Below are positions 1 through 64,000 of a stretch of DNA of 64,000 nucleotides, piece after piece. This stretch comes from Thermodesulfomicrobium sp. WS (lineage in GTDB: Bacteria > Desulfobacterota > Desulfovibrionia > Desulfovibrionales > Desulfomicrobiaceae). The translations under genes were made by a program, and so were the position numbers. The first letter of the stretch is position 1. Each line of letters starts with the position of its first letter. The stretch spans positions 868,001 through 932,000 of the forward strand of contig NZ_AP027130.1 of assembly GCF_027925145.1 (NCBI RefSeq), in the 5' to 3' direction. Below the pieces are notes generated by a model. The model was not told the DNA's origin, ran no database searches, and saw only the letters and a list, made by a program, of their open reading frames with translations.

Positions 1-669
1 TCCTAAGAGGAGCACTGTGGCCCGCGTGGGGGCTACGCGCTCGATCATGTCTTCGACCTCACGCAGACGGGAGCTCTTGCCGATGAGGCTTGGACCTCCG
101 GTCTCTCGGGACAGTTGAGAGCGCAGCCGGAGATTTTCTTGCTCGAGAGTGTGGAGCTTTTTTTGTACATTTTTGTGAAGAGCAAGGATGCGGGAAAGGA
201 GGGTGGCGACGATGGAAAGGGTGCGGGCGTCGGCCTCCAGGCGTTCCGGGTCGGGGTAGGCTCGGTCCGCACTCAGGACTCCTATGGGCTCGCCATGCAG
301 GAGGATGGGGACTCCAATGAAGGCGAGAGGGATGTCCTGGGGCCGCCGGGATCCGGTCTTGTCTAAAAACAGCGGTTCGGTGGTGATGTCCGGTACCACG
401 AAGGCTTGGCGCTGGCGAAAGATGGCGCCGGTAACGCCTTCGTCGAGGCGGTAGATGCCCCGTTGGCGTTCTTCTGGGGTGAGACCGTGGGATCGGGAAA
501 TGGCGAGACGGCGAGTGCGCTCATCGTAGAGGGTGATGGTGATACGCAAAAGCCCCAAGGTGGTCGCCAGGGTTTCCAGGACCGCCTCCAGGGTGTTTCC
601 CAGATCCATGGCCTGGTCGATGTGGGTGGCGATGCGCAGAAGCACATCGAGGTCTTGGTTGGCATCCAT
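1..669 (-). CDS. Sigma-54-dependent activator with N-terminal GAF domain (partial, C-terminal part off the window)
   Basis: The minus-strand frame is open from about 669 to the window edge. From ATG 669 it encodes roughly 150 residues of GAF sensor domain, a predicted coiled linker (about residues 155-195), then IGKSSRLREVEDMIERVAP, which is the entry into the AAA+ domain of NifA/FhlA-type sigma-54 activators. The Walker A motif, GAFTGA loop and DNA-binding domain lie beyond base 1. Such proteins bind upstream elements and drive RpoN polymerase, with GAF binding a small ligand or redox cofactor. The start is uncertain: ATG 669 has no clear ribosome site, and the frame stays open upstream without a better start. 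A strong -24/-12 match sits immediately before it. The family call is secure; the target genes are unknown. Confidence 0.8.
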   Translation of the reverse strand, partial: MDANQDLDVLLRIATHIDQAMDLGNTLEAVLETLATTLGLLRITITLYDERTRRLAISRSHGLTPEERQRGIYRLDEGVTGAIFRQRQAFVVPDITTEPLFLDKTGSRRPQDIPLAFIGVPILLHGEPIGVLSADRAYPDPERLEADARTLSIVATLLSRILALHKNVQKKLHTLEQENLRLRSQLSRETGGPSLIGKSSRLREVEDMIERVAPTRATVLLLG

Positions 670-680
670 GTCCACGGCAA

Positions 681-696
681 AGCAAAGCGAGTGCCA
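681..696 (-). promoter_or_regulatory. Candidate sigma-54 (-24/-12) promoter
   Basis: On the minus strand, 696 to 681 reads TGGCACTCGCTTTGCT, matching the RpoN consensus TGGCAC-N5-TTGCW with the GG and GC pairs 12 bases apart. The implied transcription start is near 670, one base before ATG 669, so the message would be almost leaderless or use a later start (for example ATG 608). It could be autoregulatory for the GAF activator. A chance match is possible in GC-rich DNA. Confidence 0.45.
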
Positions 697-923
697 GGAG
701 GTGAAGGTATCGGTGGCGTCAGGAGCGATGCTGGAGACGGATATTTTTTTACAAAAATGAATAAATTTATGCGGCGTGTTGCGGGAAGTGGGGTGTTCCG
801 GCCGACCAAGAGGGCGAGACGGACAGGAAAAGACACGTGGCGCACGCAGGCCTCCGTGACGTTGGGTGCGCCGATGCTGCCGCAGGGCGGTGGTGGTTTG
901 GTGGCGGCAAGATGTCGGGGTGG

Positions 924-2081
924 TTACCGGCGTCCTGTGTGCTCCAGGCGTTTTTCCCAGAGCGCCGCTGCCGCGAGGGCGAGGAGCATGGCAAAGCCCA
1001 CGGCCAGCACGCCGTTCCAGGCCGCGTGCTGCCACGCCCAGCCCATGACCGTGATGCCGCAGCTTCCTCCCAGGTAATACCAGAGGATGTACAAGGAATT
1101 GGCCCGGCCGCGGCTTTCGGTGAGGCTGCGGTTCATGGCCCCTACCGCCGCGGTGTGCACGGCGAAAAAGCCGGCGCACAGCAGGCAGAGTCCCAAAACC
1201 ACTGCCGCCATCCATGGGGCGCGGGAGATGCCAAGGCCAAGGCCCATGAGCCCGAGGCCAAGGAGCATGGTGAAGCCATTGCCGCGGCGGTTACTGATGC
1301 GCCCCGAGGCCGGGGCCACCACCACGCCGATGAGGTAGGTGAAATAGACGGTGGTGATGGTGTTGGTGGATGCGGAAAACGGCGGGGCCGCCAGGTAGTA
1401 GGGGAGGTAGTTGAAGGTGGCGCCGTAGATGAAAAGGGAGCCGAAGCCTACGAGAAAGAGCGGCAGGAGCCGGGCGGAGGTCGCAAGCTCGCGGTATCCG
1501 GGCCCGGAAGCCGTGTGGGCCTTCGTGCGGTTTTCCGGCGGCAAAACCATGAGGGCCGCGGCGGTGGTCACGAAGACGAGCAGTGCGGACGTTACGAAGG
1601 CATAGCGCCAATGCAGGGGCGGATGGATCCAGCCGCCCAGAAGACGGCCGCCCAAGCCCCCGGCCACCGTGGCGGCCACGTAGGCGCCCATGACGGTATT
1701 GAGGCGCTCCACCGGAAGCGTCCGGGCGAGATAGGCGGCAAGGCAGGTGGTGAGGGCCGGGATGAACAGTCCTTGGAGAAAGCGCAGGGCAAGAAAGAGC
1801 GGCATGGAATGCACCGCGGCGCAGGCAAGACCGGACCCGGCGACGAAGACGCACCCCAAGGTGATGAGCGGCTTGATGGGCAGGGAGTCGGCCAGGCGGC
1901 CGAAGACCAGAGTGGACAGCGCCACCCCCAGGATGACCATGGAGACGCTTTGGGATGCCTGGGTGAGGGAAACGCCGAACTCCGCCTGCAGGATGGGGAG
2001 CACGGGCTGCACCAGGTAGATGGTCGTGAAGCAGGCCGAGACCTGGGCGAAGATGGCAAGCTGCAGCAGCCGAGCGTTCAT
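924..2081 (-). CDS. Major facilitator superfamily transporter
   Basis: A 385-residue integral membrane protein with about 12 hydrophobic segments. The first half carries an MFS loop 2-3 signature-like stretch (VFGRLADSLPIKPLITLG), followed by a long arginine-rich helix boundary typical of drug/sugar efflux permeases of the YnfM/AraJ type. The substrate cannot be inferred. Its ATG overlaps the stop of the upstream DUF475 gene by 4 bases, so the two are translationally coupled and probably part of a thiN-DUF475-MFS operon. The next 254 bases downstream (670-923) hold no gene that I can support. Confidence 0.85.
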   Translation of the reverse strand: MNARLLQLAIFAQVSACFTTIYLVQPVLPILQAEFGVSLTQASQSVSMVILGVALSTLVFGRLADSLPIKPLITLGCVFVAGSGLACAAVHSMPLFLALRFLQGLFIPALTTCLAAYLARTLPVERLNTVMGAYVAATVAGGLGGRLLGGWIHPPLHWRYAFVTSALLVFVTTAAALMVLPPENRTKAHTASGPGYRELATSARLLPLFLVGFGSLFIYGATFNYLPYYLAAPPFSASTNTITTVYFTYLIGVVVAPASGRISNRRGNGFTMLLGLGLMGLGLGISRAPWMAAVVLGLCLLCAGFFAVHTAAVGAMNRSLTESRGRANSLYILWYYLGGSCGITVMGWAWQHAAWNGVLAVGFAMLLALAAAALWEKRLEHTGRR

Positions 2082-3118
2082 GGCCGGCGCTTGGCCTTGA
2101 TGCTGGAAATGACCCCGGCAGCGAGAATGGCCAGGCTGGCCAGGGCAGTGGATACTTCGCCTCCGGGCAGATGATGGCCTGCGGCGGAGGCAAACATCAC
2201 CACCACCAAAAAGACGATGGCCCAGAAGGCCGCGGGCTCCAGGTACACAAACTCTTCCAATGTCCCCCGGTCCACGAGATAGACGGTCATGGAGCGCACG
2301 AAGAGGGCGCCGATGCCAAGGCCCAAGGCGATGAGCCAGAACTTGTTGGTGATGGCAAAGGCCGCCACCACGCCGTCAAAAGAAAAGCTGCTATCCAGAA
2401 TCTCCAGATACACGAAGCCGATGAGGCCGTTTTTGGCCGCAGCCTCGAGGATGTCGCTGCCGCCCACCAGGTGCTTGAGTATGTCGATGAGGGCGTGCAC
2501 GGCAAACCCCGCCAGGGCGCTCACGAGAAACGGGTACTTGTCGCTCGCGGGGATAACCGAGGTTACAGCCAGGACCACGCCGATGGCCAGGGAGGCGGCG
2601 GCGTTTTCTCCACTGCCGGCGCGGACAAGCAGCTGTTCCACCCAGGCGATCCAGTGGGTCTTTTTGTTTTCGTTGAGAAAGTAGGTGAGGGCCACCATGA
2701 GGAGAAACATGCCGCCGAATCCCATGACGCGCACGTGGCTTTCCTCCATGAGGGCCTGATAGCGCTCAGGCTGCGTGGTGGCGATGGTCCAGGCATCGGC
2801 CAGGGGCACGTGTCCCACCACCGAGGTGATGAGGACAGGAAAGAGGATACGCATGCCGAACACCGCCACGGCGATGCCTGCAGTGAGGAACACCACCCGC
2901 CACACCGGCCGCATGACCCGCAATACCGCAGCGTTGACCACGGCGTTGTCCAAGGACACCGAGGTCTCCAGGCAGGCCAGCAGCGTCGTGGTCACGAGAT
3001 AGGCCACGGCCTCCGGCAGGCCGCCGGCCTGGTATCCCAGCCCAAAGGCGATCCCCAGACCGAGCATCGTGCCGGCGAAGGACTCCCAAAAAAAGCTCAA
3101 CCAATGGCGTTGGGCCAT
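2078..3118 (-). CDS. DUF475 / TerC-like integral membrane protein
   Basis: A 346-residue polytopic membrane protein. The motif SLDNAVVNA near residue 55 and a second acidic motif, LDSSFSFDGVVAAFA, near residue 230 match the DUF475 family, which is related to TerC. TerC-like proteins carry paired acidic residues in membrane helices and are linked to metal-ion export or metallation of exported enzymes; transport by this protein is inferred only. It begins 7 bases after the thiN stop and overlaps the MFS gene by 4 bases. Confidence 0.8.
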   Translation of the reverse strand: MAQRHWLSFFWESFAGTMLGLGIAFGLGYQAGGLPEAVAYLVTTTLLACLETSVSLDNAVVNAAVLRVMRPVWRVVFLTAGIAVAVFGMRILFPVLITSVVGHVPLADAWTIATTQPERYQALMEESHVRVMGFGGMFLLMVALTYFLNENKKTHWIAWVEQLLVRAGSGENAAASLAIGVVLAVTSVIPASDKYPFLVSALAGFAVHALIDILKHLVGGSDILEAAAKNGLIGFVYLEILDSSFSFDGVVAAFAITNKFWLIALGLGIGALFVRSMTVYLVDRGTLEEFVYLEPAAFWAIVFLVVVMFASAAGHHLPGGEVSTALASLAILAAGVISSIKAKRRP

Positions 3119-3125
3119 GACAACC

Positions 3126-3764
3126 TCACCGAGAATAGGTGCGGGAGAGGTGCATGACGAGCATGCGGCCGTTCGTCAAGGAAATGGTGGCGCAGGTCCC
3201 CAGGGCCACGTTGCTCACCCCCCGGGGGCTTCCCAGGGGGAGCGTGGCTTGGGAGAGGGGATAGGCCAGCCCCGTGAGGGTCACGCCGTGGGCGTCCGTC
3301 AAGGGGATGAGGCTTACGGTGTCTTCGGGCATGGTCTGGAGGGTGAGCTGGGGGCGGCGGTGGTCCACCAGGAAGATGCTGCATGTTTGATGGAGGATAC
3401 GGGCCGGGCATGGGGCCTGAGCGAGCAGCAGCATGTTGGCCCATTCGTGATCCCGGCGTCCACCCAGGGCGCCGAGGATGGTGATCTCCGTTGCCGAGTC
3501 CGCGGCGCGCAGGGCAAGTTCCAGGTCGGTCTCATCTTTGTGACGGGGATGGATGTGCATGGGCACGCTTTGGGCGTGCAACTCTTCCATGGTCTCGGTG
3601 GAAATGGAATCCATGTCGCCCACCACCAAATGCGGGATGCGTCCGGCCATGAGCACGTGCTGGGCGCCGCCGTCTGCGGCGATGATGCGGTCTGCCCGGG
3701 CCAGGGCTGCTTCTTCGAGCGGGGTGTGGGCGAAATGCCCATGGGCCATGAGGACGATATGCAT
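3126..3764 (-). CDS. thiN: Thiamine pyrophosphokinase
   Basis: A 212-residue protein converting thiamine plus ATP to thiamine diphosphate. Family motifs are visible in order: IIAADGGAQH (about 27-36), VVGDMDSIS (46-54), DETDLELAL (76-85) and LGALGGRRDHEWANMLLL (97-114), followed by the C-terminal beta domain. It is the first gene of a putative three-gene minus-strand operon. I see no TPP riboswitch in the 88 bases separating it from the divergent diguanylate cyclase gene. Confidence 0.92.
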   Translation of the reverse strand: MHIVLMAHGHFAHTPLEEAALARADRIIAADGGAQHVLMAGRIPHLVVGDMDSISTETMEELHAQSVPMHIHPRHKDETDLELALRAADSATEITILGALGGRRDHEWANMLLLAQAPCPARILHQTCSIFLVDHRRPQLTLQTMPEDTVSLIPLTDAHGVTLTGLAYPLSQATLPLGSPRGVSNVALGTCATISLTNGRMLVMHLSRTYSR

Positions 3765-3852
3765 TGCCGTTTCATGCTCCTTGGACTAGAGGGTGCCAAA
3801 AGACCAATACTGGCAGTGGGCTCTTCCGACAATCAGAAGATGGAGCGGCGCC

Positions 3853-5130
3853 ATGGGAAACTCTTCGGTTTTGGTAGTGGATGATAGCCCCATGTTCCTT
3901 CAGGTGGTCACGCGGCGGCTCGCTGAGGAGGTGGATGCCGAGGTGGTGGCGGCGGTAAGCCTGCGTGCAGCCCAGACCGCCATGGCAGAGCGCCGGTTCG
4001 ACGTGGCCTTGCTCGATCTCAATCTCCCCGATGCTCCGGGCGGAGAAGTGGTGGACCTCGCCTTGGCGCACCATATCCCGGCCATCGTCTTTGCCGGGGA
4101 CTGCTCGGAGCAGACGCGCTCGCGTTTGTGGGCCAAGCGCATCGTGGACTACGTCGTCAAAGAAGGAGAGGAGAGTTTGAACTATGCGGTGCGCTTGGTG
4201 CGGCGTATCTTGCGCAACCGCCAAGTCGCGGTGCTCGTGGTCGATGACTCGGCGACGGTGCGGCACATGCTGGCGGAGATGCTTGCGGTGCACTGCTTTA
4301 CCGTGCTGGAGGCGGCAGACGGCAGCGAGGGGCTGCGCCTTTTGGCCGAGCACCCCAACGTGCGGCTGGTGATCACGGACTACGAAATGCCGCAGATGAA
4401 TGGCGTGCGCCTGGTCCAGGCGGCTCGGGGGCTGTATCCTAAGGAAGAACTCGCCATCATCGGTATTTCCGGACACGAACAGAAGGACCTTTCCGCGCGC
4501 TTTCTCAAAAGCGGGGCCAACGACTTTCTCCACAAACCGTTTTCCGCCGAAGAGCTCTATTGCCGCATCACCCAGAACTTGGACCTGCTCGAATACATCC
4601 GCACCATCCGCGACCTCTCGGAAAAGGACATGCTCACGGGTCTGGCCAACCGGCGCTACTTCTTTGCACATGGCTCCCAGCTCTTGGCAAAGGCCCAGGA
4701 GCGGCAGGAGCCGGTATACGTGGCCATGCTGGATCTCGATCACTTCAAACGCGTCAACGACCAGTACGGTCATGAGGCCGGAGATGCGGTGCTGCGTCAT
4801 CTTGGCACCATGCTGCTACGCCATTTTGGGGGGGAGCAGGCCTTGCCTGCCCGTCTCGGCGGCGAGGAATTTGCGGTGTTGTTTGTCGGTGTGACGGACG
4901 TGGCTGCCCGCGTGGAGGCCTTCCGGGCGGAGCTGGCGGCAACACCGGTGAACGCCCCCGGCGGCTCGGTGCCGGTGACCGTGAGCATCGGCGTATGCGG
5001 CCTGCCTGGACAGAACTTGGAGCGGCATCTGGCCTGCGCCGACCAGCTCCTCTACCGGGCCAAACACCGTGGCCGCAACCGCGTGGAGATGGGCGCGAGC
5101 CCCCAAAAAATGGACACAGGTAAGGAGTAG
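3853..5130 (+). CDS. Response regulator with two receiver domains and a GGDEF diguanylate cyclase domain
   Basis: Start chosen at ATG 3853, preceded by GGAG; an in-frame ATG at 3793 would add 20 unlikely residues. REC1 has VVDDSP, phospho-acceptor context LLDLNLPDAPGG and a lysine in YVVKEG. REC2 has VVDDSATVR, VITDYEMPQMNG and FLHKPF, so both look phosphorylatable. The GGDEF domain has DMLTGLANRRYF, the metal site DLDHFKRVND and active-site LGGEEF. No RxxD product-inhibition site precedes GGEEF. Predicted activity is c-di-GMP synthesis controlled by one or two kinases. The architecture resembles PleD, in which REC domains drive dimerisation. The phosphatase gene starts 3 bases after its stop. 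Confidence 0.92.
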   Translation: MGNSSVLVVDDSPMFLQVVTRRLAEEVDAEVVAAVSLRAAQTAMAERRFDVALLDLNLPDAPGGEVVDLALAHHIPAIVFAGDCSEQTRSRLWAKRIVDYVVKEGEESLNYAVRLVRRILRNRQVAVLVVDDSATVRHMLAEMLAVHCFTVLEAADGSEGLRLLAEHPNVRLVITDYEMPQMNGVRLVQAARGLYPKEELAIIGISGHEQKDLSARFLKSGANDFLHKPFSAEELYCRITQNLDLLEYIRTIRDLSEKDMLTGLANRRYFFAHGSQLLAKAQERQEPVYVAMLDLDHFKRVNDQYGHEAGDAVLRHLGTMLLRHFGGEQALPARLGGEEFAVLFVGVTDVAARVEAFRAELAATPVNAPGGSVPVTVSIGVCGLPGQNLERHLACADQLLYRAKHRGRNRVEMGASPQKMDTGKE

Positions 5131-5133
5131 CTG

Positions 5134-5997
5134 ATGCGTGCATGCCTTCACGGCGGCCACAGCCGGGACTTTTGTGATCACGCCCAAGACAGCCTGGACG
5201 ATCTGGTCGCTGCCTATGCCCGGCAGGGGTTTTCCTTGGTGGCTTTGACGGAGCATATGCCGCCGCTTTCCAACCGTTGGCGGTATGCCGACGAGGTGGC
5301 CTTGGGCCGGGATGCGGCCTGGATGGCGGGGCGGTTTGCCGCCTACGTCCAGAAGGCGCGGCAATTGCGGGCCGAGTATGCCGGCAGGATGGAGGTCCTC
5401 GTGGGCATGGAGACCGAGTGGTATGAGCACGCGGGGGCGTGGATCGCCCAGTTGCGGCAGCTCTACGCCTTGGACATGGTGGTGGGCTCGGTGCACCACG
5501 TCGCCGGGGTGTGTTTCGATGCTTCCCCGCAAAGTTACGCCCAGGCCCAGGCCGCGGCCGGCGGGTTGGTGGAACTCTATCTGGCCTACTTCGATGCCCA
5601 GCTTGCGCTGCTCAAGAGCGTTCGCCCCGAGGTGGTGGGCCATTTCGACATCATCCGCATCTTTGATCCCCACGGGGAGGAGACTCTTGTTCGCCCCGAA
5701 GTCTGGGCGCGGGTGCGGCGCAATCTGGAGGCCGTACGCGACTTGGGGCTGGTGCTCGATGCCAACGTGGCGGCCTGGCGCAAGGGGGCGGCAGCGATCT
5801 ATCCGTGCACGCCGGTGCTGGAAGCCGCGCGGGACCTGGGCATCGCCTTTGCCTACGGCGATGACGCCCATGCCGTGGCGCACGTGGGCTTTGCCTGGGA
5901 GCGGTTGGATGCGCATCTACGCGCCCTGGGGATGACCGCTAGCGTCGCAGGTCCCCAAGGTTCGTGGCCGGTGTGGCGCGCCATGCCCGCCACATGA
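5134..5997 (+). CDS. PHP-domain histidinol-phosphatase
   Basis: A 287-residue PHP phosphoesterase of the HisJ/HisK type, expected to remove phosphate from histidinol phosphate in the eighth step of histidine synthesis. Metal-ligand motifs are present: HGGHSRDFCDHA at the N terminus, LTEHMPP (about 38-44), the METEWY region, GSVHHV (about 119-124), GHFDII (about 172-177) and YGDDAH near residue 250. The ribosome site AAGGAG lies in the last codons of the diguanylate cyclase gene, so the two are co-translated. The last 59 bases overlap the convergent membrane-protein gene. Confidence 0.88.
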   Translation: MRACLHGGHSRDFCDHAQDSLDDLVAAYARQGFSLVALTEHMPPLSNRWRYADEVALGRDAAWMAGRFAAYVQKARQLRAEYAGRMEVLVGMETEWYEHAGAWIAQLRQLYALDMVVGSVHHVAGVCFDASPQSYAQAQAAAGGLVELYLAYFDAQLALLKSVRPEVVGHFDIIRIFDPHGEETLVRPEVWARVRRNLEAVRDLGLVLDANVAAWRKGAAAIYPCTPVLEAARDLGIAFAYGDDAHAVAHVGFAWERLDAHLRALGMTASVAGPQGSWPVWRAMPAT

Positions 5998-6412
5998 TGC
6001 GGCTGGAGGTGAGTAGCCCGCAGCCCACCACCAGGAAGACGCCGGCGCGGACCTCCAGCGGCAGCGGGGAGGCGCCAAGGGCTCGTCCCAGGACCATCAT
6101 GGCCACGATGAGCCCCCAATTGCGTATGGAAAACAGGCCGCCCAGGCAGGCGGGTTCCGGCTTGCGGCGAATATGCGCCACCACGGCGCGGGCGGTGCGG
6201 TCGAAGACCAGGCGGCTTTTGGCAAGCCCCAAACCCAGCCCGGCGACGGCCGTACCCATGATGGCAGGCCAGGGCTGCGGGCGCAGCAGCAGTCCGCCTT
6301 TGCTGATGAGAAAAAATCCCACCGCAGACCAAAAACAGGCCGCAGTCATGATGCGGGTGCGGCTGGCCGCCCGAGGCGTGTAGTGGTGGATCCATGCAGG
6401 GATTGGTGCCAT
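5939..6412 (-). CDS. Small integral membrane protein, function unknown
   Basis: A 157-residue protein with about four predicted membrane segments (near residues 21-38, 44-64, 98-112 and 121-139) and basic loops. I do not recognise the family. The hydrophobic periodicity and an alternating positive-inside pattern support a real gene, but no strong ribosome site precedes ATG 6412. Its 3' end runs 59 bases into the antisense of the histidinol-phosphatase gene. Confidence 0.6.
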   Translation of the reverse strand: MAPIPAWIHHYTPRAASRTRIMTAACFWSAVGFFLISKGGLLLRPQPWPAIMGTAVAGLGLGLAKSRLVFDRTARAVVAHIRRKPEPACLGGLFSIRNWGLIVAMMVLGRALGASPLPLEVRAGVFLVVGCGLLTSSRIMWRAWRATPATNLGDLRR

Positions 6413-6569
6413 GACCTGGATGAGCTAGAGCCTGACGAGGGACGTGTCAAACCCAAGGCGGCAGGAAAATGGTTCGGCTTGAGGGAATTGGGCTTGTCTT
6501 TTGGCAGGGGGCGATTAGAGAAGGGATATGCCGCATGTGGCAGCGACCTTTTTTCAGGAGGGACGGAAT

Positions 6570-6743
6570 ATGTGTAAAGGTTGTGGTTGTGGGCGTGGGA
6601 CAGGTGCTGCGACGGTGACCAAGGTCGTCCAGCATGAGCATGAGCACCGGCACGGGGATATGGTGCACAGCCATCCCCATGATCATGAGCATGAGCACAC
6701 CCATGAGGGCGTGCCGGCCCATGACGATCATCGGCACGAGTAA
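6570..6743 (+). CDS. His-rich, CxxCxC metal-binding mini-protein
   Basis: A 57-residue protein starting at ATG 6570 behind a strong AGGAGGG ribosome site (an upstream in-frame ATG at 6528 lacks one). It opens MCKGCGCGRG, closely resembling the first residues of the hydrogenase nickel chaperone HypB (MCTTCGCG in E. coli). A tail follows with many histidines in HEHEH/HDHEHEH clusters. No GTPase domain follows, so this is a free-standing metal-binding peptide, plausibly for nickel or zinc storage or delivery. A strong terminator follows 20 bases after the stop, indicating a monocistronic unit. Confidence 0.75.
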   Translation: MCKGCGCGRGTGAATVTKVVQHEHEHRHGDMVHSHPHDHEHEHTHEGVPAHDDHRHE

Positions 6744-6762
6744 GCGCATCCCCGCATCCAAT

Positions 6763-6798
6763 GACTGCGGCCGCCTGAAGGCGGCCGCAGTCGTTTTT
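6763..6798 (+). terminator. Strong rho-independent terminator
   Basis: A perfect 13-bp stem, GACTGCGGCCGCC, with a TGAA loop and its exact complement, is followed by GTTTTT. It ends the His-rich gene transcript. The minus-strand CoA-binding gene ends at 6811, so the hairpin may also serve that direction, although the opposite side lacks a long T-run. Confidence 0.9.
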
Positions 6799-6810
6799 CG
6801 GGGGGCTTTT

Positions 6811-7179
6811 TTAGAATTGCCCTGTGGAGAGGAGCACGAGGGTGCAGGCATGCTGCCAGACGATGCCGGCCTCGCTGAGGCGCGCTTCCAGCTCCGGGGA
6901 CTCGGTGCCGGGATTGAGGATGACCCGGCCCGGCCGCAGCCGGATGATGGCTTCGGCAAGCGGCAGGCTGTGTGTGGGGCTCACGTACACGGTGAGGGTA
7001 TCCACGGGCCGGGTGATTTCGTCGAGGCTGCGGGCCGTGGGGATGCCGTCGATGTCCGCCCGGGCAGGGTGCACGGGGATGACGTCGTGCCCGTGCTCCA
7101 TGAGGGCTTTGAGGGCCTTGTGGGAATAGCGCTCCGGCTTGGGACTGGCGCCGAGGATGGCCACGGTCTGGGTGCTCAT
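6811..7179 (-). CDS. CoA-binding domain protein (YccU-like)
   Basis: A 122-residue single Rossmann-fold domain. VAILGASPKPERYSHKA at the N terminus is the nucleotide/CoA-binding loop, and VYVSPTHSLPL plus VILNPGTESPELEARL are typical of the CoA_binding_2 family (YccU of E. coli). The molecular role of these stand-alone domains is not established. Its start overlaps the grpE stop by 4 bases, so it is probably co-translated with grpE. Confidence 0.88.
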   Translation of the reverse strand: MSTQTVAILGASPKPERYSHKALKALMEHGHDVIPVHPARADIDGIPTARSLDEITRPVDTLTVYVSPTHSLPLAEAIIRLRPGRVILNPGTESPELEARLSEAGIVWQHACTLVLLSTGQF

Positions 7180-7718
7180 GCCTGCTCCGGGGTGCTGGTC
7201 ACCATGACTTTGGCGGGCCGCAGGAGCCGCTCCTTGAGGAGATAGCCTCTTTGGAGCACCCGGGCCACGGTGCCGGGTTTGAGGTCTGCCCGGGCTTCGT
7301 GCCCCAAGGCTTCATGCAGGGCGGGGTCGAAGTCCGCCCCTTCCTGGACCTCGATGGGGGTGAGTCCGTGGCGGCGCAGCACTTCCAGCATGGCGTTGCG
7401 CGTCATGTCCACGCCGGTGAAGAGATCCTTGCACGCCTCGTTGCCGCTGCAATGGGAAAGGGCCAGCTCCAGGTTGTCCAGGACCACAAGGAGTTCTTCC
7501 ACCAGTCCGGCCACGGCGAATTTACACTGTTCTTCCTTTTCCCGGGTGAGGCGTTTTTTGAAATTCTCGCTATCGGCAAGGATGCGCAGGTTGTCGGTGC
7601 GCAGCGCCTCGATTTCCTGCAGCGCCGCTGCCAGGCGCTCTTCCACGCTGGGCGTCTCCTTTTCGGGCGTTTGCGGTGTGGTTTCTGGGGTGTGCTGTTC
7701 TTCCATGCGTTCTTCCAT
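7176..7718 (-). CDS. grpE: GrpE nucleotide exchange factor
   Basis: A 180-residue cochaperone that releases ADP from DnaK. A Pro/Thr/Glu-rich N terminus leads into a long helix (about 25-90, ending in SENFKKRLTREKEEQ), then the beta domain with the family signature PGTVARVLQRGYLLKERLLRPA. Ribosome site AAGGAG precedes ATG 7718; a second in-frame ATG (7706) is possible. dnaK is not adjacent in this window. I see no CIRCE element in the 55 bases upstream. Confidence 0.95.
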   Translation of the reverse strand: MEERMEEQHTPETTPQTPEKETPSVEERLAAALQEIEALRTDNLRILADSENFKKRLTREKEEQCKFAVAGLVEELLVVLDNLELALSHCSGNEACKDLFTGVDMTRNAMLEVLRRHGLTPIEVQEGADFDPALHEALGHEARADLKPGTVARVLQRGYLLKERLLRPAKVMVTSTPEQA

Positions 7719-7773
7719 GGGAGATTCTCCTTACAAGTAGTGTCCTTTGGGCATAAATCGTTCGGGGGACAAG

Positions 7774-8619
7774 TCAACGCAGGGCGCGGATGTATTCGCG
7801 AAGCGCCAGGGCCCAGGAGCGGGGAGTCATGCCCGTGGCCGCCGTGAGGCTCGTCGTGTCGAGTACCGAGTAGGCAGGCCGGGCGGCCTTTTGGGGGTAC
7901 TCCGCCGAGGTGATGGGCCGCACCGGGCAGGCAATGCCGGCAACATGCACGGCTTCCGCGGCGAGCTCGCACCACGAGGCTTGTCCGGCGTTGACCGCGT
8001 GGAAGATCCCTGTGGCCCCGGCCTGCACCAGGGCCAGGCTTGCTGCGGCGAGATCCGGGGTGAAGGTGGGACTGCCCACCTGATCATGGACAATGGTGAG
8101 TTCCGGACGGCTGCGGGCGAGTTCCAGGATGCGGGCGACGAAATTCATGCGTCCTGGGCCGAAGAGCCAGGCCGTACGCACGATGGTCAGGCGCGCCAGT
8201 CCCAGGCGGGTAAGTTCCGTCTCGCCTTCCAGCTTCGTGCGGCCGTAGACGCATTGGGGATTGACGGGATCAGTGGGGAGGTACGGCCGGGTGGCGCGGC
8301 CGTCGAAGACGTAGTCCGTGCTGTAGTGCACCAGGTGCGCCGTGCCTACGGCCTGGCCCAAGAGACGCGGGAACAGGGCGTTGACCCGCCAGGCTTCTTG
8401 GGGCTCGTCTTCGGCACGGTCTACGGCGGTGTAGGCAATGGCGTTGAACACCACCTGCGGCCGCACTTGGGTGACGAGGGCGCGCAGGGCGTCGACGTCC
8501 CACAGGTCCACGTCCGTGCGCCCGATGGGCACGGCCCGCCATCCGGCCTGGGTGAGGGCCGCACACAGGGCTTGCCCCAACAGGCCGGTGCGGCCGCCAA
8601 ACACCAAGGCTGTGTTCAT
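7774..8619 (-). CDS. rfbD: dTDP-4-dehydrorhamnose reductase
   Basis: A 281-residue extended short-chain dehydrogenase catalysing the last step of dTDP-L-rhamnose synthesis. It shows an NAD(P)-binding GGRTGLLGQAL loop, NAIAYTAVDRAE, YSTDYVFDG, and the catalytic YxxxK in VYGRTKLEGE. It is coupled to rfbB by a 4-base overlap. The other rhamnose genes (rfbA, rfbC) are not next to it. The product probably feeds LPS or exopolysaccharide. Confidence 0.93.
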   Translation of the reverse strand: MNTALVFGGRTGLLGQALCAALTQAGWRAVPIGRTDVDLWDVDALRALVTQVRPQVVFNAIAYTAVDRAEDEPQEAWRVNALFPRLLGQAVGTAHLVHYSTDYVFDGRATRPYLPTDPVNPQCVYGRTKLEGETELTRLGLARLTIVRTAWLFGPGRMNFVARILELARSRPELTIVHDQVGSPTFTPDLAAASLALVQAGATGIFHAVNAGQASWCELAAEAVHVAGIACPVRPITSAEYPQKAARPAYSVLDTTSLTAATGMTPRSWALALREYIRALR

Positions 8620-9641
8620 ACCCCGCGCTCCTTGGCGTACCATTTTTCCATGAATTGGCGGTAGGCGCCGCTTTGTACGTCGTCGAGCCAGGCGGCGTGC
8701 GTCTGATACCAGCGGATGGTCTGGGCGATGCCGGTGGCGAAATCCGTCTCCGGCCGCCAGCCCAGCTCCTTTTTGGCCCGGGAGCTGTTCATGGCGTAGC
8801 GCCGGTCGTGCCCTGGGCGATCCGTGACGAAGCGCACCAGGCTGCGGGGGGCGCCCACGGCGTCGAGGATGGTGTGCACGGTCTCCAGGTTGGTGCGCTC
8901 GGCGTCGCCGCCGAAGTTGTACACCTTGCCGGGCTCTCCCCGGCGCAAGGCAGCCTCCACCCCCCGGCAATGGTCGAGGACGTAGATCCAATCCCGGACA
9001 TTACTGCCGTCGCCGTACACGGGCACCGGCTCGCCGCGGGTCGCCCGCAGGTAGGTGAGGGGGATGAGCTTTTCGGGGAACTGGTAGGGACCGTAGTTGT
9101 TGGAGCAGCGGGTGATGATCACCGGCAGGCCGTAGGTGTGGAAATAGGCCCGGGCGAGCATGTCCGAGGCCGCCTTGGAGGCTGAATAGGGCGAGTTGGG
9201 CGCCAGCGGCGTCTCTTCCGTGAAGGCCGGGTCATGGGGCCCCAAGGATCCGTACACCTCGTCGGTGGAGACGTGCACGAAGCGCTGCACCCCCGCCTTG
9301 CGTGCCGCTTCAAGCAGAGTATGGGTCCCCGCCACGTTGGTGTGGATGAACGGGGCGCTGTCGGTAATGGAGCGATCCACATGGGACTCCGCGGCAAAGT
9401 GGACCACCGCGTCGATGGCGTGCTCGGCAAGGAGCTGCTCCACCAAGGCCGCGTCGGCGATATCGCCATGGACGAAGGCGTAGCGCGAGCCGTCTCCTTC
9501 CAGGTGCGCAAGGTTGCCGCGGTTGCCGGCATAGGTGAGCTTGTCGAGGTTGGTGATGCGGACTGCGGGGTCGGTTTCCAGCAGGTGAAGAATGAAATTG
9601 GTGCCGATGAAGCCGCAGCCGCCAGTGACGAGAAGATGCAT
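8616..9641 (-). CDS. rfbB: dTDP-glucose 4,6-dehydratase
   Basis: A 341-residue NAD-dependent dehydratase. It has TGGCGFIGTNF at residues 6-16, HFAAESHVDRSI, the catalytic SxxDEVYG region (HVSTDEVYG), the YSASKAASD YxxxK motif, RCSNNYGPYQFPEKLIP and GDGSNVRDWIYV, all diagnostic of RfbB/RmlB. Together with rfbD it makes up half of the dTDP-rhamnose pathway. It is divergent from trmL, with 83 bases between. Confidence 0.95.
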   Translation of the reverse strand: MHLLVTGGCGFIGTNFILHLLETDPAVRITNLDKLTYAGNRGNLAHLEGDGSRYAFVHGDIADAALVEQLLAEHAIDAVVHFAAESHVDRSITDSAPFIHTNVAGTHTLLEAARKAGVQRFVHVSTDEVYGSLGPHDPAFTEETPLAPNSPYSASKAASDMLARAYFHTYGLPVIITRCSNNYGPYQFPEKLIPLTYLRATRGEPVPVYGDGSNVRDWIYVLDHCRGVEAALRRGEPGKVYNFGGDAERTNLETVHTILDAVGAPRSLVRFVTDRPGHDRRYAMNSSRAKKELGWRPETDFATGIAQTIRWYQTHAAWLDDVQSGAYRQFMEKWYAKERGV

Positions 9642-9724
9642 GCTTGCTCCTTGTGCTTGACGGATATGCGGGAGCCGAACAAGGTGCCGCCCGCGTTCGT
9701 GTCCCTAGTGCAAGAGGATGGGTC

Positions 9725-10180
9725 ATGCAAATCGTTCTCTTTGAGCCGGAAATCCCCCCCAATACCGGCACCATCGCTCGCCTGTGCGCTGCCACGCAAA
9801 CGGTCCTCAACCTGGTGGAGCCGTTGGGCTTTAGCCTGGAAGATAGGTATCTTCGCCGCGCCGGGCTCGACTACTGGCCGCACGTGCCGCTGCGGGTGTG
9901 GCCGTCGTGGGAGGCCTTTCTTGCGGGCTGGGACGGCGGCCGCCTGGTGTGCTCCAGTGCCCGCGGCGGCACCCCGTACCACCAATTCGCCTTTCAGCCC
10001 GATGACGGCGTCGTCCTCGGGCCTGAGACCCGGGGACTGCCGGAACAGGTCACCCAGGGCCGCCCCGTGGTGCGTATCCCCATTTGGGGCCAGGTGCGCA
10101 GCCTCAATGTGGCCAACGCCGCCGCGGTGCTCTTGTACGAGGGCTTGCGTCAGGTGGGGGTCTTGGATTCGGTGGCATGA
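9725..10180 (+). CDS. trmL: tRNA (cytidine(34)-2'-O)-methyltransferase TrmL
   Basis: A 151-residue SPOUT-fold methyltransferase for wobble 2'-O-methylation of tRNA-Leu. Motifs are the N-terminal VLFEPEIPPNTGTIARL, the SAM-knot sequence VLGPETRGLP and the C-terminal IPIWGQVRSLNVANAAAVLLYE. ATG 9725 follows AGAGGA. Its stop overlaps the cbiB start by 4 bases. Confidence 0.92.
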   Translation: MQIVLFEPEIPPNTGTIARLCAATQTVLNLVEPLGFSLEDRYLRRAGLDYWPHVPLRVWPSWEAFLAGWDGGRLVCSSARGGTPYHQFAFQPDDGVVLGPETRGLPEQVTQGRPVVRIPIWGQVRSLNVANAAAVLLYEGLRQVGVLDSVA

Positions 10181-11088
10181 GCGAGGCACTGCTGCTTCTT
10201 GCGTGCGTACTCCTGGATTTGGTCGTGGGAGATCCACCGGGGTGGCCGCACCCGGTGCGGGTCATAGGGGCGTGTGCCGCGCGGCTCGAGCCCTGGGCCC
10301 AGAGATCGCCGCTTGTGCGCGGGGCCCTGGTCACGGTTGTCGTGGCCGCCGGGGCGGCGCTCGGGGCGCACGCGTTGATCTCCCTGCCGTGGGTGGGGAA
10401 GGTATTCGCCCTTTATCTGGGTTTTGCGGGCCTGGCCTTGGGGAGCCTGGTGCGGGAGGCGCGGCGGGTGCGCCGGGCGCTGGCTTGCGGCGACGCAGAT
10501 ACGGCGCGCCGCCTTTTGGCCTTTTTGGTGAGCCGGGAGACGGCGCATTTGGATGAAGCCGGCCTGGCCCGGGGGCTTGCGGAAACCCTGGCGGAAAACA
10601 CCACCGATGGCTTCGTGGCCCCGCTCTTTTGGCTGACCGTCGGCGGTGTGCCTGGGCTTTGGGCCTACAAGGCCGTCTCCACCCTGGATTCCATGTGGGG
10701 CTACCGTACCCCGCGTTTTGAGCGCTTGGGCAAGTGCGCGGCCCGCCTGGACGACCTTGCGGCATATCTCCCTGCCCGGTTGACGGCCTTGGCCATGGCG
10801 GGGGTGGCCTGGGTCTGGGGCCGCAGGATTTCTTTGTGCAGTGTCGCCCGGCAGGCCCGCGCCCTGGAGAGCCCCAATGCCGGCTGGCCCATGGCTGCGG
10901 CGGCTGCTGCCATCGGGGCTGGCATGGGCGGAGAGGACCGCTACGCAGGCCAGATCAAGCGCAAGCCGCTCTTGGGGCCTGCAGGGGTGCCGTGGACCGT
11001 GGAGCGGCTCGAAGAACTGGAGCGGTTGGTGGTGGCGGCGTCCCTGGGGGGTGCTGCCACTGCCGTGGTCTGGAAGCTCGTCGTTTAG
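10177..11088 (+). CDS. cbiB: Adenosylcobinamide-phosphate synthase
   Basis: A 303-residue membrane protein of the CbiB/CobD family, which joins aminopropanol (or its phosphate) to cobyric acid late in cobalamin synthesis. It has the N-terminal DLVVGDPPGWPHPVRVIG motif, ENTTDGFVAPLFW and the STLDSMWGYRTPRFERLGKCAARLDD region split across a loop. Several membrane helices are evident. No other cobalamin gene is adjacent and no cobalamin riboswitch can fit, because the gene overlaps trmL. Confidence 0.92.
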   Translation: MSEALLLLACVLLDLVVGDPPGWPHPVRVIGACAARLEPWAQRSPLVRGALVTVVVAAGAALGAHALISLPWVGKVFALYLGFAGLALGSLVREARRVRRALACGDADTARRLLAFLVSRETAHLDEAGLARGLAETLAENTTDGFVAPLFWLTVGGVPGLWAYKAVSTLDSMWGYRTPRFERLGKCAARLDDLAAYLPARLTALAMAGVAWVWGRRISLCSVARQARALESPNAGWPMAAAAAAIGAGMGGEDRYAGQIKRKPLLGPAGVPWTVERLEELERLVVAASLGGAATAVVWKLVV

Positions 11089-11924
11089 GGCGTGGCAAGC
11101 CAGGCCCGGGCCCAGCTGCCGCACGGAAGGGGCAGGCTGTCGGGCGCCTCGATGAGCATTTCGCCGCCTTCGGTGCGGTCCGTGGGAAAACTTTGTGCCA
11201 TGAGGTTTTGGAGCACTTGGGGGGTGAATCCCGGGGTGTGGGAGGTGAGTACCACGAACCGGGCCGAAGGCGAGAGCACCTGCGCCACCAGCTCCAGGGT
11301 GCGCTGCACGTCACGTTCGATCTTGTAGAGTTCGCCGCGCCGGCCGCGGCCAAAGGAAGGCGGATCCAGCAGGACCGCGTCATAGCGTCGGCCCCGGCGG
11401 GCCTCCCGGCGCAGAAATGCCTGGGCGTCGTCCACGATCCAGCGCACGGCATCTTCCGTCAGGTCGTTGAGGGCGGCGTTTTCCCGCGCCCACCCCACCA
11501 TGCCGCGGGAGGCGTCCAAATGGCAGACCTTCGCCCCAGCCTTGGCTGCAGCCAGACTCGCCCCGCCGGAATAGGCAAAGAGATTGAGAAACTGCATGCC
11601 AGGGGCAAGGTTTTCCAAGAGCCAGCGCCACAGCGGGATGGTCTCGGGAAATATCCCCAAATGTCCGAAGTCGGTGGCGGCAAGGCGCATGCGCACCCCA
11701 GCGGCCTCAATGACCCAATCTTTGGGGAGGCGTTCGCGACCGTGCCAGCGCAGGCCGCCTTGGCGATCGAAGCTGGCGGTGGCCTTTTCCCATCTTTCGG
11801 GGTGCTGGGGCCGCCAGACCGCTTGACCGCAGGGGCGATCGAGGATCACCGGGCCGAAGCGCTCCAGCTTGCGGCCATGGCCGCTATCGAGCAGACAGTA
11901 GTCGGTGGAGACCAGTGGGACCAT
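11085..11924 (-). CDS. Class I SAM-dependent RNA methyltransferase (RlmI/RlmK-like)
   Basis: The SAM-binding region LNLFAYSGGASLAAAKAGA (about residues 113-131) and the catalytic VLLDPPSFGRG (about 184-194) match the 23S rRNA m5C/m7G methyltransferase family of RlmI and RlmK. The frame stays open upstream through the tRNA gene, which cannot be coding. ATG 11924 is the best start (279 residues) but has no clear ribosome site. Its exact target base is not predictable. It overlaps the convergent cbiB stop by 4 bases. Confidence 0.82.
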   Translation of the reverse strand: MVPLVSTDYCLLDSGHGRKLERFGPVILDRPCGQAVWRPQHPERWEKATASFDRQGGLRWHGRERLPKDWVIEAAGVRMRLAATDFGHLGIFPETIPLWRWLLENLAPGMQFLNLFAYSGGASLAAAKAGAKVCHLDASRGMVGWARENAALNDLTEDAVRWIVDDAQAFLRREARRGRRYDAVLLDPPSFGRGRRGELYKIERDVQRTLELVAQVLSPSARFVVLTSHTPGFTPQVLQNLMAQSFPTDRTEGGEMLIEAPDSLPLPCGSWARAWLATP

Positions 11925-11974
11925 GGGCGGTGGTGCAGTCTCGCCACAGCGAGCAATGGCTGCGGCGTGGGTGG

Positions 11975-12003
11975 AAAAAAGCCCTTCCAGGGGGAAGGGC
12001 TTG
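11975..12003 (-). terminator. Rho-independent terminator of the tRNA-Val gene
   Basis: Read on the minus strand, a GCCCTTCC stem with a short CCCT loop and GGAAGGGC complement is followed by six T residues (11975-11980). It lies 8 bases beyond the tRNA CCA end and upstream of the methyltransferase start. Confidence 0.88.
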
Positions 12004-12010
12004 GAGGCGG

Positions 12011-12086
<76 letters not shown>

Positions 12087-12124
12087 GAAGCGGAAGCCTC
12101 TCTATGGGCAGAGGCCGTTGGGTG

Positions 12125-13456
12125 TCAAGCAGAATGTGCAGAAAAATTTTGCGGGGCCGGGGCTGGGCCTTGGGCGGTCCACAGCAGAGGAGTGCCGTCG
12201 GCCATGAGGTAGGGGTTGAAATACCCAAAGCGCACCCACGGGCAGGCTTTCCGGATACGGCTGAGAAAGCGGTGCAGTCCCATGCAGGGGGAAGTGGGTC
12301 CCCCCATGTGCTGAAGGTAGCGCTCAGGGTCCAGGGAGAGGTTGCGCATCTGGATGTAATCCGGCCGGGTGTCGGTGAGGAGGGCAAGGAGGGCGTCGAG
12401 CTCGGCCTCGGTGTCGCTCACTCCGGGGAAAAAGAGGTAGTTGAGGGACACAAAGAGCCCGTGGGCCTTGGCCTCGGCAATACTCGCCGCAACATCGGCA
12501 AAACAGTAGCCCTGCGGGGCGTGGTAGCGGGCGTAGACTTCGGGCTGGGCGCTGGCCAGGGTGACGCGGATGGAGGAGAGCCCGGCCTTGGCCAGGGGCT
12601 CCAGGGCGGCGGTGAGACTCGCGTTGGTATTGATGTTCACCGTGCCTGGCCCGCCGGCCTGCCGAAAGCGCTGGATCGCCTGCGTGATGCGGCGCGCCTC
12701 GGTGAGGGGTTCGCCTTCGCAGCCCTGGCCAAAGGAGAGGATGGGCCGCTTTTCCCGACGGGCGTGAACCTCCATGACCTGGACGATCTCTTCCACCGAG
12801 GGGCTGAAGGTGATGCGGTTTTGCGGGGCCACGAAGCCTGCGTCGGGTGGTTGCAGGGAAATGCAGCCGAGGCAGCGGGCGTTGCAGACCCGAGCGGTGG
12901 GCAGCGGCGCTTCGAATCGTCCTAAGGCCAGGTTTTTGGCTGCTGGGCAGCAGAAGGTGAGCGCGCAGCGGGTCAGGTGCCCCACGAGACGGTTGTGGGG
13001 AAACTGCGCCCCCAGCTTGCGCGCCCCCTGAGTGATGCGGCTTTGCGGAATGCCGGAAAAAATCTGGCGCGGATCGTGATCCACCAAGGCGGCCGCCACC
13101 CAGAAGCGGTCGCGGGCAAAACCCACGGCACCGTAGGCGAACATGGGCAGCGCCGGAGCGCCGGCTTCCGTCAGGTAGGCCGCGGTGGCCGAGAGGGTGA
13201 ATCCCGGCCGCACAAAGGCGGCCACGGCGCATTCCTCCAGCGCTTCCACGTTGCCCTGAACGGGGTCGAGGCCCAGGGCGCGCCGGCCCGGCAAGAGGTA
13301 GAGGTCGCTTCCTTCCGGCAGCGGGACGAGCTCGTCGGGCCGCGGCAGGGCGAGTTCGTTGCCGCGCCGCACCAGCATGAGCAGGTCCGGGTGATCGTAG
13401 ATGGAGCCGTCGTTGCCGGCAAAGACGAGGTGGGGTCGCAGGCGGGATCGGGACAT
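12125..13456 (-). CDS. Radical SAM protein of unknown function
   Basis: A 443-residue protein started at ATG 13456. The first 170 residues form an unrecognised domain. It is followed by the radical-SAM cluster motif CNARCLGC (CxxxCxxC) near residue 190, SFGQGCEGEPL (the GGE-like SAM motif), and the barrel strands TVNINTNASL and SSIRVTLASA. Extra cysteines lie upstream of the canonical motif (LTFCCPAAK). It is expected to use a [4Fe-4S] cluster and SAM; the substrate is unknown. It follows the rpsI terminator and precedes tRNA-Val on the same strand. Confidence 0.85.
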   Translation of the reverse strand: MSRSRLRPHLVFAGNDGSIYDHPDLLMLVRRGNELALPRPDELVPLPEGSDLYLLPGRRALGLDPVQGNVEALEECAVAAFVRPGFTLSATAAYLTEAGAPALPMFAYGAVGFARDRFWVAAALVDHDPRQIFSGIPQSRITQGARKLGAQFPHNRLVGHLTRCALTFCCPAAKNLALGRFEAPLPTARVCNARCLGCISLQPPDAGFVAPQNRITFSPSVEEIVQVMEVHARREKRPILSFGQGCEGEPLTEARRITQAIQRFRQAGGPGTVNINTNASLTAALEPLAKAGLSSIRVTLASAQPEVYARYHAPQGYCFADVAASIAEAKAHGLFVSLNYLFFPGVSDTEAELDALLALLTDTRPDYIQMRNLSLDPERYLQHMGGPTSPCMGLHRFLSRIRKACPWVRFGYFNPYLMADGTPLLWTAQGPAPAPQNFSAHSA

Positions 13457-13466
13457 GGGCGCACCA

Positions 13467-13493
13467 ATGAAAAAGGCAGGGCGGACCCTGCCT
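13467..13493 (-). terminator. Terminator of the rplM-rpsI operon
   Basis: On the minus strand a 7-bp stem (GGCAGGG/CCCTGCC) with a TCCG loop is followed by TTTTT. It lies between the rpsI stop (13516) and the start of the radical SAM gene (13456), separating the two units. Confidence 0.88.
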
Positions 13494-13515
13494 TGGATTC
13501 GGGATGGGGGATGGT

Positions 13516-13908
13516 TTAGCGCTTGGAGTACTGGAAGCGGGCGCGGGCCGCACGCTGACCGTATTTTTTGCGCTCTTTGGCGCGGGAATCCCGGGTGAGG
13601 AACCCGGCGCGCTTGAGCACGCCCCGCAGCTCGGGGTCGAAGTGCAGCAGCGCCCGGCTGATGCCATGGCGTACCGCCTGGGCCTGGCCGGAAAGACCGC
13701 CGCCCGTGACCCGGCACACCACGTCCACCTTGTCGATGGTCTTGGTGAGCTTGAGGGGCTGCTGGATGATCATCTGCAGCGTCGCCCGGGGGAAGTAATC
13801 CGCCAAATCCCGGCCGTTGACCGTAATCTTGCCCGTGCCCCGGTACATGCGGGTGCGAGACACGGAGGTTTTGCGCTTGCCCGTACCGTAGTAGAAATCC
13901 TGGCTCAT
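13516..13908 (-). CDS. rpsI: 30S ribosomal protein S9
   Basis: A 130-residue protein of normal length for bS9/uS9, with N-terminal [14 protein letters not shown], internal [19 protein letters not shown] and the invariant C-terminal tail [17 protein letters not shown] that reaches the ribosomal P site. It is second in the rplM-rpsI operon, 18 bases after rplM. Confidence 0.98.
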
Positions 13909-13926
13909 AGCGTGACTCCGTCCTTA

Positions 13927-14355
13927 TTAGAGATCCAGCGGCTGAGGCTGCTGGGCCGCGTGCGGGTGCTCGGTGCCGGTGTAGATGCGCAGCTTCTTGA
14001 TGAGCTTGTAGCCCAGGGGACCCTTGGGGAGCATGCCGCGCACTGCCTTGCGCAGGACGTCCGTGGGCTTGGTGCGCAGCATGTCCTTGAGCACGGTGGC
14101 CTTGATGCCGCCGATATGATGGCTGTGGCGGTAGTAGACTTTCTGCGTCATCTTTCTGCCCGTGACGCGGATTTTATCGGCATTGACCACGATGATGTAG
14201 TCGCCGTTGTCCATATGGGGGGCATAATCGGGCTTGTGCTTGCCGCGCAGGCGCAGGGCGATTTCCGCGGCCAAGCGGCCCAAGATTTTGTCCTGGGCAT
14301 CCACCACATACCATTTGTGGTCGATGTCGCTGGCTTTGAGGCTATAGGTCTTCAT
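13927..14355 (-). CDS. rplM: 50S ribosomal protein L13
   Basis: A 142-residue protein of exactly the usual length. The start at ATG 14355 gives the canonical MKTYS opening, followed by [27 protein letters not shown] and [21 protein letters not shown] longer open frame upstream is spurious. The 198 bases to the divergent HD-protein gene presumably contain both promoters, but I see no convincing -35/-10 pair. Confidence 0.98.
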
Positions 14356-14553
14356 GTTTCCGGCTCCTCGACAAATCGTTGGCCTTGAGATCGTGGGAAG
14401 ACGGGCGTCAAGGACGGGGTTCCTTGTGCTTTCCCGTTTTTTCCCGTACACATAACCATGGTGAACGTGACCTTCGTGGGATAAGGAGAAGGTAGCCTTT
14501 AGCTGCCGGGGCCTCGCTTGTAAAGGATTTTTCTGGCTCCTGCGGGAGGAAGT

Positions 14554-15804
14554 ATGCCCAGCATCCGCAAAGGGCTTTTGCAATTGGTCTTTTCCGGAAG
14601 TTTCATGAAGCGCTGGAACGACAAGCTCCGGCCCATGGAACTGGTGGAGATGGACAAGCAAGGGCACAAGATGATCGTCGCCTGGGCCTTGGGGGAACTG
14701 GCGGCCCAAGGGTTGCCGGGGGATCAGGCCGTGCGCCTGCGGGAAGACATCGTGCGCGGCGGCATCTTCGACTACCTCTACCGGCTGGTCATTACCGACA
14801 TCAAGCCGCCGGTTTTTTACCGGATCAAGGCCAATCCAGACCACTATGACCGGCTCACCGCCTGGGTCCTGGAGCAGCTGCGGCCGCGGGTGCAGCCGTT
14901 GGGGCGGGAATTTTGGGACGATCTGTGCACCCATTTTCATCGCCAGGGCCGGGAGGAAGAGTCCTTGGCGGAGAGTATCCTGGCAGCGGCGCATCTTTTC
15001 GCCAGTCGCTGGGAGTTCCATCTCATCCGGCCCCTCAATCCCTGGGACGATGAAATGGCGGAGATCGAGGCCAATTTCCAGCAGGGCCTTGCCCGCCGCC
15101 AGCACCTTGCCGGCGTGGCGGACTTGCTCGAGGCCCCGGCCACGGCCTTGGGGCGCTTCGTCACCCTGTGTGGCACCCTGCGCTTCCAGAAGCGGTGGTC
15201 GCAGACCCCACGCATCCCGGAGACCTCGGTTTTGGGACATATGTTTTTGGTGGCGTGTTTGGCGTATTTCTTCAGCATCGTCGTGGGCGCCTGCCCGGCA
15301 CGGCGCTGCAACGATTTCTATGCCGGGCTCTTTCATGACGTGCCGGAGCTCTTGACGCGCGACATCATCTCGCCGGTGAAAGGCTCGGTGGCGGGCATCG
15401 ACGATCTGATCCGGGAGTATGAAAAGCGGGAGCTGGAGCGCCGGCTCTTTGCCATCTTGGATACCCCGGTGACGCGTCCGCTTGCGGACAGTCTGCGCTA
15501 TCTCTTGGGCCTGGAGGTGGGTTCGGAATTTTGCGATTTGGTGACCTTGGATGGCCGGCCGGCGTGCGTCAATTGGGAGCAACTGCAAGGGACGTTCAAC
15601 GAGGATCGCTTTGCCCCCAAGGATGGCCGCATGCTCAAGATCTGTGACCAATTGGCGGCGTTTCTCGAGGCCTACACCTCCAAGACCCACGGCGTGGTCA
15701 ACGACCACCTCCAGCAGGCCCTGTGGCGCATCCGCAGCCGCCTGGGACAGGAGGCCCTCACGGAAGAGGTGCATATCGGGGCCTTGCTGGCGGATTTCGA
15801 TTGA
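14554..15804 (+). CDS. HD-domain phosphohydrolase-like protein
   Basis: A 416-residue protein with two helical HD-superfamily-like regions. Near residue 33 [15 protein letters not shown] resembles a partial HD motif. The C-terminal half is better preserved: [13 protein letters not shown] (about 228-240) and [20 protein letters not shown] (about 254-273), as in YfbR/HD_3 5'-nucleotidases. The metal-binding H...HD pattern supports nucleotide or phosphoester hydrolysis, but the substrate is unknown. A GGGAGGAA ribosome site precedes ATG 14554. The CBS-domain gene follows after 47 bases on the same strand. Confidence 0.78.
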
Positions 15805-15851
15805 GGCAAGAAAGGCAAAATTTGGAGAAAACCTTATCAGGAGAACTGCTC

Positions 15852-16328
15852 ATGCTGTTGCGCAAACGGGTGTGGGACATCATGCGCGAGGATTTTGCCT
15901 CGGTGCGTGAAGACGCAAGTTTGGCGGACGCCATCCGGGCGCTTATTGCCAGCCGTCACAAGCACCCAGACAACACCTTTGTGCTCGTGTTTTCCAAAGC
16001 GGATCGTTTCCTTGGCGTGGTCTCCATGTGGAACCTCGTCCAAGGACTTGGACCGTGTCTCTTGCGGGATACCTTGCTGGAACCTGCAGAGGTGGATTGG
16101 GACAAGGCCTTTGCCCATGCGTGCCGCTCTTGCGCCAATGTCGGGCTTATGGACTGCATCCAGGTGGACGTGCCGGTGATCAAGCCTGGTGACACCCTGG
16201 CCCGGGTGCTGGAGCTCTTTTTGGACTACCGCCGCGGCCGGGCCGTGGTGGAGGAAGGCGGCCGCATCATCGGCGTGGTGGTGTTGGCGGACCTATTCCA
16301 GGAGATTGGTGCGCAACTGGGGGCATAA
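15852..16328 (+). CDS. CBS-domain pair protein
   Basis: A 158-residue protein made only of two CBS repeats. The first (about 7-65) starts with VWDIMREDFASVREDASLAD and ends in FLGVVSMWNLVQ; the second (about 95-155) has DVPVIKPGDTLARVLELF and IIGVVVLADLFQE. Such pairs bind adenosine nucleotides and act as energy sensors. ATG 15852 follows AGGAG. It probably shares an operon with the HD-domain gene, making a nucleotide-linked role plausible but unproven. Confidence 0.87.
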   Translation: MLLRKRVWDIMREDFASVREDASLADAIRALIASRHKHPDNTFVLVFSKADRFLGVVSMWNLVQGLGPCLLRDTLLEPAEVDWDKAFAHACRSCANVGLMDCIQVDVPVIKPGDTLARVLELFLDYRRGRAVVEEGGRIIGVVVLADLFQEIGAQLGA

Positions 16329-16375
16329 ACCATGGCCGCTACCGGGAGCTCGGTTCCCGGCGAGGGCGTCAATGG

Positions 16376-16410
16376 CGGGCTGCCGGTCATTGTGACGGGC
16401 AGCCCGTTTG
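16376..16410. terminator. Terminator between convergent CBS and response-regulator genes
   Basis: A CGGGCTGCC stem pairs with GGGCAGCCCG across a 12-base loop and is followed by TTTGTT on the plus strand. It lies between stops at 16328 and 16411 and probably serves the plus-strand CBS transcript. Confidence 0.7.
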
Positions 16411-17807
<1,397 letters not shown>

Positions 17808-17811
<4 letters not shown>

Positions 17812-20225
17812 TGGTCATCCTTGGGGCAGGGGCGGCGCTCTTCCCGCGGCAGGGTGAGCACGAAGAGCGCGCCGCCTTGGTTGAACGCTTCAATGGTTCC
17901 GCCCATATCGTGCATCAGTCCAAAGGCGACGGCAAGACCGAGACCGGTGCCGCGGCCCACCGCTTTGGTGGTGAAGAACGGATCGAAAATATGGGGCAGG
18001 TTGCTTTCCGGGATTCCGGGGCCGTCGTCCGCCACGGTGATCACGGCGTGGCGGCGATCTTCGCTGCAAGCCGCGCGCAGCGTGATGGTCCCGGCATGGG
18101 GCTCCACGGCGTCCAGAGCGTTGAGAAGCAGATTGGAGACGACTTGCTCCAAGGCGCTGGCGTCCGCGCGGGCGAAAAGCGGGTCAGGCGGCAGCTCGAG
18201 ACGAAGCTCGCAGCGCCGGGCCTGGGCCTGGACTTCGAAGATGCGGGCAAGCCCGGTGAGGAGAGCGCTGATGTCACAGGGGCCTGTCTGCGCCGGGCGC
18301 GGCCGGGCAAAATCCAAGAGGTCGCGCAGGACCTTCTTGGCGGACACGGCGTGGCGCTCGATGACCGCCAGGTCTTCCAGGCATTGGGGATCGCTGATGC
18401 TCTGGCGCAGGAGTTCCGTATAGCACACGATGACCCCGAGGGGGTTATTGACCTCGTGTGCCAGCCCTGCGGCGAGCTTGCCCACGGCCACGAGTTTTTC
18501 CGTCTGGCGCAGCCGCTCCAGCATGCGGCGTTCGGTGGTGTTTTCTCGGGCGTAGACCACGAAACGGCGGGGGTGATCCGGAGGCGAGTGGAGCGCGTAG
18601 CGCGCCACGACGAAAGAGCGGCCGTCTTCCAGGGTAATGGAGGAGAGGATGGGCGTTTGCTGGGCTTCATCTTCGCTGGGGTCAAAGGGGTGGTCGCCGA
18701 AGAAGCGGGGCGGCAGCTTGAGGGGTTCGCTGGCCGTGGCGGGGTCGCCGAGGGCGAGCGCCAAGGCGCGGGCAGGCTCGTTGGCGAGCAGGATGGTGCG
18801 GTGGTTGTCCACGAGTGCCAGGGGATCGGAGATGCCATCGAAGATGGAGGCGAGGAGTGCGTTTTGCGCCATGAGGGAGTTGATAGCGTCCAGGTTTTCG
18901 AGGGCCAGAGCCAATTGGTGGCCGATGGCTTGGTAGAGCTCCGGGGCGTGGGAGGCTGGGGTGGGGCCTTGAGGGGGAAAGTGCAGGCGCAGGATCCCCC
19001 GGCTGATGTCTGTGGTGCGCACCGGGATGAGCACTTCGCTCTCGGTGGTCACCATCTCTCCGGAGGCGATGATGTCGCGCCAGTTGTTCGGTGGCTCAGG
19101 CAGTTGGGCGTCGCGCGGCCAGAGGACGGATCCGATGCCGGAGCCGCATTGGTAATACACCCAGTCTGCCCCGAAGCGTTTTCCCAGTTGAGGCAGTGTG
19201 GAGCCAAGCAGCTCGGTGTTGGTGTGGGCGCTGTTGATGGTGTGGAGGAGGTCGACGAAAAGGGCCACGTCGGCGCGCCGTTCCTGGGCCTCGTGGGTGA
19301 GCTCGCGGGTGCGGGTGGCGACCATGTCTTCCAGGTTGCGGGCGTATTGTTCGATGTTTTCCCGTGCCTCTTTGAGCCGGACCGCCAAGGTCTCGATGCC
19401 GGTGTAGATCTCCTCGATTTCATCGGGCGAGGCCTCCACGGGCGGGTTGGTGGTGCTGAGCGCTTCGCGGGGAAAGTAGTGGCGCAAGACATCGGTGACG
19501 CGGCGAAGATTGGCCACGACTAAACGATCGAAAAAGAGCTGCATGGTGAGATAGAGCCCCGCCAGGCCCACGGCAAAGAGCGAAAGAAATCCTATGGTCT
19601 TGCCTTTGATCTGTCCCAGGGCGCTGCCCACCGGCACCACCACCATGTCCAGTCCCACCAGTTCTCCAGTGTGCCGCCAAAAGCCACGCTTGTTTCCGTA
19701 ACGCTCGATGAGGGTTTTCGGCGCGTCGGCGGGCCTGCCGTGGCAGCGCAGGCACGAGGCTTGGAGCCGTACTGGCCGGGCGGCGAGGAATACTTCTTCT
19801 CCATTGTATTGGGTAATCTCTTCGATACGGGTCAGGGTTGGAGCTGCGGCAAAGCGTTCCATGGTGGCGCGTTCGAAGGGGTCGGCCTCGGAATCGGGAT
19901 TTCTGGCCCCCACGGCCACGCGGCGGTAGCGGATCTGTTCCTCATGAAGCCCCAGGCTGCTCATGATTTTGCGGGTGACATACGAGGTGGACATGGCCTC
20001 GAGGATGAAGGCGTCGGGGTCGAGATGGGCGTACATGGTCGGTCGGAGCTCCGTGCTCACGTAGGTCTGAATGGCCTCGGCTTGGGAGAGGATGAGCGAT
20101 GCCTTGTGCTCGGTGTCAGTGACGAGCTGATCCCGAAGATTGATGGAGAGGAGCACGGCAAAAAAAACGCCCAAACTCCCCATGCTCAGGGACAAGACCA
20201 GGAGAAAACGCTGCTTGAGGGACAT
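17808..20225 (-). CDS. Membrane histidine kinase with c-type-heme (Tll0287/DUF3365-like) periplasmic sensor
   Basis: Start chosen at ATG 20225 behind AAGGAG, giving 805 residues. Order: membrane helix (about 7-29); periplasmic sensor with CLRCH at 158-162, a c-type heme attachment motif in a Tll0287/DUF3365-type domain; second helix (about 209-230); HAMP-like and coiled linker (230-315); GAF-like domain (about 320-450); PAS-like domain (about 455-565); HisKA with GLAHEVNNPLG (His590); and a HATPase with DDGPGIPESNLPHIFDPFFT and GTGLGLAVAFG. Heme binding suggests redox or gas sensing in the periplasm; the ligand is unknown. It is co-transcribed with the sigma-54 regulator. Confidence 0.92.
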
Positions 20226-20277
20226 CTGCTCGCTCCTTGGTTTTTCCTTGCAGGAGGTTTTCTGGGAGGGGCTGGCA

Positions 20278-20297
20278 ATGCAGCCTGAGGAATGCAT
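20278..20297. promoter_or_regulatory. Candidate upstream activator site (inverted repeat)
   Basis: ATGCA (20278-20282) and TGCAT (20293-20297) form an inverted repeat separated by 10 bases, about 100 bases upstream of the sigma-54-like promoter of the YeiH-like gene. Position and symmetry fit an NtrC-family dimer site, but the motif is short and only one clear copy is visible. Confidence 0.35.
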
Positions 20298-20379
20298 CCT
20301 GCTATCTGGAGTTGGCAGTCTATGGAAGATTGACTCAAAAATAATTTTTTATTTCAAGATGATATCGTTATTTTTTTGT

Positions 20380-20395
20380 CGGCATGCTTTTTGTT
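20380..20395 (+). promoter_or_regulatory. Candidate sigma-54 promoter of the YeiH-like gene
   Basis: The sequence CGGCATGCTTTTTGTT has GG (20381-20382) and GT (20393-20394) 12 bases apart, close to TGGCAC-N5-TTGCW but with T in place of C in the -12 pair. It lies about 75 bases upstream of ATG 20469 in an AT-rich stretch. It is divergent from a gene for a sigma-54 activator, which raises its plausibility. Confidence 0.4.
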
Positions 20396-20468
20396 TATTA
20401 CGGTTATGCCCCAGCCGCCCTGGGCGGTATGAGGAGTGTCTGTCAACGAAACACGCAAGGAGGAATGC

Positions 20469-22199
20469 ATGGCTGACGACGTTGTCATTGATCGAGGCAA
20501 AAGCCAACTCTCGGACCTCTGGACCAAGGAAGATTACTGGGCTATTTGGCTCGGTTTTCTGGTCATTCTGGTAAGTCTGGGGGTGTATCTGAACTCCGAC
20601 ATCCGCACCGATATCGAAAAAAAGATCGCTGCGGCCAACCAGGTCCAGCAACAAGAAGCCAGTGCGCCGTTCAAGACCATCGCTTGGTACAAGGCCGATG
20701 ACGAGAAGAAATCGCTCAAGGCTTCCAGCAGTCCTTTCGGCAAGTTTGTCTCCCATTGGACCAAACATCCTGGAGGGTGGGAGAGCAACGTCTTGGATTC
20801 GTTCATCAAAACCGAAGAGCAGGCCAAGGAGGCCAGTGCCAAGGCCATGCCCAAGTACGAAGAAGCCAAGGCGAAGGCCGAAGCGGCTCTCACTGCGGCC
20901 AAGGCCGCGGAAGACGCCGCTCGGGCGGCCAATTTCCAAGATGCAGGGCTCAATGACGCTGCCAAGGCCGCCATTGCCCAGTGGCGGGATGCTGCCAAGG
21001 CCGCCAAGGAGGCCAAGGCCAAGACCGAGGTCAAGCCTTTCAACGTCATTCCCTCGCTCATTGGATTGGCGGTGTTTTTGGCGTTGTTCTTCTCCATTGG
21101 CACTTTTTTCATGGGGAAAAGCGTCCCGGCGTTTATTCAGGGCTTTTTCTTGGTGTTTTTGGTGGGCGTGCTTGCCTATGTCCTGGGGAACCAGGCCATT
21201 TCCAAACAGTATGGCTTTGGCGCCGAGGCATGGGGTGTTGTGCTCGGAATGCTTATCGCCAATACCATCGGCACCCCGCAGTGGGCCAAGCAGGGGTGCG
21301 AGGTGGAGTACTTCATCAAGACCGGCTTGGTGCTTTTGGGCGGGGAAGTGCTTTTCAACAAGATCGTGGCCATCGGTATCCCGGGGATCTTCGTGGCCTG
21401 GGTGGTGACGCCCATCGTGCTGATCGTGACCTTCATCTTTGGCCAGAAGGTCCTGAAGATGCCCTCGCCTACCCTCAACATCGTCATCTCTGCGGATATG
21501 TCCGTGTGCGGCACCTCGGCGGCCATCGCCACGGCTGCGGCCTGCCGGGCCAAGAAAGAAGAGCTCACGCTGTCCATCGGCCTGTCCCTGGTGTTCACGG
21601 CCATCATGATGATCGCCATGCCCGCCTTCATCAAGGCCGTAGGGATGCCGGAAGTTTTGGGCGGCGCCTGGATCGGCGGCACCATCGACTCCACCGGTGC
21701 CGTGGCAGCGGCGGGCGCTTTCTTGGGGCCCAAAGCCATGTACGTGGCTGCCACCATCAAGATGATCCAGAACGTGCTCATCGGCGTCACCGCCTTTGGT
21801 GTGGCCGTATACTGGTGCACCAAGATGGAGTGCCGCGAGGGAGAACGGGTGGGACTCGACGAGATCTGGCACCGTTTCCCCAAGTTCGTGTTGGGTTTCT
21901 TGGCCGCCTCGATCGTCATTTCGTTCATCTCCGGATCGCTGGGCCATGATCTCGGCTCGGCCCTCGTGGACCACGGTGTCGTGGCTGGCGGCACCAAGCC
22001 TATTCGGGACTGGGCTTTTACCTTGTCTTTTGCGGCCATCGGGTTGTCCACCAACTTCCGGGAATTGGCCCATTACTTCAAGGGCGGCAAGCCGGTGATC
22101 CTTTATGTGTGCGGTCAGTCGTTCAACCTGGCGTTGACCTTGGCCATGGCTTACGTTATGTTCTACATTGTATTTCCAGAAATCACGGCCAAGATTTAG
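20469..22199 (+). CDS. YeiH-like (UPF0324) putative anion/sulfate exporter with large N-terminal insertion
   Basis: A 576-residue membrane protein; family members are usually about 340. ATG 20469 follows AAGGAGG. One membrane helix (about 23-42) leads to a ~145-residue soluble stretch. Its second half (about 115-187) is Ala/Lys/Glu-rich and predicted helical or coiled coil. The conserved YeiH core follows, with about ten membrane segments, [30 protein letters not shown] and [18 protein letters not shown]. Some family members are annotated as sulfate exporters; the substrate here is inferred only. It is divergent from the heme sensor kinase and sigma-54 regulator and is followed by a terminator. 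Confidence 0.85.
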
Positions 22200-22216
22200 T
22201 GGAGTGAGATGAATGG

Positions 22217-22253
22217 AAAAGGAGGGAGAAGGTTGATCCCTCCTTTTCTTTTT
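22217..22253 (+). terminator. Terminator of the YeiH-like gene
   Basis: AAAAGGAGGGA (22217-22227) pairs with TCCCTCCTTTT (22237-22247) across a 9-base loop, followed by CTTTTT. The next gene's ribosome site (GGGAGG) starts within the tail. Confidence 0.85.
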
Positions 22254-22264
22254 GGGAGGCTGAT

Positions 22265-22510
22265 ATGTCTCATGTTGTCAAGGGGATTCTTTGCGGGGTA
22301 TGCTTTTTTGGGTTCGTTTTTTCGGTATTGCCTTGGATGACGAATCATGTTTCTATTTTACGGCAAATGCATGAAGTTTTAGAGTGGCATGATATTGATC
22401 CGAGTCGATTTTACTATTCCAACGTTCCCCAGACATTGGAGGGCGCCTGGTATTTGCGAAACGCGTTGCAGTCACCCCAGGACGTGGATCAGGGCAAAGG
22501 TGGCCGGTAG
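22265..22510 (+). CDS. Small membrane-anchored protein, unknown
   Basis: An 81-residue protein with a good ribosome site (GGGAGG, 22253-22258) before ATG 22265. Residues 5-25 form one hydrophobic helix (GILCGVCFFGFVFSVLPWM). A polar tail follows with MHEVLEWHDIDPSRFYY and LEGAWYLRNAL. Its first ~200 bases are clearly lower in GC than their neighbours. It sits just behind the YeiH-like gene's terminator and its last 39 bases overlap the convergent AEC transporter gene. I do not recognise the family. An accessory role to the YeiH transporter is possible from position only. Confidence 0.55.
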   Translation: MSHVVKGILCGVCFFGFVFSVLPWMTNHVSILRQMHEVLEWHDIDPSRFYYSNVPQTLEGAWYLRNALQSPQDVDQGKGGR

Positions 22511-23404
22511 GGTCACGGTGGCGAATACGGTAGTTCCGAGCACTGCCAGCGAAATGGTGGGGGCGAGGGTGCCGTAGGCTTCGGCGAGCACGAAGGCCAT
22601 GGTCCCCACCGGCATGGCCGCGAGCATGGTGCCCATGGCGCGCCATGTGGGATCCACCTGCCACAGGGAGAGCACGACGAAGGTGACGGCGGGCTGCACG
22701 AAGAGTTTGACCGCGCCGATGAGCAGGTGATTGGGGCCAAGATCGCGGATGGTGGCGCGTGCCGTGCGGGCCAGCGTCATGCCGATGGCGATGAGGGCGA
22801 GCGGTGAAGCCGTATGGCCGAGCATCTGGCAGGGCACCGTGATCCACTGCGGAAGCCGGATGCCGACGACGGCCACGGCAAGACCGGCGAGGCTTCCCAG
22901 AAGCAGGGGATTTCGGGCGAGAACGCCCAAAAGGGCGCGTCCTGCAGTCTGGGGACTGTGCTGCCGCTCCAGGACGAAGACGGCGGCCAGCACAAAAGGC
23001 AGGCCAAACAGGGCGAAAATCCCCATGGCGAGTACGGCGTCCGGATTTTGGGGAAAGAGCAGCTGCAGCACCGGCAGCCCCACGAATGCGGCGTTGGAAA
23101 AGGTGGCGGCAAAGGCCACGAACCAGGATTGCGGGTTGGTATACCACCGGCGGACAAGGGCCGCGGTACCGACAAACGGGATGAGGGTGCCGAGGACCAC
23201 CCCTCCCACAAACCCGGCCTGGAAAATGCGCGCAAGGGACGCCTGGGCGATGCTGGAGAAGAGCAGCAGCGGCAGGGCCAGACGGTAGACAAAGGTGTTG
23301 AGGATGCTCCCGGCTGTCGGGGGCAGGATATCCAGACGAAAGATCACTGCCCCGAGGAGCATGAGTACGAACACCGGGGCGATGGTGGAAAAGATTTCGA
23401 GCAT
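22472..23404 (-). CDS. AEC-family (auxin efflux carrier-like) permease
   Basis: A 310-residue protein with about ten membrane segments in two repeats. The N terminus ([19 protein letters not shown]), the first-repeat stretch [20 protein letters not shown] and the second-repeat stretch [21 protein letters not shown] match the AEC family. Bacterial members export or take up small organic acids such as malate or malonate; the substrate here is unknown. It lies 65 bases after lon on the same strand. Confidence 0.88.
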
Positions 23405-23469
23405 CGTGGGGAGAGTGTTGGGGAAAAAGATGCGGCGGGCAAGGATCGCGCCGTGCCCGCCGCGGGTGT

Positions 23470-25851
23470 TTACTTTTGGGCTTCGCCCAGCACGTGGGGC
23501 CAGATTTCGTCGATGGTGTTGACGAGTGTGACTTCCACCCGCCGCAGGAGCTCCTTGGGGATCTCTTCCAGGTCATGGGCGTTGCGCTGCGGCAGGAACA
23601 CCCGCCGTACCCCGTGGCTCATGGCCGCGAGGATCTTTTCCTTGATGCCGCCCACAGGCAGCACCCGGCCGCGCAGGGTGATCTCCCCGGTCATGGCCGC
23701 GTCCGCAGCCACCGGTCGTCCGGTGAGGGCGGAGAACAGGGCCGTTACCATGGTGACGCCCGCCGAAGGCCCGTCCTTGGGGGTGGCGCCGGCGGGGACA
23801 TGGATGTGGACGTCATGGGTCTCGAAGAAATCGTCCGCAAGTCCCAGGTCTTTGGCCCGGGCCCGGGCCACACTGAGCGCCGCCTGGGCGCTTTCTTTCA
23901 TGACATCGCCCAGCTTGCCAGTGAGGATGAGTTTGCCCTTGCCCGGAAGCAGGGTGCACTCGATGTGCAGCACCTCGCCGCCGTAGGGAGTCCACGCCAA
24001 ACCTAAGGCCACGCCCACGGGCAGGTTCGCTTCTCGTTCCTCCTCCAGGAATTTGGGCTGCCCGAGAAGTTTAGGGAGCCTGGCCACCGTCACCCGGAAG
24101 GGCGGCGTCTGCCCTTCGGCCACCTTGCGGGCGTATTTGCGGCACACAGCCCCGATTTCCCGCTCCAGGTTCCGCAGCCCCGCCTCACGGGTGTATTCCC
24201 GGATGATGCGTATCATGACCGGGTCGGGGATGAGGACGTCCCCCTTCTGGAGCCCGTTTTCCTTCAGCTGTCGTTCCAGGATGTAGCGCTGGGCAATGGC
24301 GACCTTCTCCTGCTCCGTGTAGCCCGGGATGCGGATGACCTCCATGCGGTCCAAGAGGGCCGAGGGGATGGTGTCCAGCATGTTGGCGGTGCAGATGAAC
24401 ATTACCTTGGAGAGGTCGTAGGGCACGCCCAGGTAGTGGTCGGTAAAGGCGTTGTTCTGCTCCGGGTCGAGGACCTCCAGCAGGGCCGAGGACGGGTCGC
24501 CGCGGAAATCGGTGCCCAGTTTGTCGATCTCGTCGAGCATGATCACCGGATTGATGGTACCGGCGTCCTTCATGGCCTGGAGGATGCGGCCGGGCATGGC
24601 GCCGATGTAGGTGCGCCGATGGCCGCGGATTTCCGCCTCGTCCCGCATGCCGCCCAAGGACATGCGGACGAACTTGCGCCCCAAGGCCCGGGCAATGGAG
24701 CGGCCCAGCGAGGTCTTGCCCACTCCGGGCGGGCCGACGAAGCAGAGGATGGGGCCTTTCATGTGCGGGTTGAGTTTGCGCACCGCCAGGTATTCGAGGA
24801 TCCGCTCTTTCACCTTGTGGAGGTCGTAATGGTCTTCGTCCAGGATGGCTGCGGCCTCGGCGATGTCGATGCGGTCCTTGGAGGCCTTTTTCCAGGGCAG
24901 ATCCAGGATCCAGTCCAAATAGGTGCGGACGATGGTGGCCTCGGAGGAGTCGGGGTGCATGTTCTCCAGCCGCGAGAGCTGCTTGTCCGCTTCCTTTTTC
25001 ACCTTCTTGGGCAGTCCCGCCTTGGCGAGCGCTTGGCGCAACTCCTCGATTTCGTCGTTTTCTCCGCCGGAATCCCCGAGCTCCTTGCGGATGGCCTTGA
25101 GTTGTTCGCGCAGGAAGTAGTCCCGCTGCGCCTTGTCCATGCCTTCTTTGGCCATGGACTGGATCTTGGCCTGCAAGGTAGCCACTTCCACCTCGCGGGT
25201 GAGCTCTTGGTTGACCAGGCGCAGCCGTTCCAGGGGGTCCTGGCATTCCAGGATGCGCTGGGCGTTTGCGGTCTTCATGCGCAAATTGGCGGCCACCAAG
25301 TCCGCCAGCCGGCCGGGATCGGGCACGTTGTGGAGGAGCTGCAGCATCTCCGTGGCGTCGATGCCGCGCAGCTGTAAAATCCGTTCGGTCTGTTCGCGCA
25401 CCGTGCGCAGCAAGGCCTCTTGTTCCGGGCCGCCGTCCAGGGCCGCAGGCTCTTCCCAGGGCTCGATTTCCACCAAGTCATAGGGGTCGGTTTGGAGGAA
25501 CCTTTTGATGCGCGCCCGGCTCACCCCTTGGACCAGGACCTTGAGGCGGCCGTCGGGCATCTTGAGCATGCGCATGATCATGGCCACGGTGCCTACGGTG
25601 TAGAGGTCGTCCGGCCCGGGCTCGTCGGTGTCTTCGTCTTTCTGGGTGCAGATGAGGATGTAGCGGCCTGCGGACAAGGCGGCATCCACGGCGAGCACGC
25701 TTTTTTCCCGGCCCACGAAAAGCGGCAGGATCATGAAGTTGAAGACCACCACGTCGCGCACGGCCAAAAGCGGCATGGTGGTGGGGAGCTCATTTTCCGG
25801 GGTGTCCTTTTTTTCGGTTTCTGGGGTTTCTGGGATATGGATTTCACTCAT
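23470..25851 (-). CDS. lon: ATP-dependent protease Lon
   Basis: A 793-residue cytosolic AAA+ serine protease. ATG 25851 follows GAGGAG; a longer open frame upstream runs into radC antisense and is rejected. The N-terminal substrate-binding domain begins at [11 protein letters not shown]. Walker A is GPPGVGKT (373-380), Walker B is VIMLDEID, and the proteolytic Ser696 in KDGPSAGVT and Lys739 in GGIKEK form the catalytic dyad. It degrades misfolded and regulatory proteins. A possible promoter and a palindrome lie 60-90 bases upstream. Confidence 0.97.
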
Positions 25852-25911
25852 GATGGACTCCTCGTAGGAAAAAGGAGGGTTTTGGGCGCAAGGACCCTGA
25901 TTCAGGGGCTT

Positions 25912-25939
25912 GATATAAGCGTTCTTGCGCCTGAGGCAA
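25912..25939 (-). promoter_or_regulatory. Candidate promoter for lon with overlapping palindrome
   Basis: On the minus strand TTGCCT (25939-25934) and TATATC (25917-25912) are spaced by 16 bases. The -35 side overlaps the imperfect palindrome CTTGCGCCTGAGGCAAG (25924-25940), an operator-like feature. No sigma-32 consensus is evident. Confidence 0.4.
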
Positions 25940-25963
25940 GAAAAAAAAGCCAAATTTTGCCGG

Positions 25964-26635
25964 CTAGAGCTGCCCGTTGGCGTGAAAGCTGTAAAAATCC
26001 GGGTTGCCGACGATGATGTGGTCCAGCAAGCGGAGTCCCAAATCCGCGCAGATGCGGCCCAGACGCTCGGTGAGGTCGTGGTCTGCCGGGGAAGGTGTGG
26101 GATCGCCGCTGGGGTGGTTGTGCACCACGATGATGCCGCTGGCGTGGTGGCGCAAGGCGAGTTCGGCGATCTCGCGGGGGTAGGCCGCGGTCTGGTCGAT
26201 GGTGCCCTGGGCGATGCGGGCAAGGTGCTGGAAGCGGTTTTTGGTGTTGAGGAAAAGCGCCCAAAACTCTTCCTTGGGTCGCAAGGCCAGGCGGGCACGC
26301 AGAAATCCCGCCACCTGCTCCGGGCTGGTGAACTGCTCCTTGCGGGCTACGGGTTCGGCCTCGGCGCGGGCCAAGAGTTCCTGGAAGGTGCACCACAGGG
26401 CGTGGACCGCGGGGCCGAGGCCGGGGGTTTGTGCCACCTGGTCGGGGGGCGCGAAGAGTATCCCGCGCACGGACCCAAAGCGGGCGAGCAATTCCTTGGC
26501 CATGGGTTTGGTGTCCCGGCGGGGCAGGGCAAAGGTGAGCAGCATCTCCACGAGTTCGTAATCGAGGAGTCCCTGGGGGTCGCGCAGTAAGCGTTGGCGC
26601 AGACGGGCGCGGTGGCCGGCGTGGTCGTGGCTCAT
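25964..26635 (-). CDS. radC: RadC-family JAB1/MPN-domain protein
   Basis: A 223-residue protein. An N-terminal helix-hairpin-helix region (FGSVRGILFAPPDQVAQTPGLG, split here) precedes the JAMM metal-binding motif VVHNHPSGDPTPSPADHDLT near residues 172-191. RadC was once linked to DNA repair, but its true activity is unresolved. Its start overlaps holA by 4 bases, so it is the last gene of the long housekeeping operon. Confidence 0.93.
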   Translation of the reverse strand: MSHDHAGHRARLRQRLLRDPQGLLDYELVEMLLTFALPRRDTKPMAKELLARFGSVRGILFAPPDQVAQTPGLGPAVHALWCTFQELLARAEAEPVARKEQFTSPEQVAGFLRARLALRPKEEFWALFLNTKNRFQHLARIAQGTIDQTAAYPREIAELALRHHASGIIVVHNHPSGDPTPSPADHDLTERLGRICADLGLRLLDHIIVGNPDFYSFHANGQL

Positions 26636-27588
26636 GGCTGGGAGGTGGCGTCGAGGAGGTGTTCTAGGGCTTGGGCCGGTCGCAGCCGACCGCTTTTGAT
26701 GGCGGTCTCGGCCTCGGCCACGCGCAGGAAGAGGCGGGCCGTGCCGGAAGGCCCCAGGCGTTGGGCCAGGGCCTGTTTGGCCTTGAGGACCGCGGCGGGC
26801 AGTCGCACCCCAGGGTCTTCGCCGCGGGTAAGCAGCCAGAGGATGCGGGCTTCACGGCGCACCAGGGCGAGCACGCCGAAGGTGGCCTCGCCGCTGGCCA
26901 TTTGCGGGTCGTGGCGGAGCTGCCGCCAAAGTTCTTCGGCCCTGGCGGGATTGAGGGCGGCCTGCATGAGGGCGAAGACGTCCCAGGTGGGAGCGCCGGT
27001 GAGGGATTGCAGGTGTTCCGGGGTGATGGTGGGGGAGTCACCTGCTGCAAGCAGCACCTTGTCCATTTCTGCGGCAATGGCGGCGGCCGAGAGGGGAAGG
27101 TGCTCCTGGAGCAGGCGCCGGGCCTCGGGGGCGATGGCCTTGCCGGCGGCGGCAAGGATGGCGCGGGCGCGCTCTTCGGCCTGGGCACGGCTCAGCCCCG
27201 GATGGCTCCATACCCATCCGCGTTGGGTGGCGGCGGCAAAGCATTTGGCCTTGCGGACCACTTGCGGGATTTTTGGGGCGAGGGAGCGTTCTTTCTTGCT
27301 CCACTCCCAATCCACCTCCAGGGCGAAAAAAGGATGGATGCCGGGGCGGCCTTGGCGCAGCAGGGCATCCAGCCGGGACCACACCTCGGCAGGGGCCAGG
27401 TGCGCCTGGCGCAGCAGCACGCCGCAGCCTGCCTCCCCCAGGGGAGGGATGGTGAGCTGCTGCCAGTAGCGGTCCGGCAAGGGCTCATCGCCCCAAAAGG
27501 AACGCAGGGAAAAGCCCGGAGCAAGACGTTTGCGGGCCTCCTCCAGTATGAGCTCCGCGTCCGGGCAAATGAGAAAGGTAAATGCCAT
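26632..27588 (-). CDS. holA: DNA polymerase III delta subunit
   Basis: A 318-residue divergent HolA: FTFLICPDAELILEEARKRL at the N terminus, a mid-domain with VVRKAKCF..LSRAQAEERA and the C-terminal LTGAPTWDVFALMQAALNPARAEELWRQL, which is the typical delta-subunit collar approach. It opens the sliding clamp during loading. Its position between lptE and radC, after leuS, is conserved in many proteobacteria (leuS-lptE-holA) and supports the call. Confidence 0.88.
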   Translation of the reverse strand: MAFTFLICPDAELILEEARKRLAPGFSLRSFWGDEPLPDRYWQQLTIPPLGEAGCGVLLRQAHLAPAEVWSRLDALLRQGRPGIHPFFALEVDWEWSKKERSLAPKIPQVVRKAKCFAAATQRGWVWSHPGLSRAQAEERARAILAAAGKAIAPEARRLLQEHLPLSAAAIAAEMDKVLLAAGDSPTITPEHLQSLTGAPTWDVFALMQAALNPARAEELWRQLRHDPQMASGEATFGVLALVRREARILWLLTRGEDPGVRLPAAVLKAKQALAQRLGPSGTARLFLRVAEAETAIKSGRLRPAQALEHLLDATSQP

Positions 27589-27591
27589 GGA

Positions 27592-28113
27592 CTAGAATTG
27601 GGGCTCCAGGCGGTCGGCCAGGCGGCGCATGGCCTCGGCAATGGCGCGCCGGGCGGCGCCTTCTTGGGAACTGAGGCCGCGGAAGGACTCCGCGGTGGTG
27701 ATGGGGCCCGAGTTCCACACCAGGGCGCCGGTGGCGGCATCCCGCATCAAGAGTTCCAAGGTGATGACCGCCTGCGACTTGAGGGTGATGTCGTCGCGGC
27801 CGGTCACCGAGGCCCCGGTGCCGTATTGGATCACCCGCAGGGTGAGCGAGAGGTCGGCGTTTTCCCGCTCTGTCCAAACGATGTCTCCCCGGCGGGAGAG
27901 CTCCTCGCGCAGGGCGATGCGGAGCGCCGGGCCCATCCAGGGCTCGGTGCTCGGCTGCTCCACCCGGGCGAGGTACAGACGTTTGCCCCCGCCCGGCAGT
28001 TGGAGTGCATTGCGGCCGTGGAGCTGGTAGCCGCAGGCGGCAAGCCCCACCAGCAGCAGACTAACGCACCACCACGTTGACCAGTTTTTTCGGGACCACG
28101 ATGACCTTGACAA
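27592..28113 (-). CDS. lptE: LPS-assembly lipoprotein LptE
   Basis: A 173-residue protein with a basic N terminus, a hydrophobic segment and lipobox LAAC (about residue 27), then GYQLHGRN, the usual LptE mature start. It plugs the LptD outer-membrane channel that inserts lipopolysaccharide. The only in-frame ATG (28113) lies 53 bases inside the leuS 3' end, so the two genes overlap in different frames. This is an unusual but plausible overlap, since no other start gives a signal peptide. Confidence 0.85.
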
Positions 28114-30550
28114 CGGTTTTGCCCTCCAGGTGACGTGCGACGTTGGGATCCGCCAAGGCCAGGGTGCGCAGCTCGTCTTCGGAGGCGCTGGCCGGTGCCG
28201 TGACCTGACCGCGGAGTTTGCCGTTCACTTGCACCACCACGGTGATTTCGTCCAGCACCAGCGCCGCCGGGTCATAGGTCGGCCATGGGGTGTGGACGAG
28301 CATGGTGGTGAAGCCCAGCCGCTGCCAGAGCTCTTCGCTGAGGTGCGGGGCAAAGGGCGAGAGCACCGTGAGCACCGTGGCCACGGCCGAGGAGAGGACC
28401 TGCGGGCCGCAGGCCGTGCCGCGCAGCTCGTCCTTGGCGAGGTACAGGGCATTGACCAGCTCCATGAGGGCGGCGATGGCGGTGTTGAACTGGAACTTGT
28501 CGTCCAGGTCGTTGGTGGCGCGGCGCACGGTGTCGTGTTCTTTGCGCCGCAGTTCCCGTTCGGCTGGAGTGAGATTTCCCGAGATGGCGGCGCATGCCCC
28601 CACCGGGGTGAGGATGTCCGCCAGTTCGTCCACCAGCCGCCAGACGCGCAGCAGAAACCGGTGAGCGCCTTCGATACCCCGGTCGCTCCATTCCAGGTCT
28701 TTTTCCGGCGGCGCGGCAAAAAGGCAGAAAAGGCGCACCGTGTCGGCGCCGTAGCGCTCCACCATGGCGTCGGGGTCCACGATATTGCCCTTGGATTTGG
28801 ACATCTTGGAGCCGTCCAAGAGCACCATGCCCTGGGTGAGCAGGTGGGCGAAGGGCTCGTTGACGGCGAGGTAGCCTTCGTCGCGCAGCGCCTTGGTGAA
28901 GAAACGGGCGTAGAGCAGGTGCAAAATGGCGTGTTCGATGCCGCCGATGTACTGGTCCACCGGCAGCCAGGCGTTGGTCACCGCCGGGTCAAAGGGCTGT
29001 GATTCGTCGCGGGCGGCCAGGTAGCGGGCAAAGTACCAGGAGGACTCCACAAAGGTGTCCATGGTGTCGGTCTCGCGCCGCGCAGGTCCGCCGCAAGTGG
29101 GACAGGTGGTGCGCACGAAGGCGTCGCATTCGGGCAGGGGCGAGCGGCCGTCAGGCCGCACCTGCACGTCCAGGGGCAGTTCCACCGGCAATTGGTCTTC
29201 CGGCACCGGCACCACGCCGCAGGCGTCGCAGTAGACCACCGGGATGGGCGCGCCCCAGTAGCGCTGGCGGGAGATGTTCCAGTCCCGCAGGCGGTAGTTC
29301 ACCGCCCGCCGGCCCAGACCTTTCTCCTCAAGCATGGCGGCGATGGCCTCTTTGGCGGCCTCGGAATCCATGCCGTCAAAGGGCCCGGAATTGGTGAGCA
29401 CCCCGGGCTCGGTGTAGGCCGCGGTCATGCGGGCAGGGTCCAGATGCTCGCCGCGGGGCTCGATGACCACGGCCAAGGGCAGCTCGTATTTGGCGGCAAA
29501 GTCGAAATCGCGCTGGTCATGGGCAGGCACCGCCATGACCGCGCCGGTGCCGTAGCCCATGAGCACGAAGTTGGCCACGTAGATGGGCATGCGCCGGCCG
29601 GTCACCGGGTTGATGCAAAAGCGACCGGTGAACATGCCTTCTTTTTCCAGGTCGTCGGCGGCACGCTGGAAGCGATCCATGTTGATGACCTTGCGGCAGA
29701 ATTCGCGCACCGCCGCTTCCTGCGGCGTGCCGGCAATCAGCCGCTCTACCAGGGGATGCTCCGGAGCCAGGCTCATGAACGTGGCGCCGTAGAGGGTGTC
29801 CTGGCGGGTGGTGAACACCGTGACTGCGCCGTCCATATCCTCCAGGGCGAAGTCGATCTCCATGCCGGTGCTCTTGCCGATCCAATGGCGCTGCATGGTA
29901 AGCACCCGTTCGGGCCAGCCGCCGGCCAGGGTGTCGAGGTCGGCGAGGAGCTCTTCGGCGTACGCGGTAATGCGCACAAACCACTGTTCCAGTTCCCGCT
30001 GCTCCACCAGGGCGTCGCAGCGCCAGCACTTGCCGTCCTCCACCTGTTCGTTGGCGAGCACCGTGTGGCAGCCTGGGCACCAATTGACCGGCGCCTTTTT
30101 GCGGTACACCAGCCCCCGGCGCAGGAACTTGAGGAAAAATTCCTGCTCCCAGCGATAGTACTTGGGGTGGCAGGTGGCGATCTCTCGGCTCCAATCGTAG
30201 GAATAGCCCATGCGCTTGAGCTGGGCGCGCATGGTGGCGATGTTCTCGTAGGTCCATTTGGCCGGGTGCACGCCGTGCTTGATGGCCGCATTTTCCGCAG
30301 GCAGGCCGAAGGCGTCCCAACCCATGGGATGGAACACGGCATGGCCGCGCATGCGCTTGTAGCGGGCGACCACGTCGCCGATGGAGTAGTTGCGCACGTG
30401 GCCCATGTGGATGCGCCCCGAAGGGTAGGGGAACATCTCCAAGACGTAGTAGCGATTTTCGGCCGATGCAGGATCAATGGAAAACACCTGATCCTTTTCC
30501 CAAATGTCCTGCCATTTGCGTTCGATGGTATGGAAATCGTAGGTTGCCAT
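28061..30550 (-). CDS. leuS: Leucyl-tRNA synthetase
   Basis: An 829-residue class I synthetase from ATG 30550 (TGAGGT upstream). It has the HIGH-equivalent HMGH at 48-51, an editing domain after a zinc-like CxxC (WCPGCH...CWRCD), KMSKS in [11 protein letters not shown], and the C-terminal anticodon-binding domain ending in [13 protein letters not shown]. The length is slightly short but within the bacterial range. It sits between nusB and lptE in the long operon. Confidence 0.97.
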
Positions 30551-30624
30551 GGTGACCTCAATGCGAAAAAGCGGTTGAGTTTCCTTCTGCGCCAAAGCGC
30601 CCGCAGCCCATGCGGACGAGGGAG

Positions 30625-31065
30625 TTATGCGCAGGCGGCCTCGTGGAGGGCGAGTGCCTTGCCCGCGGCATTGAGCACGCCGTTGACGAACACCCGTGAG
30701 CCTTCTTCCCCAAAGGCTTTCGCCAGCTCCACGGCCTCGTTGACCGCCACCTTGAAGGGGAGATGCATCTGCCGCATCTCAAAGAGCGCTAAACGCAGGA
30801 TGGCGCGCTCCACCGTGGCGATGCGGGAGAGCTTCCATCCCGTGGCGTGCTGGGCGATGATGGCGTCGAGTTCCTCGTGATGCTGCCACACCCCGCGTAC
30901 CAGTTCCCAGGCATACGAGCCTTCCCGCTCCAGGTCCGGGCAATTGGCGTCGGCACGGAAGTTGTCGAAGGCCCGGGCAAGGTCCGCCTCGGTCAGGGCC
31001 GGGTGGAAGGGCAGGGCGTAGAGGAGCTGCAAGGCGAAACGCCGCTCCCGCTGGCGCTGTTTCAC
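30625..31065 (-). CDS. nusB: Transcription antitermination factor NusB
   Basis: A 146-residue all-helical protein: [15 protein letters not shown] at the N terminus (RNA-binding, boxA), then [21 protein letters not shown] and [27 protein letters not shown], the standard NusB signature. It acts with NusE in rRNA antitermination. It overlaps ribH by 4 bases. Confidence 0.96.
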
Positions 31066-31547
31066 GCGGAAACACCCTCCAGGCCGCGCAGCACCCGCAC
31101 GGTCTCCAGGGCTGCGGCCGCGGCCTCGGCGCCTTTGTTGCCCGCCTTGCTGCCAGCCCGCTCAATGGCCTGCTCCAGGGAATCGGTGGTGAGCAGGCCA
31201 AAGCCGATGGGCATGCCCGTCTCCAGGCTCACATGGGCGATGCCCTTGGTGGCCTCGGCGCACACGTAGTCAAAGTGCGGGGTGGCGCCGCGGATGACCG
31301 CGCCCACGCAGACGATGGCATCTACGCCGCCGCGCTGGGCAACGGCCCGGGCCACCAATGGGAGCTCGAAGGCCCCCGGCACCCGGATGAGGGTGAGGTC
31401 TTGGCGGGCCGCCCCATGGCGCAGGAGGTAGTCCACGGCTCCTCCCACCAGACGCTCGACGATGAAATCATTGAAACGGCTGGCGATGATCGTGAATTTC
31501 AGGCCCGAGGCGTCGAGGACGCCTTCGATGGTGGTGATGTGGTGCAT
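31062..31547 (-). CDS. ribH: 6,7-dimethyl-8-ribityllumazine synthase
   Basis: A 161-residue protein starting at ATG 31547 with GGAGGA upstream. Motifs: [53 protein letters not shown] and [19 protein letters not shown]. It condenses the pyrimidine intermediate with dihydroxybutanone phosphate (from RibB). It is part of the contiguous ribD-ribE-ribBA-ribH set. Confidence 0.97.
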
Positions 31548-31563
31548 GGAATCCTCCCCAATA

Positions 31564-32772
31564 TTACTGCGCCGAGTCCACGTGGAGCAGGTGGCCGAGT
31601 TTGGTGCTCTTGGTGCGCAGGTAGCATTCGTTTTCCGCACAGGCCGGGATCTCGATGGGCACGCGTTCGGTCACCGTGAGGCCGTAGCCTTCCAGACCGA
31701 TGATCTTCTTGGGATTGTTGGTGAGCAGCCGCATGCTGCGCACCCCAAGGTTGACGAGGATCTGGGCGCCGAGGCCGTAGTCACGCAGGTCGGCTGGAAA
31801 GCCCAGTTCCAGGTTGGCCTCCACCGTGTCCCGGCCTTGGTCCTGGAGGTGATAGGCCTTGATCTTGTTGCCAAGGCCAATGCCTCGGCCTTCCTGGCGC
31901 ATGTAGAGGATGACCCCGCGGCCTTCCTGATCGATCATCTCCATGGCGCGGTGGAGCTGGTTGCCGCAGTCGCAGCGGAGCGAGCCGAAGACATCGCCGG
32001 TGAGGCATTCGCTGTGCACCCGTACCAAGACCGGCTCGGGCGTGGTGACGTCGCCTTTGACCAGGGCGATGTGGGTGTGGCTGTCGATGTCGTTTTCAAA
32101 GGCAATGATGGTGAATTCCCCATGGCAGGTGGGCATGCGCGCTTCCGCCACGCGGCGTACGAGCGAGTCCTTGCGGCAGCGGTAGGCGATGAGATCCTCG
32201 ATGGTGGCGATCTTGAGCCCGTGCTCGGCGGCGAACTTCTCCAGATCCGGCATGCGCGCCATGGTGCCGTCGTCGTTCATGATCTCGCAGATGACCGCCG
32301 CACCCTTGAGGCCAGCGAGCCGCGCCAGGTCCACCGAGCCTTCGGTCTGGCCGGCGCGCACGAGCACCCCACCCTCGCGGGCGCGGAGGGGAAAGATGTG
32401 TCCTGGGGTGGAGAGGTCTTCAGGAGTGGTGTCATCGGCCACGGCGGTCTGGATAGTGAGCGCCCGGTCGTGGGCGGAGATGCCGGTGGTCACGCCGTGA
32501 CGGGCTTCGATGGACACCGTAAAATTAGTGCCGAACTTGGACGTGTTGCGCCGGGTCATGAGGGGGAGCTGGAGCTTGTCCACCAGGGCCGGCTCCAAGG
32601 CCAGACAGATGAGTCCCCGGCCGTATTTGGCCATGAAGTTGATGACCGCCGGGGTCACCTTTTCCGCGGCGATGGTGAGATCGCCTTCGTTTTCCCGGTC
32701 TTCGTCATCCACGAGAATGATCATCTTTCCGTTGCGGATGTCTTCGATGGCTTCTTCGATGGTGCATTTCAT
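31564..32772 (-). CDS. ribBA: Bifunctional DHBP synthase / GTP cyclohydrolase II
   Basis: A 402-residue fusion. The RibB half (about 1-200) has [11 protein letters not shown] and [12 protein letters not shown]. The RibA half has the zinc site [21 protein letters not shown] and [15 protein letters not shown]. Both catalytic halves look complete, supplying both starting branches of riboflavin synthesis. ATG 32772 follows AAGGAG. Confidence 0.97.
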
Positions 32773-32804
32773 AGTGCAATATCTCCTTGCCCGAAGGCGT
32801 TCGG

Positions 32805-33458
32805 TCAAAATCCGTGCTGGCGCAGGAAGTCTTCGGTGATGGTCGAGGCGCGGGGCGCAGCAGACGCCCGCCATGGCGCAAGCATGCGGGCCACATATTT
32901 GCCGATGAGGTCGGTCTCCAGGTTGACCTTGGTCCCGACCCGCCAGTGGGCAATGGTGGTTTCCTGCCAGGTGGCGGGAATGACGTTTACTTCCAAAAAG
33001 TCGGCGCCGCAATCATTGACCGTGAGGCTCACCCCGTCCAGGGCGACAGAGCCTTTGGGGATGATTTCCGCGCTCACCGCTGGGTCAAAGGTGATGCGCA
33101 CCACGTGGGATTCGCCTGCTTGGGTGATGCCTATCACCTGGGCTACGGTGTCCACATGCCCGGAGACCAGATGCCCGCCCAGTCGGTCACCCAGGGCCAG
33201 GGCCCGCTCCAGGTTGACGAGGCTTCCGCGGGAAAGGAGCCCAAGGGTGGTGACTTCCAGGGTCTTGGCGGAGGCGTAGGCCACGAAGGCCGGCCCTTTG
33301 GTGGTCTCCACCGTGAGACAGACCCCGTTGACCGCGATGGATTCGCCCAGCTGGTAAGGGGTGAAGTCCTGCTTGGGGGTGATGGTGAGGCGTGCTTGCG
33401 AGCCGGAGCGGACGACCTCGGTGACCGTGCCGATGGAGGCGATGATACCGGTAAACAT
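32805..33458 (-). CDS. ribE: Riboflavin synthase, alpha subunit
   Basis: A 217-residue protein with two similar lumazine-binding halves. Each has an [22 protein letters not shown] motif and a GHL(V)SGHVD-type region. It opens with the typical [12 protein letters not shown]. It dismutates two lumazines into riboflavin, completing the pathway. It lies 3 bases after ribD. Confidence 0.97.
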
Positions 33459-33461
33459 GGC

Positions 33462-34580
33462 TTAGGAGGGGCGCAGCTGCAGGAGGAGGTCCGGGGGAAG
33501 CGTGCGGATGGCCGCAAGGCGCAGCGAGATGGCCTCGGCCATGGAGTGCACGGTGCGCCCCTGAAAAGAGGCCGGGGCGGCGCCGTCGCCCAGTATCCGG
33601 GGGCTCACAACGAGCAGGATCTCGTCGGCAAGGCCGGTGGCAAGCAGACTCGCCGCCAGGGTGCCGCCTCCTTCCGCGAGCACGTGGTGGCAGCCGTGCT
33701 CGTGGCGCAAAAGCGTCAGCCCGGCGGCAAGATCGATGCCTGTGGCGTCTTCGGCCAAGCCGTAGACCCGGCAGCCCAAGTCGAGGAGGAGCGTTGCCCG
33801 CTGGGAGCGGCTCTCCGCTTCGGAAGTGAGGAAAATGGTGCGCTCCGGGGTGTGACGTAGCAGCGTCAGGGGGGCATCCGCTGCCGGCAGGCGCCGGGTG
33901 ACCACCACGGCCCAGGGCTGAGGCCCCTGGTGACGGGGGTGCCGGCAGGTGAGCTGCGGATTGTCCGCCCGCAAGGTGCCACCGCCCACGAGTACGGCCC
34001 CCACACGGCTGCGCAGGCGATGCACCCAGCGCTGGGCCCGCAGGCCGGAGATGGCCCCGGGAATCCCTGGCCGGGGGGCGATCTTGCCATCGAGGGTCTG
34101 GGCGAGCTTGAGTAGGATGTACGGCCGTGGGCTAGTTTGCCATAGGCGAAAATCCGCGATGAGATCCCGGCAGTCGTCTTCCAGGACGCCATGGATCACC
34201 TCGACTCCCGCGGCCTGCAGCCGCTCGATGCCGCCTGCGGCCTGGGGATTGGGGTCGCGGGTGCCGACGACCACCCGACGGATGCCAGCAGCGAGGATGG
34301 CCTCGGTGCACGGCGGGGTTTTGCCGTGGTGGTTGCAGGGCTCTAGGGTGACGTAGAGGGTGCAGCGGGACAGGTCTTCCCCACGGCGTCGGGCGTGGGC
34401 GATGGCATTCACTTCCGCGTGGGGGCCGCCGAAGCGCTCATGCCATCCCCGGGCAACGACGTTGCCATCGCGCACCAGTACCGCGCCCACGCAGGGATTG
34501 GGGGCGGTGTGCCCAAAGCCGAGGCGCGCCACGGCCGCGGCTTTGGCCATAAAATGCGGGTGATCAGCGCGCAGGGCCAT
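33462..34580 (-). CDS. ribD: Bifunctional riboflavin deaminase-reductase
   Basis: A 372-residue fusion. The N-terminal deaminase has zinc ligands HAEVNAI and [15 protein letters not shown]. The C-terminal reductase begins near [15 protein letters not shown] and contains [11 protein letters not shown] and [13 protein letters not shown]. Start ATG 34580 overlaps the dCMP deaminase stop by 17 bases, implying coupled translation. No FMN riboswitch is seen upstream, as expected for a gene inside a long operon. Confidence 0.96.
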
Positions 34581-35061
34581 GGTCCTCCCTTGGGCACGCG
34601 GCAGGTGCGGGGTCGAACTCCAGGCGCTGGTGGGGGATGCCGGCTTCAGCGAGCATCTCGAGGGACAGGGGGTCTGGGTAGCCTTCGGTATAGTAGATGG
34701 CCGCCACGCGGCAGTTGATGAGCATCTTGGTACACAGGACGCACGGCTGGGTGGTGCAGTAGACCGTGGCCCCTTCCAGGCAGATGCCATGGAGCGCTGC
34801 CTGGATGATGACGTTCTGCTCCGCGTGCAGTCCTCGGCACAGCTCATGGCGCTCTCCCGAAGGCACGCCGAGGCGTTCCCGCAAGCAGCCCAGATCCAGG
34901 CAATGGGCCACCCCGGAGGGAGCGCCGTTGTAGCCGGTGGCGAGGATACGTTTGTCTTTGACCGCCACGGCACCGACCTTGCGGCGCAGGCACGTGGACC
35001 GTTCCGCCACCAGGTGGGCGATGCGCAGAAAGTATTGGGGCCAGGACAGTCGGTGATCCAT
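34564..35061 (-). CDS. dCMP deaminase (ComEB-like)
   Basis: A 165-residue cytidine/dCMP deaminase. The zinc motifs [12 protein letters not shown] and [15 protein letters not shown] are intact, together with [14 protein letters not shown]. It converts dCMP to dUMP for dTTP synthesis. The start could be ATG 35061 or a TTG two codons earlier. Its neighbours glyA (one-carbon units for thymidylate synthesis) and ribD (a related deaminase fold) make metabolic and evolutionary sense. Confidence 0.92.
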
Positions 35062-35097
35062 GGGCAAAAGCGGGCGCGGCGACGCGCGCCTTCAAGG

Positions 35098-36336
35098 TTA
35101 CCAGGCAAAGAGCGGGAACTCACGGGCGAAGCGTTCCACCTGACGGCGGATGGCTTCGAGCCGGGAGTCGTTGTCCATGTTTTCCAATACCTCCACGATC
35201 CACGTGGCCACTTGGCGCATCTCGGCCTCTTTCATGCCGCGGGTGGTGAGCGCAGGCGTGCCGATGCGAATGCCCGAGGTCACGAAGGGCGAGCGGGTGT
35301 CGAAGGGCACGGCGTTCTTGTTGACCGTGATGCCGGCGCGATCCAAGGCATGCTCGGCGTCTTTGCCGGTGATCCCCTTGCGGGTGAGGTCCACCAGCAT
35401 GAGGTGGTTGTCCGTGCCGCCGGAGACCAGGTCAAAGCCGGCATTCACCAGTTCCTGGGCCAGGGTTTGGGCATTGGCGATGACCTGGCGCTGGTAGTCC
35501 ACGAAGCTGGGCTGCAGGGCTTCCAGGAAGGCCACCGCCTTGGCCGCGATGACGTGCATGAGGGGGCCGCCTTGAATGCCGGGGAAGATCTGGGAATTGA
35601 GGGTCTTCCCGAGGTCTTCGGCGGCGAGGATCATGCCGCCGCGGGGGCCGCGCAGGGTCTTGTGGGTGGTGGTGGTGGTGACGTGGGCGTAGGGGATGGG
35701 CGAGGGGTGCAGCCCTGCGGCCACCAGGCCGGCGATATGGGCCATGTCCACCACCAGGGCCGCGCCGCAGGCATCGGCAATGGCGCGGAAGCGGGCAAAG
35801 TCGATGGTGCGCGGGTAGGCACTGGCCCCGGCCACGATGACCTTGGGTTGGTGCTCTAGGGCCAGACGTTCCACTTCGTCGTAGTCGATGCAGCCGGTGT
35901 CCTGGCGCACGCCGTAGGCCACGATCTTGTAGAGCTTGCCGGAGAAGTTCACCGGACTGCCGTGGGTGAGGTGCCCGCCGTGGGCGAGATTCATGCCGAG
36001 CAGGGTATCCCCCGGACTCATGAGGGCAAAATAGGCGGCCATGTTGGCCTGGGAGCCGGAGTGGGGCTGGACGTTGGCGTAGCCGGCGTGAAAGAGCCGT
36101 TTGGCTCGGTCGATGGCCATGTCTTCGGCCATGTCCACGAACTCGCAGCCGCCGTAGTAGCGCTTGCCGGGATAGCCTTCCGCGTACTTATGGGTCATGA
36201 CGCTGCCCATGGCCTGACGCACGGCAGCGGAGGTGAAGTTTTCCGAGGCGATGAGTTCGAGCTTGGTGAGCTGGCGGGTGGTCTCCAGCTCAATGGCCTT
36301 GGCGATTTGGGGGTCCTGACGCAAGAGTTCGTCCAT
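35098..36336 (-). CDS. glyA: Serine hydroxymethyltransferase
   Basis: A 412-residue PLP enzyme: [33 protein letters not shown], the PLP-lysine context [16 protein letters not shown], and the C-terminal ITSGIR-like [16 protein letters not shown]. It interconverts serine and glycine and charges tetrahydrofolate. It sits between fabF and the dCMP deaminase gene. Confidence 0.97.
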
Positions 36337-36360
36337 GGCGCATCCTCGTGGGGCAAAAGG

Positions 36361-37605
36361 TCAGCCGGCAAAGCGGCGGAAAAGGAGAGAGGCGTTGGTG
36401 CCGCCAAACCCAAAGGAATTGGACATCCCTATTGTCACCGGCACTTCCCGGGCGGTGTTGGGGGTGTAGTCCAGGTCGCAGTCCGGGTCGGGTTCCTCGT
36501 AGTTGATGGTGGGCGGAATGATGCCGGTGACAAGGCTCATGACGGTGAAGACCGCCTCAGCCCCGCCGGCGGCGCCGAGCAAGTGCCCGATCATGCTCTT
36601 GTTGGCGGTGATGGGCATGCGGTAGGCATGGTCGCCAAAAACCGTTTTGAGGGCGCGGGTCTCGGTCTTGTCGTTGAGTTTGGTGGAGGTCCCGTGGGCG
36701 TTGATGAAGTCCACGTCTTCCGGAGCGATACCCGCCTCGCGCAAGGCGGCTCGCATGGCCTGGGCCATACCCGCACCGGATTCCTCTGGGGCCGCGATGT
36801 GGTAGGCGTCGTCCGAGGCCCCGTAACCGATGACTTCTCCGTAAATGCGGGCCCCGCGGGCCTTGGCGTGCTCGAGCTCCTCCAGGAGCAAAAAGCCCGC
36901 GCCTTCGCCGATGACAAATCCGCTGCGCTGGGCATCGAAGGGCCGGCTCGCCTTGGCGGGCGCTTCGTTTTGGGTGCAAAGCGCCTTCATGGCGTTGAAG
37001 CCGGAGACCCCCATGGGGGTAATGGTGGACTCCACCCCGCCGGTGATGCACGCCTTGACCCGACCCAAGGCCACGTCGGCAAAGGCGTAGCCAATGGCGT
37101 GGGTACTGGAGGCGCAGGCCGAAGTGGTGACCAGGTTGGGTCCTTTGGCGCCGGTGAACATGGCCACTTGGCCTGCGGCCATGTTGGCGATGAGCATGGG
37201 GATGTAGAAGGGGGAAACGCGGCGGGGGCCTGCCTGCATGAGCTTGGTGTGGAACTCTTCGATGGTGGAAAGGCCGCCCAGCCCGCAACCGAGGATCACC
37301 CCTACCTCGGGGGCCAGCTCTTCGGCGATGACCAGGCCGGCATCCTCCATGAGCTGGGCCGCGGCCACAATGGCGATCTGGAGGAAGCGGTCCATGCGCC
37401 GGGCTTCTTTGGGATTGATGGAGCGGGAAGGATCGAAGCCTTTGAGTTCGGCAGCGATGCGGGTTTCAAACTCCGAGGCGTCAAAGAGGGTAATCGGGCC
37501 CACCCCGCTGACTCCAGCCACCAAATTGGCCCAGCTTTCCTGCAGGCTGTTGCCGATGGGAGTCACGGCGGCCATGCCGGTGACGACAACGCGATGTCCA
37601 ATCAT
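36361..37605 (-). CDS. fabF: Beta-ketoacyl-ACP synthase II
   Basis: A 414-residue condensing enzyme from ATG 37605. The active-site Cys lies in TTSACASSTHAIGYA, with His residues in NAHGTSTKLNDKTET and NKSMIGHLLGAAGG, the full Cys-His-His triad. It elongates acyl-ACP in fatty acid synthesis. A GC-rich hairpin with a T-run separates it from acpP. Confidence 0.97.
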   Translation of the reverse strand: MIGHRVVVTGMAAVTPIGNSLQESWANLVAGVSGVGPITLFDASEFETRIAAELKGFDPSRSINPKEARRMDRFLQIAIVAAAQLMEDAGLVIAEELAPEVGVILGCGLGGLSTIEEFHTKLMQAGPRRVSPFYIPMLIANMAAGQVAMFTGAKGPNLVTTSACASSTHAIGYAFADVALGRVKACITGGVESTITPMGVSGFNAMKALCTQNEAPAKASRPFDAQRSGFVIGEGAGFLLLEELEHAKARGARIYGEVIGYGASDDAYHIAAPEESGAGMAQAMRAALREAGIAPEDVDFINAHGTSTKLNDKTETRALKTVFGDHAYRMPITANKSMIGHLLGAAGGAEAVFTVMSLVTGIIPPTINYEEPDPDCDLDYTPNTAREVPVTIGMSNSFGFGGTNASLLFRRFAG

Positions 37606-37639
37606 GGTCTTCTCGTAAATAGGCCGGGAGATGCCGGCG

Positions 37640-37669
37640 GAAAAAGACTGCGGGCGCATGCGCCCGCAG
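37640..37669 (-). terminator. Terminator-like hairpin between acpP and fabF
   Basis: A perfect self-complementary stretch, CTGCGGGCGC followed by its complement ATGCGCCCGCAG (37648-37669), is followed on the minus strand by TCTTTTT. It starts 5 bases after the acpP stop. It probably acts as a partial terminator or 3' stabiliser, giving more acpP than fabF message. Confidence 0.8.
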
Positions 37670-37673
37670 GGGG

Positions 37674-37907
37674 TTACTTGGTCTTGGCCGTGATGTAGTT
37701 GATGGCGTCCTGGACGGTGACGATCTTCTGGGCGTCGTCGTCCTCGATTTCGATATCGAATTCCTCTTCCATGGCCATGATGAGTTCCGTGAGGTCTAGG
37801 GAATCCGCTCCGAGGCTCTCGACGAAAGAGGATTCGGGCTTCACCTCGTCGATGGAAACACCCAGCTGTTCGCTCACGAGTTCTTTGACCTTTGCTTCGA
37901 TGGACAT
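37674..37907 (-). CDS. acpP: Acyl carrier protein
   Basis: A 77-residue acidic protein. The phosphopantetheine serine lies in [19 protein letters not shown]. Length and composition are standard. It carries growing acyl chains for FabH/FabF/FabG encoded alongside. Ribosome site GGAGG precedes ATG 37907. Confidence 0.98.
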
Positions 37908-37955
37908 GTGTTTTCCTCCGCTCTGTGGGGATAATGCGTAGAGTGATGGCAGGAG

Positions 37956-38693
37956 CTAGAGATACATCCCGCCGTTGACGCCAATGACTTGACCGGTGAT
38001 GTATGCGGCCGCGTCCGAGAGTAGGAAGGCCGTGGCCTCGGCCACGTCCTGTGCAGACCCGAGACGGCCCAAGGGGATGCGCGCCTGGTAGGCGTCGCGG
38101 ATCTCCTGGGAGAGCCCGCCGGTCATGTCGGTTTCGATGAAGCCCGGAGCCACGGCGTTGACCGTGATGCCGCGCGGGGCAAGCTCCAGGGCCGCGGATT
38201 TGGTGAGCCCGATGAGGCCCGCCTTGGCGGCGCAGTAGTTGGCCTGGCCGGCATTGCCCATCTGCCCCACGACCGAGGCGATGGAGACGATGCGGCCAAA
38301 GCGCTGGCGCATCATGATCTTGGCCGCTTCCTGAAGGAAGACGAAGGCCCCGGTGAGGTTCACGCGCAGGACCTCTTCCCAGGCGGCAAGCTTCATGCGC
38401 ACCAAAAGGCCGTCTCGGGTGATGCCGGCATTGTTGATGAGCGCCGCGAGAAAGACCTTGTCTTTGATTTCTTCCGCGAAGAATTGGGCAATGGCCGCCG
38501 GGTCCCCGGCGTCCACGCGAAAGCCGCGCACTGGGGCTGGGCTCAGGGAGGCACAGAGCTCCTCTGCCAGTTCTGGCCGGCTCACGTAGGTGAAGTACAC
38601 GTGATAGCCGCGCTCGGCCAGGGTGGTGACAATGGCCTTGCCAATGCCGCGGGTGCCGCCGGTGACCAGCGCGGTGCGGATGGAATCGCTCAT
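37956..38693 (-). CDS. fabG: 3-oxoacyl-ACP reductase
   Basis: A 245-residue short-chain dehydrogenase: cofactor loop TGGTRGIGKAI, NNAGITRDGLL, and the catalytic Ser...YxxxK with IASVVGQMGNAGQANYCAAKAG. The C terminus ITGQVIGVNGGMYL is typical of FabG. It reduces beta-ketoacyl-ACP using NADPH. It lies between fabH and acpP. Confidence 0.97.
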   Translation of the reverse strand: MSDSIRTALVTGGTRGIGKAIVTTLAERGYHVYFTYVSRPELAEELCASLSPAPVRGFRVDAGDPAAIAQFFAEEIKDKVFLAALINNAGITRDGLLVRMKLAAWEEVLRVNLTGAFVFLQEAAKIMMRQRFGRIVSIASVVGQMGNAGQANYCAAKAGLIGLTKSAALELAPRGITVNAVAPGFIETDMTGGLSQEIRDAYQARIPLGRLGSAQDVAEATAFLLSDAAAYITGQVIGVNGGMYL

Positions 38694-38750
38694 GGTGTCG
38701 TGGGGCTCCTTGCAGGAATGAAAAACGAGGTGTCCTCTACGGCGTCGGGC

Positions 38751-39734
38751 CTAAAATTGCAACAGGGCCGCGGCCCAGGTAAACCCGCCGCCAAAGGAGG
38801 CCAAGAGCACCGTGTCCCCTGGGTGGATGTGGCCCTGCGCCCGGGCCTCGGCCAAAGCGATGGGGATGGAGGCTGCCGAGGTGTTGCCCAAGCGGTCCAC
38901 GTCCACGAAGCAGCGCTCCAGGGGGATGTCCAGCTTGCGGGCCACGGCTTCGATGATGCGGATATTGGCCTGGTGCGGGATGAAGAGGTCCACGTCGGAT
39001 ACGGCAAGGCTGTTTCTCGTCAGGATTTCTTGGCTCACCTCGCTCATGAGGCGCACGGCGTATTTATAGACCTCGCGACCGTTCATCTCCACGAAATATT
39101 CGGGTCCGATGGTGGCACCGAGGATGGGCGGGCAGGCGGAGCCCCCACCGCGCACGGTGAGCAGGTCCGCTGCAGCGCCGTCGGCATGGAGGATGACGTC
39201 GCGAAGAAGCGGCGCCCCGGGCTTGGCAGCGGCCCGCAGCACCGCTGCCCCGGCCCCGTCCCCGAAGAGGACGCAGGTGGAACGGTCAGTGAAATTGATG
39301 CGCGACGAGCACACCTCGCTGCCAATCACGAGCACCGTGGCGTCGGGATGCAGGGCGATAAGTCCCCGGCCTACTTCCAAGGCGTAGAGAAATCCGGAGC
39401 AGGCCGCGGCCAGATCCATGGCCGGCGCCTGGATGCCCAGTTCCCGCGCCACCAGGCAGGCCGTGGGCGGGACAGCGCAGTCTCCGGTAAACGTGGCTAC
39501 AAGGAGGTGGGTGACTTCGTGCGGGGAAATCGCGGCGTCGGCCAGCGCCCTGCGGGCCGCCTGGACCGCCAGGGTGGAGCAGGTCTCCCCGGGTTCCACA
39601 TGGTAGCGGGTGCGAATACCTGTACGGGAGACGATCCATTCGTCACTGGTGTCGACAATGCTTTCGAAATCCGTGTTGCTGATGCATCGGGCTGGGGTGT
39701 GCATCCCCAGCCCCCAGAGGCAGGGGGGCTGCAT
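38751..39734 (-). CDS. fabH: Beta-ketoacyl-ACP synthase III
   Basis: A 327-residue initiator condensing enzyme. Catalytic Cys lies in DLAAACSGFLYALEVG, His in PHQANIRIIEA, and Asn in LGNTSAASIPIAL. SDEWIVSRTGIRTR and FGDGAGAAVL are family signatures. It starts the chain from acetyl-CoA and malonyl-ACP. It is 16 bases from plsX. Confidence 0.97.
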   Translation of the reverse strand: MQPPCLWGLGMHTPARCISNTDFESIVDTSDEWIVSRTGIRTRYHVEPGETCSTLAVQAARRALADAAISPHEVTHLLVATFTGDCAVPPTACLVARELGIQAPAMDLAAACSGFLYALEVGRGLIALHPDATVLVIGSEVCSSRINFTDRSTCVLFGDGAGAAVLRAAAKPGAPLLRDVILHADGAAADLLTVRGGGSACPPILGATIGPEYFVEMNGREVYKYAVRLMSEVSQEILTRNSLAVSDVDLFIPHQANIRIIEAVARKLDIPLERCFVDVDRLGNTSAASIPIALAEARAQGHIHPGDTVLLASFGGGFTWAAALLQF

Positions 39735-39750
39735 AGGTCCTTCCAGATGT

Positions 39751-40815
39751 TTAGGAAACCGGAGCTGGATCAGGGGATTTGGTTTTGCTGCTGCGGGAAA
39801 AGAGCGCCAGTTCGGTATTGGCCTTGAGCCCTTCCACCAGATGGGCCTTGGCCTGGCGTTTCACGAAGAGCGCCGCTTGTTCCAAGGCCGTGGCAATGGC
39901 CCGGGCGTTGGACGCCCCATGGCAGACCATGGCGATTTCGTTGAGCCCGAGGATCGGGGCGCCGCCGTACTCGGCGTAGTCGATCTTCTTGGCGAAGCGC
40001 CGGAACGCAGGCATGGCGAGGAGCGCTCCCAAACGGGAGATCCAGGAGCTGCGAATCTCGTTTTTGAGGATGGTGGCCAAGGCCGCACCCAGCCCTTCGC
40101 TCAGCTTGAGGGCGATATTGCCGGTAAACCCGTCGCACACGATGATGTCCGTATCTCCGCGGAAGATGTCCCGGCCTTCCACGTTGCCCACGAAATTGAG
40201 GCTGGAGCTTTTGAGTAGGCCATAGGCCTCCTTGGTGAGGGCGTTGCCCTTGCCTTCCTCTTCCCCGATGCTGAGGATCCCTACCCGCGGGTGCGGGATG
40301 CCGAGCACCGATTCCGCCAAGACTTCGGCCATGAGGCCGAACTGCACCAAGTTGTAGGGCTTGCAATCGGCGTTGGCACCTACGTCGATGAGCACTGCCG
40401 GGTTTTTGAGCGTCGGCAAGATGGTGGCCAGGGCCGGCCGGTCCACTCCAGGAATACGTCCGAGGATGAACATGCCACACGCCAAGGCAGCGCCGGAGTT
40501 GCCCGCAGTGACCACGCCCTGGGCTTGGCCGTCGCGCACCAGGCGGAAGGCCACCTGCATGGAACTGTCTTTTTTGCGGCGGAGTACCTCCGAGGGTTTT
40601 TCCGCCATGCCCACGGTTTGGGAGGCATGGACGACCTCGAGATGGAGCCCGTGGTGGGGATGGCGATGGAGTTCTTCACGGATGGCGGTTTCTTCGCCCA
40701 CGAGGATGATGGTGGCTCCGGTGGCGCGGGCGGCTGCAATGGCCCCGGGGACGTTGACCGCCGGGCCCACGTCGCCGCCCATGGCGTCCACCGCCAAGCG
40801 AACGCTATTCGGCAT
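39751..40815 (-). CDS. plsX: Phosphate acyltransferase PlsX
   Basis: A 354-residue protein from ATG 40815: RLAVDAMGGDVGPAVNVPGA at the N terminus, TAGNSGAALA, LIDVGANADCKPYNLVQF and VCDGFTGNIALKLSEG. It makes acyl-phosphate for phospholipid synthesis. Its start overlaps the rpmF stop by 11 bases. The rpmF-plsX-fab order is conserved widely in bacteria. Confidence 0.96.
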   Translation of the reverse strand: MPNSVRLAVDAMGGDVGPAVNVPGAIAAARATGATIILVGEETAIREELHRHPHHGLHLEVVHASQTVGMAEKPSEVLRRKKDSSMQVAFRLVRDGQAQGVVTAGNSGAALACGMFILGRIPGVDRPALATILPTLKNPAVLIDVGANADCKPYNLVQFGLMAEVLAESVLGIPHPRVGILSIGEEEGKGNALTKEAYGLLKSSSLNFVGNVEGRDIFRGDTDIIVCDGFTGNIALKLSEGLGAALATILKNEIRSSWISRLGALLAMPAFRRFAKKIDYAEYGGAPILGLNEIAMVCHGASNARAIATALEQAALFVKRQAKAHLVEGLKANTELALFSRSSKTKSPDPAPVS

Positions 40816-40993
40816 GTGCTTCCTGAGTGGCAACGTACTGCCGACCGCGATAGGTGCCGCAGCCCGGGCAGATGCAATGGGACAGGGTAGCACTGCCGCA
40901 TTGGCAATACGTGACGTTGGGCACAGGGACCCGGTCGTGGGAGCGGCGCATGTTGCGTTTGGACTTGGATGTCTTCTTCTTCGGATTGGGCAT
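40805..40993 (-). CDS. rpmF: 50S ribosomal protein L32 (zinc-binding form)
   Basis: A 62-residue basic protein: MPNPKKKTSKSKRNMRRSHD, then a C+ zinc ribbon with cysteines in YCQCGSATLSHCICPGCGTY. It starts at ATG 40993 and lies between yceD and plsX, as in many bacteria. Confidence 0.96.
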   Translation of the reverse strand: MPNPKKKTSKSKRNMRRSHDRVPVPNVTYCQCGSATLSHCICPGCGTYRGRQYVATQEAHAE

Positions 40994-41001
40994 GATACAC
41001 C

Positions 41002-41526
41002 TCACTTAGGGGTAGAGAATCCGCGGGCGGCAAGGGCCCGCGCCAGGGGTGTTTCCTTGGTGCACTGACACGACTCGTGGTTTTTGTTGACTCCGCACCT
41101 GGGACACAGCCCCTGGCAGGAGTCGCTGCACAGGATTTGCACGGGCAGGGCAAGGACGAATTGCTCCCAAAGCATCCCTGCGGCATCGAGGGCAAACCCC
41201 GCATCCAGCGGGCGCAGATGGCTTTCCTCGGCATCCTCCCCGTGCATGTCCGTGGTGGCTTCGAATTCATCGAAAACGTGGTCGATGACGAGCACGGCCT
41301 CTTCCGCGCAGCGGTGGCAGATGGTGCGTACCGCACCGCGCAGACGCCCACGGATGAGAAAACCGTCCTTTTGCGGAGTGATGGTGAACACCGCTTCCAG
41401 GGGGGTGTGCGCGGCGAAATCCATGCCGAACGACCGCCACCCCTCGTGCCAGATCTCTTGATCCGCAAAAGAAAATTCCCGACCATGCGCCGGGAGATCT
41501 GTGAGTGCGATCCAGTGTTCGGTCAT
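41002..41526 (-). CDS. YceD/DUF177 protein
   Basis: A 174-residue DUF177-family protein, typically linked to 23S rRNA or ribosome accumulation and encoded next to rpmF. Two cysteine pairs are visible ([21 protein letters not shown]). It appears to be the first gene of the minus-strand housekeeping operon, with a divergent intergenic region of 158 bases to rpmB. Confidence 0.88.
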
Positions 41527-41684
41527 GCGCCACCTCGGAGCATCGCCTCTACAGGGGGGCGGTTTTCCTTGTCAAGGAATTTTGCTTGCCATCTGCCGTA
41601 AGGCCGGATATGAGCCGTTTTCTTCGTGCGGTTCACCCGGGGCCTTGGTTGGGGCCGGGAGACAATTTTGGTGAGGAGGAAACC

Positions 41685-41882
41685 ATGTCCACGATGTGTG
41701 AAATTTGTGGTAAGAAGCCGCAGGTCGGCAACAATGTCAGCCATGCCAACAACAAGACCAAGCGTCGGTTCATGCCCAATCTGCAGACCGTGCGCGCGCA
41801 GTTGGCCTCGGGCCAGGTGAAGCGGATGCGGGTGTGCACGCAGTGCATCCGCTCGGGCGCGGTGACCAAGCCCGCGGCATAG
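41685..41882 (+). CDS. rpmB: 50S ribosomal protein L28 (zinc-binding form)
   Basis: A 65-residue protein with [20 protein letters not shown] at the N terminus, [11 protein letters not shown] and a second cysteine pair in CTQCIRSG. Ribosome site GAGGAGG lies before ATG 41685. A terminator follows 32 bases after the stop, so it is monocistronic. Confidence 0.97.
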
Positions 41883-41914
41883 CCCTGCTCCTGACACGAG
41901 GGGCTGCTTTGAAG

Positions 41915-41946
41915 AGACTCCGCTTTGTGGGCGGGGTCTTTTTTTG
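41915..41946 (+). terminator. Terminator of rpmB
   Basis: AGACTCCGC (41915-41923) pairs fully, with two G-T pairs, with GCGGGGTCT (41931-41939), and is followed by seven T residues. Confidence 0.9.
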
Positions 41947-41993
41947 CGTTCAGGGGGGGATCTCGATCTGTTGCCCTTTGCGTGGGGGGCAGC

Positions 41994-42024
41994 AAAAAAC
42001 CCCGTCCGGAGACGGGGTTTTTTT
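41994..42024. terminator. Bidirectional terminator downstream of the RRM gene
   Basis: ACCCCGTC-CGGA-GACGGGGT (41999-42018) has six T residues on the right and six A residues on the left, so it works on both strands. It ends the minus-strand RRM gene 22 bases after its stop and backs up the rpmB terminator. Confidence 0.9.
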
Positions 42025-42045
42025 GTTGGTCACACGGGCAGAATG

Positions 42046-42324
42046 CTACCAGCGCGGACGGCGTTCCCGATGCTCACGCTCGGGGCGGGGACGGGCTTCG
42101 TTGACCTTGAGCGCCCGGCCGCCAAAGTCCTTGCCATCCAGGGCGGCAATGGCCTCGTCGGCACCACTGGACATTTCCACGAAACCGAAGCCACGGGCGC
42201 GGCCGGTTTCCCGGTCGGAAATGAGTTTCACGCTGTCCACTTCGCCGTAGGAAGCAAAAAGGGCTTCCACGTCTTGTTCCGTGGCACTCCAGGGCAAATT
42301 TCCGACATAGATGTTCTTGGCCAT
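42046..42324 (-). CDS. RRM-type RNA-binding protein
   Basis: A 92-residue protein consisting of one RNA recognition motif, with RNP2 IYVGNLPW (about 5-12) and RNP1 RGFGFVEM (about 44-51). A short Arg/Pro/Glu tail, ARPRPEREHRERRPRW, follows. Such small RRM proteins are RNA chaperones and are often cold-induced. The region upstream to the RND operon stop (42325-42543) leaves room for a long leader; ribosome site GAGGAG is present. I cannot identify a defined cold-shock element in it. Confidence 0.92.
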   Translation of the reverse strand: MAKNIYVGNLPWSATEQDVEALFASYGEVDSVKLISDRETGRARGFGFVEMSSGADEAIAALDGKDFGGRALKVNEARPRPEREHRERRPRW

Positions 42325-42543
42325 AAACACAGTACTCCTCAAAAAGAAAACGGAAAAAACAACTGCAGGTCGAGGGCTTTCGGTGCACGGGAGCGCGCAG
42401 AAAGCTTCTCTTCCTGGCTCCTCAAACCTGCGCCGGACCTGCCCGTTCTCCCTGAGGATCCCTTGCCGCCGGCACATAGGTCAACCGTTTATGGGGTTCG
42501 AAGGACCTTGGCAAGGTATTTTTTCTCTTTTTTCCGATTTTTT

Positions 42544-45500
42544 TCAGATTTCCGGGACTGCACCCAAGCGCCGCCGCAAGTCTTCGCCGATGTGTGTCAG
42601 GCAGGGCACGAGAATCAGGGTGATGGCGGTGGCGAAGAGCACGCCGAACCCCAGGGAAATGGCCATGGGGATGAGGAATCGGGCCTGGCGGGAGGTCTCG
42701 AAGATGAGGGGCATGAGGCCGCCGAAGGTGGTGATGGTGGTCAAAAGCACTGGCCGGAAGCGCTGCAGAGCGGCGTCGAAGACGGCCTGGTCCGTAGGGA
42801 TCCCCAGTGTTCGTTTCTCGTTGATGGTGTCCACGAGCACCAGGGCGTCGTTGATGACCACACCGCTCAAGGCCACGATGCCAAAGAGGGACACCAGACT
42901 CAGACTGTAGCCCATGATGAGGTGCCCAAGGATGGCACCGGTGAGGCCAAAGGGGATGCTCGTCAGGATGATGAGCGGCTTCCAGTAGCTGTTGAGTGGA
43001 ATGGCCAGCATGGCGAACAGTCCCAGCACGGTGAGCAGCAGCCCTGCAATGAGGGCGCGTACGCTTTCGCGGATGTCTGCCTGTTTGCCTTCGAGACTGA
43101 AGGTGAGCCCAGGATAGCGGGCAAGGATATCTGGGAGCACGTCTTTTTGCACTGCCGCGGCGATGGTCTCGGCGGCGCTGGGTGGGGTGACGTCCGCAGT
43201 GACGGTGACCACCCGGCGGCCCTGGCGGCGCTCGATGGTGGTGTCTGCCTGGGACTGCCGCACCGTGGCTATGGTGCGCAGCGGCACGAAGGCCCCCTGC
43301 GGGGTGCGCACCATGAAGGTATTGATGAGCTCCTGGGTATTCCGCTCTTCCTGGGGCAACCGTACCCGAACCACGATTTCGTCGCGACTGCGTTGCTGGC
43401 GGATGGCTTCGGCCCCGTACACGGCGCCGCGCAGCTGTCGGCCGACATCTTGGGCCGTGAGTCCGAGGCGGCGGCCTTCGGGAAGGAGTTGGACCTCCCA
43501 TTGCGGGTTGCCTTGCGCAAAACCATCATCGATATCCGAGACTTGGGCAAATCGCTCCAGGGCTTGGGCCAAGTCGCGGCTGGCCTGTTCGAGGACCTGC
43601 AGGGAGCGGTGGGAGAGTTCGATGCTCAAGGCCGCTCCGGATCCCGGTCCGCCGCGGTCGGCCTCGAAACGAATGGTCTTGATGCCGGGGATGCGGCCGA
43701 CGCGTTCCCGCCACAGGCGGGTAAATTCCGCCGTGCCGATGGGGCGGATTTCCGGGTCGGTCAGGAAGGCGCGAAGGGAGCCTGTGTGGCTGCCGCTTGC
43801 GGTCCCGGCCTGGGCAAAGACGCCTTCGAGGAGGCGATCTCCGCCGTGTTCTGCCGCCACGGCCCGGGCCGCGTCTTCGAGGATGCGGGCCACGCGCTGG
43901 GTCTCCGTCACCGGGGTGCCCACGGGCAAGGAGAACTCCACGTAAGCGAAGTCCGCTTCGACCTTGGGGAACATGGTCATGCCCATGCGGCCGCTGGCCA
44001 CGTAGCCGAGCACTGCCATGAGGATGGCGACGGCGATGGCCACTGTGGCGTAGCGGAAGGTGATGGCGGTGTGCAGGATGGGCGGAAAGACGCGGTGCAA
44101 GATTTTTTGGAAGCCGCGGTCAAAGGCCTCCTGGGCGCGGTGGATGGGGCCAAGCCAGCGCGGCGCGGTTTTTCCGTGCGCCAGGTGGGCAGGCAGCACG
44201 AACAGGCTCTCCGCCAGCGAAATGGTAAAGACCGCAAGCACTACCGCCGGGACCACCCGGAACACCTTGCCCATGACCCCGGGCACGAAAAACATGGGAA
44301 CGAAGGCGGCCATATTGGTGAGCACGGAAAAGACCACCGGCATGGCCACTTGGCGTACTCCGAGAATGGCGGCTTCCAAAAATCCTTTGCCCCGCTCCCG
44401 CCATTGGAAGATGTTTTCGCCCACCACGATGGCGTCGTCCACCACGATGCCCAGGGTGATGATGTAGGCAAAAAGCGAGACCATGTTGATGGATACATCC
44501 ATGGCCGGAAGCAGCAGGAAGGACCCCAAAAACGAGGTCGGGATGCCCATGCTCACCCAAAAGGCCAGGCGGATTTCCAAAAACAGCGCCAGGAGTACGA
44601 ATACCAACACCAGTCCCTGGATGCCGTTGCGGATCAGCAGGTCCATGCGCTGCCGGAAGACCTTGGAATCGTCGCTGCGGGAGGAAAGTTGGATCCCTGG
44701 CGGCAGCGCCGGGGCCACGCGGGCGGCCACCCGGCGCACGGCCTCAGCCACGCTCACCGGGGTTTGTTCGCCCACGCGGTAGATGTTGAGGAGCACCGCG
44801 GGCTTGCCATTGTAGGAGGGGAACTGATCGGCGTCTTCGAGCCCATCGGTGATCTTTGCCATTTCGCCCAAGGTGACCACGGCGCCGTCCGCGCTGGTGA
44901 CGATGGGCAGCGAGGCGAACTGCTGACCAAAGTCCCGGCGGTCCTTGAAGCGCAAGATGACGTTCCCCCCTTGGGTCTTGAGGGTGCCGCCAGGGAGATC
45001 CACGGCCGCAGTGCTGATGATGCGCGCCACGTCCACGGCGGTCAGTCCGTAGCGCCGCAGGGTGTGCTGGGGGATTTCCACGGCGATCTCGAGGTCCGGC
45101 ACTCCACTGAGTTCCACCTGGGTAATCCCCGGATCCTGCAGGAGTTCGTCGCGCACGGTCTCGGCCAAGTCGCGCAGGGCAGGCAGCGGCGCGTCGCCGT
45201 AAAGGGCCAGGGTCATGACCTGGCGCTTACGCGAGTCAATGCGCACGATGGGGCGCTTGGCGTCCTCGGGCAGGGTTTCGATGCGGTCTACCTCGGCCTT
45301 GATGTCCTGGTAGAGCCGGTTCACGTCCGCCCCTTCCACGGCCTCGGCGGTGATGACCGCCAGCCCCTGGCTGGCCGTGGAGCGGACTTCCTTGACCCCG
45401 TCCACGCCGGAGATGGCATCCTCCACAGCCAGGACGATGCCTTGCTCCACGTCCGCGGGTGTGGCCCCTGGGTAGGTGACGCTGACGGAAACGGTATCCA

Positions 45501-45633
45501 GCGAAAATTCCGGAAAGACTTCCTGCTTGATGCGGGTGCTCATGATGAGGCCGCCCGCCAGACAGACGATCATGATGAGGTTGGCCGTCACCGGGTTTTG
45601 GGCCATCCACGCCAAGGGTCCGCGCATGTTCAT
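42544..45633 (-). CDS. RND-family efflux permease
   Basis: A 1029-residue inner-membrane pump with the two-repeat RND layout: a first helix (about 8-32), large periplasmic porter loop, membrane cluster with proton-relay aspartates in LGIVVDDAIVVGENIF, then a second half ending ALVLVDTINEKR and PLIFETSRQARFLIPMAI. It starts MNMRGPLAWMAQNPVTANLI, typical of AcrB-like hydrophobe exporters. With the adaptor (3 bases upstream) and outer-membrane factor it forms a complete tripartite system; the substrate is unknown. Confidence 0.95.
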   Translation of the reverse strand: MNMRGPLAWMAQNPVTANLIMIVCLAGGLIMSTRIKQEVFPEFSLDTVSVSVTYPGATPADVEQGIVLAVEDAISGVDGVKEVRSTASQGLAVITAEAVEGADVNRLYQDIKAEVDRIETLPEDAKRPIVRIDSRKRQVMTLALYGDAPLPALRDLAETVRDELLQDPGITQVELSGVPDLEIAVEIPQHTLRRYGLTAVDVARIISTAAVDLPGGTLKTQGGNVILRFKDRRDFGQQFASLPIVTSADGAVVTLGEMAKITDGLEDADQFPSYNGKPAVLLNIYRVGEQTPVSVAEAVRRVAARVAPALPPGIQLSSRSDDSKVFRQRMDLLIRNGIQGLVLVFVLLALFLEIRLAFWVSMGIPTSFLGSFLLLPAMDVSINMVSLFAYIITLGIVVDDAIVVGENIFQWRERGKGFLEAAILGVRQVAMPVVFSVLTNMAAFVPMFFVPGVMGKVFRVVPAVVLAVFTISLAESLFVLPAHLAHGKTAPRWLGPIHRAQEAFDRGFQKILHRVFPPILHTAITFRYATVAIAVAILMAVLGYVASGRMGMTMFPKVEADFAYVEFSLPVGTPVTETQRVARILEDAARAVAAEHGGDRLLEGVFAQAGTASGSHTGSLRAFLTDPEIRPIGTAEFTRLWRERVGRIPGIKTIRFEADRGGPGSGAALSIELSHRSLQVLEQASRDLAQALERFAQVSDIDDGFAQGNPQWEVQLLPEGRRLGLTAQDVGRQLRGAVYGAEAIRQQRSRDEIVVRVRLPQEERNTQELINTFMVRTPQGAFVPLRTIATVRQSQADTTIERRQGRRVVTVTADVTPPSAAETIAAAVQKDVLPDILARYPGLTFSLEGKQADIRESVRALIAGLLLTVLGLFAMLAIPLNSYWKPLIILTSIPFGLTGAILGHLIMGYSLSLVSLFGIVALSGVVINDALVLVDTINEKRTLGIPTDQAVFDAALQRFRPVLLTTITTFGGLMPLIFETSRQARFLIPMAISLGFGVLFATAITLILVPCLTHIGEDLRRRLGAVPEI

Positions 45634-45636
45634 GGC

Positions 45637-46788
45637 CTACCTCGCGCTGGTGTGGATGGCGGTGACGGCCATGCCGGGCATCGGCGCGGCAAGAGGTGAG
45701 GAAATGATGGATTCGTCCGCAGCGATCCCGTCGACGATGGCATTTTGCGGGTCCGTAAAGAGCACCCGTACCGGGCGGATCTCCAAGGTGCCGTTGGTGG
45801 CCAGCCAGACCTGATCGCCCTCGCGCAGACTCTCGCGCGGGATGCGGACCCCGTCGATGCTGCGGCCCTGGATGGCGACCTCGACGCTATCTCCCAGAAG
45901 AAACGGCGGCGTGGTCTCCAGGGGGCGGGGCAGGGTGATGCGGATGCGGGCCAGGCGGCCGCCGCTTTCCACCGCAGGGATGAGTCCTGCCACCGCGCCC
46001 TGGGCCGTGGAGCCGGAAGCGGCCCGGATCTCTACCGGCGCCCCTGGGGCCGTCGGCGGGATGGCAATCCAGGAGAGGTGCTCCACCGGGACGCTCGCCT
46101 CCACCCAAAAGCGGGTGGCATCGGTGAGCACGGCGAGCGTCTCTTGGGTGGAGACCGTGCTGCCCAAGTGCACGTTCTTTTCCTGCACCACCGCGGCAAA
46201 GGGGGCGCGCACGTGTGTTCGTTCCAGGTTGAGGCGGGCGAGGGCCACATTGGCCTCGGCCTTGCGCACCGCGGCCTGGGCTTCCATCCATTGGGGTTCG
46301 CGCAAGGGCAGACGGGGATCCGAGGCGTTATCCCCAAGGGCGAGGCGTTCCCAGTCCTTGCGCGCCACTTGTCGGCGGCCGGCTTCCATTTCCAAGGCGG
46401 CCTTGGCTTGGGCGAGCTCCGCCTCGCGCTGGGCAAGGGCGGCTTCATAGTCGCGGGGATCGATGCGCAGCAGTTCTTCCTGGGCAGCGACCACAAGGCC
46501 GGGCTCCAGACGCGGCGAAACCGCCACCACCGCACCGCCCACTTGGGCGCGCAGGGCGATTTGCCGCGCCGGGGTGATGGTCCCCATGGCAGTGATGGTC
46601 ACGGGTCCGTGGTGTGGCTGGGGGCGGATCACTTCCACACTGGGCGCGAGCGATGCCGGCGGCCGCTGGGGCGGGGTGGGTTTGGTGCGCACGAAATACA
46701 CCGCAGCCCCTGCACCGAGGGCGAGGGCCACAAGGGCGATGCCGAGCGCCAGCAGCGTGGCGCGGCGGTGAGGACGTGGGTCGGTCAT
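45637..46788 (-). CDS. Periplasmic adaptor (membrane fusion protein) of RND pump
   Basis: A 383-residue protein: N-terminal membrane anchor (about 12-33), biotinyl-lipoyl half near VTITAMGTITPARQIALRAQVGG, an alpha-helical hairpin (about 110-190) rich in Ala/Glu/Arg, and the second lipoyl half with THVRAPFAAVV. C-terminal beta domains follow. It bridges pump and outer-membrane channel. Its start overlaps the outer-membrane-factor gene's stop by 4 bases. Confidence 0.93.
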   Translation of the reverse strand: MTDPRPHRRATLLALGIALVALALGAGAAVYFVRTKPTPPQRPPASLAPSVEVIRPQPHHGPVTITAMGTITPARQIALRAQVGGAVVAVSPRLEPGLVVAAQEELLRIDPRDYEAALAQREAELAQAKAALEMEAGRRQVARKDWERLALGDNASDPRLPLREPQWMEAQAAVRKAEANVALARLNLERTHVRAPFAAVVQEKNVHLGSTVSTQETLAVLTDATRFWVEASVPVEHLSWIAIPPTAPGAPVEIRAASGSTAQGAVAGLIPAVESGGRLARIRITLPRPLETTPPFLLGDSVEVAIQGRSIDGVRIPRESLREGDQVWLATNGTLEIRPVRVLFTDPQNAIVDGIAADESIISSPLAAPMPGMAVTAIHTSAR

Positions 46789-48167
46789 GGGGAATCAATC
46801 TCCCGGGGAAAGAGGTGCTGCCAGCCGCGGCCAAGGGCCCGCACCAAGGCGATCTGGCGGGCGAGCACTGTGGCGTGCTGCGCGATGCGCGCGCGCTTAA
46901 GGCTGTCCGCTTGCGTGCGCGCCGCGGAAACATCGGGGTATTCGGCCATGCCGTGGAGAAAGCGCTCCATGGTGGCGGCAAGGAGCCGCTGGGCGGCTTC
47001 AAAGCGTTCTCGGGTGCGCTCCCACGAGTCCACGGCGGCCTTCAGTTCGGCCAGGGCGGTATCTGCCTCGGCCACGGCCTTGGCCACGGTTTGACCGTAG
47101 GCGAGGATGGCTTCTTCCTGGGCGGCCTTGGCGCGGTCCACCTCGGCCAGTCGGCGTCCCCCATCGAGGATGGGGGCTGCAAGCCCGGCGGCCAGGCGCA
47201 CGAGCCAAGTGTCGAAGATGCCTCCAAGGCTCGGGCCTGAGGCGGAAAGTCGGCCCGTGAGGGTGATCTGCGGCAGCAAATCCGCCTTGGCCCGGGCCAC
47301 ATCCAGGCCGGTGGACGCCGCTTGGGCGGCCGTGGCGCGGATATCGGGTCGCGCTTCCAGGAGATCGGCAGGTAAGCCCGCACGGGGCAGCGGCCAGGGC
47401 GCGGGCAGGGCGCTGTGGGTGCTGGCAAGCTCGGCTTCGGGCAGGGCGCAGAGCACGGCGAGCTGGGCTTGGCGTGCCCGCTCGGTGGCTGTGAGCGCGG
47501 GCAGGGCGGCGCGGGTTTCCGCCAGGGCCTTGCGCTGGGTCTCCAGGTCCACCAGGGAGGCGGTCCCTGCCCGGTAGCGCTCTGTGAGCGCGGCGAGCAG
47601 GGCTTCCTGCTCATGGATCTGCTGGTGGAGGATGCGTGCTTGGGCGCGGGCGGCCACCATTTCCACCCAGGCGGTGGCGGTCTCGGCAGCCACGGTCATG
47701 GTCGCGGTACGCACCGCCTCTTCACTCTGCACCACTGCCAGATCCGCCACTTGGGTTTGGGCGTCTATCCGTCCCCAGAGATCCACTTCGTAGCTTGCCA
47801 GGCCGGTCAGCCCCCAGAGGGGATCGTTGGTGGTGGCAAGCCCGGTGCCGCCGCTGATGCGCCGTTCCGGGGCAAGTTCTGCATCCACACTGGGGAAAAG
47901 CGCTGCCCGCGCCTTGCGGGCTGCTGCCTGGGCCTGGGCCAAACGCGCACGGGCAATACGCACGTCGTAGCCGTGGGCGAGGGCGCGTTCCATGACGAGG
48001 GTGAGCTCGGTGGCGTTCCAGGCCTCCCACCAGCGGATGGGCGCTTCCCACGAGCCTTGGAGATTGGCGTAAGACTGCGGTGTAGTGGGCGGCGGGACCG
48101 GTGCCGGCCGAAAGGGGGCGCATGCCGCCCCAACAAGAATACTGAGGAAAAGAAGCACAGCACGCAT
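46785..48167 (-). CDS. Outer-membrane efflux lipoprotein (NodT/OprM family)
   Basis: A 460-residue protein from ATG 48167. It has a short signal peptide with lipobox GAAC (Cys16), then a TolC-type alpha-barrel repeat pair: YDVRIARARLAQAQAAARKARAALFPSVDA and DVARAKADLLPQITLTGRLSASG regions. NodT signatures such as LASYEVDLWGRID and DLLEARPDIRA are clear. It completes the tripartite efflux operon, in the order channel-adaptor-pump. Confidence 0.93.
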   Translation of the reverse strand: MRAVLLFLSILVGAACAPFRPAPVPPPTTPQSYANLQGSWEAPIRWWEAWNATELTLVMERALAHGYDVRIARARLAQAQAAARKARAALFPSVDAELAPERRISGGTGLATTNDPLWGLTGLASYEVDLWGRIDAQTQVADLAVVQSEEAVRTATMTVAAETATAWVEMVAARAQARILHQQIHEQEALLAALTERYRAGTASLVDLETQRKALAETRAALPALTATERARQAQLAVLCALPEAELASTHSALPAPWPLPRAGLPADLLEARPDIRATAAQAASTGLDVARAKADLLPQITLTGRLSASGPSLGGIFDTWLVRLAAGLAAPILDGGRRLAEVDRAKAAQEEAILAYGQTVAKAVAEADTALAELKAAVDSWERTRERFEAAQRLLAATMERFLHGMAEYPDVSAARTQADSLKRARIAQHATVLARQIALVRALGRGWQHLFPREIDSP

Positions 48168-48283
48168 GGCCGCGCCTGTAGTCCTCTCTATGTTTGAACC
48201 GCAAGAGGTTGTCTGTGGTTTTTTTCTTGCCTGGCAGACGATGGATGGGATACCCCCATGACCAAAGAATGTAAGGAGCGCCC

Positions 48284-50203
48284 ATGATTTGGGGAGATGC
48301 CGCACCGCTGAGCCCTGCTGACGAAGCGACCCTATTTCGGAATATCTTCCGACAGGCGGGTACGGCGATGCTCCTCATCGACTTCGATACCGGTCGTATC
48401 GTGGGCGCCAACCCTGCGGCGGCGCGCTTTTACGGCTATCCTACCGAAGAACTGTGCGGGATGCCCATCTCCCGCATCAATATCCTGCCCCCGGAAATTC
48501 TCCGCCAGCGCATGGAGGAGGCCCGTTCCCGGCAGCGCAGGTATTTCGTCTTCCGCCACCGGCTCGCCAGCGGCGAGATCCGTGACGTGGCGGTGTATTC
48601 GGGGCCCGTCGTGGTGCGGGCCAAGACATTCCTCTATTCCGTTATCCATGACATCACCGAAGAGGTGCGGCTGCGCCGGGAGCGGGAAAGCCTGGCCAAG
48701 CGCCTGCGTCTGGCCATGGACGTGGGGAAGGTGGTGGCGTGGGAACTGCACGAAGATGGGCAGATGTACGTCACCTGGCCCCAAAAGGGCCGATACCCAT
48801 TGGCGCAGCAGGGCAATCCACTGCCTTTGGAGACAGTGGTGGGGTGGTTTGTCCCGGAACATCAGTCCGTTTGGACCACAGCGCTTCAGGCGTGCCTGCT
48901 GCATGGTCACCCCTTCAGCGTGGAGCTTCGCGATGGCCAGGGCCGCTGGGTGCAGGTGGAGGGGCTGCGCTTGGAGGATGGAGACGGCATCCGGGTTGTG
49001 GGCGTGTTCCACGACATCACCCCGGTCAAGATTCAGGCCGAGGCGGAGTGCCAGCGGCGCAAAGATGCGGAAGCCGCGGCCCGTGCCAAGGACGAGTTCT
49101 TGCGGTTCTTGAGCCATGAGCTGCGCACACCCCTTTCCGGCTTGGTGGGGCTTTTGCGGATACTCTGCGAAGGCAGGGGGGGAAATCGCGATGCCCTTCT
49201 GCTTCAGGCCCGCGAGCGTGCGGAGAGCTTGCTTCGTCTGCTCTCGGACGCCCTTGATTTGTGCCGTCTGGATGTCGGCCAAATGCCTTTGGTGGACGAG
49301 GACTTTTCGCCGCAGGCCTTGTGCACATCCCAGGTAAGTCTCTTTGCCCCCCAGGCCGAGGCCAAGGGGGTAGAGCTGCGGCTTGTCTGCGATCTGCCTG
49401 CCTCGCGGCTGGTGGCGGCCCCCAAGGCGCGTCTGGAGCAGGTCCTCTCCAACCTCCTTTCCAACGCGGTGAAATTCACCGATCATGGGGAGATTGTCGT
49501 GACCTGCGTGCTGCACGGTACGGAGGATGGCGAGGCGTTGGCTTTCACGGTACAGGACACCGGATGTGGCATCCCTCCGGAGTTGCAAGCGCGGCTTTTT
49601 GAGCCGTATGCCCAAGGGGTATTGGAGACGAAATTGGCGCGGGGCAGCGGCCTTGGCCTCTCCATTGTCCAGGCCTTGGTGCAGCGCATGGGGGGAACGA
49701 TCACGGTGGAGAGCGAGGAGGGTACGGGAACGACTTTTCGCGTCACGGTGCCGGTGCGGCCGGTGGCGCAGGTGGAGTCGGAGCTCCAGGAAAGCCCCCA
49801 AGCCCGCTTCGAGGAAACGTCCTGCGTGGGTTCTGATTCCTGGGACGTCCTCGTGGCTGAGGATGATCCCGTCAATCAGATGGTGGCGCGGACGCTTCTG
49901 GAGCGTTTGGGACACCGCGTGGAGGTCGTCTCCAACGGGGCGGAGGCGGTTGCCGCTGTGGCCCGCCGGCGCTTTCACGTGGTGCTGCTCGATGTGGCCA
50001 TGCCGCAGATGGACGGCCTTGAGGCGGCGCGGCGCATCCGCCAGATGCACCCTTCCCTGCCGCTGGTGGCGGTGAGCGCGTTTACCAGCGCCGATGACCA
50101 ACAGCGGTTTGCTGCAGTGATGGACTTTGTGCTCACCAAGCCGCTCAGTCTCGATGCCCTTGTCCAGGTATGCGCTCAGGTGGCCGCCCGGTCCGTGGCG
50201 TGA
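48284..50203 (+). CDS. Cytosolic hybrid histidine kinase (PAS-PAS-HisKA-HATPase-REC)
   Basis: A 639-residue protein without membrane helices. PAS1 spans about 18-125 (ends SVIHDITEEVRLR); a second PAS-like region spans about 140-250 (ends GVFHDITPVK). HisKA has His278 in FLSHELRTPLSG. The ATPase motifs are LLSNAVKFTD, DTGCGIP and GSGLGLSIVQ. The C-terminal receiver has AEDDPVNQ, Asp570 in VVLLDVAMPQMDG and a lysine in FVLTKPL. ATG 48284 follows GGAG. Output is presumably a phosphorelay to an unlinked partner. The last 28 bases overlap the convergent hemerythrin gene. Confidence 0.93.
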   Translation: MIWGDAAPLSPADEATLFRNIFRQAGTAMLLIDFDTGRIVGANPAAARFYGYPTEELCGMPISRINILPPEILRQRMEEARSRQRRYFVFRHRLASGEIRDVAVYSGPVVVRAKTFLYSVIHDITEEVRLRRERESLAKRLRLAMDVGKVVAWELHEDGQMYVTWPQKGRYPLAQQGNPLPLETVVGWFVPEHQSVWTTALQACLLHGHPFSVELRDGQGRWVQVEGLRLEDGDGIRVVGVFHDITPVKIQAEAECQRRKDAEAAARAKDEFLRFLSHELRTPLSGLVGLLRILCEGRGGNRDALLLQARERAESLLRLLSDALDLCRLDVGQMPLVDEDFSPQALCTSQVSLFAPQAEAKGVELRLVCDLPASRLVAAPKARLEQVLSNLLSNAVKFTDHGEIVVTCVLHGTEDGEALAFTVQDTGCGIPPELQARLFEPYAQGVLETKLARGSGLGLSIVQALVQRMGGTITVESEEGTGTTFRVTVPVRPVAQVESELQESPQARFEETSCVGSDSWDVLVAEDDPVNQMVARTLLERLGHRVEVVSNGAEAVAAVARRRFHVVLLDVAMPQMDGLEAARRIRQMHPSLPLVAVSAFTSADDQQRFAAVMDFVLTKPLSLDALVQVCAQVAARSVA

Positions 50204-50607
50204 TGGCAGGCCCAGGCCTGGCCGAGGCGCTGGTCGATACCGAGGATATGGTCGCAGAGCCAAGTCTTGAGAAAATGGAGCATCTCCGTGGCCAGGCCCT
50301 CGGTGGCGAGGATGGCGTCGAGGTCGAAGAGTTCGATCTGGTTGATGAACGTCTGGTGCTCCAGGCGGTGTTCCTCCGTCTCCGCGTAGTCCATGGTCTC
50401 CATGATCCGCTCTTCATCGGCGAAATGGTATTGGGCGTAGTCCGCCAGTTGGACCACGATGTCCAAGAGCTGCTTGTGGGTAGGGCCTGCTTCGACGGTG
50501 GCCGCGAGGTCGTTCAGGATGGCGATGAGCTTTTGGTGCTGCTCATCCACGCTGGGGATACCGGTGGCGAAATGGGGCTCCCACTCTACGGGAAAGGACT
50601 GCAACAT
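50176..50607 (-). CDS. Bacteriohemerythrin
   Basis: A 143-residue single-domain hemerythrin from ATG 50607 with GGAG-like ribosome site AAGGAGAAT. The diiron ligands are all present: His24 (DEQHQKLI), His61 and Glu65 (HFADEE), His80 and His84 (HRLEH), His120 and Asp125 (HILGID). It binds O2 (or NO) reversibly and is common in microaerotolerant anaerobes for O2 sensing or delivery. It may be expressed from the ptb-buk message, 47 bases downstream of buk. Confidence 0.95.
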   Translation of the reverse strand: MLQSFPVEWEPHFATGIPSVDEQHQKLIAILNDLAATVEAGPTHKQLLDIVVQLADYAQYHFADEERIMETMDYAETEEHRLEHQTFINQIELFDLDAILATEGLATEMLHFLKTWLCDHILGIDQRLGQAWACHHATDRAAT

Positions 50608-50654
50608 GCGATTCTCCTTGCGTGAAGGGCGGCTGGAGTCCAAAGACACCACGT

Positions 50655-51794
50655 TTATGCGTCAGGAGCGGGATTTTGGCAACCATCGGCGCGGGGATTG
50701 TTTGGGGAGGACGCGCCGGGGCGGTCCAGCCGGACTGCTGCGTAGCGCATGATGGGGGTCTTTCCTGTGAGGGCGGCTTCGGCGGCTTCGGCAAGGGCGT
50801 GCATTTCGTCTTCCCCGGGAAAGACCATGACCGGAGCAAGGAACGCCACCTGCCGGCGGATCCCTTCCACCACCGGGGCGCAGGCCGCAAGCCCGCCCGT
50901 GAGGACGATGGCGTCCACTTGTCCTTCGAGCACTACGGCCATGGCCCCGATTTCTTTGGCCACCTGGTAGGCCATGGCCCCCAGTACCTGGGCGGCCTGG
51001 GTATCCCCGGCTTCCATGCGGGAGACCGCTTCCTGGGCGTTGTTGGTCCCGAGGTAGGCCGCAAGTCCGCCGCCGCCCACCACCTTGCGCCGGATGGTCT
51101 CCATGGGAAGCCCCTGGACGCACCAGGCAAGCACCCCGGCCACGGGCAGGCCGCCGCTGCGCTCCGGAGAAAAGGGGCCGTCGCCGTCCAGGGCGTTATT
51201 CACGTCCACCACGCGGCCATGGCGGTGCGCGGCCACGGAGATGCCGCCGCCAAGATGCGCCACCACCAGGCGCAGCGCGTCCACGGGCTTGCCGAGCGTC
51301 GCTGCCGCACGCCGGGCCACGGCCTTGTGGTTGAGGGCGTGGAAGATGCTGCGGCGCACGATGTCCGGGTGGCCGGAGAAACGCGCGATGGGGTCCATCT
51401 CATCCACCACCACCGGGTCGGCGGTGAGCACCGGCACCCCTTCCGGGGCCAGCCTCCGGGCGATGATGGCCCCGAGGTTGGAGGCATGGGCGCCGAAGCG
51501 GCAGGAGCGCAGGTCCTCCAGCATGGCGTCGTCCACGGCGAGGACACCGCTGGGAACCGGCGCCATCAGCCCGCCGCGGGCCATGAAGGCATCCACGCCC
51601 TCCAGGGCCACGCCTTGGTCCATAAGCCATTGGCGCACCAGGGACTCTCGCCATGGGGCCTGATCCATGAGGGACGCAAAGGCGCGGAGCGTGGCGCTGT
51701 CGTGGCGCAGTGTCTCCAGGGCTGCTGGCGTGGTGCCTTGAAAGACGCCCAGCTTGGTGGACGTGGATCCGGGATTGATGACTACGATGCGCAT
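50655..51794 (-). CDS. buk: Butyrate kinase (or branched-chain acyl kinase)
   Basis: A 379-residue ASKHA kinase: RIVVINPGSTSTKLGVF at the N terminus, FMARGGLMAPVPSGV, VVAHLGGGISVAAHRHGRV and GLAACAPVVEGI. It converts acyl-phosphate plus ADP to acid plus ATP. Its start overlaps ptb by 13 bases. The pair can make ATP from butyryl-CoA or isobutyryl/isovaleryl-CoA; which substrate is used is unknown. A short Pro/Asp-rich tail is extra. Confidence 0.93.
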   Translation of the reverse strand: MRIVVINPGSTSTKLGVFQGTTPAALETLRHDSATLRAFASLMDQAPWRESLVRQWLMDQGVALEGVDAFMARGGLMAPVPSGVLAVDDAMLEDLRSCRFGAHASNLGAIIARRLAPEGVPVLTADPVVVDEMDPIARFSGHPDIVRRSIFHALNHKAVARRAAATLGKPVDALRLVVAHLGGGISVAAHRHGRVVDVNNALDGDGPFSPERSGGLPVAGVLAWCVQGLPMETIRRKVVGGGGLAAYLGTNNAQEAVSRMEAGDTQAAQVLGAMAYQVAKEIGAMAVVLEGQVDAIVLTGGLAACAPVVEGIRRQVAFLAPVMVFPGEDEMHALAEAAEAALTGKTPIMRYAAVRLDRPGASSPNNPRADGCQNPAPDA

Positions 51795-52702
51795 GGGGTG
51801 TTTCCGGTGCTCAAAAGGATGCCCAAGGCCATGGAGTTGATCTTGGTCTCGTGGGAGTCGCCGCGGGAGTTGAGCAGCACGGGGGCCTTGGCCCCCAGGA
51901 CCACGCCGGCGGAGGCAGCGCGGGAAAAGTACATGAGGCTCTTATAGAGGATGTTGCCTGCGGCAAGGTTTGGGGCAAGCAGGATATCCGCGCGGCCGGC
52001 CAGGGGATCGCTGGGGAGCTTTTTGGCTGCGGATCTCGGGTCCACGGCCACGTCCAGGGCATAGGGGCCGCCTACCCGGCAGCCGGAAATCTCACCGGCG
52101 GCGTTCATGGCCACCAGGCTCGCGGCGTCCTGGGTGCAGCGCATCTTGGGGTGCACCTTTTCCGACTCGCACAGTACCCCGACGATGGGATTATCCATGC
52201 CCAGTGCCTGGGCCACGGTGAGGGCGTTGGCAATGATGGCCGCCTTGGTGGCAAGATCCGGTTCGATGATCATGGCGGCGTCGGTAAGTAGATACAGGCG
52301 GTTGGTGCCCGGGATGTCCATGACCACGGTGTGGCTGACGGTGCGCGGGGTGCGCAGGCCGCTTTTTTTGTCGAGGACGGCACGCAGCAGCACCGCGGAA
52401 TCCACAAAGCCCTTGAGCACGATGTCGGCCGTGCCCTCAGCCACCAGGCGTACGGCCGCCTCGGCGCAGTGCGTTTCGTCTTCGGCGTGGAGGATGGGGA
52501 TATGCTCCAGGGAAAGGCCGATCTCCTCTGCCTGGCGGCGGATGATGGGGGCGTTGCCCACCAAGACAAAGCGGGCGAGGCTCAGGACGCACGCCCCGGC
52601 CACGGCACGCAGCACTTCGGTATCGTGTGCGCCCGCCACAGCGATGGTGCGCGTGGGACGGCGTTGGGCTTCTTCGCGAATTTCCGCAAGGGATGTGAAC
52701 AT
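51782..52702 (-). CDS. ptb: Phosphate butyryltransferase
   Basis: A 306-residue PTA/PTB-family enzyme from ATG 52702. It has the N-terminal TIAVAGAHDTEVLRAVAGA, ADIVLKGFVDSAVLLRAVL, HTVVMDIPGTNRLYLLTDAA and GAKAPVLLNSRGDSHETKINS, which match phosphotransbutyrylase rather than Pta. It converts acyl-CoA and phosphate into acyl-phosphate for Buk. Upstream (52703-53047) lie three palindromic repeats. Confidence 0.92.
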   Translation of the reverse strand: MFTSLAEIREEAQRRPTRTIAVAGAHDTEVLRAVAGACVLSLARFVLVGNAPIIRRQAEEIGLSLEHIPILHAEDETHCAEAAVRLVAEGTADIVLKGFVDSAVLLRAVLDKKSGLRTPRTVSHTVVMDIPGTNRLYLLTDAAMIIEPDLATKAAIIANALTVAQALGMDNPIVGVLCESEKVHPKMRCTQDAASLVAMNAAGEISGCRVGGPYALDVAVDPRSAAKKLPSDPLAGRADILLAPNLAAGNILYKSLMYFSRAASAGVVLGAKAPVLLNSRGDSHETKINSMALGILLSTGNTPCAS

Positions 52703-52751
52703 ACGGGCCTCCGTGGCGCACCCCCTTAGGCCAGGCGTACTGGAGAGGCAA

Positions 52752-52783
52752 GGGCAGTGCCCCCGCAAACTATGCTTGCGGCA
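52752..52783. repeat. REP-like palindromic repeat, copy 1
   Basis: A composite element: GGGCAGTGCCC (a hairpin by itself), then CGCAAACTATGCTTGCGGCA, in which CCGCAA pairs with TTGCGG around ACTATGC. Copy 2 has the same arrangement with two differences in the first ~30 bases. Confidence 0.8.
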
Positions 52784-52824
52784 AGACCGCATCGGATACC
52801 ACACTTACCAATGCTTATGTAAAA

Positions 52825-52856
52825 GGGCAGTGCCCTCGCCAACTATGCTTGCGGCA
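52825..52856. repeat. REP-like palindromic repeat, copy 2
   Basis: Reads GGGCAGTGCCCT, then CGCCAACTATGCTTGCGGCA. It is the same direct orientation as copy 1, 73 bases on. The CCGCAA arm is changed to TCGCCA, weakening the second hairpin. Confidence 0.8.
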
Positions 52857-52904
52857 CGGGCCGATGATGCTATCATTGACGAAGCGGCGGACGCTCGCCG
52901 CCTC

Positions 52905-52926
52905 TTCGCAGGCTATGCTTGCGGCA
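52905..52926. repeat. REP-like palindromic repeat, copy 3 (partial)
   Basis: Only the second half is kept: TTCGCAGGCTATGCTTGCGGCA. It shares CTATGCTTGCGGCA with copies 1 and 2. The three copies occupy most of the 345-base ptb-lysE spacer. The 121 bases after copy 3 contain nothing I recognise apart from the lysE ribosome site. Confidence 0.7.
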
Positions 52927-53047
52927 GGCCGATAATGCCTCGAAAACAAGCCGGCCGCCTCCTTGCCAGCTTGGGGGCGAAGCAGTAGCGGCCGGAGGGT
53001 CGGGACGTTGGCGTCTTTTGGGCGCGAGAGACTTCGGGAGAGCACCT

Positions 53048-53665
53048 ATGACCTTCGCCACCTGGCTGCCTTTTGTGGCCGCGAGTATCGTCTTTAGTTT
53101 GAGTCCTGGATCCGGGGCCATCTCCACGCTGGGCGTGAGCCTTGCCCAAGGCGGGCGGGCGGCGCTCTGGAATATCGTTGGCCTGGAGCTTGGTCTGGGG
53201 GTGCATATCGTGGTGGTGGGCGCAGGGCTGGGGATGCTGGTTGCTGCTTCGGCCACGGCCTTTGGCGTGCTCAAATGGGTGGGCGCGGCCTACCTGGTGT
53301 GGCTCGGTATCCAGAAATGGCGGGAGGCGCCGGCGGCGTTGGGGGGCGTGGGCGCGGCCCCGCGCGCTGGGGCGATGGTGCGCCGGGCCGTGCTCATCAA
53401 CCTCACCAACCCCAAGAGCATGGTCTTTTTGGCGGCGTTTTTTCCGCAGTTTCTCCACGACGAGCAGCCGCTTCTGCCCCAGTATCTCCTGCTCGGGGGA
53501 ACCATCTTGGCCGTGGATGCCCTGGTCATGGCCGGGTACGCCCTGGCCGCGGCCCGGGTGCGCTGCATATTGGCGCAGCCGCGGGCCATGGTACGGGCCA
53601 ATCGGGTGCTGGGGGCGCTCTTTATGGGCGCAGGTGCGGCGCTTGCTTCCGCCCGGGCCGCCTAG
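53048..53665 (+). CDS. LysE/RhtB-family amino acid exporter
   Basis: A 205-residue protein with about six membrane helices. The N-terminal FVAASIVFSLSPGSGAISTLG and central LVWLGIQKWRE, INLTNPKSMVFLAAFFPQF match the LysE superfamily (RhtB subtype). It exports amino acids or their derivatives; the substrate is unknown. ATG 53048 follows GGGAG. Its stop overlaps the DEAD-box gene's stop by 4 bases. Confidence 0.92.
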   Translation: MTFATWLPFVAASIVFSLSPGSGAISTLGVSLAQGGRAALWNIVGLELGLGVHIVVVGAGLGMLVAASATAFGVLKWVGAAYLVWLGIQKWREAPAALGGVGAAPRAGAMVRRAVLINLTNPKSMVFLAAFFPQFLHDEQPLLPQYLLLGGTILAVDALVMAGYALAAARVRCILAQPRAMVRANRVLGALFMGAGAALASARAA

Positions 53666-55278
53666 CGGTTTGGGTGCCGAGGGCCAGGGCGTGGGCTGCT
53701 TTTGGCAAAAGGCGCTCTGGGCCGGGGTCGGGCTTTGCGAAAGAGGACCTGGCCCTCTTGGGAGCGGTGGGCCAGGACTTTTTCGGCGTCGGCAAAGGGC
53801 AGGGACACGAAGGCGCAGGTGTCGAGGATCTCGATGTCTCCCACCCGGCGCGGCTCCACACCACAGGCGTCGCTCAGGTAGGCCACCAGGCGTCGGGGCG
53901 TCAGTCCGTCCCGGCGGCCCTGGCTGACCACCAATCGGGTCTTGCCGGTGCGGTCAGGCCCCAGTTCTTGGAGTTCCCGGTAGCGGCCGGGGTCGAGCTC
54001 GGTGCCAAAGGCGTGCTGGAGCACGGCGGCCAGCGCGGTTTCCGGGTCGCTGTGCGCAAGGATCCGGGCGGCCATGTGCCGCATCTGCGGGTCGATGTCC
54101 TGATCCATGGCGCTGCGCACCTCGGACTCGATGCGGCTGCGCTTGGCTTCCAATACCTCGGCTACCTTGGGGAGCTTGCCTTTGCGGATGGAGGTGCGGG
54201 CAAGTTTTTGGATCCACTGCAGCCGTCGGTATTCGGAGGGCGTGACAAAGGTGATGGCGATGCCGCTTTTGCCGGCGCGGCCGGTGCGGCCCACGCGGTG
54301 CACGTAGGCTTCGGGGTCGCCAGGCAGGTCGAAGTTGATGACGTGGGTCAGGTCCTGCACGTCGATGCCGCGGGCGGCCACGTCTGTGGCGACGAGGATG
54401 CGTGCATGGCGTTTTTTGAAGGCATCGAGGATCTTTTCCCGCTGCGCTTGGCCGAGATCGCCATGCAGGGCGCGGGCGTCGTAGCCCCGCTCTTCGAGAC
54501 GGGAGGCGATGGCGTCGGCGTCCACCTTGGTGCGGCAGAACACCAGGCCGTAGAAGTCTTCTTCCATGTCGATAATGCGGCACAGGGCTTCGAACTTGTC
54601 CGCAGCAGCCACTTCAAAGGCGATTTGATCCGTGGCGCTGGCGGTGAGGCTCGTGCTCTCCGCGCGCAAGGTCACGAATTCGTTCATGGTGCGCCGGGCC
54701 ACGGCCAGGATTTCCCGCGGCATGGTGGCGGAAAAGAGCAGGGTGCGCTTGGCCGCAGGGGTGTGGGAGAGAATTTCTTCCACATCGTCGAGAAAACCCA
54801 TGCTCATCATTTCATCGGCCTCGTCGAGCACGGCGAAGGCAAGCTGAGCAAGGTCCAGGCTTTCCCGGCGCAGATGGTCCAGGATACGACCTGGGGTGCC
54901 GGCCACGATGGAGACCCCCCGGCGCAGGGCCCGGAGCTGTAGCCCCATGGACTGGCCGCCGTAGATGGGAGCGATGGTGATGCGTGGATCCGGGCGCAGG
55001 GAAGAGAGCTCCTCGGCCACCTGGATGGCAAGTTCGCGGGTCGGCGTGAGAATGAGGGCCTGCACATGGGGGGCGGCAGGATCAAGCAGCTGGAGGATGG
55101 GAATCCCGTAGGCCGCGGTCTTGCCGGTGCCGGTTTGGGCTTGGGCGAGGACGTCGCGGGTGTCGTTCAAAATCGTGGGGATGGTTTGCGCCTGGATGGG
55201 CGTGGGTTCTTCAAATCCTTTGCGGAGCACGGCCGTGAGCACGGCATCGCAGAGGCCAAGATCGGCAAATGTGGGCAT
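53662..55278 (-). CDS. DEAD-box RNA helicase (CsdA/DbpA type)
   Basis: A 538-residue helicase: Q motif FEEPTPIQAQTIP, motif I AQTGTGKT, PTRELAIQV, DEAD, SAT and HRVGRTGRAG. The ~75-residue C-terminal DbpA RNA-binding fold (TRLVVSQGRRDGLTPRRL to CAFVSLP) is followed by a basic Arg/Pro tail. It likely acts in ribosome assembly or mRNA decay, often cold-linked. The 260-base region upstream to aroQ holds its leader and a short GC-rich inverted repeat followed by T7 near 55360-55377 on the plus strand. Confidence 0.94.
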   Translation of the reverse strand: MPTFADLGLCDAVLTAVLRKGFEEPTPIQAQTIPTILNDTRDVLAQAQTGTGKTAAYGIPILQLLDPAAPHVQALILTPTRELAIQVAEELSSLRPDPRITIAPIYGGQSMGLQLRALRRGVSIVAGTPGRILDHLRRESLDLAQLAFAVLDEADEMMSMGFLDDVEEILSHTPAAKRTLLFSATMPREILAVARRTMNEFVTLRAESTSLTASATDQIAFEVAAADKFEALCRIIDMEEDFYGLVFCRTKVDADAIASRLEERGYDARALHGDLGQAQREKILDAFKKRHARILVATDVAARGIDVQDLTHVINFDLPGDPEAYVHRVGRTGRAGKSGIAITFVTPSEYRRLQWIQKLARTSIRKGKLPKVAEVLEAKRSRIESEVRSAMDQDIDPQMRHMAARILAHSDPETALAAVLQHAFGTELDPGRYRELQELGPDRTGKTRLVVSQGRRDGLTPRRLVAYLSDACGVEPRRVGDIEILDTCAFVSLPFADAEKVLAHRSQEGQVLFRKARPRPRAPFAKSSPRPGPRHPNR

Positions 55279-55538
55279 AGCAACCTAATGGGGAAAAAGT
55301 GCAAGAGAGACTCGGCAAAACCGGAGGGGACTTGACGACAGGGGCGCACAGCGCAGGGCGCGGCGCCTTTTTTTCTCGTAGATGCTTCCCAAGAAGGGAG
55401 CAAGGAAAAAGTTGCGCCCCCACTGCGCGATCTCGTTTCGTGGTGGTTTTTGGGCAGGGGCCTGTGGGCCGAGGACAAGTCCTTGCCTCGAGGGGCGGGA
55501 GGCGGTAGCCGGAGGCCGTCGTTTTCAGGAGGCATGCC

Positions 55539-55991
55539 GTGGATATTCTCATCGTCAATGGACCGAACCTCGGCTACCTTGGGGTGCGCCAGCCGGAAAT
55601 CTATGGCACCCGGGGTATGGACGCGGTCCCGGAATTGGTGGCGGAGCTCATGGGCCCGCATGCCCACGCGGTGCGGCTTTCCTTTTTTCAGTCCAATAGC
55701 GAGGGGGGGCTTATCGACCGCCTGGAGCAGGCCTGGAAGGACCGGGTGGACGGTATTGTCATCAATCCGGGCGCCTACACCCACACGAGCCTCGCCTTGG
55801 CCGACTGTCTGGCCTGGATCGGCATCCCGTACGTGGAGGTGCACCTGAGCAATGTGGCGGGTCGAGCCGAATCCATTCGCCATACGAGCCTCACGGCCCC
55901 CCGCGCCGTAGGTACCCTTGCCGGATTCGGTGTCCTCGGATATGCCTTGGCGGTTCGGGCGCTGTGGCAGATACGGCAGACCGCCTCGTGA
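55539..55991 (+). CDS. aroQ: 3-dehydroquinate dehydratase, type II
   Basis: A 150-residue protein starting at GTG 55539 behind AGGAGG (no ATG fits). Motifs: [17 protein letters not shown] (with the active-site Tyr region), [29 protein letters not shown] and [19 protein letters not shown]. It performs step 3 of the shikimate pathway. Its position before efp is a conserved pairing in several proteobacterial groups. The QSNSEG serine replaces the histidine seen in many homologues. Confidence 0.92.
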
Positions 55992-56023
55992 GCGCCGACG
56001 TATTTTTTGGCAAGGAGAATGGA

Positions 56024-56581
56024 ATGATTTCGACCACGGATTTTAAGAAAGGCAAAAAGATTGAAATCGACGGCGCGCCCTGTGAGATTCTAGAGTGCAG
56101 CCACTACAAGCCCGGCAAAGGCGGGGCGTTTATGCGCACCAAGTACCGCAATCTCATCACCGGCGCGGTGGTGGAGCAGAACTTCCGCTCAGGGATGAAA
56201 TTTCCCAAGCCGGATTTGGAAGTTCGGGAAATGCAGTACCTGTACCGTGAGGGCGAGGATTTTGTCTTCATGGACATGACCTCCTACGAGCAGATGACCG
56301 TGTCCGCTGCAGTGGTAGGGGAGAAGGGCGGCTACCTCAAGGAAGCCTCGTCGTATCGGGTCATGCTCTATGAAGGGCGGCCGCTGGATTTGGAGATCCC
56401 GGCTTCGGTGGTCTTGGAGGTGACGGCCACGGATCCTGGGGTCAAGGGCGATACCGTGACCGGCGCCACCAAGCCTGCGACCTTGGAGACGGGCGTGGTG
56501 GTCCAGGTGCCGCTGTTCGTGGAAACCGGAGACCGCATCAAGATCAACACCGAAACCGGCGCCTACCTGGGCCGCGAGTAG
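56024..56581 (+). CDS. efp: Elongation factor P
   Basis: A 185-residue three-domain protein. The tip lysine lies in [10 protein letters not shown] (Lys32), and the C-terminal OB domain ends [16 protein letters not shown]. It rescues ribosomes at polyproline stretches. The lysine tip implies modification by an EpmA-like or other system, none of which is in the window. ATG 56024 follows AAGGAG. Confidence 0.96.
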
Positions 56582-56623
56582 GGCGGGGAGTCGCGGGACG
56601 CTCAAGGCCATGGAGGCGGCTCC

Positions 56624-58816
56624 GTGGCCTTGCGTTTTTTGCGAGGGAGTATGGCGGAAAAACGGGTACTCGTGCGGGAGATCGCCGCCTTGGCGTGCGC
56701 GGTGGTGCTGGTGCTTTTGGTGGCGGCCTTGTACTCCTACTCCAGTTTGGATCCGGCCTTCAATCGGGCAGTGGCTTCCGGAGAGGTTCGCAACGTCGCT
56801 GGCACCTTCGGTGCCTATCTTGCCGGGACGTTGGTGGATTTTTTCGGCGCTGCAGCCTGGCTCACCCCTTTGGGGATCGTCGTGGTGCTGGTGCGTCTTC
56901 TCTTTCCTTCCTGGAGGATGGCCTGGGCCCGTTGGTTGGGCTGGGGGCTTGGGTGCGCATGGCTTATGGTGGCGCTGGAGTACGCCTGGGTCCAAGAACT
57001 CATGGCCCCACTTCCCATGCATGGCGGCGGCCTTGTCGGTCGGGTGCTTGCGCGGTGGATGCGCTACTACCTGGGAGAACTGGGCCTGGCCAGCGTGCTG
57101 GTGGCTGGAGGACTTTTGGCCGTGCGTTTGGCCTGTGCCACGCCGCTTGCGGTCTTGGGCCGCATGCTCATGGCGTGGTTTGCTCCGGTAGGAAAACACG
57201 CCCCGGAAGTGACCGCGCCGCAGCCATCTTTGCCTGCGCAGGCGCCTTTGCCCGAGGCCGAGGTGGTGGACGTCGATACCCCGCGGCCGGTTTTTTCCAA
57301 ACCGCGGCCTTCTCGACCCAAATCCGGCGGCGCACCGGCCGCACTTGCGGCGCGCAAAACTTCCACGCCTGTGGAGTCGGCTTCGGGGCAGGTGTTCCCG
57401 CCGCTGGAGCTGCTTGCCACGGGCCCTGGGCACAGTTCTGGGGTCTCTCCTGGGACGTTGGAGCGCCAGGCCCAGCAGCTTGCCGCATGCTTTGCGGATT
57501 TTGGCATCCAGGGCGAGGTGCAGGCCATCCAGCCCGGGCCGGTCATCACCCTTTTCGAATTCAAGCCAGCCCCGGGCATCAAGGTGAGCCGCATCGCCAA
57601 CCTCGGCGACGACCTGTCTCTTGCCCTCAAGGCGCGTTCGGTGCGCATTGTCGCACCCTTGCCAGGCAAGGATACGGTAGGTATCGAAATCCCCAACGAA
57701 AAGCGCCAGCCGGTGGTATTGCGGGAGATTTTGGAAAGCCCGGCCTTCGCCCAAGGGGGACTCTTGCCCTTGGCCTTGGGCAAAGACGCCCAAGGAGCGC
57801 CTAAAGTGGTGGACCTGGCCAAGATGCCGCATCTCTTGGTGGCTGGTGCCACGGGTGCGGGCAAGTCGGTGTGCCTCAACTGCCTGCTCGTCAGCCTGCT
57901 TTACCGGCATACGCCCGAGACGTTGCGGCTCCTTTTGGTGGACCCCAAACGCATCGAGCTTGCCACCTACAGCCGGCTGCCGCATCTGGTGCATCCCGTG
58001 GTCACGGACATGCATCTGGCCAAAAACGCCCTGGATTGGGCGGTGCGGGAGATGGAAGAACGCTATGAGGCCATGGCCCGTTTGGGGGTGCGCCACATCA
58101 CGACGTACAATCAAAAGCTGCATGAGCTGGGGACGGAGCTTTCGGAAGACCTTGCCGGGCTCAAGCCCTTCCCCTTCCTGGTGATCGTCATCGACGAGCT
58201 CGCAGACCTCATGATGACTGCGGCCAAGGAGGTGGAGACGAGCATCGTGCGCCTAGCGCAGCTTGCCCGGGCTGCAGGCATCCATTTGGTGCTGGCCACC
58301 CAGCGGCCGTCGGTGGACGTGGTGACCGGCATCATCAAGGCCAATTTCCCCTCCCGTATCGCCTTTCAGGTGAGCTCCAAGCACGACTCGCGAACGATCC
58401 TCGACGCTGTTGGCGCAGAGCACCTTTTGGGACAGGGAGACATGCTCTACAAGGCAAGCGGAGGTGTCACGCTGCGGGTACACGGCGCTTTTGTGGATGA
58501 TGACGAGATCGGTCAGGTGGTGGAGTTTTGGGCCCGTCACGTGCCCCAAACTTTCGAGGTGGATTTTGCGGCGCTAGATGGCGGTGCCGAAGAGGCGGGC
58601 TCCGATGGTCCGGCCGGGGACGTGCTGGATGACCCCAAATATGCCGAGGCCTTGGAACTGGTGTACGAGATGGGACGCGCTTCCATTTCCATGATCCAGC
58701 GTCGGCTGCGCATTGGTTTCAATCGGGCCGCCCGCTTTATCGAGCAGATGGAGCAGGATGGGATTATCGGCCCGGCGGATGGCAGCAAACCCCGGGTGGT
58801 GCGGCGACGGGAATAG
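56624..58816 (+). CDS. ftsK: DNA translocase FtsK
   Basis: A 730-residue divisome protein starting at GTG 56624 (GGAGG upstream); an ATG at 56651 is the alternative. About four N-terminal membrane helices (20-175) lead to a Pro/Ala-rich linker (190-275). The motor domain has Walker A GATGAGKS (408-415) and FLVIVIDELADLM (Walker B). The C-terminal gamma winged helix (SISMIQRRLRIGFNRAARFIEQME) recognises KOPS sites. It pumps chromosome DNA at the septum. Confidence 0.96.
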   Translation: MALRFLRGSMAEKRVLVREIAALACAVVLVLLVAALYSYSSLDPAFNRAVASGEVRNVAGTFGAYLAGTLVDFFGAAAWLTPLGIVVVLVRLLFPSWRMAWARWLGWGLGCAWLMVALEYAWVQELMAPLPMHGGGLVGRVLARWMRYYLGELGLASVLVAGGLLAVRLACATPLAVLGRMLMAWFAPVGKHAPEVTAPQPSLPAQAPLPEAEVVDVDTPRPVFSKPRPSRPKSGGAPAALAARKTSTPVESASGQVFPPLELLATGPGHSSGVSPGTLERQAQQLAACFADFGIQGEVQAIQPGPVITLFEFKPAPGIKVSRIANLGDDLSLALKARSVRIVAPLPGKDTVGIEIPNEKRQPVVLREILESPAFAQGGLLPLALGKDAQGAPKVVDLAKMPHLLVAGATGAGKSVCLNCLLVSLLYRHTPETLRLLLVDPKRIELATYSRLPHLVHPVVTDMHLAKNALDWAVREMEERYEAMARLGVRHITTYNQKLHELGTELSEDLAGLKPFPFLVIVIDELADLMMTAAKEVETSIVRLAQLARAAGIHLVLATQRPSVDVVTGIIKANFPSRIAFQVSSKHDSRTILDAVGAEHLLGQGDMLYKASGGVTLRVHGAFVDDDEIGQVVEFWARHVPQTFEVDFAALDGGAEEAGSDGPAGDVLDDPKYAEALELVYEMGRASISMIQRRLRIGFNRAARFIEQMEQDGIIGPADGSKPRVVRRRE

Positions 58817-58845
58817 CGTGCGCCTTCGTAAGCACATGAAGCCGC

Positions 58846-58899
58846 GGGGAGCCTTTGGGCTCCCCGCATGCGTTGGTGGGCCGGAGGGTTTCCGGCCCA
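58846..58899 (-). terminator. Paired GC-rich hairpins after fdhB (left copy)
   Basis: Two perfect hairpins: TGGGCCGGA/TCCGGCCCA (58877-58899) and GGGGAGCC/GGCTCCCC (58846-58865). In this copy the bases past the second stem are GCGGCTTCA, so the T-run seen in the right copy is missing. It may still stop transcription from fdhB, and from ftsK on the other strand. Confidence 0.7.
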
Positions 58900-58917
58900 G
58901 GTTGAGGAGGTGGGTCG

Positions 58918-59646
58918 TTAGGCCAAGGGTCTGCGGAACGGGGTCAGCCGGGCCAGGAGGCTGCGGCGGTCAAGCAGCGGCACATCGAGGCTTGCCACGG
59001 CGTAGGTATGGATTTTCTTGGGTTCTACCGGGTAGAGGTAGATGACCCGCACACTTTCCGGGTCCCCCAAGGTGGCCTCGGGGTATCTTTTTTGGGCCTC
59101 GGCCAGGCGTTTTTGGGCCAGGGCGAGCATGTCGTCGTAGTCGCCGAAGTTCATGGTTCCAGTGGGGCACACCTGCACGCAGGCCGGCTTGAGGCCGTTT
59201 TGTACGCGGTCCAGGCACATGGTGCACTTGGCCATGACCTTGGTCTGCGCGTTTTGGCGGGGGATGTTGTAGGGGCAGGCCTCGCGGATTTCGTTGAAGT
59301 CCGGGAGGTCTTTGGTCTTTTCGGTGAAGACCACGGCCCCGGTTTTTTCGTCGTGGTAGATGGCCGCGCTGTCGTAGGCATCGGCGGTCATCTTGCAGGG
59401 CGGCTCGATGCAGTGCCGGCACTGTTCCGGGAAGAAGGCCCAGGTGACGAGCCCCCCTTGAGCGTCAGCGATTTCCTGCATGTGGACGAGTTTGTAGGTG
59501 ATGGCCGAGAGGTCTTTGGGGTTCTGGTGGGAGCCCCAGTTTTTGGTCTCTTCCGCCGGGAGTTTGTTCCATTGCTTGCAGGCCACCTGGCATCCGCGGC
59601 AGGCCGTGCATTTGGTCAGATCCACAAAGAAGGCTTTTCCGGACAT
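58918..59646 (-). CDS. fdhB: Formate dehydrogenase iron-sulfur subunit (left copy)
   Basis: A 242-residue electron-transfer subunit with cysteine groups CTACRGCQVAC (13-23), CRHCIEPPC, CPYNIP and CTMCLDRVQNGLKPACVQVC. These are enough for three to four [4Fe-4S] clusters. It has no signal peptide or membrane anchor and probably rides with the Tat-exported alpha subunit. It lies 12 bases after fdhA with GGAG upstream. The identical second copy is at 63233-63961. No gamma subunit or cytochrome gene is nearby. Confidence 0.95.
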   Translation of the reverse strand: MSGKAFFVDLTKCTACRGCQVACKQWNKLPAEETKNWGSHQNPKDLSAITYKLVHMQEIADAQGGLVTWAFFPEQCRHCIEPPCKMTADAYDSAAIYHDEKTGAVVFTEKTKDLPDFNEIREACPYNIPRQNAQTKVMAKCTMCLDRVQNGLKPACVQVCPTGTMNFGDYDDMLALAQKRLAEAQKRYPEATLGDPESVRVIYLYPVEPKKIHTYAVASLDVPLLDRRSLLARLTPFRRPLA

Positions 59647-59658
59647 GGCTCTTTCTCC

Positions 59659-62600
59659 TTAGGCTTTGCGCACGTTGACCATGAAGGCCTTGCTTTCCGG
59701 AATGGCCGTGTTGGGATCGCCCACTGCTGCGGTCAGCAGGTTCGCGGCGTCTCCGCCGCCTTTGGGCCATATCCAGCCATAATGCCAGGGAATGCCCACC
59801 TGGTGGATGGTGTTTCCAAGGACCTTAAACGGCTTCATGCGCTTGGTGACGATGGCCACCGCCGTGAGCTGGCCGCGGGGATTTTCCAAAATGACTTTGT
59901 CGCCATTTTGAATGCCTTTGATCTTGGCGAGCTCTTCGCTCATCTCGCAGAACATCTGCGGCTCGGCTTCCAAGAGCCACGGGACCCAACGGGAGAGTAC
60001 TCCGGTCTGCCAGTGCTCCGTGACCCGGTAGGTGGTGCACACAAAGGGATAGCGCGGATCACATACCGCCCGTTTGTGGGCTTCACCCGCAAACTCCACG
60101 GCCACGGGGCTGTTGAGCCGTTTGGAGAAGGGATGCTCGAGGACCGGGCATTCCAGGGGCTCATAGTGCTCGGGGAACGGGCCGTCGTTGAGGCCTGGGC
60201 CATAGATCGCGGCCACACCGTGCGCCAGCATGATGAAGGGGTGCTTGGCGCCTGGATCACCGCCGCCGTCCACCACGTCGATGGTCCACTTTTTGCCGGC
60301 TTCGTCCCAGGCCAGCACGGGTTTTTGTGGCTGGTAGGGCTTGCCGGCGAGGTCCACGGAAGCGCGGTTGTAGATGATGCGGCGGTTTACCGGCCAAGAC
60401 CAGGCCCAGTTGGGGAAGAGCCCGACCTTTTCCTGGGCCGGGGTCTGGGTGGCGTCGCGGCGGGCGGCCATGTTGCCTTTGGCGGTGTAGGAGCCGCAGT
60501 AGATCCAGTTGCCCGAGCAGGTGGAGCCGTCGTCTTTGAGGAAGGCAAAAGAGGCCACCTGGGTGCCGGCCTTGATGGTCTCTTCCTTGCCGTCCGGGGT
60601 CTTCACCACCGTGTCCTTGAGGTAGTAGCCGTTGATGAGCTTGGCCACCTTGTGGGGGTCGAAGGCATGCCCATCGCCCCAATCCGCCACGTTGAGACCC
60701 AAGATGGGCTCAGGCATCACCCCGCCTTCCTTCTGGTAGAGCTCGCGGATCTTCAGGAAGAGCTCATAGATGATGTCGCCGTCGGGTTTGCTTTGTCCCG
60801 CAGGCTTGGGGCCGGCGTAGCGCCACTGCATCCAGCGGCCGGAGTTGGTGATGGAGCCTTCTTTTTCCACGGACACACAGCAGGGCAGGAAGAACACCTC
60901 GGTCTTGACGTCCTTGGGGTTCATGCCCGGGCCCATCCAGAAGGAGCCGGTCTCGTTTTCAAAGATGTTGACGTTGACCATCCAGTCGAGCTTGGCCAGG
61001 GCCTGGCGGGTCTTGTTGGAGTCCGCGCCGCTGGCGGCCGGGTTCATGCCCCAGGCAAAGAAGCCCTTGAATTGGCCTTTGAGCATCTGGTCAAAGAGCA
61101 CTAACCAAGAAGCGTTTTGCCCCTCGTCGAGCTTGGGAAGCCATGTGTAGGCGGTCTCGAGATCGGCGTCCTTGTACAGGGCCTTGAGGAGGCTTGCCAG
61201 ATACTTGGGCTTGTTCTGCCACCAGTTGACGCTCTTGGGATCCTTGCTCACCGGGGTGTTGGCCTTGTTGTAATCCGCCAAAGTGGGCCAATTGGCCCGC
61301 GGCGTGGCCATGTATCCAGGAATGATATGATACAGAAGAGCATGGTCCGTAGATCCTTGCACGTTGGATTCCCCGCGCAGGGCATTGACGCCGCCGCCGG
61401 CGACGCCAATATTTCCCAAAAGAAGTTGGATGATTGCCATGGTACGAATATTTTGTACACCAACGGTATGTTGTGTCCATCCCATGGCATAGAGGATGGT
61501 TCCGGATTTATCCGGTTTCCCTGTTGCTGTGTATGCTTGATATACAGCGAGAAGTTTATCTTCTGGAGTACCGGTGATCGAGGATACGGTCTTGATGTCG
61601 TAGCGGCTGTAATGCTGCTTGAGCAATTGGAAGACACAGCGGGGATCTTTGAGAGTCATATCCCGCTTGGGCACGCCGTTTTCGTCCAGCTCAAAGGCCC
61701 ATTTGGTTTTGTCGTATTTACGAGCAGTTGGATCATAGCCGGAGAATAAACCATCCTTGAATGCAAAGTCTTTGGAAACAATGAAGGATGCGTTGGTATA
61801 GTTGGTGACATATTCTTTGAAGAAGAGGTCATTGTCGAAAATGTATTTGATCATTCCCCCGAGGAATGCGATGTCCGTACCTGAACGCAGTGGGGCATAA
61901 ATATTTGCTTTGGATGATGTTCGCGTGAAACGAGGATCCACATGAATGAGTGTGGCACCATTTTCCATCGCTTTGGTAACCCAACGAAAAGTGATAGGAT
62001 GGGTTTCTGCGGAGTTGCCACCCATAATCAGGACGCAATCGCTATTTTTGATATCGATGACATGGTTGGTCATAGCGCCGCGTCCAAAGGATTCTGCTAA
62101 TGCTGGGACTGTGGAACTATGACAAATACGGGCCTGGTGCTCGATGTAGGTGAGCCCCAGGCTGCGGAGCATGGCTTGGTAGATCCAGCACTCTTCATTG
62201 TCCATGGCCGCCGAGCCTACGGAAGCGATGCCTTCGCAGCGGTTGACGGTCTGGCCCTTAGCGTTGGTCTTGGCAAAGGTGGCGTCACGGGTGGCTTTGA
62301 CGCGTTTGGCGATCTCCGTGATCATCCAGTCCCAGGACTTGGGTTCCCACCGGTCGCTGCCCGGGGCGCGGTAGAGCGGCTGGGTGACGCGGCGGTCATT
62401 TTCCGCCAGTTGGAAGAGGGCTGCGCCTTTGGCACAAAGGCTGCCTTGGTTGATGGGGTGATCGGGGTCACCTTCCACGTTGATGGCACGACCGGTCTTT
62501 TCGTCGGTGGATACGATGAGACCACAGCCTGTGCCGCAATAGCAGCAAATGGTGGTGGTTTCTTTGCCTTGGCGTAACTGCATGAGCTGGGCATTGGCCT

Positions 62601-62697
62601 TGGCTTCCTTGGGGAGGCCAAGTCCGAGTCCGTGGAAGGCCGTGACAGCCGCAGCTGCGGCTGTAAGTTGAATAAATTCACGCCGTTTGAACTGCAT
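59659..62697 (-). CDS. fdhA: Molybdenum/tungsten formate dehydrogenase catalytic subunit, cysteine type
   Basis: A 1012-residue subunit from ATG 62697 (GAGGAG upstream). The Tat signal is KRREFIQLTAAAAAV, giving periplasmic export. The first [4Fe-4S] ligands are Cys51, Cys54, Cys58 and Cys88. The Mo/W ligand position is Cys192 in ARICHSST, encoded by TGT at 62124-62122; many relatives have selenocysteine here. His193 is retained. GRGAMTNH and the C-terminal molybdopterin domain (WHYGWIWP) are present. Formate oxidation to CO2 feeds electrons to FdhB. GC is about 38-55% between roughly 61320 and 62120 against 60% or more in the flanks, suggesting a mosaic gene. Confidence 0.94.
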   Translation of the reverse strand: MQFKRREFIQLTAAAAAVTAFHGLGLGLPKEAKANAQLMQLRQGKETTTICCYCGTGCGLIVSTDEKTGRAINVEGDPDHPINQGSLCAKGAALFQLAENDRRVTQPLYRAPGSDRWEPKSWDWMITEIAKRVKATRDATFAKTNAKGQTVNRCEGIASVGSAAMDNEECWIYQAMLRSLGLTYIEHQARICHSSTVPALAESFGRGAMTNHVIDIKNSDCVLIMGGNSAETHPITFRWVTKAMENGATLIHVDPRFTRTSSKANIYAPLRSGTDIAFLGGMIKYIFDNDLFFKEYVTNYTNASFIVSKDFAFKDGLFSGYDPTARKYDKTKWAFELDENGVPKRDMTLKDPRCVFQLLKQHYSRYDIKTVSSITGTPEDKLLAVYQAYTATGKPDKSGTILYAMGWTQHTVGVQNIRTMAIIQLLLGNIGVAGGGVNALRGESNVQGSTDHALLYHIIPGYMATPRANWPTLADYNKANTPVSKDPKSVNWWQNKPKYLASLLKALYKDADLETAYTWLPKLDEGQNASWLVLFDQMLKGQFKGFFAWGMNPAASGADSNKTRQALAKLDWMVNVNIFENETGSFWMGPGMNPKDVKTEVFFLPCCVSVEKEGSITNSGRWMQWRYAGPKPAGQSKPDGDIIYELFLKIRELYQKEGGVMPEPILGLNVADWGDGHAFDPHKVAKLINGYYLKDTVVKTPDGKEETIKAGTQVASFAFLKDDGSTCSGNWIYCGSYTAKGNMAARRDATQTPAQEKVGLFPNWAWSWPVNRRIIYNRASVDLAGKPYQPQKPVLAWDEAGKKWTIDVVDGGGDPGAKHPFIMLAHGVAAIYGPGLNDGPFPEHYEPLECPVLEHPFSKRLNSPVAVEFAGEAHKRAVCDPRYPFVCTTYRVTEHWQTGVLSRWVPWLLEAEPQMFCEMSEELAKIKGIQNGDKVILENPRGQLTAVAIVTKRMKPFKVLGNTIHQVGIPWHYGWIWPKGGGDAANLLTAAVGDPNTAIPESKAFMVNVRKA

Positions 62698-62724
62698 GCG
62701 CTCCTCCTCGTCGGGTTGGGGTGA

Positions 62725-62741
62725 GCCTCCTTTTCGGAGGC
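62725..62741 (-). promoter_or_regulatory. Hairpin in the fdhA leader
   Basis: GCCTCC-GAAAA-GGAGGC forms a perfect 6-bp stem 28 bases before the fdhA ATG. The right arm contains an AGGAGG-like sequence. There is no T-run after it, so a translational or stability role is more likely than termination. Confidence 0.5.
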
Positions 62742-62806
62742 ATATTTGAGGTATTGCGCCTATGAAGACTTGCGGAAAAAAGCACAAGAAAGGTGAAAAT
62801 ATGGAG

Positions 62807-62836
62807 ATTTTATCACCACGAGTATGCCCGTGTGAA
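62807..62836 (-). promoter_or_regulatory. Candidate promoter of fdhA
   Basis: TTCACA (62836-62831) and TAAAAT (62812-62807) on the minus strand are separated by 18 bases. This is a weak sigma-70-like match about 110 bases before the start. The AT-rich context makes chance matches likely. Confidence 0.3.
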
Positions 62837-63159
62837 CAGGGAGATGGTTGGGTGTGTTGTAATGGGCCTGCAGAGAAATTTTAATTAAATTAATATATTA
62901 TTTTAAATGGAGGGGCTATTTCATATTGATCTCTTCAGGGAAATTGCAGGAAATTATTGTGGTGTTTTTCTATAGAAACCATGATGAAAAATGATGAAAA
63001 TTTTCCATCAATATAAAAATTAGTAATATTTTATATTTTCATAAACTTATTATTTTATTTCTTGTGTAAATTTGTTGGTAATTGTTGAAATAGATGTCAG
63101 CGCTACTCATTGGAAATGATTATGTATTTTATGGCATAATTTTATGCTTTCCAAAAAGC
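62837..63159. other. AT-rich intergenic region upstream of fdhA with palindromes
   Basis: Very low GC (6 of 60 bases G or C at 63001-63060) and no gene that I can support. It contains TTTCTATAGAAA (62967-62978, perfect palindrome) and the imperfect 19-base palindrome TGATGAAAATTTTCCATCA (62992-63010), preceded by a second TGATGAAAA (62983). These are possible operators or bending sites for the formate dehydrogenase operon. Confidence 0.55.
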
Positions 63160-63214
63160 CGGGGAGCCTTTGGGCTCCCCGCATGCGTTGGTGGGCCGGA
63201 GGGTTTCCGGCCCA
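63151..63214 (-). terminator. Terminator after fdhB (right copy), with T-run
   Basis: The same two hairpins as in the left copy, but here the second stem is followed on the minus strand by GGCTTTTTGG, giving a normal rho-independent tail. It separates the second fdhB from the AT-rich promoter region of the first fdhA. Confidence 0.85.
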
Positions 63215-63232
63215 GGTTGAGGAGGTGGGTCG

Positions 63233-63961
63233 TTAGGCCAAGGGTCTGCGGAACGGGGTCAGCCGGGCCAGGAGGCTGCGGCGGTCAAGCAGCGGCACAT
63301 CGAGGCTTGCCACGGCGTAGGTATGGATTTTCTTGGGTTCTACCGGGTAGAGGTAGATGACCCGCACACTTTCCGGGTCCCCCAAGGTGGCCTCGGGGTA
63401 TCTTTTTTGGGCCTCGGCCAGGCGTTTTTGGGCCAGGGCGAGCATGTCGTCGTAGTCGCCGAAGTTCATGGTTCCAGTGGGGCACACCTGCACGCAGGCC
63501 GGCTTGAGGCCGTTTTGTACGCGGTCCAGGCACATGGTGCACTTGGCCATGACCTTGGTCTGCGCGTTTTGGCGGGGGATGTTGTAGGGGCAGGCCTCGC
63601 GGATTTCGTTGAAGTCCGGGAGGTCTTTGGTCTTTTCGGTGAAGACCACGGCCCCGGTTTTTTCGTCGTGGTAGATGGCCGCGCTGTCGTAGGCATCGGC
63701 GGTCATCTTGCAGGGCGGCTCGATGCAGTGCCGGCACTGTTCCGGGAAGAAGGCCCAGGTGACGAGCCCCCCTTGAGCGTCAGCGATTTCCTGCATGTGG
63801 ACGAGTTTGTAGGTGATGGCCGAGAGGTCTTTGGGGTTCTGGTGGGAGCCCCAGTTTTTGGTCTCTTCCGCCGGGAGTTTGTTCCATTGCTTGCAGGCCA
63901 CCTGGCATCCGCGGCAGGCCGTGCATTTGGTCAGATCCACAAAGAAGGCTTTTCCGGACAT
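63233..63961 (-). CDS. fdhB: Formate dehydrogenase iron-sulfur subunit (right copy)
   Basis: The 242 residues are identical to those encoded at 58918-59646, and the DNA appears identical as well, implying a very recent duplication or ongoing gene conversion. The same four cysteine groups are present. It is preceded by the 3' end of a second fdhA, so two complete fdhAB units probably stand in tandem. Confidence 0.95.
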   Translation of the reverse strand: MSGKAFFVDLTKCTACRGCQVACKQWNKLPAEETKNWGSHQNPKDLSAITYKLVHMQEIADAQGGLVTWAFFPEQCRHCIEPPCKMTADAYDSAAIYHDEKTGAVVFTEKTKDLPDFNEIREACPYNIPRQNAQTKVMAKCTMCLDRVQNGLKPACVQVCPTGTMNFGDYDDMLALAQKRLAEAQKRYPEATLGDPESVRVIYLYPVEPKKIHTYAVASLDVPLLDRRSLLARLTPFRRPLA

Positions 63962-63973
63962 GGCTCTTTCTCC

Positions 63974-64000
63974 TTAGGCTTTGCGCACGTTGACCATGAA
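63974..64000 (-). CDS. fdhA: Second fdhA, 3' end only (partial)
   Basis: Only the last eight codons and stop are inside the window (FMVNVRKA), matching the end of the first fdhA. The rest lies beyond base 64000, so I cannot tell whether its active site is Cys or selenocysteine. Confidence 0.8.
   Translation of the reverse strand, partial: FMVNVRKA

Follow-up and report, generated by a model that had tools for sequence, protein, structure and literature searches.

A small open reading frame (positions 6570-6743) in the window, by which we mean the whole stretch of 64,000 nucleotides that was analysed, is a conserved gene beyond chance, and its product corresponds, judged by sequence comparison, to a HypB-type leader in the form of a free protein. 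The leader fused to HypB is already known; the new element is its occurrence as a separate protein, a novelty that is provisional since no description of a free HypB leader was found in the open literature searched. Why a tight N-terminal nickel site is present in some HypB proteins and missing from others is an unsettled question, and an order with leaderless HypBs, many members of which encode the leader separately, makes this question directly testable with the GTPase left untouched.

The preliminary description had reported a 57-residue frame with a strong ribosome-binding site and a 13-bp terminator, and start, stop and length were found exactly as given. The deduced product reads MCKGCGC...HEHEHRHGDMVHSHPHDHEHEHTHE. 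Both expression signals were recovered as well (Table 1). The terminator arms (6763-6775 and 6780-6792) form 13 perfect pairs around a TGAA loop and are followed by GTTTTT; RNA folding extended the stem to 16 pairs; the stretch reached a dG of -45.5 kcal/mol (z = -5.7), and 0 of 200 shuffled sequences folded as well. Since the hairpin lies between convergent genes, the second being a CoA-binding-domain gene on the other strand that ends at 6811, it may serve both. GGAGG-type sites also precede most of the homologues at the loci read, and a hairpin with a T run also follows the homologues at L033 and L034. The high monocistronic expression claimed in addition gained no support from a search for a sigma-70 promoter-like site of the leader gene, which found none.

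A HisJ/PHP-family gene lies upstream of the leader gene on the same strand, another neighbor is a small membrane-protein-like ORF on the opposite strand, and downstream the convergent CoA-binding-domain gene is accompanied by grpE. No metal or hydrogenase genes were found among these adjacent genes. The genome consists of one contig of 2.36 Mb and contains a single copy of the leader gene. Control by a riboswitch was considered and rejected, because NiCo, cobalamin and other regulatory RNAs are absent beside the leader gene in 17 loci; plasmid copies of the gene and relatives of the protein in the PDB were also looked for, with none found. We expect the peptide to be disordered. A CbiB/CobD-like cobalamin gene is located 3.4 kb downstream in the window (10171-11088, plus strand), and such a gene also lies within about 4 kb of the leader gene in the congener G002.

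Table 1. Positions of the leader gene, its signals and the CbiX-CbiC fusions (window coordinates unless a locus is named)
Feature	Position	Strand	Remarks
Stand-alone HypB-leader-like ORF	6570..6743	+	57 aa; ATG 6570, TAA to 6743
Codons 1-7, MCKGCGC (Cys2, Cys5, Cys7, extreme N-terminus)	6570..6590	+	
His-rich segment, residues 22-56, HEHEHRHGDMVHSHPHDHEHEHTHE...	6633..6737	+	
Shine-Dalgarno AGGAGGG	6556..6562	+	7 nt 5' of ATG, by reading the sequence
Intrinsic-terminator hairpin, 13-bp GC-rich stem and T run	6763..6798	+	possibly common to the convergent gene
CbiX-CbiC fusion	L101:1873-2853		
CbiX-CbiC fusion	L142:6855-7865		
CbiX-CbiC fusion	L143:7100-8080		
CbiX-CbiC fusion	L106:5286-6221		

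A homologue with 95% identity occupies the same neighbourhood in a congener, and of the codon changes between the two frames 10 are synonymous and 3 non-synonymous. Among 12 sequences of genus g4, 408, 327 and 1473 differences fall on codon positions 1, 2 and 3, respectively. It is the mostly synonymous change in the congener together with the third-position bias in g4 that places the frame beyond a chance ORF.

The resemblance to the N-terminal extension of HypB, which the preliminary description had proposed, exceeds what composition alone would give. The window protein matches the NCBIfam model NF053667 (HypB_prefix_1) with 20.7 bits and an E value of 8.2e-4, which is below the curated cut-off of 30 bits. 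The same model is matched by 15 of the 16 aligned members, again below the cut-off (best E value 1.6e-4). The only further family match among the 16 was a weak one to a second HypB model, and matches to non-HypB families, including CbiX models, were absent from this set. With 57 residues, no Pfam match and no G3E P-loop GTPase domain the leader protein is not itself a HypB, and it is free-standing as had been stated, with no GTPase downstream. Using a profile built from 19 fused HypB leaders, the real members reached a median of 22.6 bits, compared with -8.6 bits for full shuffles, 6.2 bits for shuffles of the tail only and 4.8 bits for versions with Cys2, Cys5 and Cys7 exchanged for serine. 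An alignment with the fused HypB leader of L080 scored 148-161, whereas shuffled versions averaged 60-63 with an SD of 9 (a distance of about 10 SD), and the core HDHEHSHGDLTHSHPHxH is common to this fused leader and the Desulfomicrobium form. The far lower scores of the shuffled controls argue for a similarity to fused leaders that depends on the order of the residues and not on composition alone.

The conserved positions point in the same direction. The motif MCxxCxC (Cys2, Cys5, Cys7) stands at the extreme N-terminus, and M1, C2, C5 and C7 are invariant in a 22-sequence alignment and at all of 34 loci read. In the 16-sequence alignment H22, H24, E25, H26, H28, G29, H33, S34, H35, P36, H37, H39, H43, H54 and H56 are invariant as well. 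The leader of E. coli HypB (CXXCGC nickel site, HypB_prefix_1) has the same M-C-x-x-C-G-C start in the same order and spacing, and many HypBs share with the window protein a His-rich stretch after the Cys motif. Unlike a HypB leader, the window protein is free, has its own start, stop and terminator, is unlinked from the leaderless hypB and stays below the family cut-off.

The C-terminal tails of NikO/CbiO-type ECF ATPases (L083-L098) carry a core IIHEHxHRHGDxxHxHSH that resembles the His segment of the leader. In contrast to the window protein, these tails are C-terminal and fused and have no cysteine site; the NikO His-tails reached a median of 5.0 bits with the fused-leader profile.

The preliminary description had also raised the point whether the HypB of this genome lacks its His-rich extension, and the Cys/His extension is indeed absent. 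The single HypB, encoded just 3' of hypA and about 620 kb from the leader gene, begins MQVEVARNILEAND directly at the GTPase domain and has no leader. All 37 HypBs read from six families of the order are leaderless, whereas 19 HypBs read from elsewhere, namely from further families of the phylum and from three additional records, carry the leader fused. A HypB tree places the proteins of the order in a single clade, separate from the fused HypBs that were sampled; since the fused set was picked for having leaders, the tree does not date the leader loss. A HypB split specific to Desulfomicrobiaceae is not supported, since the HypBs read in the order are all leaderless and share this clade. Leaderless HypB also occurs in families f3, f4 and f6 and in genus g12, where the stand-alone leader was searched for and not found, and the leader is thus not an obligatory partner. 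In f5 genomes with a stand-alone leader, a hypB was looked for beside hydrogenase operons and not found.

Homologues, whose existence had been left to a search, do exist and are likewise free-standing. We searched 348 genomes of the order with profiles and then read the loci, leaving weak or internal His-rich matches out of the count. This revealed the stand-alone leader in 59 genomes: in 22 of 22 Desulfomicrobiaceae, in 5 genomes of family f2, one of them a Desulfonauticus, and as MCxxCxC-plus-His proteins in 32 genomes from 14 genera of family f5. The same searches did not find it in f3, f4, f6 or g12. Every f5 locus read shows the MCxxCxC start followed by a His-rich tail, with an overall length of 59-136 aa. 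Some f5 members have so little in common beyond this motif and the histidines that their common descent is no more than likely. Outside the order, a small free-standing protein, MCECCGGKRPQ...HDHDHDHQHGHGHDHHEHAHNHDHAPAAPRITVVEAAK, is encoded at about position 1500 of L119 (G112, a distant family of the phylum) and may be an independent stand-alone leader.

For the function of the free leader we tentatively propose an in-trans carrier and buffer of nickel, possibly of cobalt, with the HypA/HypB pathway, whose HypB is leaderless here, as the most likely client; this reading, drawn from analogy with fused leaders, falls just short of an even chance. That the protein is a cytosolic carrier or buffer of Ni(II) or Co(II) is likely, and a service in hydrogenase maturation is plausible. 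We infer metal binding, the identity of the metal, the cytosolic location and every client. In E. coli HypB, Ni(II) is bound with a sub-picomolar Kd by Cys2, Cys5, Cys7 and the amine of the N-terminus; other HypBs bind several nickel ions through their His-rich regions (PMC7055735). In the free leader a single tight Ni(II) site would consist of the amine and the three cysteines, and several Ni(II), Co(II) or Zn(II) ions would be bound more weakly by the His-rich tail. In Desulfomicrobiaceae and f2 the leader may also supply the cobalt chelatase CbiX.

Nickel is favored by the resemblance to HypB, by the leaderless HypB and by a NikK neighbor: in two f5 genera the gene for NikK, a component of nickel ECF transporters, lies convergently about 100 bp from the leader gene. 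Cobalt is favored by CbiX and B12 neighbors in two families, and a general store by the scattered genomic context. The genome of the window contains a NikK-M-L-Q-O-like transporter and large subunits of NiFe and NiFeSe hydrogenases, and in the Desulfonauticus genome urease genes are located further on in the contig of the leader. The role in hydrogenase maturation that had been suggested gained no support from gene context or distribution. Linkage of the leader gene to hyp or hydrogenase genes was seen at none of the loci read. With 96 of 101 relatives possessing NiFe hydrogenases, whether or not they have the leader, these enzymes are nearly universal and cannot discriminate; moreover, HypB lacks a leader even in families in which the stand-alone protein was not found. 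At two loci of genera g24 and g288 (L194, L160) genes for BioY and an ECF ATPase stand beside the leader for no obvious reason. As these ECF genes adjoin BioY-like genes and hence point to biotin, they were not counted as evidence for nickel.

Among the alternatives, the leader may donate or buffer metal for CbiX, the small cobaltochelatase in the anaerobic B12 pathway, an explanation that we consider unlikely. It would then be the in-trans version of the extension of Bacillus megaterium CbiX-L, a His-rich, Fe-S-bearing C-terminal extension proposed to serve in metal storage and delivery (PMC7689651). Like the window protein, this extension combines a cysteine motif with a His-rich region; it differs in being C-terminal and fused and in that its cysteines hold a 4Fe-4S center. 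In genus g4 (16 loci) the leader gene lies directly upstream of the gene for a small CbiX in the same direction. The gene orders are QueA, leader, Fe-S protein and CbiX in g2, with CbiX about 2 kb away, and QueA, leader and CbiX-CbiC in g3, about 2 kb apart. In f2, BtuF/BtuD-like genes adjoin the leader (G031, G043), and in G027 genes for CbiX-CbiC, CbiA and a BtuCDF-like transporter are found nearby. CbiX is present in 26 of the 27 leader-bearing f1 and f2 genomes, and the 101 relatives comprise 26 genomes with leader and CbiX, 10 with CbiX only, 7 with the leader only and 58 with neither. Fisher p-values for a co-occurrence of leader and CbiX are low, but they were computed before the f5 members were known and are not independent evidence, because f1 and f2 are neighbors in the HypB tree and the co-occurrence may be one shared event. 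Furthermore, six f5 genomes among the 101 relatives carry a stand-alone leader without CbiX, so that a restriction of the leader to CbiX-bearing clades had to be dropped. CbiX is also distant from the leader gene in the genus of the window, and the sequence resembles HypB and no CbiX model. The related idea that recruitment of a free HypB-type leader gave CbiX a dedicated metallochaperone, a cobalt donor for the anaerobic B12 pathway and thus a carrier common to nickel and cobalt cofactor assembly, appears slightly less probable still. Should the link to CbiX be real, the peptide would bear on the question how the chelatase of this pathway comes to receive cobalt and not a different metal.

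No more probable than the role as CbiX donor is a general store or detoxifier of nickel, zinc or cobalt of the Hpn kind, without a dedicated client. Hpn and Hpn-like of Helicobacter are described as small, free His-rich nickel-binding proteins (PMC4671568). The window protein is small, free and His-rich as well, from an unrelated lineage, and metal genes recur near the leader across the order without a single common partner. Divergent ZraP/ZraS/ZraR-like genes lie beside the leader gene in g4, and a CDF exporter gene is located just upstream of it in G064. Against such a store stand the invariant Cys2, Cys5 and Cys7 at the extreme N-terminus, which a mere store does not obviously need; to our knowledge, Hpn has no HypB-type N-terminal cysteine site. 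Convergence of an unrelated His-rich peptide on the HypB leader is very improbable, for although the proteins are short and of low complexity, match HypB_prefix_1 below its cut-off and in some f5 members are alike in little more than the motif and histidines, shuffles of the same composition score far lower, and both the N-terminal cysteine position and a core HEHxHGDxxHSHPHxH are common to fused HypB leaders.

The His-rich N-terminal regions of HypB from Bradyrhizobium japonicum and Rhizobium leguminosarum are thought to act as a nickel store or buffer (PMC7055735); in these proteins they belong to the GTPase itself, whereas the window protein is free.

Several observations were made beside these results. 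Upstream of the leader in g4 (L035-L050), TGTGCA/TGCACA repeats lie between a sigma-54-type promoter and the leader and are perhaps ZraR sites. Control of the leader by this promoter was rejected, because the conserved TGGCAC-N5-TGC faces the other way, toward the ZraP-like gene. CbiX is fused to CbiC (chelatase and precorrin-8X methylmutase) in f2 and g3, and CbiA adjoins in f2 loci. Near CbiX/CbiA, a CCG/heterodisulfide-reductase-like Fe-S protein is broken by a stop, with one in-frame TGA in L102 (8500-9800, minus strand), and is represented at the corresponding position by two ORFs in L101 (5038-6336) and L142 (10932-12260); a selenocysteine codon or a split gene would produce such a pattern. 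In the genome of the window the large subunit of a NiFeSe-type hydrogenase, whose reading frame contains a TGA (G000:C1:587834-588859, minus strand), lies near a NiFe large subunit at 592366.
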